A stretch of DNA of 64,000 nucleotides, from positions 31,113,473-31,177,472 of the forward strand of contig NC_069122.1 in the NCBI RefSeq assembly GCF_026914265.1, written 5' to 3'. This document shows, piece by piece, positions 1-64,000 of the stretch. Source of the DNA: Mya arenaria. Lineage: Eukaryota > Mollusca > Bivalvia > Myida > Myidae. The stretch's first letter is position 1. Each line of letters starts with the position of its first letter. Made by a program: the position numbers and the translations under genes. Below the pieces are notes generated by a model. The model made no database searches and was not told where the DNA came from. It saw only the letters and a list, made by a program, of their open reading frames with translations.

Positions 1-75
1 TCTGTAACGAATCTCAGGACAATTATTTAATAAAAGGTTTTACTTTTTGATATCATAATTGTAAAAAAATAAATT

Positions 76-155
76 GAGTGGGAGACCGGGTTCAAACCGG
101 TGTTGCCAAAATTGCAGTCCTGTGTTGTCTCCACTGTGCTATGAAGACTTACCCT
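76..155 (-). repeat. tRNA-derived SINE head
   Basis: On the minus strand an A-box-like TAGCACAGTGGAGAC is followed about 35 bases later by a B-box-like GGTTTGAACCC. This is the RNA polymerase III promoter layout of a tRNA-derived SINE. The acceptor-stem pairing of a true tRNA is not visible. Confidence 0.45.
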
Positions 156-407
156 AAACTGTTATATATAAATATTTAAGCTATATATACCTAACTTGGT
201 AATATCTCAGGATAGACCAGCCAAGTTTTTAGGCATGTAATTTTGGTTTTTAATCATTTGTATATCCTATTCAATATAGAACCTTTCTTAAGAATTTCAC
301 ATATTTGTTTACTCTTGGCACAAATGTTTAAATTTCTTCAATCATGTCTGATACTAGTTCTTGTTATTTTGTGTTGAAATGATAGCAGTTGCTGTTTGTG
401 ATTGCAG

Positions 408-639
408 GTCAAACTCCTGGAACATAGTGATATACTGATAGACAGAGATCTTAAAAGAAAGGCGTGCTCTGCAGCGAAGACAAAATCTGGTAAGGAGGGA
501 TCAGTCCTTCTTTACCGTCTCTGTAGTGGGCTTTTTTCTATCAAGGAAATGGCAACTTGCAGAGGTCTAGGCATAGGCCAAGCAAAATCAGACCCATCTA
601 GGCCTACCCTGGATCAAGCAAAAGTCAAATTACTGAAAG
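408..639 (+). CDS. BEN-domain-like protein, penultimate exon
   Basis: Open from the acceptor to a GTTGGT donor; 77 full codons plus one base. Carries the BEN-like core with LLYRLCSGLFS. Confidence 0.6.
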
Positions 640-1029
640 GTTGGTACATCCTTCCCCCAACAATAAAAATAGGGACAGCCAGCAATATTTGATTAGTATA
701 CAGATATTATGTATAGCATACAGATGCGCTCAGATTGAATTAATTATCATATCTGAATTTAGACCTAAAACATACATGTATCAATGATAAACGATAATTG
801 TGCTATGTTAGTTATTGTTCTTTTATTATTGTATAATTAATTCTAAAGATGATGCCAATTATTCATATTTCTCTATACAGTTGTGTAATGCTGAATTCTT
901 GTTGATACAGATTATGTTGTTACATGGTGCAAAGCCGAGTCCAAACGTATACCAACAGAGGCGGAGATGAATGGGGCGATTACCGAAAGAATTGGCTATG
1001 CAAGAAAGCAGATGAAAGCAAGAAAATAG
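408..1029 (+). CDS. BEN-domain-like protein, last two exons (5' end outside window)
   Basis: Two exons join in phase: 408-639 (acceptor TTGCAG at 402-407, donor GTTGGT at 640) and 911-1029 (acceptor GATACAG, stop TAG 1027-1029). They encode about 116 C-terminal residues. The pattern fits a BEN domain: a basic start (DILIDRDLKRKA), a core with LLYRLCSGLFS, a proline-containing turn (RPTLDQAK) and a terminal amphipathic helix (RIGYARKQMKARK). BEN domains bind DNA or partner proteins in chromatin factors and in some transposon and viral proteins. The split codon G|AT gives Asp at the junction. Upstream exons lie left of the window, so overall protein type is unknown. Assignment rests on remembered family pattern; exon structure itself is well supported. 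Confidence 0.6.
911..1029 (+). CDS. BEN-domain-like protein, terminal exon
   Basis: Starts after TTGATACAG and reads DYVVTWCKAESKR through to a Lys/Arg-rich tail and TAG. Candidate AATAAA at about 1500 would give a 3' UTR of roughly 0.5 kb. Confidence 0.6.
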
Positions 1030-1530
1030 AACAATTAATATTAGTCATGTGCTTAGGATCTGGTTAGAAAAAAAATACTCTGGAATATTATAGCAAATTC
1101 TTAGTACATTTGACTGATAAGTGGACCAATATTTTTGTAACATTTATGCATTATGAAAGTGACAATAAGAAATGCCATTAATGACCTTTGCTTATGTTGA
1201 CAGAAAGAGTTTTGCCCGTTTTGTATTCATTTTAGAATTTTTTAATAATGAATTGTAGTGATGTTTGAATGTGTAAACTAATTTAGCATTGTTGTTGAAT
1301 TTCAAAATGGTCATGACACAATCATTTGTTTGGTTTGCTATGTAAACTTCTTTTAAAATTTATATTCATGCATATATATTAAGAATGTTGAATTTTATTG
1401 TGTGGTGTCCATAACCTTTTTAAGTCTTGTAATTCTATGAAAAATTACTATAAATCAAAATCCATTCAAACTGTAATGTTTTTTTTTAATTATGAACAAA
1501 AATAAATGGTTTAATTGCATTATTGTTTGA
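1030..1530. other. AT-rich sequence after the BEN-like gene
   Basis: Probably 3' UTR and spacer; I see no coding signal or repeat structure beyond a candidate AATAAA near 1500. Confidence 0.4.
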
Positions 1531-1928
1531 CTGTAAATTCTACACCTGTAAATCTGAAATTTGGTCTGTAATTTTTACACCTGTAAATCAGAAATTACGC
1601 CTGTAATTTTTACACCTGTAAATCTGAAATTACGCCTGTAAATTCTACACCTGTAAATCTAAAAAGGACGCCTGTAATTTCTACACCTGTAAAATCTGAA
1701 ATTACACCTGTAAAATATTGATGAAAATTACGCCTAATTTAAATATTTCGCGCCATTTTACAGGTCATTTACGCCTGTATTACAGGTCTTTTACACCTGT
1801 AAATGAACTATGATTGAAGTGAATTCCAGCTGTATTCTTAAAATTACAGCTGTAAAATCATGAAAAATTACAGGTCTTTTACAGGTCTGTTACGGGTCTT
1901 TTACAGTTGGAATTTTCGTACAGGTAGT
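1531..1928. repeat. 35-bp tandem repeat passing into an inverted, degenerate half
   Basis: About five units of 35 bp with the core ACACCTGTAAATCTGAAATT run to about 1705. From about 1760 the same words occur mostly in the opposite sense (TTACAGGTCTTTTACAGG), so the block can fold back on itself. No coding potential. Confidence 0.7.
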
Positions 1929-1998
1929 GGTCATCAGGAATATCCCATTCAAAAAGAAAGATTATCATCATTACAAAGCATATGTACATTCCTCAGCT

Positions 1999-2472
1999 AT
2001 GGCTGACTGTGGTTGACCTCTGGTCCTTGACCTTCAAACTTGAAATACCTATTATATGGCTGACTGTGGACGACTTCTGGCTCTTGACTATTAAAATTGA
2101 AATTTCTAAAAATATGGCTGACTTTGGATGAGCGCTGTCTTTGACCTGACCTTGACATACCTATATATAGCTGACTGTGAATGACCTCAAATCTCTAACC
2201 TTGACATACCTATATATAGCTGACTGTGAATGACCTCAAATCCCTGACCTTGACATACCTATATACAGCTGACAGTGAATGACCTCAACTCCCTGACATT
2301 GACATACCTATAAAATAGCTGACTGTGAATGACCTCTGTTCCTTAACGTTCAACTTTGACATATCTATATCTATAGCTGACTGTGAATGACCTCAACTCC
2401 CTGACCTTGACATACCTATATATAGCTGACTGTGGATTACTTCTGGTCCCTGACCTTCAACCTTGACATTTT
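1999..2472. repeat. Minisatellite, about 49-bp unit, roughly ten copies
   Basis: Units share GCTGACTGTGAATGACCTC, then a variable CCCTGACCTTGACATACC and a (TA)n tract. Outer units are more diverged than the central ones. Confidence 0.8.
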
Positions 2473-2479
2473 CCGATAG

Positions 2480-4120
2480 GAAACGTTCCACCAGCTAAAA
2501 GATACAACAACTTGTTATTGACTTGCCACATAAATGATAATTGATTTTTTTACCACTTGATTAGATGATTTAATAATGATGAAAAAAGTTCATATTATAC
2601 CTAAATAATTGGTTAATATTACAATAACTTGGTAAGGCATAACTCAATTGTATGCATACAGAACTACTGATATTTATAAAAAGCAAGATTTTTTTTTTTA
2701 TTTATCACCAGTTTAAATGACCTTGATAAAATGTGTCATCAGAAAATTCTTAAATTGTATCAATAACTTTTTGATAACTTTTTAATCTTATTTTCCTATG
2801 CATTTCATTTGATTTAACGTTTTAACTCACACTTCAAACTTTTATCAATAAAATGTGAATTTTCACACAGCAGGAATTTCACACCAACACACGGTGACAT
2901 TAAATTATTCAGCAAAAATATTGATATCAAATAGTTAAGTCCTTATCTGATACAAAATGAGTTTGAAATATAGAATACATGAAATGAATAAGACAAAACG
3001 AAACAATTTGTATTGTTTCCAATTTCCCGACCTACCTTAATATTTCCATCTGACTAATTTTGTATTGCCATTTGACAATTTATTTCACATTCTCACCATT
3101 ATTTTTTGTCTTTAGAGAGCATCTTAATTGTAGCTTCCTGCTTTGGAAAGATCATTAAGATGCATAAATGTATTGTTTATATAGAGTGCTGTAGTTATTG
3201 TAAATGCAGACCAACTGGCGCTAGTTTTAAGTCTGGCATTCCTAATAATAAAAAATGCCCACCTTACCTACCCTTAAATTGATAAAACATTATTTTTTTC
3301 TATTTTTTTTATTTTTATCCATTTTATTTTATTTTTTTTCATTTTTTCGGGGGGGGGGGGGAGTGGGGTAAGAGATAGAGAAATTGGAAACAAACAAATT
3401 ATTATTTTGGCCTTATAACAAAAACATGGCATGCAGGTACAACGGTAACACATACATGTAAATTTAAGCAAACATATATATACAAATAGACAGCAAGAAA
3501 ATGTAATATATTTCTTTTCTTTTTTTTGTCCATACACCCAGGTCTTAAGATAGTTGTCCAACGAGTAACAACCCTGAGGTATTATGCTTTTTTGAGAAAA
3601 AAAAAAAAATGATCTCATGAAAAAGTAATTAAATGACATCATTCTGACTCAGACTTTCTCAGTTTCTGACATAGAAATATATACCATTATGGTATATGTA
3701 TGTCAATGAGGAAAAAAAAACATTTACAATATTTATTTTTGTGAGTTTCAAAAACAATATAGGTATTATGATACATATAATGTTTTCACTATATTCAAAT
3801 TTCTTAAAAGGAATCGCTTATGGTTTGTAAAATGCACCTTTTACAGATTTTTTTTTTAATAAAAACTAAGGTTGACAGATGGAACCCTTCAACAAATGTT
3901 GATAGATTCTCAAATATTGTCTTTATAAAGTTAATTTCCAAAATAAAGTTGCTAACGCAATTCAGCAAAAGGCTGCAGTGGGTTGATTGACCTTATCATG
4001 TGATGCTTTTAAGGTATATAAAACATCCGAGAATGTATGTATGATTCCCTGTTGCTGAGTGGTTATGCTATCGGTTTTCAAAATATTTTCTTTTTATACT
4101 TTCCTTGTATTTTTTCTGCA
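2480..4120. other. Intergenic AT-rich sequence
   Basis: Long A/T and G homopolymers near 3300-3360. The stretch 3230-3660 (GTAGGTAAGGTGGGC-type ends on the minus strand, then a GACTCAGA word) resembles the repeat at 7925-8030, so it is probably an old non-autonomous transposon fragment. The 122-codon minus-strand frame at 3274-3642 is low complexity and not a credible gene. Confidence 0.4.
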
Positions 4121-4231
4121 ATTTCGGTATCTGAGAGTAAACTTATTATGATATATAATTTCGGTATCTGAGAGTAAACTTATTATGATATATAATTTTG
4201 GTATCTGAGAGTAAACTTATTATGATATATA
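4121..4231. repeat. 37-bp direct repeat, three nearly identical copies
   Basis: The unit begins ATTTCGGTATCTGAGAGTAA and is repeated head to tail three times with one C/T difference, implying recent expansion. Confidence 0.9.
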
Positions 4232-4239
4232 ACTAATAT

Positions 4240-6790
4240 AAGTGTTTTCAGATGCATTACCGGGAAAACTTAATATTTGGTGCCAAAACATGAACGAGTC
4301 CCTTTAACATAGCAGAATTAAAGAAAATATATTGGAACTCTAGTAAACTATAAACACTATAGACACTAACAATAACAGAAATGTTCAAAAACGTGCAGAA
4401 CCATACATGAACATGCGTAAAAATGAAACCAAACAGACAAGAAACTGTACCTGTACAATGCTCTACAAATGAAAGAGGATACATGATTAATGAATAAAGG
4501 GTGTTTCTACAATGCTAATGAAAGACAATGATTCTATGCAGTGGTCGAAATTAACACAAGCCTGCAAGCCCTGCCTGGTAAAATGTCTTCCAGGCTTGCT
4601 CCAATTCTGAAGTTTATATAGCTGGGCTTGTTAAATTTTTTGATGCCAAGCAAAAGTTTAAGAATTCAGGCTTGTAATAGTCCGAAAGTTTAATTTGGAT
4701 GACTGTCTATGGGTCACAATGATTTGATTTTAATATTTAGTACATTATTTTTGTCTTTAATTTATTTTTAATAAACAGGCCATACTAAAATGATTTACCT
4801 CACTGTTTTTTTTCAAAAAAGTTTTGTTTTTTTAATTTTCTTTATGCAACTGCTGCTACCATATTTTTCACCCAAAAACTCAAAAATATGCACTTTCTTG
4901 TAAATTTTATCTGTCTTGCAAAAAGCAACTTAATAAAATGTTTTATTATGGCTGTGCCAATTCAAATAGAGTGCAACAGGTACATAAAAGGAATATTTTG
5001 TTGGCTATTTCCTTCAACATACATTAAGAAGGGTGAATGATAATGTTGCAATAATTCAGAAATTAATTATAAGGGGTTAAACAATTTTGCCTTTGCCCGC
5101 TTTTCTTTTTAAACAAGATGAAAAAAATATTTATCTTTCTTTTGAAGGAGATCCATTTATTACCCAGTCACGCTAAAAATGTCTTGGTGTGTTACTACCG
5201 TAAAAAGTACCGTATAAACCTAAAACTCAAGACAAATTTGCATTAAAAAAAAATCACATTGATGTAAATGAAGATCAATGGAAAAAAACACCCGAAGCAA
5301 TTTGTAGGGAGGACACAAGGGAAGGAAGCATTAAAGATGAATTCATTTTGATGTTGCATAACTTTAATTGTACACATAAAACATTGTGGTAAAAATTGCA
5401 TGGTTATTTTCTATGGTAGAAATATATTTTTCAAATAAAAGAAACATTACTGCATCCAACAGAAATGAATTCACCGATGTAGTTTAGAAAGGGAACAACA
5501 CCTGCACAAGACTAATAATGCTGATCAATATTATATGCTGAATACCTCTTGACTCGCTGAGTCCAGAATACAACGTTGTTGCTTCTCAAATTTGAAAAAG
5601 AAATTTATTAATGCATTCACCTTAGAAAATGAAAAACAATATTAGAATATAAACATTTTAAACCTTTTTTTAACAAGTCCTTGAAAGGTTTTGTTTTTTC
5701 TTATTTTTTTGCTAATTGCATTTTAAAAACAGAAATGTTTGTCTAGAAAGTGTTGTAATGTGATCAGATTTTATATATCAAAAGAATATCATATTAAATT
5801 ATGCCAGAGTTTCGTGGGGATGATTTACTTACTGAAGCTTAGTTTATTTTTGCCCCAGATAAAAGTCTTGTAAAATATATCATATTAAACTAAAATTCTA
5901 GAGGATTTCCATTTTTCTTTACATCTCTGATATTTCACATAAAGAGAGAGTTTGTACCATCCTTTAAGAGGATCACGAAACAACTAATTACATGAATTAT
6001 GATTTTCAATCCATGAATTATATAAAATGTTGAATACAAATAGTCAAATACAGACATTCATTGGTGTTCCATCAGTGACAAATCTTTTTGTTTACATATT
6101 TGCATATGCCTACTTTAAATAAAATTTGCTTGATCAACTGTATAGATCTTAATTATTTAACTTGGCTACAGATACCATGAAAGGTATTAAAAAACAGTAA
6201 GTGTAAGCAACTGTAGGTAACCAAGGACGCTCAACTAAATTATTAGAAACATCTGCTTGATAAAAAAGAAACCTTGGGTGAATGGACAAAATCAATTGTT
6301 TCGTTTTATACCTGTTCATCTCCTTCCTGTACAAGCGTTGACAAATTTTCTAGAGGAACCTTTGCTGTACGTAAATGAACCTGTAAATCTTGTAAAATGC
6401 CAAAATTTTGGCCATCTTCGGCCATTTTTAATTTATTCGGAACGCTTCTGTCCGGTGTTGGTTATGGCATCTCCTTGGGTGAAAAGTCCAGTTAACACGT
6501 AACAAGTCTTTAAACATAAAATAAACATTTTCAAACAATTCAAGAATATACAACTGCCTATAGTGGTTTCAGGTTTAATATTCAAAGCAGCCTTTCACCT
6601 TACCGACTGTTGACGCTTTTCTGGAACGGAGGTTTGAATGTAATTATGTTTAACTTCAGGTCATATTCGGATATTCAGACGTTCGGATAAATTATTAAAT
6701 TTAACTTTAGCAAATGAAATTTCAATGACTACGGTTTAGTTTGATGAGTTTCAAGAAATGTGCCTTTATCTGTTTTTTCGTGTCGCCTTT
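4240..6790. other. Intergenic AT-rich sequence
   Basis: No convincing exon on either strand. 4545-4690 (GTGGTCGAAATTAACACAAG and following) resembles sequence near 25840 and 41150, so it is an old dispersed repeat. Confidence 0.4.
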
Positions 6791-6796
6791 TTCTAT

Positions 6797-6925
6797 GGGC
6801 CTAGTGGTTAAGGCGTCTGCCTACAGACCAGGATGTTGCACAATGTGGGTTTGATCCCTGGTAGTCCAAATAATTGTACGTTGACGGATTTTTTTTAGAT
6901 TTTTGATATGGCAAATCCTTCACGT
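6797..6925 (+). repeat. tRNA-derived SINE
   Basis: A-box-like CTAGTGGTTAAGGCG and B-box-like GGTTTGATCCC stand in tRNA order. The body that follows (TTGACGGATTTTTTTTAG, GGCAAATCC) recurs diverged near 46615-46650. Confidence 0.65.
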
Positions 6926-6929
6926 ACAA

Positions 6930-9480
6930 ATTGTTAAGTATCAAAAGTGGGTAGTTGTTCCGATCAGGATTCCGGGTTAAAGCATATAGCGTCTATAAAA
7001 TATCATAAAAACAAGAAATATTACCAGATAATGTTATTTTATATTAGTTCCGTACACAAAAAAATAAATATCCAACTTATAATTATGAGTTTGACGGCTT
7101 TTTTTCATTTCATTCTGTCAAAACATAACGATATATACATGAAGGGCACCTGCAAGGCTTTAGGGCACAGTTTTAAATCACTCGGAACATTTCGGCCATG
7201 GCCGAGTTGTTACGATTGTATATCGAGGTCTATCTCGAAGCTTTGTCGGAGGAGGCCGAGCTATTACGATTGTATCGAGTTGTTCCCCTTCACATAATTG
7301 TTGTCTGTGTCAGTCAGCTTTCGTTTTATTGGAAAGGTAAACAACTTGTTTTAATGCATAAAATGCTTGTTTAGTGCAAAATAACATTTCACTTACATGG
7401 TAAAATATGAATATAACTCTTTATGATCAATTTCAACCATAAAATACTTCCCTTTAAACAATTTCAATATTTTTAAAACACCCCCGTTTTTTGCACATTC
7501 CCGTTTAGACGTTAGGGATTGGAAGAATCCCGTATAACACGTCTAATATTTTAGACTAGATCCCTGGAGGCTGGACGCGTCATACCAAATACTTATAAGT
7601 TGTTACAAGTAGCTCCTTTGCCTGGCGTTCAGTATTTAAAGAGTAGTGCTTGGTAGGTGCGTAATAAGTACTGGTTTTAATCCAGGAAAGTTGTACCCAT
7701 TGTACCGGTGCTTTACACTGAGCAGTTAAAAGAACAAAAGAGATAAAGAGCTATGGAAATGCAAGCGGACTTCCTTGTATCCCACCACTGTCTCTTCCCC
7801 ATGCTGTCTGTTCAGCAAAAACAAAGTTCCCTGGCAGGAATAAGTTTTTTATTGAAAGGTCTAAAGAAATACTAATACTGTTATTGATAAGGCCAAATAA
7901 AAAAATAGGTGCGTTTCAGGTAACGCTGCCAAAAAAAAATAGGGTAGGTAGGTCTGAATATTTTTTTTTAATTTTTTTTTTTTTTTGATATATTGATTTC
8001 AGTAACTGTTGACTCAGAAAGTAACAAAAATAAAAGTCATCAATTTTCAGGTTTATCAGTAGTTTTTAAACATGTTCCATGCTTTAAAGGAAACATTCTT
8101 TATTTGTTTGGTTAAATACTTTGACAATGATGGTTGGATTTCAACTAAATTATGGTACACCACTCTGCTATTATTTAAGACTTTCCAGGAATGGTTTTAC
8201 TTTTCTTTATGCACCCTTTTGCTTTCAACCACCCTCTGTAGAATGCTAACCTCCCTGTAACATAATTCCATGAAGAGTTGAACAGCAAATTTACCATATA
8301 AGCCATCAGCCAAGGAAACCTCAATGCTGTCAAGAGGACCTTGGGGTTCAGGTTTGAAGAACAAATAACATGCAGGTTTTATTGCCAAAATTGCACACTT
8401 AAGTCTGACATATCAATCCGAAAGTCAGTATCTGACACATTTGTATCTGACAAGAAAATATAGTTGAAATATACCTGCCACACAAGCACAAACTACCCGT
8501 AATTCACCTTAGAGTTCGGGCAATCTAAAATTCGGACATCCATTATTATTTTCAAAAATAATTTATTTTAGGTACCTAATTTTCGGACACCCAAAGGACA
8601 TTGATTGTAACTTTTACAGTTACTAAGTCTCACAGACAAAAAATTATTGATCTTTATCGTTACAATGCCAGGCTAGGTTACCTAACCGTATACATCACTG
8701 TGATAAGTTAGTTAGTTACTACCCATCCTAAACGATTTATTGCCTGTTGAAAAGGATGTGTGATATATTTAATGGAGGATTAAAGAAACAACAAGGGCAA
8801 TCAAGAGATTAAGAAAACACAGACATGACATGTTTGTAAAACGATCCGCCAATAAACTTCGAAACTTGTACCACACTTTTAAAATAGACTTTATGAAGCA
8901 ATAATCGTACAGTAATACTCATTGTAACATCAATAGAACAATCAAAATCAACACATTCAATGATACAGGCAACTATTTAATATGATGAATTAAAGTTAGA
9001 AATGCAATACTTAAGTTACAATCGAAAACACCACTCAGAAACATTAATCCTGCATAGCAATATCCATGCTCTCCATGAGATCCTCGTGGGTACAACTGAG
9101 AGTTATGTGACGTCACACAATGTGACTGTTTGATCTGAAGCCGATAAAAGGTGTTTATTCATTTCAATGCATGTATAAAATGGTGTTGAATGGGATTTTA
9201 ATTAACTTGATGAAGGAGTTTTTAATAATATTTTATTGCATATTTATAAACATTATTACAATTGTCAAAATATTTACATACATGTATATAGAAAAGTTTG
9301 AAATAAATGTTATCAAAGTTGTATGCAAAAGGGTCGGGCCACAAGTTATCAACAACATTAGTTACGGCCCTCCCCTTATAGTTTCGTTAGAGTTAACAAG
9401 ATGATTGATATGTAAAGTAGTATATGCTAAAAAGAGCAAAATGCATAATATGCCCCTGGTAACATTTTATATAGTATTTG
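6930..9480. other. Intergenic sequence with old repeat fragments
   Basis: 7200-7280 holds a diverged direct duplication around GCCGAG..TTACGATTGTAT. 7925-8400 resembles a degraded inverted-repeat transposon (AGGGTAGGTAGGTCTG near its left end). Small frames at 8072-8388 overlap on both strands and match nothing I know. Confidence 0.4.
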
Positions 9481-9496
9481 GTATTATATTTAAATT

Positions 9497-10226
9497 CAGG
9501 GCTTTTTCACCAAAAATTGTGAAGAGGCCTAGCCTTTTCATTTTGGGAAATTTAAACGTGTGAAATTTTGTAAATTGGGAAATTTAAATGCGTAATCATC
9601 TCAAAGTGGGAAATTCCACATGAGGATTGGAGACACCTTTTAAATATGGGTCTAGGTATCCATATGAAACTTGGAACTCATGTTACAAAAAAACAGGCTC
9701 ATATCTTGCATGTGAGTCTACTTCTAGCTGATTTTTTTCAATTATGACCTTTTTAATATGAATTGTGTACAAACACTCCATAGGGTCAAGCTTGAAAAGT
9801 CTTAAATGTATGGACTTCCAATTGATGCACATGTAGATCTTATTTGGGGAGAATTTATGTCTTTGACTTTACTTTTTTAACATGACGCAATGACAAAAGA
9901 GGGAGAGAGATCAGTTTTATTCTTCATAGAGTTGATTCTAAATCGAGGGAAAGAATTGATAACGATATATAGACTAATTAGTCCTCAAATAACATTTAAA
10001 TTATACAGCATTCTTCTGTTGTTTAAACTTAAAAGATTACAAAAGAATAATTTGCTCAAACATAATAATTTTTTATTGTAAATTTTTGAAGTAAGATTTT
10101 CCTTTTTGGGAAAAATATCTGGGAATTGTGAAAAAAATATCTGGAAATTGTGAAAATATGCAATTTTTCCCAATTGTGAAGAGGCCTAATTTCGGCCCCT
10201 TAGGCAAAGAAGATGAAAAAGCCCTG
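9497..10226. mobile_element. Non-autonomous DNA transposon with CAGGGCTTTTTC ends
   Basis: Ends in inverted CAGGGCTTTTTC / GAAAAAGCCCTG, with inner sequence TTGTGAAGAGGCCTA repeated in the same sense near both ends. No transposase. The AT-rich flanks make the target duplication ambiguous. End sequence is hAT-like but the superfamily is not proven. Related fragments lie at 42062-42430 and, inverted, at about 13195-13335. Confidence 0.6.
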
Positions 10227-10328
10227 TAAATTTAAATACATGTAAATGCTAAAGAGGAGAGGATTGTCGAAAAATAAAAATGAAATAATATTGACCTACT
10301 GTTATTTGGGCTATATTTTACATGTAAC

Positions 10329-10885
10329 TCGCTCTTACTCTTATACTTATATATAACCCCCTGGATCTACTCTTAGACTTATATATATATATAACCCCCT
10401 GGATCTACTCTTAGACTTATATATAACCCCCTGGATCTACTCTTAGACTTATATATAACCCCCTGGATCTACTCTTAGACTTATATATAACCCCCTGGAT
10501 CTACTCTTAGACTTATATATAACCCCCTGGATCTACTCTTAGACTTATATATATAACCCCCTGGATCTACTCTTAGACTTATATATATATATAACCCCCT
10601 GGATCTACTCTTAGACTTATATATAACCCCCTGGATCTACTCTTAGACTTATATATAACCCCCTGGATCTACTCTTAGACTTATATATAACCCCCTGGAT
10701 CTACTCTTAGACTTATATATATATATAACCCCCTGGATCTTCTCTTAGACTTATATATATATAACCCCCTGGATCTACTCTTAGACTTATATATATATAT
10801 AACCCCCTGGATCTACTCTTAGACTTATATATATATAACACCCTGGATCTACTCTTAGACTTATATATAACCCCCTGGATCTATA
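10329..10885. repeat. Minisatellite, 32-40 bp unit, about 16 copies
   Basis: The core CCCCCTGGATCTACTCTTAG is constant while the TA dinucleotide tract between units varies in length, giving a compound minisatellite/microsatellite. Reading frames across it are artefacts. Confidence 0.92.
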
Positions 10886-10977
10886 AACAGAAGGTAACAG
10901 TGCCCTGTTTTGATAAAATATCTTGTGTTTAACCTTACACTGCTTAAAAGTGATAAATGTCCTTAGAATAATTTTTA

Positions 10978-11580
10978 TTATGCCTCCGAAGGTGGGCATA
11001 TTAAAATCGCACCGTCTGTCTGTCCTTCCGTCCGTCCGTGTGTCCGGCTCAATAACTCGTGTCCGGGCTGTAACTTTCCCTTGTATGGACAGATTTAAAA
11101 ATAACTTGCCACATGTGTTCCACATACCAAGACGACGTGTCGCGTGCAAGACCCGTGTCCCTACCTCAAAGGTCAAGGTCACACATAGTGTTTATTCACA
11201 ATGGAGTGCTGCATATAGGACATAGAGTATAGGTTGTCGTGTCCGGGCTGTAACTTTCCCTTGTAAGGACAGATTTTAAAATAACTTGCCACATGTGTTC
11301 AACATACCAAGACGACGTGTCACGTGCAAGACCCATGTCCCTACCTCTAAGTTCAAGGTCACACTTAGTGTTTATTCACAATGGAGTGCTGCTTATAAGG
11401 ACATAACAGTGTAGGTTGTCAAGAATGGGTGGTATTTTTTATGTTTAGAGGCAATTTAAAATAACTTGCCATATGTATTTCACATGTAAAGGCAAGATCA
11501 ACTTTTCATGTACTGACCTTGTTCATAGGTCAATGTCACATTCGGGGGCATTCGTCACATACTGTGACAGCTCTTGTTGA
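10978..11580 (+). repeat. Dispersed mollusc-type repeat with internal duplications
   Basis: Begins TTATTATGCCTCCGAAGG and ends GACAGCTCTTGTTGAA. Inside, a roughly 170-bp segment (CGGGCTGTAACTTTCCCTTG ... GTGTTTATTCACAATGG) is repeated two to three times. The same element lies inverted at 42429-43175. Confidence 0.7.
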
Positions 11581-11800
11581 AACAAAGTTTATGTAAGAAC
11601 AGAATTACGGCTGGAAATTTCTTAAGCCTTTCAGCCTGTATTGAAATGGGGGCCCTGGGGAATATACATTATAAAATTGCTAAAACACAATCTAGAAAAG
11701 CCTCTTGAATTACAATACAATTATTATCAGACAATCATACCATAATCCCATTTTCATTTTGTGACCTTTACATCTGACCCAGTCTTTTTTCTTCAGAAGA

Positions 11801-11905
11801 ATGGAGACAAGAAAAAGAAAGGGCACCAAGCGAGTGTTTGTCACTGTAGGAACCACACAGTTTGACAAGCTTATTGAGACGATGTGTTCGGAGGATACTT
11901 TGAAG
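11801..11905 (+). CDS. ALG13: ALG13 exon 1 (coding part)
   Basis: ATG at 11801 opens a basic [11 protein letters not shown] leader before the conserved VFVTVGTT strand. Ends on a codon boundary after DTLK with donor GTTATG. Confidence 0.93.
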
Positions 11906-14900
11906 GTTATGGGATGTATTTTGAAAAATAGCCCTGGAAATATGCCTTGAATTGTAAAGTATTAAATTAGGCAGAATTTAAATAAGAACAATATAGATTG
12001 ATGCAATTTTTTTTAATGTTCATGCATTATAGTGTTTAAAGCTGCACTCTCACAGATTGAATGTTTTGACAACTTTTTTGTCTTGGAACGAGCCAATTTT
12101 TGCAAAAATCCATGGAAACCAGTTATACAAGACTGCTGACAAAAAATAAGGTCACAGATTGTTATATTTAAGTTCAAAAATTGATGTTTTATGCATTTTT
12201 CTTAAACCGTTTTATTTTTCGAATTGAAATATCAAAATCTGCGATCTGATTTTTTGTCAGCAATCTTATATTATTGCTTTGCGGATATTTACGCAAAAAT
12301 TTGCCCTTTCCAAGACAAAAAATAAAAAATGGCAAATCTGTGAGAGTGCAGCTTTAACTCATTTGACTTAAATGATCAAAACAAAAAATGCCTAACCTTT
12401 AGGTACAGAGATTTAGCCATATTTTGGCAGTTTTATAACTGGGAAATTTGTGGCCACAAAGTTAAAACACATTTATAAAGGCTTATTTTTTAGCTGTAAA
12501 CAAATCATATGCTGTTTTTTTGTTATCTCCAACATCATTTTGTTATCCATGATCATTAGATTGGATGTTTTGTCCACCATGTCCAAATGATCTGGGATGT
12601 TTTTTTGTGTTTTGTGTACCACTCAAGGTAAGGAAGGTAACTGACCAACATCCCTTATTGCAGGCTCTTCAGATGTTAGGATACTCAAATCTTCTACTAC
12701 AGCGAGGTTGTGGGCAGTATGATCCCCCGTCCACTACAGGGGATGGCATGTTTGTCGACCACTACCGCTACAAATCTAACATTCGGGAAGATATTGAGCA
12801 AGCCGACCTGGTAATCAGTCATGCTGGTGAGTGCTAGAAGTGAAGGTATATTTATCAGGACTTTTTCTAATGTACCCACGGGTCCGACTATCGGACCTAT
12901 TTTTCCCAATCTTCAGAAAAAAATACCGATCCAAAAACAGAAAAAAAAATATATTTTTTTTTATTTTAGAAATTCTTTTTACCTGTACTGGTTCATTTTC
13001 AACATCCTAACAAATTATGTTATGTGAAGTGTTTTTTGGTAATTGAACTCAGAAATTATTGATTTTCATCACATTCAGAGATCTGAAATATGAAATATTA
13101 TCTGTCATGATTTATTGCAATAGATATTTACACCCCAAGGATTGATATATCAGCCATTGTGGGTCTTTTAAAGGGAAAATAAACTAATATTAAATCATTT
13201 CCTAATTCGCGGGAGACTAGACAGCTTTTAATTTTAACTGTAATATTTCCCAATTTCGACATTTTCACGACACAAAATTTCCCAAAATGTCTAGGGTCTT
13301 TCCCAAAATGAGCAGAAAAAGTAGCCTTCCAACTTTACCCCCGTAGTTCCAACCACAATAGAAACTGACCCTGCTCACTCTTCAAAACGTATAACGTTCA
13401 CGTTGGGGAGCAAAATATATCTGGAGATTGGGTGGGGGGGGGGTGTATAGACAATATTCCAGATCTATGTGATTTATTGATTTATTTGTTGTTATCTACA
13501 AGAATCCTTTAACAAATTACAGCATATACATTTAATACTTTTCCAGACCATGATTACATGACCAAAACGCATATTCAATGATTATATGACACTTTATCAA
13601 TGACTTGATAGTAACAACACTTATCACCTATGTAACCAGGCATCAGATTTGTATTTAGCTGCACTCATACTGTCTCGCATATTGAGCTAGCTTTTAAAGT
13701 GATGCAGTCGAGTGTCCACCTGCAGAGCAAGGGGTCGTGGGTTTGGTCCCTAACAGGTGCATATATTTGTACAATCTGTTACATTTGATGCCAAGCTCAA
13801 CTTCAAACACTCACTTTGCACAATAAGCCTCAAGGTTTTTGCATACTTACTTAAGTTTCCCAAATTTGAGTAAAAATTTTAAAATGGAGGAGGAAGTTTA
13901 TCCGATTATTTAATATGTATTGTACTATCTTGCTTAAGAGCTAGTTTTTATAGCAACACTGTAGAGACTCTACATGCAGAATGAGAGGTTGTGGCTTAAG
14001 TCCCCAACAGGGGAACATACATGTAGCAGTAGTGCAATATCTGACATGTATAAATGCATAATATATCAGCATTTCGGTATTTGTAATCTTGATAAAAGGG
14101 TGCGAGAAGGTTATCGAAGTGAACGAGTCAAACCTGTCCAGCTTGGTGACCACAAACCAAACTCACATGCGTCAAGGCCGGGAATCGAACCCAGGTCGCC
14201 TTGGTGAGAAGCAATTACGCTAAGCAGACAACCGATTATATAAAGAATATATCACCATTTTACTACTTGCTATCAACTTATACTTGCCAATCAACAAATA
14301 AAAGAGATCAGGGGCCGGGCTCTTAGTTCTTAACCTTGCGCTACATAAGAGTGCTCAGGTACACATGTAAAGTTACTGGCATTATCTATGCAATAAATGT
14401 CCTTATCAAGGTTAAGCCTGGAAATGCATAATTTCCTTGTATTTTGTAATTTGATACTGAATATTTATCATTCAAGCATGTTTAACCACTGCAAACGTAT
14501 GCAAACTTCATGACATCATATTTCCCCAGGGGCTGGAAGTTGCCTGGAGACGCTGGGTGCTGGCCGGAAGCTCCTGGTAGTAATTAACGAGGGTCTCATG
14601 GACAATCACCAGCTAGAGTTGGCCAACCAGCTACACCTGGACGGACATTTACATTACTGCACATGCAGGTAGGTTGCGCTTCTTCACCATTCCTTTTTAT
14701 CACTATGATTATTCATTGTACAAATCTTTTATTTATCACTTTATTATGCCCCCCTTTGAAGACGAGGGGTATATTGCTTCGCACATGTTAGTCGGTCGGT
14801 ATGTGGTTGATCAAACTTGACATGGAGGCTGGGCATGACCAGTAGATGACCCCTATTGAGTTAAGGATTCATTGGCTCAAAGGTCAATGTCACAGTGACC

Positions 14901-17393
14901 TTGAATGCGAAAAGGTTGTTTGAGTGATAACTTCTTAATGCCTGCATCCATGGCCTTCAAACTTGACTTTGGGGTTGGGCCTGACCAGTAGATGACCCCT
15001 TTTGATTTTAGGGGTCATCAGGTCAAACGTCAAGGCCACAGTAACTTTGAACTCAAAAAGCTTGTCTGTGTGATAACTCAACAATGCCTGCACCCCTTGG
15101 CAATTAGGTTGGGGTGACCTTTAGATGACTCCCATGTATTAAAAGGTCATAGAGTCAAAGGTCAAGGTCACAACTCATATTGGTCATTAAATTACCTACA
15201 GTAAAACTGCAATCGCTCGAGGTTGCCAGGGACCGAGCCAAAACCTCGAGGGAACCGATGTTTCGAACGACCCGATTTTCAATTTTCCAGTTTGATATGA
15301 AATATCTTTCAGTGTATTTTAAGTTTGAAGTCGTCATACAGACTGTTTACTAATACACCGATTATGTGTTGCGTTGTGGAAATCGCTAATATGTTGACGT
15401 AAACTAAATGTCAAACGCAAAAGAAAATACAATAATTGAATAAATAGAAATGTTTATTTTAACACATTTTCGTAACAAGCAACATTTGAATGACAGAACA
15501 TATTGTGGCATTAGTCAGATTTAAGTTTCGCAAAATCAAGGATTGTTGATTGGCGCATCTTGTCGGTTTCACGAAACCGTTGAATCGTAATGTGCGCCTG
15601 AAGATCACGGTCAGCATCGGCAGTGAATTCAAAGAACCTTCTGACCACATCTAAAGCGTTAACTTCTCGTCATTAACTTCTCATAATTATCATCTCAAAT
15701 GCCCATATCAACTTATATCGGTCATGCGTTAACAGTGAAAAACGGTTTTTCACACCTTATCAAATTGCCTTTCAACTGTCATTGCAATTTTTACTACTTG
15801 CGAAAATTTCAACACCTAGCAATTGTTTGTGTATTTTGGAACATACGTTCAGGAAAAAGTGTGAAATTATGTCCTTGAGGGAGCCATAAGGTTTTGTGCA
15901 TGATTTGTGTACTTGGGACCGAGGATATTGCTCGACTGCTCGACATAATTAGGTTTCGATGCAACGTGGGTATATTTTATATGAAAATAGAAGGAAAAAA
16001 GTTCGGGACCAAGCTCCGATCTCGAGGGAACGCCGGTTCTCGAACGACCGCTTGTTTAAGGGAACGCAGTTTCACTGTATATCAGTCATCATCTGAACAT
16101 GATTAAAAACTGTACCTACTATCTTCACACTTATAATGGTAAAACTGCCTCAAAGACATCCAATGTCAATGACAAATCAGCTGTCATTTCAGTCCATGCA
16201 TATTTTATTCAATTTTCCAAATATTCTTGACAACATGGCGCTCAGGGAGGGAGGGCATAATGTGTGACAAACATCTTTTGTTGACATTTTGTTTCTTTAA
16301 GCTGATACATCCATATAGAGTTCAATAAAGTAATTGCTTTTTATGCAAAAAAACGCAACATAAGATTGCTCCAGTTTGACTTTCAATAACTTTAAGTACT
16401 ACTCTAGAATATTTAGGGGGGGGACTGCGACTGGTCTGAGCCTCCCTAAAATCGTCCAAGTTAACTTTTTATGTCAATATTGGCGAATAAATGTAATAAA
16501 ACACAGTCAAAATGCAGCATTTTGAACTAAATAATGTTGTTTAATCTTTGGGGAATACCCCAAAATTCCCCTGCCACAATTTTTAACCATTTAAATTTTG
16601 GTTCTGATGGAGAAGGGAATGTCATTAGCTTGTCGCTCATAGTACTCTTAAGACGATTCCAGGATCCGCCCCTTTACTGAGTACTAGTATAATAGTATAG
16701 TGAAAAGGATGGGTAATATGGCTATCTAGTGGCTTTAATATGTACCTGGGTAGGGACAAAATATATACTTTTTCAGGTGGGGAATGGGGCCAAATTTCAG
16801 CCCCAAAAAGAAAAGAAAAAATGCTGATACATTTAAATCAAACAATGCCTGTGGTTTAGTGATATGAGCTTAACTCTTTTAACGAAACAGTCCATCCAGC
16901 CAAAATTCCCTTTTGTACATACATAGTAGCCTTATATATCACATAAATCATCTCTATAAAGTATAATGCATTCCAACCAACATAAAATGTGATTTTACTA
17001 CATTCAAATATACATGTACCCTGTAGTGGGCTTTACGGTAGGGAAAATTTGAATTTAATCCAATTGCATTTTATGTTTATGGAAATGCATTAGAGATGAT
17101 TTTTGAGTTGTTATACAGTGTATTTATACAGCAAATTGGTCTGGATGGACTTTGTCGTTGTTTGAGTTTAACTGGTATCAACAATTTACTACAGTGTGTT
17201 GAAATGCTATGTTGGATATTGGGGCTCAAGCTATGTTATAGAATTATGTTTAGTTTGGATGTTGGCGTTTTATATTTTCAGTACTCTGGTCCAAACCTTG
17301 CGGACGAAAAATTTCACAAACCTGAAACCATTTCCCCCTGGAAAACCTGAGGTCTTTGCTCAATACCTGGATAATCTCATGGGATTTACCTGA
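11801..17393 (+). CDS. ALG13: UDP-N-acetylglucosamine transferase subunit ALG13, complete in four exons
   Basis: Catalytic half of the ALG13/ALG14 enzyme that adds the second GlcNAc to GlcNAc-PP-dolichol on the cytosolic face of the ER, an early step of N-glycan assembly. Exons 11801-11905, 12664-12826, 14530-14668 and 17282-17393 total 519 bases, 172 residues plus TGA, close to the short animal form and lacking the OTU/Tudor extension of the long vertebrate form. Visible hallmarks: N-terminal [14 protein letters not shown] (residues 12-25), the glycosyltransferase-28 loop [13 protein letters not shown] (about 86-98), and [11 protein letters not shown]. All junctions are GT/AG and keep phase. 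No transmembrane helix, as expected, since ALG14 anchors the pair. TTTTTTCTTCAG ending at 11796, just 5' of the ATG, suggests a 5' UTR intron. Confidence 0.95.
12036..12357. mobile_element. Foldback MITE, TTAAAGCTGCACTCTCACAG family
   Basis: Nearly the whole 322 bp is an imperfect palindrome: TTAAAGCTGCACTCTCACAG on the left, CTGTGAGAGTGCAGCTTTAA on the right. It lies in ALG13 intron 1. Other copies at 31246, 34942 and 49871. No coding capacity; both ends carry TTAA. Confidence 0.85.
12664..12826 (+). CDS. ALG13: ALG13 exon 2
   Basis: Acceptor TTATTGCAG; encodes [17 protein letters not shown] to DLVISHA; donor GTGAGT splits a Gly codon. Confidence 0.95.
12860..13340. repeat. Degraded transposon fragment in ALG13 intron 2
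   Basis: ATTTCCCAATTT..., GTCTAGGGTCTTTCCC and AGCAGAAAAAG match 42062-42300 in the opposite orientation, so both are remnants of one CAGGGCTTTTTC-type element. Confidence 0.5.
13687..14020 (+). repeat. Two related tRNA-derived SINE heads
   Basis: 13687-13770 and 13935-14020 align with each other (GAGCTAGCTTTTAAAG versus GAGCTAGTTTTTATAG, then CTGCAGA / ATGCAGA and CCCYAACAGG). Only the first keeps a recognisable B box (GGGTTTGGTCCC). Confidence 0.5.
14095..14235 (-). repeat. tRNA-derived SINE
   Basis: Read on the minus strand, TGCTTAGCGTAATTGCTTCT leads to GACCTGGGTTCGATTCCCGG, a good B box, then a body with GAGTTTGGTTTGTGGTC. The same family lies at 36720-36875. Confidence 0.65.
14530..14668 (+). 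CDS. ALG13: ALG13 exon 3
   Basis: Acceptor TTTCCCCAG; encodes the rest of the HAGAGS loop, [19 protein letters not shown] and HLHYCTC; donor GTAGGT. Confidence 0.95.
14742..16265. mobile_element. Dispersed element with ATTATGCCCYCC ends, host of a nested element
   Basis: Left end ATTATGCCCCCC, right end GGGAGGGCATAAT, in inverted orientation. The internal GACCAGTAGATGACCCC segment is duplicated. A second element occupies 15199-16077. No protein recognised. Confidence 0.55.
15199..16077. mobile_element. Pogo/Tigger-like non-autonomous DNA transposon
   Basis: Flanked by TA on both sides. Left end CAGTAAAACTGC, right end GCAGTTTCACTG, followed inwards on both sides by CTCGAG...TTCGAACGACC words. 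These ends and the TA target resemble the Tc1/mariner pogo-Tigger group. No transposase frame survives. Confidence 0.6.
16270..17281. other. Rest of ALG13 intron 3
   Basis: AT-rich and unremarkable. The segment CCATTTAAATTTTGGTTCTG near 16590 recurs diverged near 18920, just past the minisatellite. Confidence 0.4.
17282..17393 (+). CDS. ALG13: ALG13 exon 4 with stop
   Basis: Acceptor TATTTTCAG. Encodes [16 protein letters not shown], then [19 protein letters not shown], the typical ALG13 C-terminus, and TGA. It lies 2.6 kb after exon 3. Confidence 0.93.
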
Positions 17394-18845
17394 GAAATTA
17401 CTTCTCCTCGTACCTTTGGATGAGATTATCTGAAGAACTTTGTAACTACCAGAGGAGAACAGAACAGAATGTTTATTTAACATAAGCATAAAAAATTATA
17501 AAGCTTAATGTTATAAACACAAAACAAAATATTCATATTAAATATTGTATGCATAAGTACAAAATGAATAATTTTATAACACATTAATGATTATTTACAA
17601 TCAAGTTATACAATATCGTGAAAAACCTAAAGCAAATTTAGCAGAAGTGAATGTGAGGAGGTCTTTAGGGGTTATTTATATATTTGTAACTTTGTAATTA
17701 CCTGTCCTCACACCTTTGGATTGGATTATCTGAAGAACTTTGTAATTACTTGTCCTCTAACCTTTGGATTGGATTATCTGAAGAACTTTGTAATTACTTG
17801 TCCTCTTACCTTTGGATTGGATTATCTAAATAACTTTGTAATTACTTGTCCTCTAACCTTTGGATTGGATTATCTGAAGAACTTTGTAATTACCTGTCCT
17901 CTAACCTTTGGATTGGATTATCTAAATAACTTTGTAATTACCTGTCCTCTAACCTTTGGATTGGATTATCTGAAGAACTTTGTAATTACCTGTCCTCACA
18001 CCTTTGGATTGGATTATCTGAAGAACTTTGTAATTACTTGTCCTCTAACCTTTGGATTGGATTATCTGAAGAACTTTGTAATTACTTGTCCTCTAACCTT
18101 TGGATTGGATTATCTGAAGAACTTTGTAATTACTTGTCCTCTAACCTTTGGATTGGATTATCTGAAGAACTTTGTAATTACTTGTCCTCTTACCTTTGGA
18201 TTGGATTATCTGAAGAACTTTGTAATTACTTGTCCTCTAACCTTTGGATTGGATTATCTGAAGAACTTTGTAATTACTTGTCCTCTAACCTTTGGATTGG
18301 ATTATCTGAAGAACTTTGTAATTACTTGTCCTCTAACCTTTGGATTGGATTATCTGAAGAACTTTGTAATTACTTGTCCTCTTACCTTTGGATTGGATTA
18401 TCTGAAGAACTTTGTAATTACTTGTCCTCTAACCTTTGGATTGGATTATCTGAAGAACTTTGTAATTACTTGTCCTCTAACCTTTGGATTGGATTATCTG
18501 AAGAACTTTGTAATTACTTGTCCTCTAACCTTTGGATTGGATTATCTGAAGAACTTTGTAATTACTTGTCCTCTAACCTTTGGATTGGATTATCTGAAGA
18601 ACTTTGTAGTTGCCTGTCCTCACACCTTTGGATTGGATTATCTGAAGAACTTTGTAATTACTTGTCCTCTAACCTTTGGATTGGATTATCTGAAGAACTT
18701 TGTAATTACTTGTCCTCTAACCTTTGGATTGGATTATCTGAAAAACTTTGTAATTACCTGTTCTCACACCTTTGGAATGGATTATCTGAAGAACTTTGTA
18801 GTTGCCTGTCCTCACACCTTTGGATTGGATTATCTGAAGAAAAAT
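17394..18845. repeat. 48-bp minisatellite starting at the ALG13 stop codon, about 24 units
   Basis: Diverged units begin immediately after TGA (GAGAAATTACTTCTCCTCGT, then TTATCTGAAGAACTTTGTAA). After an interruption at 17455-17700, about 23 nearly identical units run 17716-18845. Because 48 is a multiple of three, two long open frames persist: 383 codons from 17721 (repeat LKNFVITCPLTFGLDY) and 274 codons from 18038. They have no leader, no homology and no splice context, so I do not call them genes. Confidence 0.93.
17455..17700 (-). repeat. Retroposon 3'-end fragment inside the minisatellite
   Basis: Begins GAACAGAACAGAATGTTTATTT, matching the GAACAGAACAGAACAGACAG start at 19789. On the minus strand this is a CTGTTCTGTTC-type tail as seen in some LINEs. 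It separates the first, diverged array unit from the rest. Confidence 0.45.
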
Positions 18846-18889
18846 GTATCATTTGCGACTAGAAAGTGTTAAAATCTTTTCAGGGAGCA

Positions 18890-19785
18890 CTCAAAAATCC
18901 TTATGCCAACATTTTAAACCATTTAAATTTCGGTTCTGTGGGAGTGGCGAATTTCAAAATGTTGAAAACACCTTAAAATGATATGCCACTATATATATAC
19001 CATTGACTTTTTAGCTTTTATACACTTGTTACACCCTATACATTATGTTTAAAAATAGCCGGTTCAAAAGCTCGCATGAGTTTATGTTGTATTGTTTGTA
19101 TCTTGCCGACTTGAAATAAAACTTTTTTATCTAACATCAATTTACAATTATCCTCTATGTACTTAATTTAGACGGAGAAAATACGAACAAGATTGCACAG
19201 CAACGGACAAATATCTGGTGTGGTTTGGTTATATAGAATATACTGTATTGGTTAGTTTGAAACTGCTCACATTTTGGCCTGCCTAAAGGATCCTTGGTAC
19301 CTTTGTCAATCAGGTACCGGGTAATCCTAAATATTCATACAAGCTCGTCCTAATGCTTGATAATGAGAGACAATATAGATAAATAGATACGCCAATATTT
19401 TCATCTTTGGACTATGTATGCTTGCAAATGACCAATAACAAAAAATAGACCTACGAGTTGGAGCATTTAAAAATAAGTCTGGAAAAAATAGTGTTTTAAT
19501 GGGCAATAAGTAGGGATTATCTAAGGGCTGTTTTCAATAAGGTTTTTTGTTGTAAATAAATTAATGCCGGACCTTTAACCAATGTTGATGAACAGCGTTC
19601 TAAATAAGTTTCTATTGAACTTTTTCCAATTGAGCGCTTCATTTCCAGCCATTTTAAAGGCATTTTAGTACACATTAACGATGTTCACACAAGAAAATGG
19701 ATAGAAGAGCTTTTCTTGGTAGAAGTAAGAGCCTAAAAAGGTAGGAAAGATTTAGGCCCACTTTGAACATCAGGAACAGAACAGA
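18890..19785. other. Spacer with a degraded transposon copy
   Basis: 19419-19755 resembles the element at 48728-49229 (GACCAATAACAAAAAA, AAGAGCCTAAAAAGGTAGG). An AATAAA at about 19113 could be the polyadenylation signal of ALG13, placing the minisatellite in its 3' UTR. Confidence 0.4.
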
Positions 19786-20190
19786 ACAGACAGTTTATTC
19801 GACTGATACATGTGTACATCGTCGTAATACATATAGTTATACATATAAACATGTCACGTATCTAAACTTACAAACATAATATAATAAAATAGAATATAAG
19901 CAAAAATATTATGTAAATTGAATACCAAATAATTATTATGTTAACTTTGGCAGTGAGGGAATGTTTCATAACTACTATATCAAGTTAAAATTATTTATAA
20001 GTGAGTTGCGTATAATAAATGATTCTTTAATATATTTACAAACATTCATAACTTCCTTTTTATCACATGATACCAATAATTGATGGAATTTGAATACAGA
20101 TGGATTAACATAATAGCATCGTTTTATATAAGTTACACGTAACTGACGATAGCATAGACAAATACATATCAGGCCATGCCGACTCATTTC
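19786..20190 (-). mobile_element. LINE 3'-end fragment
   Basis: On the minus strand a 70-codon frame contains INKRCYY-like IKRCYYVNPSVFKFHQLL and ends at 19975. It resembles the C-terminal tail of non-LTR retrotransposon ORF2 proteins. A CTGTTCTGTTC tail ends the copy at about 19787. Truncated at its 5' side. Confidence 0.5.
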
Positions 20191-20199
20191 GAATAAAAG

Positions 20200-21087
20200 T
20201 ATTTGAGCAAATGTTTAAAATTTATGAACACCAAAACAATAAATGCTCGGTACATGCAAGTTGTTTTATTTATCATTATACACATAGTTTGTATAACAAC
20301 ACATAATAATTACATAATTAAACTCAAAATGTCTAATGATAATTTTACATGTGCATATGTATATAGAATTATTTTTAACAAAAATATGCGGTCAAATAGG
20401 TATAGTTGGACAACTCCTGTTACATTACGTTTAATGGTTCAAAGTATTTAGTCAACAAGAAAAGGTAAATTATATACAAAACATATATTCAGCCTTAAGT
20501 TTTATATTTAGGTAATGGCCAAGGTCAAGTTATTGCACACGCAAGATGACAATGATGCTAAAGGATGTTACAATACCTTGACGTGTTTTGCTTCGAAAAA
20601 AAAACCCCAGACAAGATTTAAACTATAATGCCTCCAATTCAGAAAAAGCAAGATTATTTCATATGACTGCATCTGTTTTTTATAAAGAAGCCTATATTCA
20701 ACTTTAAATAATCTTATGGTCATACATCATCGACTTCATTCATTCTATTGGTCAGTTATTAATAAGAAGTTATCCGATTAGCTACATCGTTCTTAGATCC
20801 AGTTAAGACCAATATTGAATATCAGCCATAGTGACCAATCAATATTCTATTTTCTTCAGTTAAGCTGGCTAAAAACATTATGTAGATATCTAATAATACA
20901 CAGTTTTGTTCCCTTTATGGGAAATAGAAAAGTCTGACAAAAATAACAACGCCAACTTCAATGGCATTTGTCACTGTGAATTATTTGGTATATATCTGGC
21001 TCATGTTTGAGTCTGTGAGTCTGTGCTTTAAATCACAATTGAGATACTCAATAGTTTTCATCAAAATTCATTTCTTAGATATAAATA
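20200..21087. other. Spacer and 3' UTR of the broken PNPO copy
   Basis: 20945-21045 (TTCAATGGCATTTG...ATTATTTGGTATATA) aligns with 35565-35660 after the intact copy, showing that the duplication includes 3' UTR. Nothing else recognised. Confidence 0.5.
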
Positions 21088-21253
21088 TCAGGAAGACAAT
21101 CGTTCAATGATCCATTCCTCTTCGCCTTTCGTCATGACATCAGGATTGAACTTCTCGCCCTCCGCCAGTTTACGGAACGTTAGTCGATCATGCAGCCGGT
21201 TCGTCTGTCCCTGCCAGAACTCGAACGCATACGGTCGAACAATGAACCCTCCC
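21088..21253 (-). pseudogene. PNPO: PNPO copy 1, exon 7
   Basis: Acceptor CCTACAG; encodes [20 protein letters not shown] and HDRLTFRKL, ending [11 protein letters not shown] and TGA. The exon itself is undamaged. Confidence 0.92.
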
Positions 21254-21599
21254 CTGTAGGAATAGCACAAAATGATTTTGTAAATAAGATCTACATGAAA
21301 TACTAATTTAGCTTAAGTTCTGGTGTCCAAGTAAAGACTTGAAATTGACTGTACCTATTGGAAATATCTTTATTTATCTGTAAGTTTTGCTCTTCCAGTG
21401 ACCAACAGTGTTGCAGATGCAAGGCAAATTATCTATAAGATTAATGTCTGATGAATTTAACTAAGAACTGTTAAATTATCTAAGAGTGTGATGTAAATTC
21501 CATGAGTAAATCCGTGAAATTCATATATCTTTTTGGCCAGCATAACATGCATGACGTCCTCTAACAAAGCAAGAGCACTTCAATGAGATGCCATTTTTC

Positions 21600-22095
21600 G
21601 ACCGTTTTTCCCAGTTGTCTAAGGTACATACGTAAAGTGTTATTTTAGCCAGAGTAATGGGCCTTGCTTTTCTCAGTTGACTAAGGTACATACGTAAAGT
21701 GTTATTTTAGCCAGAGTAATGGGCCTTGCTTTTCTCAGTTGACTAAGGTACATACGTAAAGTGTTATTTTAGCCAGAGTAATGGGCCTTGCTTTTCTCAG
21801 CTGTCTAAGGTACATCAGTAAAGTGTTATTTTGAGCAGAGTAATTGGCCAGCTTTTCTTAGTTGCCTTAGGGACATAAGTCGAGTGTTATTTTAACCAGA
21901 GTATTGGGCCAAGCTTTTCTTAGTTGTTTAAGGGACATAAGTGTTATTTTAACCAGAGAAATGGGCCTTTCTTTTCTTAGTTGTCTAAGGGACATAAGTC
22001 AAGTGTTATTTTAACCAGAGAAATGGGCCTTGCTTTTCTCAGTTGTCTAAGGGGCATAAGTCAAGTGTTATTTTAGCCAGAGTTATGGGCCTTGC
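21600..22095. repeat. 62-bp tandem repeat, about eight units, in PNPO copy 1 intron
   Basis: Units contain GTTATTTTAGCCAGAGTAAT and GGGCCTTGCTTTTCTCAG. Three units at 21630-21800 are almost identical; outer ones are diverged. Confidence 0.88.
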
Positions 22096-22228
22096 TGCTT
22101 CACATATGAGAACACCAAATAGTTACACACCACAAATTAGTGTTAAGTTTCATACATGGTCATGAGAATGCAATGTAAAGACAATGCCTCGGCGTTTATC
22201 CTCTAATAACTGAAAACAAACCAAGTAC

Positions 22229-22302
22229 CAGTATTTAGGTTTATCCACATGCTCCACACTGTCAAACTGTTCCATCAGATCCTTCAGCTTCTTGTCCAGG
22301 AC
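22229..22302 (-). pseudogene. PNPO: PNPO copy 1, exon 6
   Basis: 74 bases, [20 protein letters not shown] to KPKYW; acceptor ATTTCAG, donor GTACTT. Undamaged. Confidence 0.9.
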
Positions 22303-22560
22303 CTGAAATATATGACAACATAATTCATCGCATGCACTGTGCACTACTCCATGGTCCTACGGCATACTCACTGACCTGTGGGAGTCAGTTTTGTGACATT
22401 CACTCCCACTGTGCTGGATTTCATTAATATAGCACAATATAGCATAAAAGGTTTACGCAAAAAATATTTATTTAGTATTAATATATAATTATGTGTAACT
22501 CGTTTGATTTAAATAATCATAACCCCCAAAAAGCATATGATTTGTTTCCAGATAAAAATA

Positions 22561-22749
22561 TTAGCGATATTTGGGCGCTAGTATTAACTGGGGAAGTTTT
22601 GGTCACGTAAATAGTTATTGAAAACATAACATCTATAAAGGCTGATTTTTAAAAAATATTAGCGATATTTGGGCGCTTGTATTAACTGGGGAAGTTTTGG
22701 TCACGTAAATAGTTATTGAAAACATAACATCTATAAAGGCTGATTTTTT
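22561..22749. repeat. 99-bp direct duplication
   Basis: Two adjacent copies start TTAGCGATATTTGGGCGCT at 22561 and 22660, nearly identical, and end in AAGGCTGATTTTT. Confidence 0.88.
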
Positions 22750-22906
22750 TCTATCTGCGCCCAAATAATATGCTTTTTACGTTTTGATCAGAAAAGTCAA
22801 ATGATGTAAACATGCTAATACTCATTAAAATTAAAAATAATATGTTTTGCATCAAGCTACATGCGCTTTTAAGGTATTGTACAAAGTCAATGCATTAACT
22901 CTTGGC

Positions 22907-23225
22907 TAATGCACCAGGCAATTGTAACCACGGCCCCCAGGCCCGGGGAATAGCGGTGACTTTGACTTTCGGTCCAACCAAGCCCGCGCAAAATCCCCGC
23001 CCTGCGGGACGAACTACTGGTACCCCCCCCCCCCGCCAAATCTCCCCGCACCCCAGGGACCCTAGGTAAGTCCCATTACCTGCTATATTTGGCGCGAAGA
23101 CAAAACCACCGCATTCAACCGGCACTGCGTGGCCACCTGGAAGGTAAAATCACGGCCCATTTCCCCGGCTATCCCCGGTATACCCCCGGACCTGGGGGGC
23201 CGTAGTTACAATTGACTGGTGCATA
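22907..23225. mobile_element. GC-rich MITE, ATGCACCAGTCAATTGTAAC family
   Basis: Inverted ends AATGCACCAGGCAATTGTAA and TTACAATTGACTGGTGCAT flank a GC-rich interior with runs of C, unlike the AT-rich surroundings. Same family at 45005-45324 (opposite orientation) and 32757-33046. It abuts exon 5 of the broken PNPO copy. Confidence 0.85.
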
Positions 23226-23237
23226 AGTCTTTCTTAC

Positions 23238-23365
23238 TTGTTTGTTTTGAATGACCGAGCTCTGTTTGGTGGCCATGAATCAAGCTGGCCAACTTTTGGC
23301 CAAGATTGGAAATACTCCTCCGACTTCTCTTCTGATAAACGTTCTGCAATGCCCTCCACACGTAC
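23238..23365 (-). pseudogene. PNPO: PNPO copy 1, exon 5, frameshifted
   Basis: Reads [20 protein letters not shown] and then leaves frame. Compared with 38864-38992 one base is missing near 23275-23280, so residues equivalent to [13 protein letters not shown] are in another frame. Donor GTAAGA is intact. Confidence 0.9.
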
Positions 23366-23916
23366 CTAGAGTTTTGTATTGGAGAGAGTTTGGTAGGTAT
23401 TGTACATGTATTGAAAATGTTATTGTACATTTACTGAAAATTTAGGCATTGTACATTAATATTATCAATATTAATATGATTTGTGTCCGTTGTTTTGTGG
23501 CATTGAGTGGCCCATTGTTTTTTGTTTTGCCCTATGAATTTATATTTCCAACTGACTTTAAAACTAGTTTAAAATAATTTCGTTGTAAACACCAGCATTA
23601 AACATTTGTTATCCAAAACCCTCCGCTTAAACGTAGGCTAGATCATGGTGAAATAATTACATTTGTAGTTTAAAGTTGCTGCCAATGGACTGTTCCAATA
23701 TGTTTGAAATGAATTATTTGTCAACTGCAAGTTACTGCAATCATAGCAAATAACAGTTTGAATAAAATGGTGGCATTGTATATATAACGCATATGTACTT
23801 TGATAAAGAGCGTTGTCAAGCGAACAGCTACTTTTGTCTGTTTGTTTTTCCAGTCGATAAAGGCGCATTATTTGACAATTATTAGAGACAGAATTGTTGC
23901 CTTGTTTGCCATGCAT

Positions 23917-24165
23917 TTAGATGCAGAGGCTTTCCATCACAGTCAGTGTGGAAAATGCTGGGAGCTGTGGGCATCAAGGGACGAGTCAGAAAGACCGCAA
24001 TCCACACTCTTGGGAGAGCTGCTGAGAGAGCATCCAGTTGGTTCTAGCTACGACGCAGTGAACCGACTTGGAAGCCAACATAGACTAGGGTGTACCGAGA
24101 TAAGGAATGAAACACCCAGTGACAGATGGGCACTCGGCTGAGGACGTCTATGTTAAGCAGTACAG
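23917..24165 (+). mobile_element. LINE ORF2 C-terminal fragment
   Basis: Frame reads GIKGRVRKTAIHTLGRAAER, then ASSWF, an in-frame TAG where the family has Trp, then LRRSEPTWKPT and a stop. This AAERAS-WxWLRR ending is characteristic of some RTE/CR1-type retrotransposon proteins in invertebrates. 5'-truncated and dead. Confidence 0.6.
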
Positions 24166-24299
24166 CTGTATCTTCACAACATTTTCATGTGCATTTTCTC
24201 TTTGGCAGCAAGTGTACTTAGTTTCTTTTTAATATCTTGGAAGGTTTTTAAGTAACAGTCAAGGATTGATTTCATGACGCCGATGGGAGGAAATGGACA

Positions 24300-24560
24300 A
24301 TTACACAAAGACTATTTCTTTTTAGTTTATCACAGAAATGTCACTATATAAAGTGCCACAGAGGTATAATTCATGCAGGGTGCACCACCTCTCATTACTA
24401 TAAAAACGATAGTTCTGATATAAATGAAATGTCACTATCTCAACTTTATTTCTGTGATAAACAGACGGGTCAAAACAAAAAAGGGGGAGATAGATTATAC
24501 AGCTCCCTCATGAAAAAGTAGATTTAAAGTTGTATACAAAGTTTCAAGAAAATGTCTTAA
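24300..24560 (+). repeat. Fragment of the 27.4-29.1 kb repeat family
   Basis: AAAGTGCCACAGAGGTATAA and TGCAGGGTGCACCACCTCTC are nearly identical to 28571-28630. Confidence 0.7.
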
Positions 24561-24663
24561 ATTGTTTCCAAATCATAGTCTCCATTCCAGAACAATGACA
24601 AAACAGTGGCTATACAAATGCCTTGATTGGTTTTCCATATAAATACAATTTTATAAAACTTAC

Positions 24664-24717
24664 CGATCTCTTCAAAGGTTCCCAATAAAACATCAGAGAA
24701 CAGTTGGGATTTTCAGC
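24664..24717 (-). pseudogene. PNPO: PNPO copy 1, exon 4
   Basis: 54 bases encoding [18 protein letters not shown], part of the FMN-binding barrel; acceptor TTTCAG, donor GTAAGT. Confidence 0.92.
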
Positions 24718-24719
24718 CT

Positions 24720-25700
24720 GAAATTTGGAGCTAAAAATTTCATGTGGGTTTAAAGGCACTTTTCCAATTCAGCTAAAAATAATAACAGTGGAGAGTAGAT
24801 GCCTCGGGCAACATTCCAGATGGCATCCCCTCCACCTCGGGACAACAGGTTTGACTGTTACCTATATATATGACCATGAAATAACTGTATACCGGCTATT
24901 GGATGCATTGATCAAGATAGTATGCACATACACATTGTAAACAATTAAGTTTAACATTGGATTAGAAATGCATGAGTATTTTTTTTTACAATTCAAGCGC
25001 CATAACAACATTATAGATAATGCAATCTGGCTGTTGATCATATTTGCCAAGATACAAAATGTTTACAAGTTTGGTCAAGATTGTTTAGGAATGCTCAAGC
25101 ATGAGAACGTACGAAGTTAATTTGTATAATTTTGACAATTCAGTGGGGATAAATCTAGAGAGAATCGTACGATTTTTTTTATATCAAATTGGCTTATTTC
25201 GGTTATGCACTTAATCATTGTAAATGGTTTTGTTAAGATTTACTCAGAAATCCTCAAGTTAAAGTGAACAAGAATGAATTAGGTAAGATTTTGACCAATA
25301 CATGGCCATAACTCCAGCTGTTGAGCTATTATGCCAATAAACATTATGACCACGTTTGGCAAATGCTCCAGAGCGGAAATGGAGGTCTGACGCCGTAGAA
25401 GACTACGAGCGATAGGATCCTTGTATGAAATGCAGGCATCATGACAGTTGACATAAAACATATTACTTCAGATAATATAATAAAAAAGCTTTGTCCTGTA
25501 AGGGAAGTGGTAAGCACTTGCGTTTTTCATCGGCATACCAAAATCGGTTCCTAGCCTGTGCACATGTGAGTTGGTTGACCAAGCTGGACAAAAATGATTC
25601 AAATTTACTCCACACTATATGCCCTCAATCTTGTAAAATGCAAGTTGAATAAGAAATTGTTATGGGAACCTGACTGGTTATAACACATTCAAGTCACTTT
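24720..25700. other. PNPO copy 1 intron 3 with a SINE
   Basis: 25498-25660 has an A-box-like AAGTGGTAAGCACTTGC and a weak B box, followed by GAGTTGGTTGACCAAGCTGG, a SINE body related to that at 14095. The rest is featureless. Confidence 0.4.
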
Positions 25701-25710
25701 TTATACATAC

Positions 25711-25810
25711 CAGTTCCTGGCCCTTCTTGCTGGTGAAGTTGGTGCAGAATGTGAATCCATCGGGGCTCATACTCTTACAATGAACTATCCTTACTGAGGG
25801 AATACCCGAT
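25711..25810 (-). pseudogene. PNPO: PNPO copy 1, exon 3
   Basis: 100 bases encoding SGIPSVRIVHCKSMSPDGF and TFCTNFTSKKGQEL; acceptor CCGGCAG, donor GTATGT. Confidence 0.92.
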
Positions 25811-26632
25811 CTGCCGGAATAAAATCAAAGACACATATTTAGTGGTCGAGATAAGAACAAGTCAGCATAAACTGCACTAGTAAAAGGCATTGGCATTTCC
25901 GCTGAATTTAGTCATGCTGGAAAATCTGGCACCCTCCATATGTCAAATGAGTCATGAGCAAAAACGCGCCACTTTTTATTTCTTTTATTGTTTGGTTTAT
26001 AAAAAGTTCAATATGTTATTTTAATTCAGCACAATAAAAGATATTCGTATGAAATATTTTTAATTCAACATGAAAATAAATAAGCATGAAAAACACGATT
26101 TTAGACGATCTATTTAACTTCGACAATGATCTAAAACTACTACGCTTCATCATGTCAGTAAACAACGTTTTACTCGCCTTTTGGCAAAACGTACACATGT
26201 GAAATGCGTTTTCTTGTCAACTTATTCAAAAGTTGATAATTTTACGTATGCAGGAAACAAATATCAATCATATTCTTCTGCTTAGGATCGAAAAACAAAT
26301 TGACCGTCGGGTACGTTGCTTGGCCGGTGATTCGACAAGCCTCGTTACCAACTAACGCGCGTGCCCTCGGGACGGATTGTTTTCTATCCGGACCAAAAAC
26401 ACAATCATGTTATTTACAATCTGGCATTGAAACAAACAATTATTCTCTATATAATTAACTTTAACATTTTTTTTGCTTAACCTTAAATGGGTTATTATCA
26501 ATATGATAAAGTTAAAATAACCAATTGGCCAAATCAGGGCAATAATCTGTTCTGCTCTTCAGAGACCATTTATGGAGATTTTTATTCTTCCATTTTTCGG
26601 TAATTGATCATGCGTAGTTAAATTGTCATTAC
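25811..26632. other. PNPO copy 1 intron 2
   Basis: No exon or clear repeat. 25840-25930 resembles the old repeat at 4545. A SINE-like CTTGGCCGGTGATTCGACAA occurs near 26320 but lacks a clear A box. Confidence 0.35.
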
Positions 26633-27328
26633 TTGGTTGCTGTGGCTAAAGCCATGGCGTCAAACTCCGCGCAGTGTTACTTCCCTTGCAGTACAGTAAT
26701 CATTGCCACCACAAGATTTTCATCCAAAATTGGATGAAAACTTTTAATGGCATTTTTTTAATCATATATATTTATTCTTATATCCTTTCTTAAATAATTA
26801 CTTTACGCCAGTTGATAGGCATAATATGTTTTATAAAAAAATAACAATTAAAAAAAACATTCGGAAATGTTCGGTCTTTTTTCAAATTGAAAGCCCTACA
26901 AAGTCCATATCGTGTTGAAGGATGTACGGAAAAGAAATCTCGGAAATTTTTACCTGATATTGAACTTAGTTTTTGGATGATTTCGTCTTCCGTTGCATTT
27001 TTTCCTTTTATGGAATAAAATCGTTTATTTTCTAAACAAATGAAACATGTTGCTGGAATTTCTTTTAAAGGTGGAACACTTTTGTCCATTTTGTAAATTG
27101 CAATCACGTGCCGTTTTATCTATCATCACGTGATATTTGTGAAGGCAGTGATTACTGTACTGCAAGGGAAGTAACACTGCGCGGAGTTTGCCATGGCGTA
27201 TGGTTCCTCTATACTCTTATGCGCACACATGTCGTTAAACCACGCCTCAAATTGCTTCATCGGGTTGCGACTGCTGAGGTGGTTAACATCAAAGATGGAA
27301 TCCGTGTCATGATATGACTGTCGCATAT
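26633..27328 (-). pseudogene. PNPO: PNPO copy 1, exon 2 split by a transposon
   Basis: The 5' part 27191-27328 encodes MRQSYHDTDSIFDV to EEPYAM; the 3' part 26633-26660 encodes LATATK. Between them is the 530-bp element 26661-27190. Donor GTAATG. Confidence 0.93.
26661..27190. mobile_element. 530-bp TIR transposon, 9-bp target duplication, inside PNPO exon 2
   Basis: Terminal inverted repeats of about 47 bp match at 46 positions; they start CAAACTCCGCGCAGTG. The 9-bp duplication CCATGGCGT lies exactly outside both ends (26652-26660 and 27191-27199). Nine-base duplications with long inverted repeats point to the Mutator-like (MULE) group. A 105-codon minus-strand frame (27107-26790) begins MIAIYKMDKSVPPL and has CFICL...C spacing, but no transposase. 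Confidence 0.92.
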
Positions 27329-27439
27329 CTGAAATGAAATTAAAAATGTACCGCCTTCGAAAATTAACTGATGTCTGCCCTGTTGAAGAGAGGTAATATT
27401 GAAGGGGTTAAATAGTTATACAATATTTTCGAAAATTTG

Positions 27440-29100
27440 AAATTGAATGTTTATGAAGGGGAGACAAATGCACTCTAAAATAAACAAGGGGAGATAACTT
27501 GGATTATATGCTCTTAAAGTTCCTGCAAGCTAGAAAGAGTCTGGGCAAAGTTAGCATTTTGACATATAAACAAGGGAATGTAACTCTGCAATAAAGTGCC
27601 ACACAATTATAATTCTTGCAAGGTCCACAACTTTACATCGGTATATATCTATTTTCCAAACTCCATATCACTATCAATCTTTGTTCCAAGTTTTAATCAA
27701 TTTCTTCAAGTAGTTTTGCGCAAGTGCCAGGACAAAATTTACATTAAAAAATAACAAGGGGAGATGACTCGGTAATAAAGTGCCACAGAGTTATAATACT
27801 TGCATGGTGTACAACTTCACTTCACTACCTTTCTACCTTCATGACATTTTTATTAGTGTCTTGACAAATTTTGCATTTAAAAAGAAATAGACAAGAGGAG
27901 ATAACTTTTGCAATTATGTGTCCGAGATGTTTATAAATCCTACAAGGTGAACAACCTCATTTCAACCTTCAATCTTCGTTCAAAGTTTCGATGAATTCGA
28001 ATGCCTTTAAGTTGTTCTTGAGTAAGTGTAGGACTAATGAATGAGTCATGTAGGAGTAAGTGTCTTGACAAAAAATCGCATTATAAAAATGAACAAGGGG
28101 AGATTTCTCTACAAAAAAATGCCCTAGAGTTATAATTTTGCAAAGTGCAAAACTTCAAATCACTATATAGCTATATATTAAGTTTCAATAATTTCCTTCG
28201 TAGTTTTTAAGTGCCAGGAAAAAATACATTATGTAAAAATGAACATGGGGAGAAAGCTCTTAAATATCGAGACCCGGCGATATGATTCTTGCACGGTGCA
28301 CAACCTTACATTACTATCTATGAATGTACCAAGTTTCAATCAATTACTTCCAGCAGTTTTTGAGTAAGTGCCTGGACAAACTTTGCGATATGAAAAATAA
28401 CAATGGGAGATAACTCTGCAATAAAGTGCCCTATAGTTATAATTCTTGCAGGGTACAACTTACATCGGTATCTATGCCCCTGGTTTAAATCGATTCCTTC
28501 AATGATTTTTGAGTAAGGCCAGAACAAAATTTACATGATGAACAAATGAGCAAGGGGAGATAGTTCTGATATAAAGTGCCACAAAGGTATAATTCATGCA
28601 GGGTGCACCACCTCTCATTACTATCTATCAATGTACCAAGTTTCAATTAATTTCTTCAAGCAGTTTTTTCGTTTGTGCCTGGACAAACTTTGCGTTATGA
28701 AAAATAACAATGGGAGAAAACTCTGCAATAAAGTGCCCTATAGTTATAATTCTTGCAAGGTACAGCTTAACATCGGTATATATCTATGCCCCTGGTTTAA
28801 ATCGATTCCTTCAATCAGTTTTTGAGTAAGGGCCACGACAAAATTTACATTATGAAAAAATGAACAAGGGGAGATAGTTCTGATATAAAGTGCCACAATG
28901 TTATAATTATTTTAGGGTGCACAACTTAACATTGCTATCTATTTAAGTTCAATTTTCAATAAATTGCTTCAAGTAGATGCTAAGTAAATGTTGGACAAAA
29001 TTTGCATTATTGCAAATGAACAAGGGGAGTTAACTTTGCAATAAAGTGCAACAGAGTTATAGTTATTGCAAGCTGCACAAATTCGGTATCTTTTTATGTT
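27440..29100 (+). repeat. Long tandem repeat, 140-190 bp unit, about eleven diverged copies
   Basis: Each unit has CAAGGGGAGATAACTCTGCA, AAAGTGCCACAGAGTTATAA, TTCTTGCA and CAAGTTTCAATCAATT in the same order. It lies in intron 1 of the broken PNPO copy. Confidence 0.88.
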
Positions 29101-29329
29101 TTTTTTAAAAGTTTTTTCATTTAATTAGAATCGTTACAGTTGTAGTAATGTTGTTCTTACATGACATGCTAGTACAATTATGATTGAAGTTTTTTTTTAA
29201 CATTTCTTAAAAATACGTCATGTTATACAATGCACTTTTACATAATAAAAAATAAGCATGTTTAGGGGTTTTAAAAATGGTCATTGTTTTTACCATATCC
29301 GGTCCTTTGACGTTCCAAGTATATTTCTC

Positions 29330-29905
29330 CTTGACTATTGTTGGCCGCGTATGTAAACCCTTTGACTATTGTTGGCCGCGTATGTAAACCCTTTGACTAT
29401 TGTAGGCCGCGTATGTAAACCCTTTGACTATTGTAGGCCGCGTATGTAAACCATTCGACTATTGTAGGCCGCGTATGTAAACCCTTTGACTATTGTTGGC
29501 CGCGTATGTAAACCCTTTGACTATTGTTGGCCGCGTATGTAAACCCTTTGACTATTGTAGGCCGCGTATGTAAACCCTTTGACTATTGTTGGCCGCGTAT
29601 GTAAACCCTTTGACTATTGTTGGCCGCGTATGTAAACCCTTTGACTATTGTTGGGCGCGTATGTAAACCCTTTGACTATTGTTGGCCGCGTATGTAAACC
29701 CTTTGACTATTGTTGGCCGCGTATGTAAACCCTTTGACTATTGTTGGCCGCGTATGTAAACCCTTTGACTATTGTTGGCCGCGTATGTAAACCCTTTGAC
29801 TATTGTAGGCCGCGTATGTAAACAATTTTACTGTTGAAGGTTGCGTTTGTAAACCATTTGACTGTTGTAGGCCGCGTTTGTAAACCGTTTGGCTGTTGAA
29901 TGCCC
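29330..29905. repeat. 31-bp minisatellite, about 18 units
   Basis: The unit ATTGTTGGCCGCGTATGTAA plus ACCCTTTGACT is nearly constant up to about 29820, then decays over three units. It is GC-rich relative to its surroundings, with one CpG-containing CCGCG word per unit. Confidence 0.93.
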
Positions 29906-30063
29906 CGTTTGGAAACCATAACATGACAATGCTAAGGTGTTTACTCAAATGAGATGACGTCAACAATAAATCCGTTTTAAATAAAAACATCTGAAAAAAA
30001 AAGCAATTCTTCATAAAATTACTAAACTAAAAGCAGTCTAGATTTTATATGCTAACAACTAAC

Positions 30064-30079
30064 TTGCTAAATCCGTCAT
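30064..30079 (-). pseudogene. PNPO: PNPO copy 1, probable first exon
   Basis: Minus-strand ATG ACG GAT TTA GCA A, then donor GTTAGT, aligns with the short first exon 46401-46416 of the other copy and has the same phase. Confidence 0.6.
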
Positions 30080-30371
30080 GTCTGTCGAGAGAAATCACCC
30101 GTAAACTTCACCCTTATAAATCACGTTAAGATCACTGACACGTTACTTGAAATACGACTTTCATAAAGGGTGTAAAATCAAATTATGACCGCGCTGAAAA
30201 TTGACCATGTGGGTCATTTTTCTACGGATGACATATCAATGATTAAGGTATTTACTATTTAAATTATAATAAGATTTCAACATCAACAACGTATTTTATC
30301 TGATATACTTACTTATCAAAACATGTTAGTACAGTTATCTTCAGTCCATCGAGGTGGTCAGTGGTTGGGTC

Positions 30372-30508
30372 ACGGACACTACGGACCATGGACCGTAAGT
30401 TTCCGAAGATGGTCCGTAATGTCCCTAAATCTGGTCCGTAATGTCCCTAAATCTGGTCCGTAGTGTCCCTAAATCTGGTCCGTAATGTCCATGGTCCGTA
30501 GTGTCCGT
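30372..30508. repeat. 22-bp perfect inverted repeat around a 22-bp tandem repeat
   Basis: The arm at 30372-30393 starts ACGGACACTACGGACCATGG and is perfectly complementary to 30487-30508. Between them TGGTCCGTAATGTCCCTAAA is repeated about three times, so the block can form a long hairpin. Confidence 0.88.
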
Positions 30509-31245
30509 AAATCCAGTGGTTAAGCATCTTAGGAGATTGTTATCGCATTATGTACTATTCTCAATAAAATCAAGTATTTGATGTTTGCATACATGCCATA
30601 TATTTCAGAGGCTTCCCAGGGGATTTTGGTCTGAATTCCAGGGGATTGTGACCAGGGAATTTTTACAGAGCGAAATTTAGCTCAATATCATCACGTCAAT
30701 TCATAGCATAAATATAGGATATATCAGCATTATATAAAGAAAAGACATTATGAATTTAAAGTACAGAATGATTATTAATTATACTAAGCACATTCACGTT
30801 AATTCTCATAGCACTGAGCAAGATAATGAAATCTTTTTTCTATTTATTTTTTCAGTCATGGAATAATTTCAGCAACACGCTTTAATTACAACAAATTTTG
30901 GATTTAGTCAACATTGTCTTTGATGGTACAAACAAAGCTATGTACAGATTGTGTGTTCATTGAATTTTATACTAATAATATTATGTATATCTTCAAAGCA
31001 AAGCCCTGAGCAAGTTTGTTTAAAAGACAACCATTTTTTTAATTCCAGTGGATATTGACCCCCCAACGGGAAGCCGTGGGATGGGTCGGAATTCCGGGGG
31101 AGCCCTTCCCCACCGCCGCCGTGGGTATGACATGTTTGTGTTCCAAGCCGTCTATCTTCTGTTCTGACAAGGTTGATGCACCGTTACTGTGTATCAATGG
31201 ATGCGAACTAGAAATAAGTTGGCTATTTGCCTTTGATGTAAGGTA

Positions 31246-31647
31246 TTAAAGCTGCACTCTCACAAATTGAACGTTTTGACAACTTTTTTTGTCTTGGAAC
31301 GAGCCAATTTATGCGAAAATGCATGGAAACCTGTCATATAATACTGCTGACAAAAAGAAGAATATTGTATTTAGGTTCAAAATTGATGTTTTATGCATTT
31401 TTGGACTAGGGCACTTGTGGCCTAGTTCATAGCCGTAATCGCGATGTCTGCATTTTCAAGCCGAATCTGGGGGTTCACTGACGTAATGTATTCATACGTT
31501 GTATTTTGATTGGATTGCCGTTATTTTTAAACCGTTAGTAATGCTTTCAGCCATAAAACATTAAACGGATATATGTAAATCCGAGATCTGATCTTTTGTC
31601 AGCGGTCTTTAATCACTGGTTTGCAGATATTTATTTTGTTTCAAGAA
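31246..31647. mobile_element. Foldback MITE fragment, TTAAAGCTGCACTCTCAC family
   Basis: Left end matches the 12036 copy; the middle is interrupted by about 150 bp of unrelated sequence starting GGACTAGGGCACTTGTGGCC, and the right terminal repeat is missing. Confidence 0.7.
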
Positions 31648-32223
31648 ATGTATTTGTTTTATAAAAAAGGAAGCTTAAACACAATGGGCTTTTGTTTTCT
31701 ATTATTCTTGAACTCTCATCAAAACACCAAGTATATGTTGATTCCATCACTAGAATCTGGGACCAATAACAAATCCTACTCCAGCTAGAGTGGATACATC
31801 AATGATTGTTCACCGATCTCCCTGATCTCGTTACATACAGTTCTGGCCCCAATATCACGAAAGTAATCAAGTCAAACAAATCTCAATCACAGTCTGAATT
31901 CTATTTATCAAATTGCAGCATCATATGATTCAAACTTATTAATGTTATACCTTTTTTAAAATCGCATTCTCTCATTCATTATGTTGATAAAAAAATGGTC
32001 AAATATTTATAGAAAAAAAGATTTGAGAGTAAAAATTGTACTCCAATTTATTATTTTTGAGTCTTACTTACTCAAGTACATTTTGTGTTGTAGAAATATA
32101 TAATTTAGAATATTGAGCAATCATGTTTATCATCATAAGGCATGTGAGAATGTGCTTTAAAAAATAGTAAAATATTAGTAATTTTTAATAATGTCATACT
32201 GTAATGTGGAAAAATGGTGTCCC

Positions 32224-32645
32224 ATCGTTGTCCTCATCGTCGGATACCCCCGACATACACTACGCTATGCTTCGTTGTGTACCGTGGACAATTTGGCTAC
32301 GAAAATCTCGTAATCTTGAATAATTAATGAGGCAGTTTCATTGGTTCCGCAAAGTACCAAATGCATTACGGTTAAAACATATTCTGCCGAAGTTGAACCG
32401 GGTCCGCCTTCTCAATACAATAACATTTGGACGTAGTCAACACCACACGACCACGAAGGATAATTACAATGTTAAGTTATTGAATATTTGACTGTAACAT
32501 GCAAATTCACTGGAAGAAGAGTATCTCCTGCCTCATGCATATTCATTAAAACGAGATTTTGTCAGTCAATTGTCCCACGGTATGTATGAAGTGTAACAGA
32601 AGAAAGTACCGTGGTTGCCGACGATGCGCGTTGTCCTGCGTAAAC
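32224..32645. repeat. Imperfect large inverted repeat
   Basis: CGTTGTCCTCATCGTCGG at the left faces CCGACGATGCGCGTTGTCC at the right, and GTACCGTGGACAAT faces ATTGTCCCACGGTA within. Probably an old foldback transposon. Confidence 0.5.
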
Positions 32646-32756
32646 GTCTGTACTCGATGCTCGCTGATCGTCCTGTCTATCGGATGAATGTTAGTCTGTT
32701 GTCTGCTGTCAGCCATAATATGTCATATGCAGGTTATTCATAATGTTCTGCAGAAG

Positions 32757-33046
32757 TCAACTGTAACAACGGCCCCAGGTCCGAGGGTTTACAGGGACAG
32801 CATAAATGGGTCGTGTTTTACCTTCCAGGTGGCCCCGCAGTGCAGGGTGAATGCAGTGGTTTTGTCTTCGCGCTAAAAAAAGCGGGAAATGGTCCTAACC
32901 TAGGGTCACTGGGATTTTACTAGCAGTTCGTCCCCACAGGGCTGGGATTTTACCCGGGCTTGGCTGGGCCGAAAGCCAAAGTCCCTGCTTTTCCCCAGAC
33001 CTGGGGGGGGGGGGGGGGCGTGGTTTCAATTGCCTAGTGCATTATG
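32757..33046. mobile_element. GC-rich MITE, degraded copy of the 45005 family
   Basis: GGTGGCCCCGCAGTGCAGGG and a long G run near the right end match 45005-45324 in the same orientation; the left terminal repeat is decayed. Confidence 0.75.
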
Positions 33047-33049
33047 ATC

Positions 33050-34600
33050 TTGTAGGCCTGATATCTGTTACCAATATAAAATCCTATTTCCCAGCTGATA
33101 TGCTTGGAACACCAACTTTACATATACATGTACTCAGATATTTGAAGAACTCTTCAAATAATTAAAGAACTCTTCAAACAATTAGAGACTAGAGATTAGG
33201 TCAATTATTTTTTGGAGCTAATTCTGATAAACAGACTCATTTAAGCTTAAACAACTTTAAACCTATTAATTGAAATCTGGGTGGCCGTGGTGGATTGTCC
33301 TCGCGGCGGATTGGTCAACACAGCTACATGTATGTATTAAGGGAAATGTTATTATACACACGCTATTAACTCTTATGCTTCATTTTACGATATTTCGTAA
33401 AAAAAACACATTTATAGCATTAATAAATGCCCTATTTTTATTCAAAGCCTGTGTTTTGTGTTCCCTTCATCTAGACTTGTTCGACCCGGCCTTTGCCTTA
33501 GGACATTGATCTAGGACATTGCATAAATATAGCGGTTACTTTTTGAAATTGGCTTAAAATGACTCTCAATGATCTGTTGACAGGGCCGATCGGGCAAATA
33601 TTCATAAGAGCCCAACTCTTTTCATATTGTAACGTGCGACCTCAAAGACGCAACAACAGATCCCTTCAAGGAAAAGCATGGTCCACTGGTCTTTATATAC
33701 ACTAAATTCTCTATTCACACAGAGTTCGGGCTTTGCTAATTTGCATATTACCAACGAAGTTAACATAGTACTATGAACGTACTTTCGTTTATAATGGAAT
33801 GCTATTATTAACGCACATCTGCCTCCTACAGCGGATCGTTACACTATGAACGCACATCCGCCGCCTACAGCGGACCGTTTCAATATATTGTACACTTATA
33901 AGGTTATCAAGGCGACCGCAAGCTGGTTGAACTAGTAATGCATGTTGGAGAAAATACAAGAAACACACTGCTTTGATTAATACAATGTAATGGGCATTTA
34001 TTCAAAATGCCATACCATAAAAACTAGTATGAATGAAAAGATCTCTATAGTTCCAAGGTTAGTTCTACTTTCATTGATATACGAATTGTTTTTTTAAAAC
34101 TAATTTTGATCAAACTAAAACACAAAAGTCATATAAGATTCATGTATTAAAACAATACATTTGTATTCATTTAAACATTGTATTTCAGGACAAAAATCAA
34201 AATAAAATATAGGGTACGAAATGACTATTAGCCGGGTAAGAAATGACTATCTAAAGGGTACGAAATTACCAAAAATCGGAGGGTACGAAATGACTAGTTC
34301 CCATGTTTTCCGCCCATCTCTCTAAACGACGTTGATAATGAGATATCATTAAATTGATAAATACGTACTGCCATACTTTCACCTTTGGACGATGCCAACA
34401 CCATTCGTTGAATAAACAGATTTTCACAAATGTTTGAAAATCTATTAATACATTGCCATGAACACAGAATGACTAAAACATGAATTAATGTTTTTTCTTT
34501 ATTATTCTATACGGAGTTTGTATAACAACAGTTCTACAAAAAATAACAACAGGATTGACTCGAAATGTAAAGCACACAAAGTTGTAAACAGTACATGGAA
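33050..34600. other. Spacer between the two PNPO copies
   Basis: Contains a 40-bp duplication around CTACAGCGGATCGTTACA and CTACAGCGGACCGTTTCA (33800-33890), and three to four scattered AGGGTACGAAATGAC words at 34210-34300. No exon recognised. Confidence 0.4.
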
Positions 34601-34941
34601 TATTGTTGATCAAATTTACCATCAAATTCTACAAAATCAGCAAAAGTAACAAAACTCCCATAAATTTAATAGTTCAAGGTATTTCCATTGCCATTCATTA
34701 GGGGAATGATAATGATAAATATGTTGTACCCATAGCATCATCGATCTTACATGTGTAGGAGAATGGGTGTTTCTTGTAATCCCCTGGTATGTGACCCAAA
34801 TCCCCTGGAATTCTGAACAAAATCCCCTGGGGAGCCTTTGAAAAATAGGGCTGTTACATTATAACTCATGTTTTAAGTTCAGTGTTTCACTTTTTTTAAA
34901 CATTCATCAACTGTCTCTGTCCACTGCATGCAGATTACATA

Positions 34942-35115
34942 TTAAGCTGCACTCTCACAGATTGACAGTTTCAACATTTATTTTATTTTTTGTCACAGAA
35001 TCAGCTGATTTTGTCATCAATGCTTCAATCGAATCATATAAGACAACTTGCAATATAATAGATCTCAATTATTTGGAAAACTGTGAAAAAGCTCATTTTT
35101 CTTAAAGCTTAGTTA
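34942..35115. mobile_element. Foldback MITE fragment, 5' half only
   Basis: TTAAGCTGCACTCTCACAGA start is diagnostic; similarity fades by about 35115 and the right end is absent. Confidence 0.65.
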
Positions 35116-35694
35116 TGCTTTTAGCAAGCCTTAGCTTTTGCCTGGTTTTATTTAACCCTTGTTAAAGTAAACACTCGTTATAGTTTACCCATGTTATAGT
35201 TAAATGAAAAAACACCATGTCTTATAACCCAAAACTATTATGTCCTTTTAAACAACACAACATTATTCAGATGCCTACCTCTGATTTATAAAATATGTAT
35301 AGTTGTATTAATCGAGCAATAAGCACTCAATTTAATTTAATCCTTATCTTTTCTTGCACACTCAATTTAACTTTAAAAAAATCCTTATTTTTTCTTCTTA
35401 CACATTGTGCATGGCAAAATCGTTTGTGTTCGTGGAAAACACGGAGTAAAACAGTCCCTAAGCAAATATAAAGATAATAAACTTAACACATGTAAGCTGG
35501 CCTGTGTGTATATCATACATTTTTCTCTTCGATAGATATTCAAAAGTAGTACAAATAAATAACATTATCTATTTCAATGGCATTTGATACCATGAATAAT
35601 TTGCCATATAACTGGCTTAGAAGTCTGTGGGAATAAATCACACAATGCCACTCAATGGCAGTCCAAACCAAATAGATAACTGCACAAAACAAGA

Positions 35695-35860
35695 TCAGGA
35701 AGACAATCGTTCAATGATCCATTCCTCTTCGCCTTTCGTCATGACATCAGGATTAAACTTCTCGCCCTCCGCTAGTTTACGGAACGTTAGTCGATCATGA
35801 AGTCGGTTTGTCTGTCCCTGCCAGAACTCGAACGCATATGGTCGAATAAGAAACCCTCCC
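35695..35860 (-). CDS. PNPO: PNPO exon 7 with stop
   Basis: Acceptor CCTACAG; completes WGG, then [20 protein letters not shown] and the conserved tail ending [14 protein letters not shown] 35695-35697. Confidence 0.95.
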
Positions 35861-38800
35861 CTGTAGGAAAACAAAAAGAGGATTTTTATAAATAGATATG
35901 TACAACAAGAGCTGTTACAGTGAGTGGTGAATGCTCCTGAAGTGCCATCCAGTTCAATGGATAATGTCTACATTCATAAATTATAAGCAATTGTCTGCCC
36001 CCCCCCCCCCATGATGGTTGATGTCAAATGTGGAGGAATGATGCAGTAAGGATTAGGGACGTGTGTCTTGCATGCAACATGTCATCTTTATGTACCTAAC
36101 ACATGTGGTACTTTAAAATATCACAGTACATGACACAGTTACACCCCAAACATGACCATCTAACGATTAAACTTAGTATGACCTTGAACTTTTAGGTAAG
36201 GTCATGGTCTTGCAAGCAACACATCAGCTTTGTATGCAGCATTCCAAAATGATAAACATGTGTTACCTTGACCTTTGAGGTAGGAACTTTACTTTCGTAA
36301 GTTTTAAAACTAAGGATTTTAAAGGCAAAGAGAAAGTACTAAAAGGCTCTAGTAATGGGCCTTGCTTCATAAATGATTATTTACAATAGTAATATAACAT
36401 AAGCTAGGGTGAAGTTTTATGAATAAATACCTTGACCCATTTTTGAGTTATTGCTTAGGGTTTAAGTTTTTGAAAGACACCAATAATGCTGATACTACAT
36501 GTATTAACTACATCAGCGCTAAGACAAACGACAAAACATTTACCAGTATTTAGGTTTGTCAACACGCTCCACACTGTCAAACTGTTCCCTCAGATCCTTC
36601 AGCTTCTTGTCCAGGACCTGAAACACACGACATTCATTAACCAGGTGTTTAAACTTATATATTTACCACTATTGTGAAACAAATTTTTACAACAATATAT
36701 CACTCTCATTGGCCTGAAGTTATGTGAGGGTGTGGTCTTGTGAAGTGGGGGAAAGTAGAGTACCCAGATTAAACCACAAACCAAACTCACTTGGCCAAGG
36801 CCAGAAATCAAACACAGGTCGCCTAGGTGAGAAGGAAGTGCCATTACAACTTTCTGCTCCAAGCAGATAGCTGATTAATCAGAAAAGTATACAGTATAAG
36901 AAATGCCCTAAAATAGACATTCATGCAAATAAATAGCATAATCTTATTAATGAATATGAAGTATAAACAAGATTGTCATTTCAAAGGCTGTTTGGTTAAA
37001 TTGTCACAGATTCAAAAATGTACCAATATGTGGCCGACAGAAAATTAAACCCAGGACCTGCTTGCAAATCAGGTCCTCTTATCAGCCAGCTAATCAGCCC
37101 ATACATGTAGCTCCCATACTCTCTGACCTTCAGGAGTCAGTAATGTGACCTTCACCCAAGTTTGCCTGATTTTTTCCCATAGTTCCAAATTAGGAATATT
37201 TAGCCATTGTAATCCTCTTAACTTATCATAATTCTCAGTTCAACTATCAACCTTCCCATATTGGGCATCAAATGTCACAGAAATGTATGCAGCCAGTTCA
37301 AGGATTGAACATGGGATCCCATGCTTGCAAGTCAGTCTACTAACTGAGCTAACTTTCATGGATTACTCACACTCTGACATACTAGTACATATATTTAAGG
37401 TTATACACTACTTATTAATTTCCCTACACATTTCAATGCCAAAAGACAACATTTTAGGTTGGAAAAAATGCCATTACTAGCATTTCATGTATATGACATT
37501 ACACACCATACATTTCCACAAATTTAGCTCAAACCCAATTGATTTAAACAATAAAACAGGTATGTTGCCTTTCTCCTAAGAAAATTAACTCACTTTGAAG
37601 TTTAGTACTGTTAATTTTCAAAGAATCCATGTTTCATTAAGCCAGATAACAGCCACGTTCTGGTCCCGCAAGAAGTATTTAATCTCTGAGATATTTATAA
37701 AATAAATTATGAACTTTTTGCACTGAATTTAAGTAAGGCAAATATAAATTATGTGCATCACTTGCAGTTAAACAAGATATCAATCAGAAGTAGCATTCTC
37801 AATCTTAATTACAGAGAGGGCATCCTGTACCGCATCCTGTACTTAGCATTTAGTAATAAGTATAACATACCATAATAAATGGGCAAAAAAATGAATACAT
37901 GAAGTAGTTATTGCAATTTTTATTTTATCATTTTGTTTTCACTGAAAATCAGTTTTGATATTACCTATTTTGGAAAAAGCAGCAACGTTTCAAGGCTTAA
38001 AAAGCTTGTTTATGATAAAAAAAAATGGGGTGTGTGTGTGTGTGTGTGTATATTTTTGCACATTCTCTTCATAGAACCTTTCAAGTGATACTAACACAAT
38101 ATGGGGTCATCAGGCATATAAAACTCACATAACTATACATTGATTTGGATATGGTCATATCTTAAATTTTAAAGGGACTAGACACCAGATGATACAATTG
38201 AAAGAAATATAGAAAGTTGGCAAAAACTTACATTAAATTGATATCGTTATGTTCAACACATCTTACCAAGTGATGAACCATATCGCTTACAACACATGTA
38301 AGTTTTGGTGTTTTTTTTGCATATTTTCCGATTCAAAACTTATTAGCTTTATCTACCACGTAAATCTCAGTTAATTTAAAAAGAGCGTCTATATATGTAC
38401 GAGTACTAATCACTAATCGGAAGAGGGCCGTAACTGATGTTGGCATAACTCGTGGCCCAATCCCTTTGCATGCTTGATTTTATAATGTCGGTCTAAATAT
38501 TGTGTTGAAATTTGTATTGATATCTTCATTGTGAAATATGTTCTCATGCAATAAAATATTATTAAATCAAAGTACTAATCATGTGACTTTGACATGCTAA
38601 ATATAACACTATAATCTGGGAAACCAGTATGCCTTACTTTTAAATGGGTCAACTCAGCTGAGAGAGAGCCAAAATATTCTTTTAATCATGTAAAATGATG
38701 TATTATCGGCCTCATAATAGCTCACATTGCCTATTCTATTTGTTTTGTGGAAATAATGTATTTGCCGCTTTTTGGGACCATCTGGTGTCTAGCCCCTTTA

Positions 38801-41800
38801 AGTCTTAATTCAAAGGACACTTATTAACACTTGTCTAAGTTTTATACAGTATGCTGTTCTTACTTGTCTGTTTTCAATGACGGAGCTCTGTTTGCTAACC
38901 ATAGCACCAAGCTGGCTTTCTTTTGGCCGAGATTGGAAATACTCCTCCGACTTCTCCTCTGGTATAAGTTCTGCGATACCCTCCACACGTACCTAGGTTT
39001 TTGTACATTTATTGAAAATGATTATTTTTGTACTAGCATTCTTTTGTGCATTCGGAACTCCTTGGCCATATTCCATCGAAAACAGCCTTGGATGTATATG
39101 TACAGTTTACAATGTCAGAAATCTTTATGATTAATAATGCTGCAAGTAGATCGCATAGTAATTTCAATTTAGTAGTTAAACATATACACTTTACTCTAGG
39201 GAATCTTAATTAAATATGCAATAATTCACTTCACTGGCAAACATTTTAAACTAAAATACATGTTCAAACACTACAAAAAATTAACCCTATTATCTAAATT
39301 TTTACAAAATACTTCTTCTGATGTACCAGCATACATCCAAGATTGTTTTCGATGGAAAATGACCAAGGAGTTCCAAATGTGTTTTGTGGTGTTGTGTTTT
39401 AAGTTTTTGATTTAACACATTTATTTTATGAAAATATACAAGTGACAACTTATAATACATTCTAAATATTTAAGAATTTGATCGAAAGCTAAGAGCTCAT
39501 AAAGATCATCGTTTTAAATGTTGCAAAATGTCTTGAAATTTTACAAATAATGAAAATAAATATTCGTGTACCTTTATGTAAATATATTAAAGAAACTTTA
39601 GTCATGAATTTGAATATCATGAACAAAATTGTTACTATTCATGAATCATATATCCTTGTGGCATTAATTAAGCTAATATGTTAAATTTCTGACGGATGGA
39701 CTTGTCCCAGAAGTTTACATTGTATAACTCTATAATTGGTTTAAAATTGGAGTTTTCACAAGACAGACAAAAATACACATGAACATATACGTATTATGGT
39801 GTTAAAAGTTAAACCCATGTACCAAACCAACATACCAAATATCATTTAATAGTATGTTTTTGGTTTCTTTGGTAATATAATTTTGAAAGGGCAATACTTC
39901 TATTAGAATTTGGCAGTTTTTTTGTCTTAAGTCAAACTTGACCTGCATTTGATGGTCTGAAACATGGGTAACAAAAATTACTTTAATCTGTCAACCCTTT
40001 TCTAAGTTATCATCTTGACATCATATTTGTCTTAAATAAAGTAATATATACCAAATTCCAAGTAAATGTCTTAAATACAGATGTGTACCAATATAAATGT
40101 TTGTTTTTTTACATATATATACATTTTTAATTACTGATGATGCTAATGGCTTAACAACGACAACACACAGGCTAAGAAAATACCTGGATTTATTTTTCAT
40201 AAAAATACAAACTCATAAAAACTTACAGATCTCTTCAAAGGTTCCCAGTAAAACATCAGAGAACAGTTGGGATTTTCAGCCTGAAATTTACAGATGAAAA
40301 TTTCATGTGAGTTTAAAAACATCTTAGTATCATACAAATTCCAGCATTTTCCAACTTCCAATAAAAACACTGAACTGATATTTTCTGTTTCTTCTCTGCT
40401 TTGTTTAAAAGAGTTATTGGTATTTGAATTATTTTTCTAAATACCCCTTTTTGCATATACCACTGAAGACTTTGCTACCCAGCTTTTTGTGGGATGCCAC
40501 TCATGTACAGTTTAAATCAACAGTGATGAACCGGTATACTGTCATTACTTATGATACCAGCTTGTGGAGAAATTGTTCTTCAAGATTATTCCAAAAATGA
40601 CATGAAAAAGCACTAAATTGTGCTTTATATCTTCAAGTCAAATAATTATGGCACAAACATATATATGGAAAATTCCTGATCTAGAAATTTATCCTGTTAT
40701 AGAGTTCCCACATTTCAACAAAAATCTAGACACCAAATGGCCTCATTTCGAGTCTGTTGAATGTCGAGCCTTTGACACAGACATGCTGGTAATGCTCTTC
40801 CATGCAATAGCAACATATTGTAACATGGAGTTGAACAATGCCTCAGCATGGTAAACATTTATGGCAAGTCTTTAGAAGACCCTATAATGCATATAATCAA
40901 GATACAAACTAGCTAAAAGACAAAGCAAACATGATATATATTACCTTTTGGGTATCATTAATGACAGTAAAATAAGGATTGATTATGATAATGTGTCTGG
41001 TTGTGAAAGTTTTTAGATCATGTTTATACGAACCAGTTCGTTGCCCTTCTTGCTGGCGAAGTTGGTGTAAAAGGTGAATCCCTCCGGGCTCAGACCCTTG
41101 CACAGAACCATCCTTACTGAGGGAATACCCGATCTGCAAGAAAAACAACAGTGGCCGAAAATTATCATAAGTCCGCAAACTCCGGTAATATGCTCTCCAG
41201 GGTTGCTCAAATTCTGAATTTTATTTATTTAATGCTCATGAATTTAATACGGGGTAGCCATGACAAGTTTAAAGTATAATTTGCAACTTGAATAGGAATT
41301 AAACAGCCGGTTAGTGAAAAGGAAGTTTACTCAATGACAGAACATTATATAATAAATACCTGAGTTTGACATCCTCGTAACATTTAATTTAAGACTAGCA
41401 TACTTAAAGTGTCAAAACAACCGCCATTAAAACACTGCACCCAGTTATACATGTGGTAGCAAGGGTTTTTGAAAAGATTAAAGCCAAAAATTACCAGTAG
41501 GGGAGACAATCTTGGTCAGTCAGGGTTATCCCTTTGTTTGCCTTTGAGAAGGGGAAAATTTTGCGGCGTTTAAGTACAAAAAGGGGGAAAATGTGCATGT
41601 TAATTTTTTTTATTATTTTACTTTCATACCTCTTTTAATATTTGATTGTTAGATTACAAGTCCATCTCTCTCTTTTTTTCCTGTTCTTATATAAAACTCC
41701 TCCACTAAATTAGCCTCAGCATTACTGTAAGTTTTTTTATTCGGTGGGGAGATGACTTGTACCTCAGGCTCGCTTTCACAATAAAAACTTCCAGACAGTT

Positions 41801-44153
41801 GGACATTTTTTCTCCGTGGTTCCGAAATTAGAGGGCCACTAGGCTCAACAGAATGTTCAGGATCTTGCTGGGACTGGGGTTCGACTTCATCAGAAACAGA
41901 ATGATCCGGCTCAGAAAGTTTGGACTCGGTCATATTTTGTGTGCTAGTGGATAGACAAGATGTACCTGCTGACTTACAGTCAGTCAAGAAAGAATCAATG
42001 TTCTGAATACCTTTTGTGTGATTTTTTTGTTGAAATACTTCCAGTTATGCGACATTTCTTGACAGGGCTTTTTCTGCCCATTTTGGAAAAAAGACCCTAG
42101 ACATTTTGGGTAATTTTGCATCGTGAAAATGCTGAAATTGGGAAATTTACAGCTAAAAGGAAAAGCTGTCTAGTCTCCTGCGAATTAGGAAATGATTTAA
42201 TAGTTTATTTTCCCTTTAAAAGACACAAAAAATATCAATTCTTTGGGTGGAATTATCTATTGCAATAATTCATGACAGATAATATTTCATACTGACCTCT
42301 GAATGTGATGAAAATCAATGATTTTTGATTTCAATTATCAAAGAAACTTTACATCACATAATGTATTAGGATGTAGAGTTAATCGTAAATGAACCTGTAC
42401 AGGAAAAAAGACTTTCTAAAAAAAAAATAAGAGCTGTCACAGTATGTGACAAATGCCCCCGAATGTGACATTGACCTACGAACAAGGTCAGTACATGAAA
42501 AGTTGATCTTGCCTTTACGTGTCAAATACATATGGCAAGTTATTTTAAATTGCCTCTGAACATAAAAAAATACCACCTATACTTGACAACCTACACTGTT
42601 ATGTCCTTATATTCAGAATTCCCTTGTGAATAAACACTTAGTGTATCTTTCACCTTAGAGGTAGGGACATGGGTCTTGCAAACGAACGTCGTCTTCGTAT
42701 TTGGAACACATGTAGCAAGTGATTTTAAAATCTGTCCATACAAGGGAAAGTAACAGCCCTGACACGACAACTTATACTCTATGTCCTTATATGCAGCACT
42801 CCATTGTGAATAAACACTAAGTGTGACCTTGACCTTTGAAGGAGGGACACAGGTCTTGCACGCGACACGTCGTCTTGGTATGTGGAACACATGTGGCAAG
42901 TTATTTTAAAATCTGTCCATACAAGGGAAAGTTACAGCCCGGACACGACAACCTATACTCTATGTCCTTATATGCAGCACTCCATTGTGAATAAACACTA
43001 AGTGTGACCTTGACCTTTGAGGTAGGGACACGGGTCTTGCACGCGACACATCGTCTTGGTATGTGGAACACATGTGGCTAGTTATTTTAAAATCTGTCCA
43101 TACAAGGGTAAGTTACAGAGCCTGACGGACGGACGGTGGGATTTTAATATGTCCACCTTCGGGGACATAAAAAAAAATAAAAAAATAATATTGAATTTTA
43201 TCAGAGGAGAATTTTCATTTTAGGGGAAAAACTAGGCTTATTTTCCGAGGGAAGGGGCCGTTAAACAGCCCCTTTCATGTAAGGTAAAACAAGAGGCACA
43301 TCAGTGCCTGTGCTCCACTGGCCAAAAGGTTCAAGCAAAGACCACCCAACGAACATTTTCGTCAAGTTTCATAGAAATACAATCATCAATTTTTGAGGAG
43401 AAGTTATTTAAAAAATTTTTTTACTTTAATAGCTCTGGCTGCCATGTTGTGCAGTTGACCGAAATGATTTGGGCAATTTGAGTAAAGGAGCACCAAACAA
43501 ACATTTCTGTCAAGTTTTATCGAAAAAAGGTCATCGGTTTCGACGACAAGTCGTATAAAGTTTTTTTTTATTTTTTAGCTCTGGCAGCCATGGTGTGCAG
43601 TGGACTGGAACCATTTAACAAATTTTGGTTAATGACCATCCAAGGAACATTTCTGTTAAGTTTCATCAAAATCTGATCATCGGTTTCTGAGAAGATGTTC
43701 TTTAAAGGTTTTTCTATTTTTTTGCCCTGGCAGCCATGTTGTGCAGCGGACCGAAACCATTTGAGCAATTTTGGTTAAGGACCACCCAAGGAACAATTCT
43801 GTCAAGTTTCATCAAAATCTGCCAATCCGTTTCAGAGGAGATGTCGTTTAAAGATTTTGCTATTTTTAGCTGTGGCGGCCATATTGTGCAATGGACCAGA
43901 ACCATTTGAGCAATTTTAATAAAGGACCACCCAAGGAACATTACTGTCAAGTTTCATCAAAATCTGCCGAACCGTTTCAGAGGAGATGTCGTTTAAAGAT
44001 TTTGCTATTTTTAGCTCTGGCGGCCATCTTGTGCAATGGACCGGAACCATTTGAGCAATTTTGGTAAAGGACCACCCAAGGAACATTCCTGTGAAGTTTT
44101 GTCAAAATCCGCTTATCAGTTTCAGAGGAGATGTCGTTTAAAGTAAAAGTTTA

Positions 44154-44189
<36 letters not shown>

Positions 44190-46416
44190 CGACGGACAAT
44201 CTGTGACGACATAAGCTCCATGGCCTTCGGCCAGTGGAGCTAAAAATGAAACACTAAATTGGCTGAGAATGTTTTGACTGCTTTTAGTAGGTAAAGTAAG
44301 GCAGGACCTTTTAGTCAATACATTTTCTGTGTAAGTATCTATAATGACCACTTCCCCACTGTTCCACAACAAGACTTATTTAAGATAAGCCTTCTCTCAA
44401 ATTCACATTTACGTTTCAATCTTATGAACATATTTGAATAAAGTGCCTTTCAAACCACATAATACGGACACCACATCCATTTTTGGTGAATCCAGATCTG
44501 GCTGGTTTAAGAAAGGAGCCAAGCTCTCATGGATACTGTATAAGTGATAATATGTCTGATTAAGATAAAATCAGAACTGAAGACTGTATCGCATGGACAA
44601 CGAACACTGTGCCATCACATAACCTCTTCTGGCCATTTCAAGATTGTTTTTAAATTTTAGCCAAATGAGGACAAAATATCTGTTCTGCTTTAAGTATCCT
44701 TCTGAAGATTTGGTTTCTTGGATTTTCTTTATAAATTTCGATGTTTTATTTTTTTCCTTACTTGGTTGCTGTAGCTATGGCCATAGCATTGGGTTCCTCT
44801 ATACTTTTGTGTGCACAGATGTCATTAAACCACGCCTCAAACTGCTTCATCGGATTGCGACTGCTGAGGTCGTTAACATCAAAGATGGAATCAGCATCAT
44901 GATATGACTTTCGCATATCTGAAATGAAATAAAAAGAAAGTAAAAAATTCAAACTCAAGCTTATTCAAGCTGTTGGCAAAAAAAGTTCTCATAACTGTGA
45001 TAGTTATGCACCAGTCAATTGTAACCCCCCTCCCCCCCCCCCCAGGTTCGGGGGTATACCGGGGATAGCCGGGGAAATGGGCCGTGTTTTTACCTTTCAG
45101 GTGGCCCCGCAGTGCCGGGTGAATGCGGTGGTTTTGTCCTTTCTTTAAATATAGCGGGGAATGGGTCCCTGGGGTGCGGGGGCACTTGGCGGGGATTTTA
45201 CCATCTGTTCGTCTCCGCAGGGCGGGGATTTTAGCCAGGGTTGGCTGGACTGAAAGTCAAAGTCCCTGCTATTCCCCGGACCTGAGGGGGGGGGGGGGCG
45301 TGGTTACAATTGACTGGTGCATTATTAAAAAGCTTTATTGATTTATATTCATAATAGTGATGCACGCTCATTAAACAACTATGTAAACACCATGAGAAAT
45401 AGAATATAATATAAACATAGGCCTAGACCTTTGTATGGATAAAACTCAATGTTCATATCATACACATGTAACACGCAAGGAGTTATGACGTCATTATTTC
45501 AATATTGCGCTCTGATTAGGATTAGCATAAGGTTATTTAACCAATGATATACAAGGTTACAAAAATTCTTTATGCAAATGTTTGTTGTTGTTTACTTTCT
45601 TTAAAAACAAATACAAATTGCAGAAGGCACTGTTAATTTTTTAAATCGTAATGAATATATTTTTATATAAATGTTAGTATTGATCGCATATTTTCTTGTG
45701 TGATGCTGTATGAACACATCAAGGCAAAGGTATTATTTTTATTCGAACACACAGGAACTTAGAACAACACAATACAAGCATGCATTTGTGAATAACTCTT
45801 ATACTACTCTGGTATTGGTATAACAATGTTTACAATTTAATTGATTTTTTGGTAATCCTGGTTTTTTGTGACCTTTCTAGTGTTTTTATGACATTTCTTT
45901 GCTTTATACAGTAAAGAAATCTAGTCTATCTATCTATCTCTGTTTAATGTCATACTGAGTGCTGAAATCTTGATGTGAAAGTTGATGATAGATTGACTAT
46001 TGTCGTATTGACATTCTGATCCTGATTGCAGACATACTTTTATTTATCATTTAATTACCTGGTAGTACAGCAGATTTGTCCGCATTGTCTGCCTTACTCT
46101 GCATGATGTTTCTTGACAATGTCAGTCGTATAAAATCCTTTTTAAACCCCTTCAAGAAAAAACTCAATCGAACCGCACACATTTTGCGATGTCTTTAATG
46201 CATGTCAAAAATTATATACATAATGACACCAAATATCTGACTACATGACATTGCACATGGTCCGCTTTTTTGCTGTATGTGTTCATAACAAGCACAACAA
46301 TTGTGGTGTCAACAATCAAGCAGAGCTAACCTAGGTCAAGAAGAATAATGTTTTAATGGGTGTCGAAGTTATAAACCGACACCACACAGTAATAACTTAC
46401 TCTGTAGATCAGCCAT
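35695..46416 (-). CDS. PNPO: Pyridoxine-5'-phosphate oxidase, intact copy
   Basis: Oxidises pyridoxine and pyridoxamine 5'-phosphates to pyridoxal phosphate using FMN. Seven coding exons: 46059-46182 (ATG 46180-46182), 44762-44918, 41034-41133, 40227-40280, 38864-38992, 36544-36617 and 35695-35860, together 804 bases, 267 residues plus TGA, matching the usual animal length of about 260. Hallmarks in order: [10 protein letters not shown] (42-51 after the junction Asp), [72 protein letters not shown], and the C-terminal FMN-dimer motif [13 protein letters not shown]. All junctions are GT/AG and in phase. An alternative short first exon lies at 46401-46416. The long first exon gives a basic, serine-rich leader that could be a mitochondrial signal. 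This copy has no visible lesion and is presumably the working gene. Confidence 0.95.
35910..36370 (-). repeat. Partial copy of the 10978-11580 repeat family
   Basis: ACAAGAGCTGTTACAGTGAG and GACCTTTGAGGTAGG-type words match the family that ends ACAGCTCTTGTTGAA; lies in the PNPO intron just 5' of exon 7. Confidence 0.5.
36544..36617 (-). CDS. PNPO: PNPO exon 6
   Basis: [20 protein letters not shown] to KPKYW; acceptor GTTTCAG, donor GTAAAT. 74 bases, same as copy 1. Confidence 0.93.
36720..36875 (-). repeat. tRNA-derived SINE, same family as 14095
   Basis: Minus strand reads CTATCTGCTTGGAGCAG, then GGCGACCTGTGTTTGATTTC, then GTGAGTTTGGTTTGTGGTTT, colinear with the 14095-14235 copy. Confidence 0.6.
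37035..37350 (-). repeat. Two tRNA-like SINE heads
   Basis: Minus-strand TAGCTGGCTGATAAG with GGGTTTAATTT (37035-37110), and TAGCTCAGTTAGTAGAC with GTTCAATCC (37283-37350). The second resembles a tRNA pseudogene, but stem pairing is poor, so I do not call a tRNA gene. Confidence 0.5.
38029..38049. repeat. (TG)n microsatellite
   Basis: About ten TG dinucleotides in a PNPO intron. Confidence 0.9.
38168..38801. mobile_element. MITE with TTAAAGGGACTAGACACC ends
   Basis: Left TTTAAAGGGACTAGACACCAG and right CTGGTGTCTAGCCCCTTTAA are inverted. A sister copy lies at 50548-51034; both end in TTAA and carry no gene. Confidence 0.85.
38864..38992 (-). CDS. PNPO: PNPO exon 5
   Basis: 43 codons, [20 protein letters not shown] to SSVIENRQ; acceptor AACCTAG, donor GTAAGA. 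Confidence 0.95.
39049..39379. mobile_element. MITE, CATTCGGAACTCC family, 9-bp target duplication
   Basis: Inverted ends CATTCGGAACTCCTTGGCCA / TGACCAAGGAGTTCCAAATG. Flanks TCTTTTGTG (39040-39048) and TGTTTTGTG (39380-39388) match at 8 of 9, a 9-bp target duplication. It lies 56 bp 5' of PNPO exon 5; the broken copy has no counterpart there. Sister copy at 63253-63588. Confidence 0.88.
39390..40226. other. PNPO intron 4, AT-rich
   Basis: No exon or repeat recognised. Confidence 0.4.
40227..40280 (-). CDS. PNPO: PNPO exon 4
   Basis: 18 codons identical in protein to copy 1 ([18 protein letters not shown]); donor GTAAGT. Confidence 0.95.
41034..41133 (-). CDS. PNPO: PNPO exon 3
   Basis: [19 protein letters not shown] to SKKGNEL; acceptor CTTGCAG. 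Donor GTTCGT is weak compared with GTATGT in copy 1, but no better site keeps phase. Confidence 0.93.
41649..41987 (-). other. Unassigned 112-codon open frame
   Basis: Starts [20 protein letters not shown] and is rich in Ser, Glu and Pro, with [20 protein letters not shown] near its end. Amino-acid composition is more protein-like than most frames here, but no domain, splice site or homologue is known to me. It sits in PNPO intron 2 beside transposon fragments, so a captured or transposon-derived coding scrap is possible. Confidence 0.3.
42062..42430. repeat. CAGGGCTTTTTC-type transposon fragment
   Basis: ACAGGGCTTTTTCTGCCCAT followed by GGGAAATTT and GTCTCCTGCGAATTAGGAAA matches 12860-13335 inverted. 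Confidence 0.55.
42429..43175 (-). repeat. Dispersed repeat, inverted copy of the 10978 family
   Basis: Begins AAGAGCTGTCACAGTATGTG and ends ACCTTCGGGGACATAA, with three internal copies of the TGTGAATAAACACTAAGTGT segment. Confidence 0.75.
43285..44245. repeat. Dispersed element built of about six 135-bp units
   Basis: Outer words GTGCTCCACTGGCC and GGCCAGTGGAGC are inverted. Inside, GCCATNTTGTGCAATGGACC and GGACCACCCAAGGAACAT recur every 110-140 bp. A (GCAC)n tract is at 44152-44190. Frames on the minus strand are by-products. Confidence 0.75.
44250..44761. other. PNPO intron sequence
   Basis: No feature recognised. Confidence 0.35.
44762..44918 (-). CDS. PNPO: PNPO exon 2
   Basis: Acceptor ATTTCAG, donor [26 protein letters not shown] to NAMAIATAT. 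This is the exon interrupted by the transposon in copy 1. Confidence 0.95.
45005..45324. mobile_element. GC-rich MITE, ATGCACCAGTCAATTGTAAC family
   Basis: Best preserved copy: TATGCACCAGTCAATTGTAA at the left faces TTACAATTGACTGGTGCATT at the right; C and G runs lie just inside. Located in PNPO intron 1. Confidence 0.88.
46059..46182 (-). CDS. PNPO: PNPO long first exon (leader form)
   Basis: 41 codons from ATG at 46182: [20 protein letters not shown], then [21 protein letters not shown], donor GTAATT in phase 1. Arg/Lys/Ser-rich with no acidic residue before position 16, as in mitochondrial leaders. Translation could also start at the internal Met27. Confidence 0.7.
46401..46416 (-). CDS. 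PNPO: PNPO alternative short first exon
   Basis: ATG GCT GAT CTA CAG A followed by the consensus donor GTAAGT. The phase fits exon 2 exactly and would give [14 protein letters not shown] homologous first exon exists at 30064-30079 in copy 1, which argues that it is real. Confidence 0.6.
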
Positions 46417-46419
46417 ATT

Positions 46420-47440
46420 TGACGAGAAACACCACTCGTAAACAACTTTAAGGAGATAAGATTACGTAAAAAATACCGGTACCGTAAACATTCGGAAATA
46501 AGCTATTTATAATCGATTAATGACATTGACCTTGTTAAACCGGGTTTATAATTTTCCGAGATTTATGTAGCGGTTACCTACATTTGCAGAACCCACTCCA
46601 AATAGTTTTACTTGGACGGATTTTTTCAATTTTTAATATGACACAAATCCCGTATTGATCATCTATTATTTTAGACTATTCAGTACCATGCATGCATTTT
46701 CTAATTAATCTAAACGCTTTCATTTACTAATGCCTCAGTGTCACTTAATTACTGAAAAAAATGAAAATGAGTATATATGACTATGATTGAGTCTCATACG
46801 TCTGTTCAATTCCCGAGATCCACACGATGCTTTCAAAAGAAATGTATGGGGAAATACCATCGAAATTCCAAACTGGGCCACTAACTTACTATATTCTAAT
46901 GAGGCAGATTAGTGGGCGGAGCAAAGCATCGATGTTGTTTAGGGAAAAATCGCAGATACATGTAGGTATACTCGCTCATGTTTTTGTAAAATGCACTTTG
47001 TGTGTTTGCCGAAATAAAAGGGGTGACTCATAATGAGTGTTAAAACAACAGGTACTTAAAGCTACAACCCTTCAGCAAATGTTGAAAATTATTTGCTCAA
47101 ATTTCATCTTTGAAGACCACAATTTCCATGCTTTATTGTTGCGTGAGTGGTTGATTGACATTATCACGTGATGTTATGAATGTAGGCTCAATATATTTAA
47201 ATATTTCCATGATTTATCGAAGTCCTCGATGTCATTGTTTTTTCTTGACTTTACCGGCGTGGCTTAAATAAAAAAAATGCTTCAAGTTAATACATAGTTT
47301 GACAAGATTTACTTCTTGCGTATTTAGGATTGTTGGGATAAGAGTGAGGTTTGTGCACTTAAATTGGTTTAAACCCCCAGGAAATTTACATTTAACTGAC
47401 CATTCCAAGGCGGTACCTAACAATCCTTGATAAACATACC
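46420..47440. other. Upstream of PNPO; SINE body fragment
   Basis: 46565-46660 shares CGGATTTTTTCAATTTTTAATATG-like sequence with the SINE at 6797. This interval should contain the PNPO promoter, but no TATA box or other element can be assigned. Confidence 0.35.
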
Positions 47441-48375
47441 TAGTTTCCCCCCGCCGAATCGAAGGTTTCGGGAGGGGGATATTGTTTTAGCGTTGTCCGT
47501 CCGTCCGTCCTTCCGGTACCACATCTTGGTAGGCATTGATTAGAAAATGTTCAAAATTGGTCAGAATGTTCCCCTTGATCAAATCTCGACCACTTGTCAA
47601 AGTGGGCCACATCAAGGTCACTAGGTCAAATCTTAGAAAAATCTTTGGAACGTACTAGAGGCATTATACATGGTTAAATATCATAAAACTTAATCAGAAT
47701 GTTTTCCTTGATGAACTCTTGGTCGTTAATAAAACTGGGTCACATATGATATACATTTAGGTCACTAGGTCAAATCTTTGAAACATATTAGAGGTATTAA
47801 ACATGGTCAAATATTTATAAAACTTAATCAGAATGTTTTTCTTGATGAAATATTGACTTGTTAAAAACTGGGTCACACATGATCGAAAATTAGGTCACTA
47901 GGTCAAATATTCGACATTTTTTTTGTCCGGAATGGTAATGATTGGTCGGATTATGTTCAAACTTGGTCATGATGTACCCCTTGATGACATATGGACCGCT
48001 TGTAAAAGTGGGGCACATGGGGGTCAAAAACTAGGTCACAAGATTAAATCTTAGATAAATATTTGATACACATTAGAGGCATTATGTATGGTCGAATATT
48101 CATGAAACTTGATCAGAAAATTTTCCTTGATGAAGTCTTGGACATGTTTTAAACTGGGTCACTTTAGATAAAAAAGTAGGTCACTAGGTCAAATTTAAAA
48201 ACAATATTGTCCGAACTATTTAATGGCGGTGATTGGTCGAATTATGTTTAAACATTGTCAGAATGTTCTCTTGGGTTTAGTTTCGACTGCGTTTTAAAAG
48301 TGGGTCATGTGGGTCAAAAACAATGTCAATAGGTCAAATCTTGTTAACAGAAACGTTGAATGTCCGCCGTCCGTT
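47440..48375 (+). repeat. Dispersed repeat with TCACTAGGTCAAATCTT units
   Basis: Begins CCCCCCGCCGAATCGAAGGT and GGGAGGGGGATATTG, then a GTCCGTCCGTCC tract, then three to four diverged units with GGTCACTAGGTCAAATCTT. Layout resembles the repeats at 10978 and 14742; no protein. Confidence 0.65.
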
Positions 48376-48727
48376 CTACAATTAGCGTGTGTACATTTTG
48401 AATCTTTGGTAGAATGTTAATAGGCACTACTAGCCATAATATCACATTCGATAAAGGACTCCAAAGCGGAACATTAGGTCAAGAATTGTGCTGCTTGGTT
48501 GATCTAAAATGGCATGTGCAACTTTTTAAGCAAGTTCATTGTAAACAATCTACGAGGTTCTAACTTCATCTAATCTTTATGTATGTTAGTCAGATTGGCG
48601 AGTTTTACAAACTTATGGTTAATGTCAATGTCGCTTAAATATTTGAGAATACTCCCAGCAATGCAGTTGAGGATACTTTTTATCGGATCATAGTGAAAAT
48701 TAATAAGAATTATTGTGTTTATGAATG

Positions 48728-49229
48728 CAGGCTATCAAGTGACCAATAACAAAAAAGTAGGGATAAAAGTAGGATTTTTTTCAAAAAAAAGTAGGGAAAA
48801 ATAGGGATATTAAGAGCAAAAAGTAGGGATAGTAGGACTCTTTACTTACCTTTTCGGATGCAAATAAATGACAACTAAACCTATTCATCAATTGTATTGT
48901 ACATGTAGTTATCTTTGCTTAGAAGCCAGTGCTTCAAGCCACAGGATAAGGAGATGAACCTGGAATGAGTGTCTCTGACTAGCGAACATGCACCACTCAT
49001 TCTCATCACAGAACCCCTCTTGCAACAATGGAGACCTACTGCATCAAACTTATCATACAAAAATACTAGAAATTGCTTCTTACAAAAATCAAGATTTCAA
49101 ACAATGCATTTAGTTTAAACTTTTCTATTATTTCTCGAACTATTTTTACAAAAATACAAAAAAGAAAAAGTAGGAGCCTAACAAAAAAGTAGGGAAAAGT
49201 AGGAAAAGAACAGCCAGCTTGAAAGCCTG
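48728..49229. mobile_element. MITE with CAGGCTATCAAG ends
   Basis: CAGGCTATCAAG faces CTTGAAAGCCTG. TGAATG stands directly outside both ends, a likely 6-bp target duplication. The interior repeats AAAAGTAGGGA in both halves. A diverged relative is at 19419-19755. Confidence 0.7.
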
Positions 49230-49609
49230 TGAATGTATAAATCGCCCTCAAATATAAACTTATATTGAGTATAGTTTGTGTCAGGTCAAAAGCAAGACCA
49301 TTTCAGGTCAAAGCGTATAAAAGCATTGTGAATAAAATTTCATCTGATCAGCATAAAACAGACCCAGAATGATTGTCTTTCAGAAATCTATGTCAAGTTG
49401 AAACGGGTCACACCAGCTCATAGGTCACCAGGCCAAGTTACATAATATCGAAATCACTTAATGGATGTATGTACTGCTTAATAATCGTATGGTACATGTA
49501 TACTACTGCATTAAAAACGATTCTTTCATTACTATCCCTTCTCAAGAGTGTTAAATGTGCATTTAAAACGCACTGTATTTTTCTTACTGATTCAATTAAA
49601 AACTAGTAA

Positions 49610-49785
49610 AAAGGGCGCACTTTTTGTGACTGAAGCGCATTTTTTCTGAACTAAAAGAGCGCATGAATGAACCAAAAGGCATTTTTCTGCGTTAAAAGCA
49701 CAAATTGTCTGTGTTTAAAGCGCATTTTATTTCTGCGTTAAAAGCGCATTATGGCACTTAGGCGCATTTTTTTTTCTGCATTTTG
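49610..49785. repeat. Degenerate tandem repeat around AAAAGCGCATTTT
   Basis: The words GCGTTAAAAGCGCATT, AAAGCGCATTTTATTTC and GCGCATTTTTT recur six to eight times at irregular spacing. Confidence 0.6.
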
Positions 49786-49870
49786 GTAAAGAGTGTTGTT
49801 TTTTTTGAGAACATGTATTCATCAAAATGTTCCTACCTCATAATTTATTGAGATAAACTAAATAGAGACG

Positions 49871-50221
49871 TTAAAGCTACTCTCACAGATAGACGTTTTG
49901 ACAACTTTTTTATTTTTTGTCTTGGAACAAGCCAATATTTGTGGAAATCCATGAAAACCATTGATATAAGACTGCTGACAAACAATAAGATCGCAGATTT
50001 TTATATGTAAGTTCAAAAATTCATGTTTTATGCATTTTTTTTTTAAACAGTTTAAGCCATAAAACATTAATTTTTGAACTGAAATATAAAAATCTGTGCT
50101 CTGATCTTTTGTCAGCAATCTTTTATCATTGGTTTGCAGATATTTACGCAAAAATTTGCTCTTTCCAAGACAAAAAATATAAAAGGTGTAAAAACCGTAA
50201 ATCTGTGAGAGTGCAGCTTAA
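49871..50221. mobile_element. Foldback MITE, TTAAAGCTGCACTCTCAC family
   Basis: Nearly full palindromic copy (TTAAAGCTACTCTCACAGAT ... AAATCTGTGAGAGTGCAGCT). The 97-codon frame inside is not a gene. Confidence 0.82.
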
Positions 50222-50547
50222 ACATGTCGAAGGCTCATTAACTTATATGGGCGTACAGTTCAAAATGCTTCAGGTGTGCCCATGAGTGATCATTTAAAAT
50301 TTACAGTGAAGACCCCTTACATGTTTACTTATGGGTGTCATTATATCACAACAGTATAAAAAACAATATTTTTTGAAACCATGATTTATTTACGTACTGT
50401 TGAAATAACATTGATTAACTAACAAACTTTCATGAACATTATTCAAGATTAAACTAGGAAAACATTCATTAAGAAAATGTCTGTACATACATGTACAGGA
50501 TCGAGGTTTAAAAACATTTATTGGATAAATATATATTCAATTGCACA

Positions 50548-51034
50548 TTAAAGGGGTTGGACATCGTCTGATAATACAATTGCAAGAAATAAAGAAAATT
50601 GTCAAAAACGTAAATAAAACTGACATCGTTGTGTATATTGAATTGAATTGTATTGTCGGCTATCTGATGTACTACATTGCTTATGACACATGCATCTTTT
50701 GCAGTATTTTTACCAATTCGAAATTTCCTATATAACTATAGGGTTGTCTACCACGTAAATTCCACCAAATTTAAAAATAGCATCGGTATATTTATCTGTA
50801 CTCATTACCAGATGTGTTTTAACTGGGGAACCATTTATTTGCGCTATTTTAAACGGGGAAACACCGATGAGACAGCAACATAAATATTGCATTTTTTTTC
50901 AAAATTTTAACCACAATGTAGAGTGATGTCGTATATCAGCCTCGTAGTAGCTTGCATTGACAATTTTATGTTTGTTTTGAGGAAATAATGTATAAGCCGA
51001 TTTTTGGACCATATTTGATGCCTAGCCCCTTTAA
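50548..51034. mobile_element. MITE with TTAAAGGGGTTGGACATC ends
   Basis: Sister of 38168-38801; right end GCCTAGCCCCTTTAA. Shorter than its sister by an internal deletion or by divergence. Confidence 0.8.
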
Positions 51035-51837
51035 ACTTATCAATAACATAATACATGTATCTTCTATATGACAATAAAAATAACTTTTTTTTCTGATAAC
51101 ATCTAAAACTTATTTTGTTTACAGTTACAGAGATTGTTGTAAAACATGCATAAATGCCAATTAATGGCCATCTGTTCTTTGTTCATTCGAAAAGGAGCAA
51201 AATCCAACAATCATTTAAGTCAGCATTACCTGTTAATCTTACATGTACAATGTATCTGTTCTAAAAGTGATGCTCTTAGAAGGAACCATATAAAGAATAC
51301 TAACTTATAAAACCGTCCGTGATTAAGTATGTCCAGTTATTAAATTCAACTAACAGAACAGAACTTAGGAAATTATGTATCTTTGTTAAAGAATAGTAAA
51401 TTCTTACTAAATGTTTATAAGAACATGACCACCTTCTCATTGATTGTTTATTTATTTTTTCTACATATACGTATTTTGTAAAATGTATTTATTATTGTTT
51501 TAAAGAAAATTTGCATGCAGACATAACAAAGGCTATGATAATACATTGACATTTCCATGTGCTGATAAAGTTAAAGGTGGATGATTATTTTAAATATGTG
51601 TCCAACAATAAATACATGATCTGTAATGTTCACAGTCTCATCATATCCATTCTCTAGTATTGTCTAAATCAATGATGTAACTGTGAAGCACACAGCAAAT
51701 TTAACAAATGTCATAATAAAATACCAAATAAAAAATAAAACAAAAACAGATAAACATTAACATCAACTCATTGTGTTCTTTATACACTGAAACAGATAAT
51801 TCCTATTTGGCAAGGTATTGTCTACTTCATTTGAATT
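51035..51837. other. Downstream of the polycystin gene
   Basis: AT-rich, no feature recognised. Confidence 0.4.
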
Positions 51838-52330
51838 TTAAATAAGGAACAGTTTATATCTGTTGAATTTTAAATAGGAAACAGTTTATTTCTGTTGAAC
51901 TTTAAATAAGAAAAACAGTTTATTTCTGTTGAACTTTAAATAGGAAACAGTTTATTTCTGTTGAACTTTAAATAGGAAACATTTTTTTCTGTTGAATTCT
52001 ATACTGTGAGGAAACAGTTTTCAACTGTTGAACTTTCTATAGCAAACAGTTTATTTCTGTTGAACTTTAAGTAGGAAACAGTTTTTTCTGTTGAATTTTA
52101 TACAGGAAACCGTTTTCAACTGTTGAACTTTCTATAGCAAACAGTTTATATCTCTTGAACTTAAAATAGGAAAAAGTTTATTTATATTGAACTTTAAATA
52201 GGAAACAGTTTATATCAGTTGAACTTTAAATACCGGTAGGAAACTGTTTAATTCTGTTGAACTTTAAATACAAATTTTTACTTCTGTTGATTTTTAGGAA
52301 GGAAACAATTTATTTCTGTTGAACAAGCAT
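51838..52330. repeat. 32-bp minisatellite carrying the polycystin stop codon and AATAAA words
   Basis: Minus-strand unit GTTCAACAGAAATAAACTGT plus TTCCTATTTAAA, about 15 diverged units. The unit nearest the gene contains the last codons CTT GTT CAA CAG AAA and the TAA stop. About six units keep AATAAA on the sense strand of the gene, so the array is a run of potential polyadenylation hexamers. Confidence 0.85.
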
Positions 52331-53256
52331 CTTCAGTTTTGAAGTGATATAGTTTATGTGATCCAGATGATTCTTCTTGCCCTTGATTCTGTCCCTTGCT
52401 TCTATGCGGCCCACATTGAGAATAGCTTGGACAAATGTCATCACACCAAAATAGACGGTAAACACAAAACTGAACAGGAAGACGACACCGATGATTCGGT
52501 TGTACTCGTAGAGACCAACAAAGTCTGCTATGCCCATTAACAGACTTACATTGGATACCAACGCATCACCAAGGGTTTTGTAGCCCCTGAACACGGAGTT
52601 GAACAGTAGATATGAAAAGGCGGCAAAAGCGAAAGTGGTGATGGCGAAGATGAGTAAAAAAGATAACAGATGCATATGGACTGCCGACAAAGTGTACGAT
52701 AAGAGGAACATCTTGCGGTTAAATATCAGCAACTTGATAGTTATCAATATGACTGTTGTCATAAGCCCACCCATCACGTACATAAGGACAGCATCCCAGA
52801 AAACAGCAGGATAGAAGCTGACAAATGTTTCACCCTTGGAGGACTTGAAATCATCCATCACACTTCCAACAGCTAGTACTCTTTGAACAAACATAACCAC
52901 AACAGCTACAGCCATTCCAATCTGACATAATTCTATAATCGTCCAAATGCTAGAAAAGTATTCAGACTTTCCTTGTTTTCTGAACTTCTTCACTTCAATA
53001 ATGATGAAAGTAAGATTGAAGGCCGCAAAGAGAACTTCACATACGGCCACAAACTTTCCATAGCTACTGGAGTAGTGATGTAGACTCGTAGAAATTTCTT
53101 GATGACTTGGGTACACTCCACCAGTGTTGGTAAACTCAAACATGTACACACCCACGGTGAACATGTCCACATTCGGGTTATAGAAAGTAAACTCCAGAAA
53201 TACTGCACGAGTATTTCGATCAATCCATCCTCTGGTTTCCAAGTCCTCAAGTGAAT
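52310..53256 (-). CDS. Polycystin terminal exon (TOP end, S2-S6)
   Basis: Acceptor TTTTGCAG; 314 codons plus TAA. Hydrophobic helices run near exon residues 62-85, 95-120, 150-190, 195-220 and 255-285. No EF-hand or long coiled coil follows S6, unlike PKD2. Confidence 0.95.
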
Positions 53257-56200
53257 CTGCAAAATCCATGTAAATAAGCTTATTCATAAGGGTTAATGTC
53301 AGTGTTTTTTTTTGGAATTACTTTTACAGCCTCTGCCTTGCAATTTGGGAAAAAAAAACTTTGGGAAAAATACAATATCAGGCCAAAACAGCTAATATAT
53401 TGGCTAATATGCATACATTTTGCTTTGAAAGAGTAAGTCTTGTCAAGATTTTGTTTATATTCCAAGAAATTCATTGCTTGTTATTCATTAACATAATCTG
53501 CATTTATCAAATTGGGAAAAAGTTAGAAAATTTTGGGAAAAATGGACAGTTTTTCGCAAGGGGAAACAGCCTTAGGAGTAAATTACAACAAAAAAAAATC
53601 AACTGAATGTAATTATGGTACACTCATATTTTTCAATACATACACAAGTTTCAGTTTAAACTGTAAGGATGTTGTGCTATCTAACTGTTTCAAAGCTTAA
53701 TGTTAGCCTAATTTGGCTACTAACGGTCAAGTACGGAACAGACCAATTGTTCAGAACTTTGTTTAATTAACGATGTGAACTTTTAAACGTGAAATAGTTC
53801 ATGATATCCTCAAATATTTAAAAAAAATAAGAAGTACAGCTGAAACAGTTGTCTCAAATCCTGTTAGAAATAGTGTATCAGTGTATAAGAAAGTATTTGA
53901 AATTTGACAAAGATTTTTTTAACATTATTTTTAACTTTAACAAAGTTCTGAACAATCGGTCCAATGTAACACAATAACTAATTAATTCTATTTGGCCAAC
54001 TGAAAAACTAAGAGTCTCTAAATTTGGCCAGGAACAAAACAAAACTAAGAGTCTCTAAATTTGGCCATGAAAAACAAAAACAAACTGAGAGTCTCTAAAT
54101 TTGGCCAGGAACAAAAAAACTTAGAGTCTCTAAATTTGGCCAGGAAAGAAACCCTCTAAATCTATTAGCAACAAATGCCTGGATGTTAACAGAATCACCA
54201 ACAAAAGGCAATAAGAACTCATCATGTACATCAAGCCATTCGAATAATTTCTCCCTGCACATCATATATTTCTTGACTCATGTTATTGTTATTTTAAAAG
54301 TTAAGCTCAAGAAAAATGTTCCATTGCTGAAAGCAGGTCTTGGTAAAAAAAACAATTTGAGTGCTAAAAACCTAAATGTTTGATTACCCTTAACACAAAA
54401 TCAGGTTGGTATGACCTCAGGAATATCAGTATGTGTATACCAAGTGATAAACTGAGTCATAAATGCTACATGGGAAGCTAATATTTTGCTTTGAATGAAG
54501 ACTTTAAACAAAGATAATTTCACTTTTTCTTTACCATTTTAAATGAAACATAACAGAGTCTACGCTGCTAATGGGGCCCCGCCTTCAGTCTTTTACTAGA
54601 GTATGATTGTGAGTTTAGTTTCTTAAGTACTTCGACAAACCTTAACAAAACGTCCGTCTGACAGAGCACTGGCAAAATATTATTTTGAAAAGAGGTTTGT
54701 CGAAGTGTTTGATAAAACTAATCACATTATCAAACTCCGGTAATAAAACAAAGATGAGGTTCCTTAAGCAGCATAAACTGCCCTTTGTTCCATTTAAATT
54801 GGTGTATTTAAAGAAAAGATATCTTAGTTTTAAGTGTTCATTTTAAGCAACACACACTGAATATGATGATTTAAATAAGTTAACAGTTTATAACTGTAGA
54901 AGGTAGGGAGAAAGTCTGTAACACACCTGTATCCCGCTGCTCCTGGCCAGACAATGGTAGGACATATCCACCCCCAGAGTATGTGGCATGTGAGCCCACG
55001 AATGGAAGGGTCTTCAGGGACCAGCCAGACTGGTGAATCCATGGGTTAATAGCATAATCTGAATAGCACACCACCAGAAAATACAGGGAATGCATTTACT
55101 GTCATAATAGTATTATTGTAACATGACCACCATAATATTATACAATGTTTACTATCCATATGACTTTAATCAACAAGCCACTGTCAGTATTGTATTAGTT
55201 AATAAACTCCAAATCTCGTCTTCAATTTTATTTATCAAGTTGAACAAGGACTTAGGAGCATAACTAAACAAGAGGGCCCTGAAGGCCCTGTATCACTCAC
55301 CTGATCCAATAAAGATCATCAAGAATAACATTCTGAACAAGTTCCATGAACATATGGTCATAAATGTGGCCTCTAGAGTGTTAACATGCTTTTCCTTAAA
55401 TTTGACCTGGTGACCTAGTTTTTGACCACACATGACCCAGATTCAAACTTGGCCTAGAACTAATCAATATATACATTCTGACAAAGTTTCATGAACATAC
55501 ATACAGTCATAAATATGACCTCTAGAGTGCTAACAAGCTTTTCCTTTGATTTGACCTTGTGACCTAGTTTTTGACTGCACATGACCCAGATTCGAACTTG
55601 ACCTAGAAATGATTTATATAAACATTCTGACCAAGTTTCCTGAAGATACAGTCATAAATGTGACCTCTAGAGTGTTAACAAGCTTTTCCTTTAATTTAAC
55701 CTGGTGACCTTGTTTTTAACCCCAGATGACCCAATATCGAACTCGTCCAAGATTTTTGTGTGGGTAACCTTCTCCTTTCATTAAGATTGTGCCCAATTTG
55801 TGACCTCTGGGGTGTTAACAGTCAAATTATTGACGACGGACGACTACAACGGACGATGGACACAGGGCGATCACAATAGCTCACTTTGAACACTTCGTAC
55901 TGAGGTGAGTTAAAAATATTAAAAACTTTTGGGTCTTGCTGGTCTTGCTGCACACTGTTAATGATAACATGTATTAAAACTTTCATGTAATTGTCTTGAA
56001 AAATATTTTTGGTTTGTTATGGCTAATATAAAGCTTTTGCTCGACTTTTTCAGACTATCAAGGGCTAATAATACAGTCACCATTTTAAGTGATATTGGAT
56101 GATAATTATGTGAAGCTTCATCAAATACTGGGATGCTCCAGGATTATTTATAGTTGCCACTGTCCTCCCAAGTGAGGGAATATAATGATTTTAGTGAAGG

Positions 56201-59200
56201 AATATGATGGCTTACCTTCATCCAACACTGGGATACTCCAGGATTGTTTATAGTTGCCACTGTCCTCCCCAGTGAGGGAATATGATGGCCTACCTTCATA
56301 CAACACTGGGATACTCCAGGATTGTTTATAGTTGCCACTGCCCTCCCCAGTGAGGGAATATGATGGCCTACCTTCATAGAACACTGGGATACTCCAGGAT
56401 TGTTTCTGTCCTCCCCAGTGAGGGAATAGGAGGGCTTACCTTCATCGAACACTAGGATACTCCAGGATTGTTTATAGTTGCCTCCGTCCTCCCCAGTGAG
56501 GAAATATCATGGCTTACCTTCATCGAACACTGGGATACTCCAGGATTGTTTATAGTTGCCTCTGTCCTCCCCAGTGAGGGAATATGATGGCCTACCTTCA
56601 TCCAACACTGGGATACTCCAGGATTGTTTATAGTTGCCTCTATCCTCCCCAGTGAGGGAATATGATGGCCTACCTTCATCCAACACTGGGATACTCCAGG
56701 ATTGTTTATAGTTGCCACTGCCCTCCCGTGAGGGAATATGATGGCCTACCTTCATAGAACACTGAGATACTCCAGGATTGTTTATAGTTGCCACTGCCCT
56801 CCCTTGAGGGAATATGCTGGCTTACCTTCATCAAACACTGGAATCCTCCAGGATTGTTTCTAGTTGCCACTGTCCTCCCCAGTGAGGTGAGGGAATATGA
56901 TGGCTTACCTTCATCCAACACTGGGATACTCCAGGATTGTTTACAGTTGCCACTGTCCTCCCCAGGAGTGTTTATAGTTGCCACTGTCCTCCCCAGTGAG
57001 GGAATATGATGGCCTACCTTCATCAAACACTGGAATCCTCCAGGATTGTTTATAGTTGCCACTGCCCTCCCCAGTGAGGGAATATGATGGCCTACCTTCA
57101 TTGAACACTGGGATACTCCAGGATTGTTTATAGTTGCCTCTATCCTCCCCAGTGAGGGAATATGATGGCCTACCTTCATCCAACACTGGGATACTCCAGG
57201 ATTGTTTATAGTTGCCACTGTCCTCCCCAGTGAGGGAATATCATGGCTTACCTTCATCTAACACTGGGATACTCCAGGATTGTTTATAGTTGCCTCTGTC
57301 CTCCCCAGTGAGGGAATATCATGGCTTACCTTCATCCAACACTGGGATACTCCAGGATTGTTTATAGTTGCCACTGTCCTCCCCAGTGAGGGAATATCAT
57401 GGCTTACCTTCATCCAACACTGGGATACTCCAGGATTGTTTATAGTTGCCTCTGTCCTCCCCAGTGAGGGAATATCATGGCTTACCTTCATCCAACACTG
57501 GGATACTCCAGGATTGTTTATAGTTGCCTCTATCCTCCCCAGTGAGGGAATATGATGGCCTACCTTCATCCAACACTGGGATACTCCAGGATTGTTTATA
57601 GTTGCCACTGCCCTCCCGTGAGGGAATATGATGGCCTACCTTCATAGAACACTGAGATACTCCAGGATTGTTTATAGTTGCCACTGCCCTCCCTTGAGGG
57701 AATATGCTGGCTTACCTTCATCAAACACTGGAATCCTCCAGGATTGTTTCTAGTTGCCACTGCCCTCCCCAGTGAGGGAATATGATGGCCTACCTTCATA
57801 GAACACTGGGATACTCCAGGATTGTTTCTGTCCTCCCCAGTGAGGGAACAGGAGGGCTTACCTTCATCGAACACTGGGATACTCCAGGATTGTTTATAGT
57901 TGCCTCCGTCCTCCCCAGTGAGGAAATATCATGGCTTACCTTCATCGAACACTGGGATACTCCAGGATTGTTTCTGTCCTCCCCAGTGAGGGAATATGAT
58001 GGCTTACCTTCATCGAACACTGGGATACTCCAGGATTGTTTATAGTTGCCTCTATCCTCCCCAGTGAGGGAATATGATGGCTTACCTTCATCCAACACTG
58101 GGATACTCCAGGATTGTTTATAGTTGCCTCTGTCCTCCCCAGTGAGGGAATATGATGGCCTACCTTCATCCAACACTGGGATACTCCAGGATTGTTTATA
58201 GTTGCCTCTATCCTCCCCAGTAGGGGAATATGATGGCCTACCTTCATCCAACACTGGGATACTCCAGGATTGTTTATAGTTGCCACTGCCCTCCCGTGAG
58301 GGAATATGATGGCCTACCTTCATAGAACACTGAGATACTCCAGGATTGTTTATAGTTGCCACTGCCCTCCCTTGAGGGAATATGCTGGCTTACCTTCATC
58401 AAACACTGGAATCCTCCAGGATTGTTTCTAGTTGCCACTGTCCTCCCCAGTGAGGGAATATGATGGCTTACCTTCATCCAACACTGGGATACTCCAGGAT
58501 TGTTTACAGTTGCCACTGTCCTCCCCAGGAGTGTTTATAGTTGCCACTGTCCTCCCCAGTGAGGGAATATGATCGCTTACCTTCATCGAACACTGGGATA
58601 CTCCAGGATTATTTATAGTTGCCACTGTCCTCCCCAGTGAGGGAATATGATGGCTTACCTTCATCGAACTCTGGGATACTCCAGGATTGTTTATAGTTGC
58701 CACTGTCCTCCCCAGTGAGGGAATATGATGGCTTACCTTCATCGAACACTGGGATACTCCAGGATTGTTTATAGTTGCCACTGTCCTCCCCAGTGAGGGA
58801 ATATGATGGCTTACCTTCATTGAACACTGGGGTCCTCCAGGATTGTTTATAGTTGCCACTGTCCTCCCAAGTGAGGGAATATGATGGCTTACCTTCATTG
58901 AACACTGGGGTCCTCCAGGATTGTTAATAGTTGCCACTGTCCTCCCCAGTGAGGGAATATGATGGCTTACCTTCATTGAACACTGGGATACTCCAGGATT
59001 GTTTATAGTTGCCACTGTCCTCCCAAATGAGGGAATATGATGGCTTACCTTCATTGAACACTGGGATCCTTCAGGATTGTTAATAGTTGCCACTGTCCTC
59101 CCCAGTGAGGGAATATGATGGCTTACCTTCATTGAACACTGAGATACTTTGGATTGTTTATAGTTGCCACTGTCCTCCCAAGTGAGGGAATATGATGGCT

Positions 59201-61689
59201 TACCTTCATCGAACACTGGGGTCCTCCAGGATTGTTTATAGTTGCCACTGTCCTCCCAAGTGAAGGAATATGATGGCTTACCTTCATCGAACACTGGGGT
59301 CCTCCAGGATTGTTTATAGTTGCCACTGTCCTCCCAAGTGAGGGAATATGATGGCTTACCTTCATCGAACACTGGGGTCCTCCAGGATTGTTAATAGTTG
59401 CCACTGTCCTCCCCAGTGAGGGAATATGATGGCTTACCTTCATCGAACACTGGGGTCCTCCAGGATTGTTTATAGTTGCCACTGTCCTCCCCAGTGAGGG
59501 AACATGATGGCTTACCTTCATCGAACACTGGGATCCTCTAGGATTGTTTATAGTTGCCACTGTCCTCCCCAGTGAGGGAACATGATGGCTTACCTTCATC
59601 GAACACTGGGGTCCTCCAGGATTGTTTATAGTTGCCACTGTCCTCCCCAGTGAGGGAATATGATGGTTTACCTTCATCGAACACTGGGATCCTCTAGGAT
59701 TGTTTATAGTTGCAAATGTCCTCCCCAATGAGGGAACATGATGGCTTACCTTTATCCCACACTGGGATACTCCAGGATTGTTTACAGTTGCCACTGTTCT
59801 CGCAAGTGAGGGAAAATGACGGTTTTAGTCAGGGAATAAAATGACTTACCTTCATCCAAAACTGGGGTCTTCCAGGATGGTTTATAGTGAGGAATTATGA
59901 TGTTTTTAGTGAGAGAATATGATGGCCTACCTTCATCCAACAATGGGATGCTCCATGATTTCTTGTAGTTGCCACTGTCCTCGCCAATGAGAGAATATGA
60001 CGGCTGACAGCCAACAGGAAGTCCTTTCACAATTTCTGGTGTACAAGAATCTGAAAACACAATTTTGCAATACATAATCTTTATTTGATGGGTAGTGTTC
60101 CATAGGTGGTCTGAAATATAATACTATTACATTACATAGGGACACTGATATTGAATATACATGTTATTTGGCCTAATTATTGCCTTGCAAACAAAAGCTT
60201 GTTTCCTAACATAGGTGAGGCTATCTAAACTATTTTTTGAAGTTCCCTTACATTTTGCGTTACAAGATACAGGAATTTTCATTTAAGTCGGGTATATAAT
60301 ACAAAAAAAAATATGTGTTCAATGAGCTATTTCCGACATGAATAACAAAAACATACATAACTATGAATTGGTGACCTGGAAATTAAAGCATATAGTTTTA
60401 AATAGGTTACACATGGAAAAAGTATTTACAAAAGCCTTTTATTTTCATGCACAAGTACAAAACAAGATGCCAATTTGGCAACGCCACATTTTTCATTTGA
60501 TGATGCATTATTTGACTATGCAATTTTGCACTGACCCTACATTTTAGCTAATGACATAGTTTTTAAACCAAGAAGACTCATATTTATACTTTTATCAGAA
60601 ATTATGTTCATACAAATAATCTGATCAAATTCCATGAAGATCAAAAGAAACCATAAATTTTACAATTTGATAAAAACTATTGAATACTTGGAATAAAAAC
60701 TTTAACGTAGAATTCCGCCTGGTTTTCGCAATTCTTAAACACATTTTTTTTTCTATGAAAAAGTAAGATGGATTAATGTGACTTAATATGATAACATCGA
60801 CTAGTTTTTCCGATGGTGTGGCCTCTTACCTTGACCATGACCTTTGAGTTACATGGGTCTTCTGCACAACACGCCACCTCATTATGATGTCAACCTTCAT
60901 GGTAGTTTTTTTTAAAAATCCTATAATGCATGGTCAAGAAAAAGCCTGGATAAGGATCATTTCAATTTTTGAGCTCTTACCTTGACCTTTGCAAAATTAT
61001 ACAATGCTGACTTCTTGATAAAGTAGAAGATGTCATTGAGAAAGATGTTGATGTTGCTCTTTCAATTAAGTTAATTCCTGCTTGTTTATGAAAACATTTG
61101 CAGTTTAAAAGCGTTTATTCAAGTCCATATCTGTTTTTAAAGATGCACTATTACTCCCTTACAAAATTTACCACAATTGATACAATTGTTTTAATATACC
61201 AAAAAGGACGAATAAATGTCAAAAACAATGGTTTTTATGAAGGATACCGAGTTTAATTTGAAAGAAAGGTGCAGAATACACTGTATTTCTACCTTATAAG
61301 ATGATTGTAGATCACAGTAAATCTTATAGCACTCACCAATCAATTAATATTTTCCATATATGCATTATTTTTAAGTAAGAAGTAAAAGGTTTATCACACA
61401 AAATTAATGTTTGCTATACAAGTGTATGAATTGATTTTGAATAAGAGTGTCACTTAAACAAATTGTGTGTACAAAAATACATTGTATTTTGTAAATGCAG
61501 TTATTAATAATGGCAATACAATACTGGAGAAAACCAACCTCCAACCCTAAGCTGTCTTAGCCTGTATGGTCCAACCAGAAAGAATTCTGAGGCTGTGGAG
61601 ATCTCCCTCCTGCCATATTGAGAGGCTACCTTCATCACAGGGATAACAGTGTCCTCCAGGTACTGGTATACACCACCTATGCTATTTAC
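52310..61689 (-). CDS. Polycystin-1-like (PKD1L-type) channel protein, 3' four exons
   Basis: Exons 61539-61689, 59931-60050, 54927-55058 and 52310-53256 join in phase (each split G|AT) and encode about 450 C-terminal residues; earlier exons lie right of the window. The first three give the C-terminal half of the extracellular polycystin/TOP domain: FFLVGPYRLRQLRV, DSCTPEIVKGLPVGC, PWIHQSGWSL and TYSGGGYVLPL. The last exon has WIDRNTRAVFLEFTFYNPNV and then five hydrophobic helices, S2 to S6, with a pore-like stretch LVSNVSLLMGIADF before S6 (GVVFLFSFVFTVYFGVMTFV) and a short basic tail. Polycystins are TRP-related membrane cation channels or channel subunits in cilia, fertilisation and sensing. 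The order and residues favour the PKD1L/PKDREJ side over PKD2, but which member cannot be told without the N-terminus. Confidence 0.93.
53300..53600. repeat. Possible transposon fragment in polycystin intron
   Basis: GGGAAAAA words in both orientations (53345-53375, 53510-53570) resemble the CAGGGCTTTTTC-type remnants elsewhere. Confidence 0.3.
53985..54150. repeat. Tandem repeat, about 36-bp unit, four copies
   Basis: AAACTAAGAGTCTCTAAATT TGGCC units, the last two slightly shorter. Confidence 0.85.
54155..54926. other. Polycystin intron; short inverted repeat
   Basis: ACTTCGACAAACC near 54632 faces GGTTTGTCGAAGT near 54690, a 13-bp perfect inverted repeat with a loop of about 45 bases. Nothing else recognised. 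Confidence 0.5.
54927..55058 (-). CDS. Polycystin exon (TOP domain, GGGYV motif)
   Basis: Acceptor CTATTCAG, donor GTGTGT. Encodes DYAINPWIHQSGWSLKTLPF and TYSGGGYVLPLSGQEQRDT. Confidence 0.93.
55268..55915. repeat. Dispersed mollusc-type repeat with CTCACCTG ends
   Basis: Begins AAGAGGGCCCTGAAGGCCCT and TATCACTCACCTGATCC, ends GTACTGAGGTGAGTTAAAA. Inside, CATGAACAT..GTCATAAATGTG and GACCTCTAGAGTGTTAAC recur three times. In the polycystin intron. Confidence 0.72.
56115..59815 (-). repeat. 78-bp minisatellite derived from a polycystin exon, about 47 units
   Basis: Minus-strand unit reads YSLTGEDSGNYKQSWSIPVF then DEGKPS, i.e. the 3' half of exon 59931-60050 and its 5' splice site (GATGAAG|GTAAGCC). 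78 is a multiple of three, so frames of up to 314 codons occur, but the frame leading out of the true exon stops before the array. Units near the exon tend to read WRTP, those further away WSIP. A block of shortened units recurs three times (56713, 57604, 58280). Confidence 0.95.
59931..60050 (-). CDS. Polycystin exon that seeded the 78-bp minisatellite
   Basis: Acceptor GTTTTCAG, donor GTAGGC. Encodes SCTPEIVKGLPVGCQPSYSL and GEDSGNYKKSWSIPLLDE. The two Cys match the conserved TOP-domain disulphide region. Its 3' half plus donor equals the repeat unit of 56115-59815. Confidence 0.93.
60060..61538. other. Polycystin intron between the 59931 and 61539 exons
   Basis: 60800-61000 keeps GACCTTTGAGTTACATGGGT-type remnants of the 10978 repeat family. 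No exon recognised. Confidence 0.4.
61539..61689 (-). CDS. Polycystin exon (RLRQLRV motif)
   Basis: Acceptor TATTGCAG, donor GTTGGT. Encodes VNSIGGVYQYLEDTVIPVMK and FFLVGPYRLRQLRVG, the diagnostic start of the conserved polycystin block. Confidence 0.93.
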
Positions 61690-61794
61690 CTGCAATACAA
61701 TATTCTCAATTCAATGGCCTTTAGAAAATTAACATGCAACATTAAATGCATTTAACCATTTTCCCTTTAAAGTTGAATTCAAATTCTTTGTGGC

Positions 61795-63252
61795 CTTTCC
61801 ATAGCACTTCAAACACTTTGTCACCTTTCCTTTGCACTTCAAACACATTGTAACCTTTCGCTAGCACTTCAAACACATTGTAACCTTTCACTAGCACTTC
61901 AAACACATTGTAACCTTTCACTAGCACTTCAAACACAATGTAACCTTTCCCTAGCACTTCAAACACATTGTAACCTTTCCCCTTAGCACTTCAAACACAT
62001 TGCAACCTTTCACTAGCACTTCAAACACATTGTAACTTTTCACTAGCACTTCAAACACATTGCAACCTTTCACTAGCACTTCAAACACATTGTAACCTTT
62101 CACTAGCACTTCAAACACATTGTAACCTTTCACTAGCACTTCAAACACATTGTAACCTTTCACTAGCACTTCAAACACATTGTAACCTTTCCCCAGCACT
62201 TCAAACACATTGTAACCTTTCACTAGCGCTTCAAACACATTGTAACCTTTCACCAGCGCTTCAAACACATTGTAACCTTTCACTAGCACTTCAAACACAT
62301 TGTAACCTTTCACTAGCACTTCAAACACATTGCAACCTTTCACTAGCACTTCAAACACATTGCAACCTTTCACTAGCACTTCAAACACATTGCAACCTTT
62401 CACTAGCACTTCAAACACATTGTAACCTTTCACTAGCACTTCAAACACATTGTAACCTTTCACTAGCACTTCAAACACATTGCAACCTTTCACTAGCACT
62501 TCAAACACATTGTAACCTTTCACTAGCACTTCAAACACATTGTAACCTTTCACTAGCACTTCAAACACATTGTAACCTTTCACTAGCACTTCAAACACAA
62601 TGTAACCTTTCACTAGCACTTCAAACACATTGTAACCTTTCACTAGCACTTCAAACACATTGTAACCTTTCACTAGCACTTCAAACACATTGTAACTTTT
62701 CACTAGCACTTCAAACACATTGCAACCTTTCACTAGCACTTCAAACACATTGTAACCTTTCACTAGCACTTCAAACACAATGTAACCTTTCACTAGCACT
62801 TCAAACACATTGTAACCTTTCACTAGCACTTCAAACACATTGTAACCTTTCACTAGCACTTCAAACACATTGTAACCTTTCACTAGCACTTCAAACACAA
62901 TGTAACCTTTCACTAGCACTTCAAACACTTTGTGACCTTTCTATAGCACTTCAAACACATTGTAACCTTTCACTAGCACTTCAAACACTTTGTGGCCTTT
63001 CCATAGCACTTCAAACACATTGTAACCTTTCACTAGCACTTCAAACACATTGTAACCTTTCACTAGCACTTCAAACACATTGCAACCTTTCACTAGCACT
63101 TAAAACACATTGCAACCTTTCACTAGCACTTCAAACACAATGTAACCTTTCACTAGCACTTCAAACACATTGCAACCTTTCACTAGCACTTAAAACACAT
63201 TGCAACCTTTCACTAGCACTTCAAACATATTGTAACCTTTCACTAGCACTTC
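61795..63252 (-). repeat. 30-bp minisatellite, about 48 units, left block
   Basis: Unit CACTAGCACTTCAAACACAT plus TGTAACCTTT. On the gene's sense strand it reads FEVLVKGYNV without stops for 325 codons (62928-61951). Single-base variants (TGCAACC, TTTTCAC, TTAAAAC) mark blocks of recent copying. It lies in the intron 5' of the RLRQLRV exon, with no leader or splice context for a protein. Confidence 0.95.
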
Positions 63253-63588
63253 CATTCGGAACTCCTCGGCCATTTTTTTCAAAAACAACCTCGGATGTAT
63301 GCAGGTACATCAGTTGAAGTAGTTCGTAAAATTTTGAATTATATCATAAATTAAATATAGTGTTTTAGAGTTGTATTTATTGATCTAAGTCGAAATTGAT
63401 TGCCATTGAATTTTATTATTGCAAACATAATTAAGAATCCCATGAGTTAAGTCACAAAGTTTAACTGCTAAATAAAATTACTACGCGATCTACTTGCAGC
63501 GGACTTAAACGTACCACTTTTCGAGTATGTAAACCGTCCAAATACATCCGAGGTTGTTTTCGATAAAATGGCCGAGGAGTTCCGAATG
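63253..63588. mobile_element. MITE, CATTCGGAACTCC family, inserted in the minisatellite
   Basis: Inverted ends CATTCGGAACTCCTCGGCCA / TGGCCGAGGAGTTCCGAATG. TAGCACTTC is present on both sides (63244-63252, 63589-63597), and the array phase resumes after exactly this 9-bp duplication. 336 bp, no gene. Confidence 0.93.
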
Positions 63589-63900
63589 TAGCACTTCAAA
63601 CACATTGTAACCTTTCACTAGCACTTCAAACACATTGCAACCTTTCACTAGCACTTCAAACACATTGTAACCTTTCACTAGCACTTCAAACACATTGCAA
63701 CCTTTCACTAGCACTTCAAACACATTGTAACCTTTCACTAGCACTTCAAACACATTGTAACCTTTCACTAGCACTTCAAACACATTGTAACCTTTCACTA
63801 GCACTTCAAACACATTGTAACCTTTCACTAGCACTTCAAACACATTGCAACCTTTCACTAGCACTTCAAACACTTTGTAACCTTTCCCCAGCGTTTCAAT
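63589..63900 (-). repeat. 30-bp minisatellite, right block, about ten units
   Basis: Continues the array after the MITE. The last units decay (TTTCCCCAGCGTTTCAATCA). Confidence 0.95.
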
Positions 63901-64000
63901 CATAAGTATTAGTAGCCTTACCCCAAGCTCTTCAAATATTTAAGAAAAACACAAATAAGTAAAACAGAACTTTTAAGATACAAACCTTTTTAAATGGCAT

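Follow-up and report, generated by a model that had tools for sequence, protein, structure and literature searches.

A tandem array of donor-bearing exon copies directly behind a TOP-domain exon in four polycystin paralogs of Mya arenaria

Background

How does the end of a coding exon, together with its splice donor, come to be repeated dozens of times in the intron that follows, and do the copies matter for splicing or for the protein? This question is raised by a polycystin locus of the bivalve Mya arenaria, which we analysed within a stretch of 64,000 nucleotides (the window). A first-pass annotation, made from the sequence alone, had described about 47 units of 78 bp in one intron, each copying the last part of the preceding exon along with the exon-intron junction, and had suggested that they might alter donor choice, lengthen the TOP domain of the protein, or simply act as a decoy. 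New in the present analysis are the presence of the array in four paralogs, the wholly exonic nature of its unit, and exon-end arrays in a second polycystin gene and in a trypsin gene.

Results

The host gene is a polycystin on the minus strand, whose exons, joined by eye, match Polycystin_dom (profile positions 4-198, E-value 2.8e-35) and PKD_channel (E-value 7.2e-29). The array does lie at the place first described, at 56116-59930, directly behind exon 59931-60050 and within the intron between this exon and exon 54927-55058 (Table 1). With the array left out, the joined exons encode an uninterrupted TOP domain (Pfam PF20519), and across exon 54927-55058 residues 13-81 of the joined protein match profile positions 70-136. 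Counted by the GATGAAG/GT junctions that delimit them (here and below a slash marks the junction), the units number 48 rather than about 47; the length of 78 bp is exact for 32 of them, whereas the other 16 measure 68-109 bp. Exons in the window were mapped for the polycystin gene only, and the units of its other arrays were compared with the rest of the window. Two of these other arrays, at 61794-63252 (48.6 copies) and 63589-63886 (9.9 copies), have 30-bp units and contain long open frames on both strands, of up to 447 codons.

Table 1. Location of the array, of its host exons and paralogous copies, and of the arrays in two other genes. Positions without a contig prefix are those of the window.
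Feature	Position	Strand	Size	Remark
Window	C1:31113473-31177472			
TOP-domain exon of polycystin, source of the copied end	59931..60050	-	120 nt	acceptor and donor read; joined exons match PF20519
Exon's last 78 nt, segment homologous to the unit	59931..60008	-	78 nt	starts GTCAGCC; paralogs B, C and D have GTAAGCC
True splice donor GTAGGC	59925..59930	-		begins at the array's first base; identical in four paralogs
First unit	59850..59930	-	81 bp	in frame with the exon and free of stops (27 codons)
First array donor GTAAGT	59844..59849	-		array's best score; in 4/4 paralogs
Whole array	56116..59930	-	48 units	
CTTCAC past the last unit (GTTCAC in paralog D)	56110..56115	-		possibly the decayed original donor (putative role)
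Next exon, splice partner of exon 59931-60050 in the gene model	54927..55058	-		splice sites read
Downstream exon region, end of PF20519 and PKD_channel	52310..53260 (limits approximate)	-		
Paralog A (window copy)	C1:31.17M		48 units, 3815 bp	
Paralog B	C1:34.09M (locus C1:34081600-34091500)		55 units, 4406 bp	
Paralog C	C1:31.59M		25 units, 2013 bp	
Paralog D	C5:57.21M		17 units, 1306 bp	
Array in second polycystin gene	about C1:22273632-22278810 (locus C1:22270200-22280100)	-	76 units	
Array in trypsin gene	C2:49172200-49176200, from locus position 1533 on			

In an ungapped alignment, the last 78 nt of the exon and the unit consensus agree at 66 of 78 positions, whereas 300 shuffled versions of the exon gave no more than 34; this bears out the proposed origin of the units from the exon. 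The corresponding identity is 68/78 in the paralogous loci B and C and 66/78 in D. The match ends at a GT inside the exon, the 20 nt before it agreeing with the tail of the unit at 6 positions (7 in D). Where the window copy (A) reads GTCAGCC, the exons of B, C and D have GTAAGCC, and therefore the unit, which runs from GTAAGCC to GATGAAG and is bounded by GT and AG, is exonic from end to end. Donors are thus indeed copied with each unit, as the annotation had it, but the unit consists of exon sequence throughout and not of an exon end plus the start of an intron. Since the homology starts at the exon-internal GTAAGCC and stops at the end of the exon, the donor presumably in use today is homologous to coding sequence.

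The array adjoins the exon, whose own donor, AAG/GTAGGC, is formed by the first GT of the array; together with the inner junctions this makes 48 AG/GT donors. The GT of the inner junctions is kept in 47/47 cases in A, 54/54 in B, 24/24 in C and 14/16 in D. Array donors had been said to fit the consensus better than the true GTAGGC, and this agrees with our scores for 32 of the 47 inner donors, obtained with a generic donor matrix whose frequencies come from general knowledge; by comparison, a score as high as that of the true donor is attained by 0.7% of the 3373 GT sites on the opposite strand of the window. The first array donor, GTAAGT, has the top score of the array and is present in all four paralogs. 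The array is followed by GTTCAC in D, which scores as a weak donor (0.16), and by CTTCAC in A, B and C. Units 1 and 2 and the final unit rank among those least like the exon, and the first steps in the making of the array are thereby hidden.

The array occupies the same intron in all four paralogous loci, with unit numbers that vary more than twofold (Table 1). The first two units (81 bp, 83 bp in D; then 100 bp) and the last unit (100 bp, 103 bp in D) are common to A-D, so that the array predates their split. The flanks are 98.6-99.4% identical among A, B and C, and 92.3-93.7% identical between these and D; the spans of A, B and C nevertheless range from 2013 to 4406 bp, which marks a fast turnover of the array. 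The array of B contains an exact copy of the exon's final 49 nt, followed by copies of the first units; exchange has thus involved the end of the exon. Locus-specific homogenisation was considered and found to be weak, the mean unit distance being 0.066-0.080 within loci vs 0.073-0.081 between them. Loci A, B and C are about 99% alike beside the array, one of them is inverted, and they represent recent duplications within 3 Mb. We also observed that exon 59931-60050 is 90% identical between A and D, with several residue changes, vs 93% for the stretches before the exon and after the array.

The nearest paralog outside this group (C3:62.538M, locus C3:62533300-62543200) has no intron at this point and keeps both flanking splice positions. 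More distant paralogs carry introns close by within this loop, which differ in phase or are displaced by a few codons. A gain of the intron in the array lineage and a loss in the C3 paralog are both compatible with these comparisons. The acceptor, at 55059-55060, lies about 1 kb beyond the array and does not derive from the copied segment; because this segment supplies no acceptor, the case departs from the classical intron gain by tandem duplication.

If the donor GTAAGT were used, 81 nt open in the exon's frame would be inserted in A, B and C; the corresponding unit of D has 83 nt and is closed. Extension of the exon over several units was rejected, as a stop enters with the second unit in A, B and C and already with the first in D. 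The earlier statement that the units keep the frame thus holds for the lengths of 33 of the 48 units, which are divisible by three, but not for the exon's running frame, which is stopped in unit 2; likewise, the suggested growth by multiples of 26 residues reduces to the first unit (27 codons) in A, B and C and to nothing in D. The insertion site is in a loop of variable length among paralogs. Retention of this first unit (81 bp, 27 residues) in three of the four paralogs would be the likeliest visible effect, and the array may leak a one-unit isoform.

We found no sign of selection on the donors or on the frame of the array in the codon-position diversity of A-D or in the column conservation of 99 pooled 78-bp units. 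Diversity at the three codon positions is 0.022, 0.047 and 0.060 in A and 0.055, 0.034 and 0.040 in B, and the pattern is inconsistent across the four loci; 33 of the 78 columns are invariant in the pooled units, and the GT is no better kept than many other columns. As for acceptors, the ends of the 48 units score at most 2.7 with a median below 0, one AG within a unit reaches 3.2, and the real acceptors have 3.5 and 3.1, on a crude score set from general knowledge that discriminates poorly, 14-18% of 323 other AGs reaching the real ones. On this score, recursive splicing and cryptic exons inside the array are possible.

Two further genes have arrays of a similar kind. In a second polycystin gene, at C1:22.27M, 76 units, mostly of 70 or 57 bp, stand behind an exon ending in CAG/GTATGT. 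The unit is identical to the last 70 nt of the exon at 62/70 positions, and the preceding 20 nt agree at 5/20. It is a different TOP-domain exon with an array of the same build, whose period is not a multiple of three, and all six extensions tried run into a stop. As about 16 residues of this exon are within the Pfam match, its status as an exon rests on these residues, the open frame and the donor. By eye, the phase of the exon misfits the plainest downstream acceptor, and the gene may be damaged or may use another acceptor. At C2:49.17M, a trypsin exon (PF00089, E-value 8.9e-13) with the AAHCF motif at its end is followed by units, often of 58 bp, which comprise the exon end (19/20 of its last nucleotides), the donor and the intron start (27/32). 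The trypsin unit includes intron sequence, so units made purely of exon sequence cannot be taken as general. A possible fourth case is present at C1:5222600-5223600 on the minus strand, where an open stretch of 73 nt, with no Pfam match, stands after a good acceptor and is followed by 32-bp donor-bearing units.

Tandem repeats were listed for 26 polycystin matches, in stretches of about 3 kb. The array at C1:22.27M came from a search of the family, and that at C2:49.17M from a search for donor arrays. For the latter, three spaced donor motifs were counted genome-wide along with their reversed forms, giving 2744 vs 806 matches for AAGGTAAG, a count swollen by an AAGGT simple repeat, 380 vs 370 for CAGGTAAGT and 1521 vs 777 for CAGGTATGT. 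Because matches are not arrays and one of the three motifs has no excess, we draw no conclusion on a genome-wide excess. The first matches listed for CAGGTAAGT and CAGGTATGT (about 100 each) contained 15 clusters, 12 of which were inspected by eye on their reading frames. An exon at the 5' edge was firm in two of them (C1:22.27M and C2:49.17M), possible in one (C1:5.22M) and not seen in six, and the edge was not reached in three. Among the matches listed, no exon was seen at the start of most donor-motif arrays that could be judged.

Discussion

We consider it probable that a tandem duplication at the end of the exon seeded a mainly passive minisatellite and relocated the splice donor, and that the original donor decayed. 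Such a duplication would have taken in the exon's terminal 78 nt, from the exon-internal GTAAGCC to the last base, and the new junction AAG/GTAAGCC would have been a stronger donor than the previous one. Splicing would then have shifted to the donor of the first copy, whereby later copies became intronic and, being without effect on the protein, would have been free to expand and shrink. The present donor would accordingly be a copy of former coding sequence, the original one, now past the last unit, would have decayed, and the donors of the array would be passengers that possibly compete with the true donor. The GTTCAC or CTTCAC past the last unit may be this original donor, an identification that hangs on one base in paralog D. 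We infer the order of events, the original donor and the identity of the donors used from the sequence.

The array might instead act on splicing, its strong donors binding U1 and competing with the true one, with longer isoforms, intron retention or slower splicing that scales with unit number. We regard this as possible but unlikely: the inner donors that outscore the true one and the GT kept at nearly all inner junctions would fit it, as would a comparable array in human ABCA7, which gives one-unit retention and in which skipping of exon 19 rises with length (PMC5954066), but the GT is not specially conserved among the many invariant columns, longer extensions run into a stop, and unit numbers differ more than twofold among the paralogs. 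Less likely still is an origin of the intron itself in the tandem duplication, AG/GTAAG at a copy junction having split an unbroken exon. The unit does begin with GT and end with AG, and the C3 paralog is contiguous here with both neighbouring splice positions kept; against this, the acceptor lies past the array in unrelated sequence, and since introns in this loop also occur in other paralogs, a loss in C3 is equally easy.

The two remaining alternatives have very little probability. Were the array translated, its units would be small coding repeats of 26 residues serving as exons, and the open unit consensus, the 33 lengths divisible by three and open runs reaching 320 codons in one frame or another could be read in this way. 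We nevertheless rejected translation on account of stops, frameshifts and the lack of a consistent codon-position pattern in A-D; besides, the frame of the exon runs into a stop in the second unit (in D, the first), and the TOP domain is unbroken when the exons are joined without the array. Finally, the likeness of exon and array alone leaves its direction open, so that the array could be the source and the 3' part of the exon an exonised unit. We give this the least credence, as the residues of the exon match PF20519 and align with the TOP domains of array-less paralogs, the C, Y and E columns being invariant in six sequences.

Seeding of the array by a duplication of the exon end, which we prefer, points to a simple way for former coding sequence to take over as splice donor. 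Paralogs with 48, 55, 25 and 17 units that share the same true donor and have a stronger donor 81 or 83 bp further on also form a natural series for studying donor choice by the spliceosome where dozens of nearly identical sites are on offer. Because exon-end arrays are present in at least three genes of this genome (two polycystins and one trypsin), minisatellites may be seeded repeatedly at exon ends. A broader generalisation, which we put forward tentatively and hold to be rather doubtful, is that exon 3' ends are repeated seeding sites of minisatellites in this genome, that the working donor can move to a coding copy (a donor relay), and that strings of donors can supply in-frame isoforms, for example a 27-residue insertion into the TOP domain in three paralogs.

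Judged by titles and the beginnings of abstracts, we recognised no other array of donor-bearing exon copies among the publications listed by our searches, beyond the works cited here. The closest precedent is the VNTR in intron 18 of human ABCA7, which is linked to Alzheimer risk, whose first GT is the donor of the exon and for which retention of one unit in transcripts is reported (PMC5954066). As in Mya, the array is intronic and sits right behind the exon, its further units offer donors, and the unit number varies widely; however, the ABCA7 unit is 25 bp rather than 78 bp long and is not called exon-derived in the part of that report drawn on here, whereas the Mya units copy a coding exon and the array is common to four paralogs. 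In the potato RdRp gene, a tandem duplication led to a donor drawn from what had been exon sequence (PMC4974935), and there too the duplicated exon sequence is bounded by AG/GT, but the potato case is a single duplication, whereas Mya has a large array, an acceptor that is not from the unit, and a new intron only as a candidate. Duplicated proto-splice sites have been described in Drosophila (PMC2891723). In human segmental-duplication paralogs, internal tandem repeats at exon-intron boundaries alter gene structure and form new introns (PMC2812944); these resemble the Mya arrays as boundary minisatellites of differing repeat number in recent paralogs, but average 4 units of 30 bp, compared with 17-55 units in Mya, where the exon structure seems to be kept. 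Relative to these systems, what differs in Mya is a large array of exon copies, in paralogs that differ in unit number and with its likes elsewhere in the same genome.
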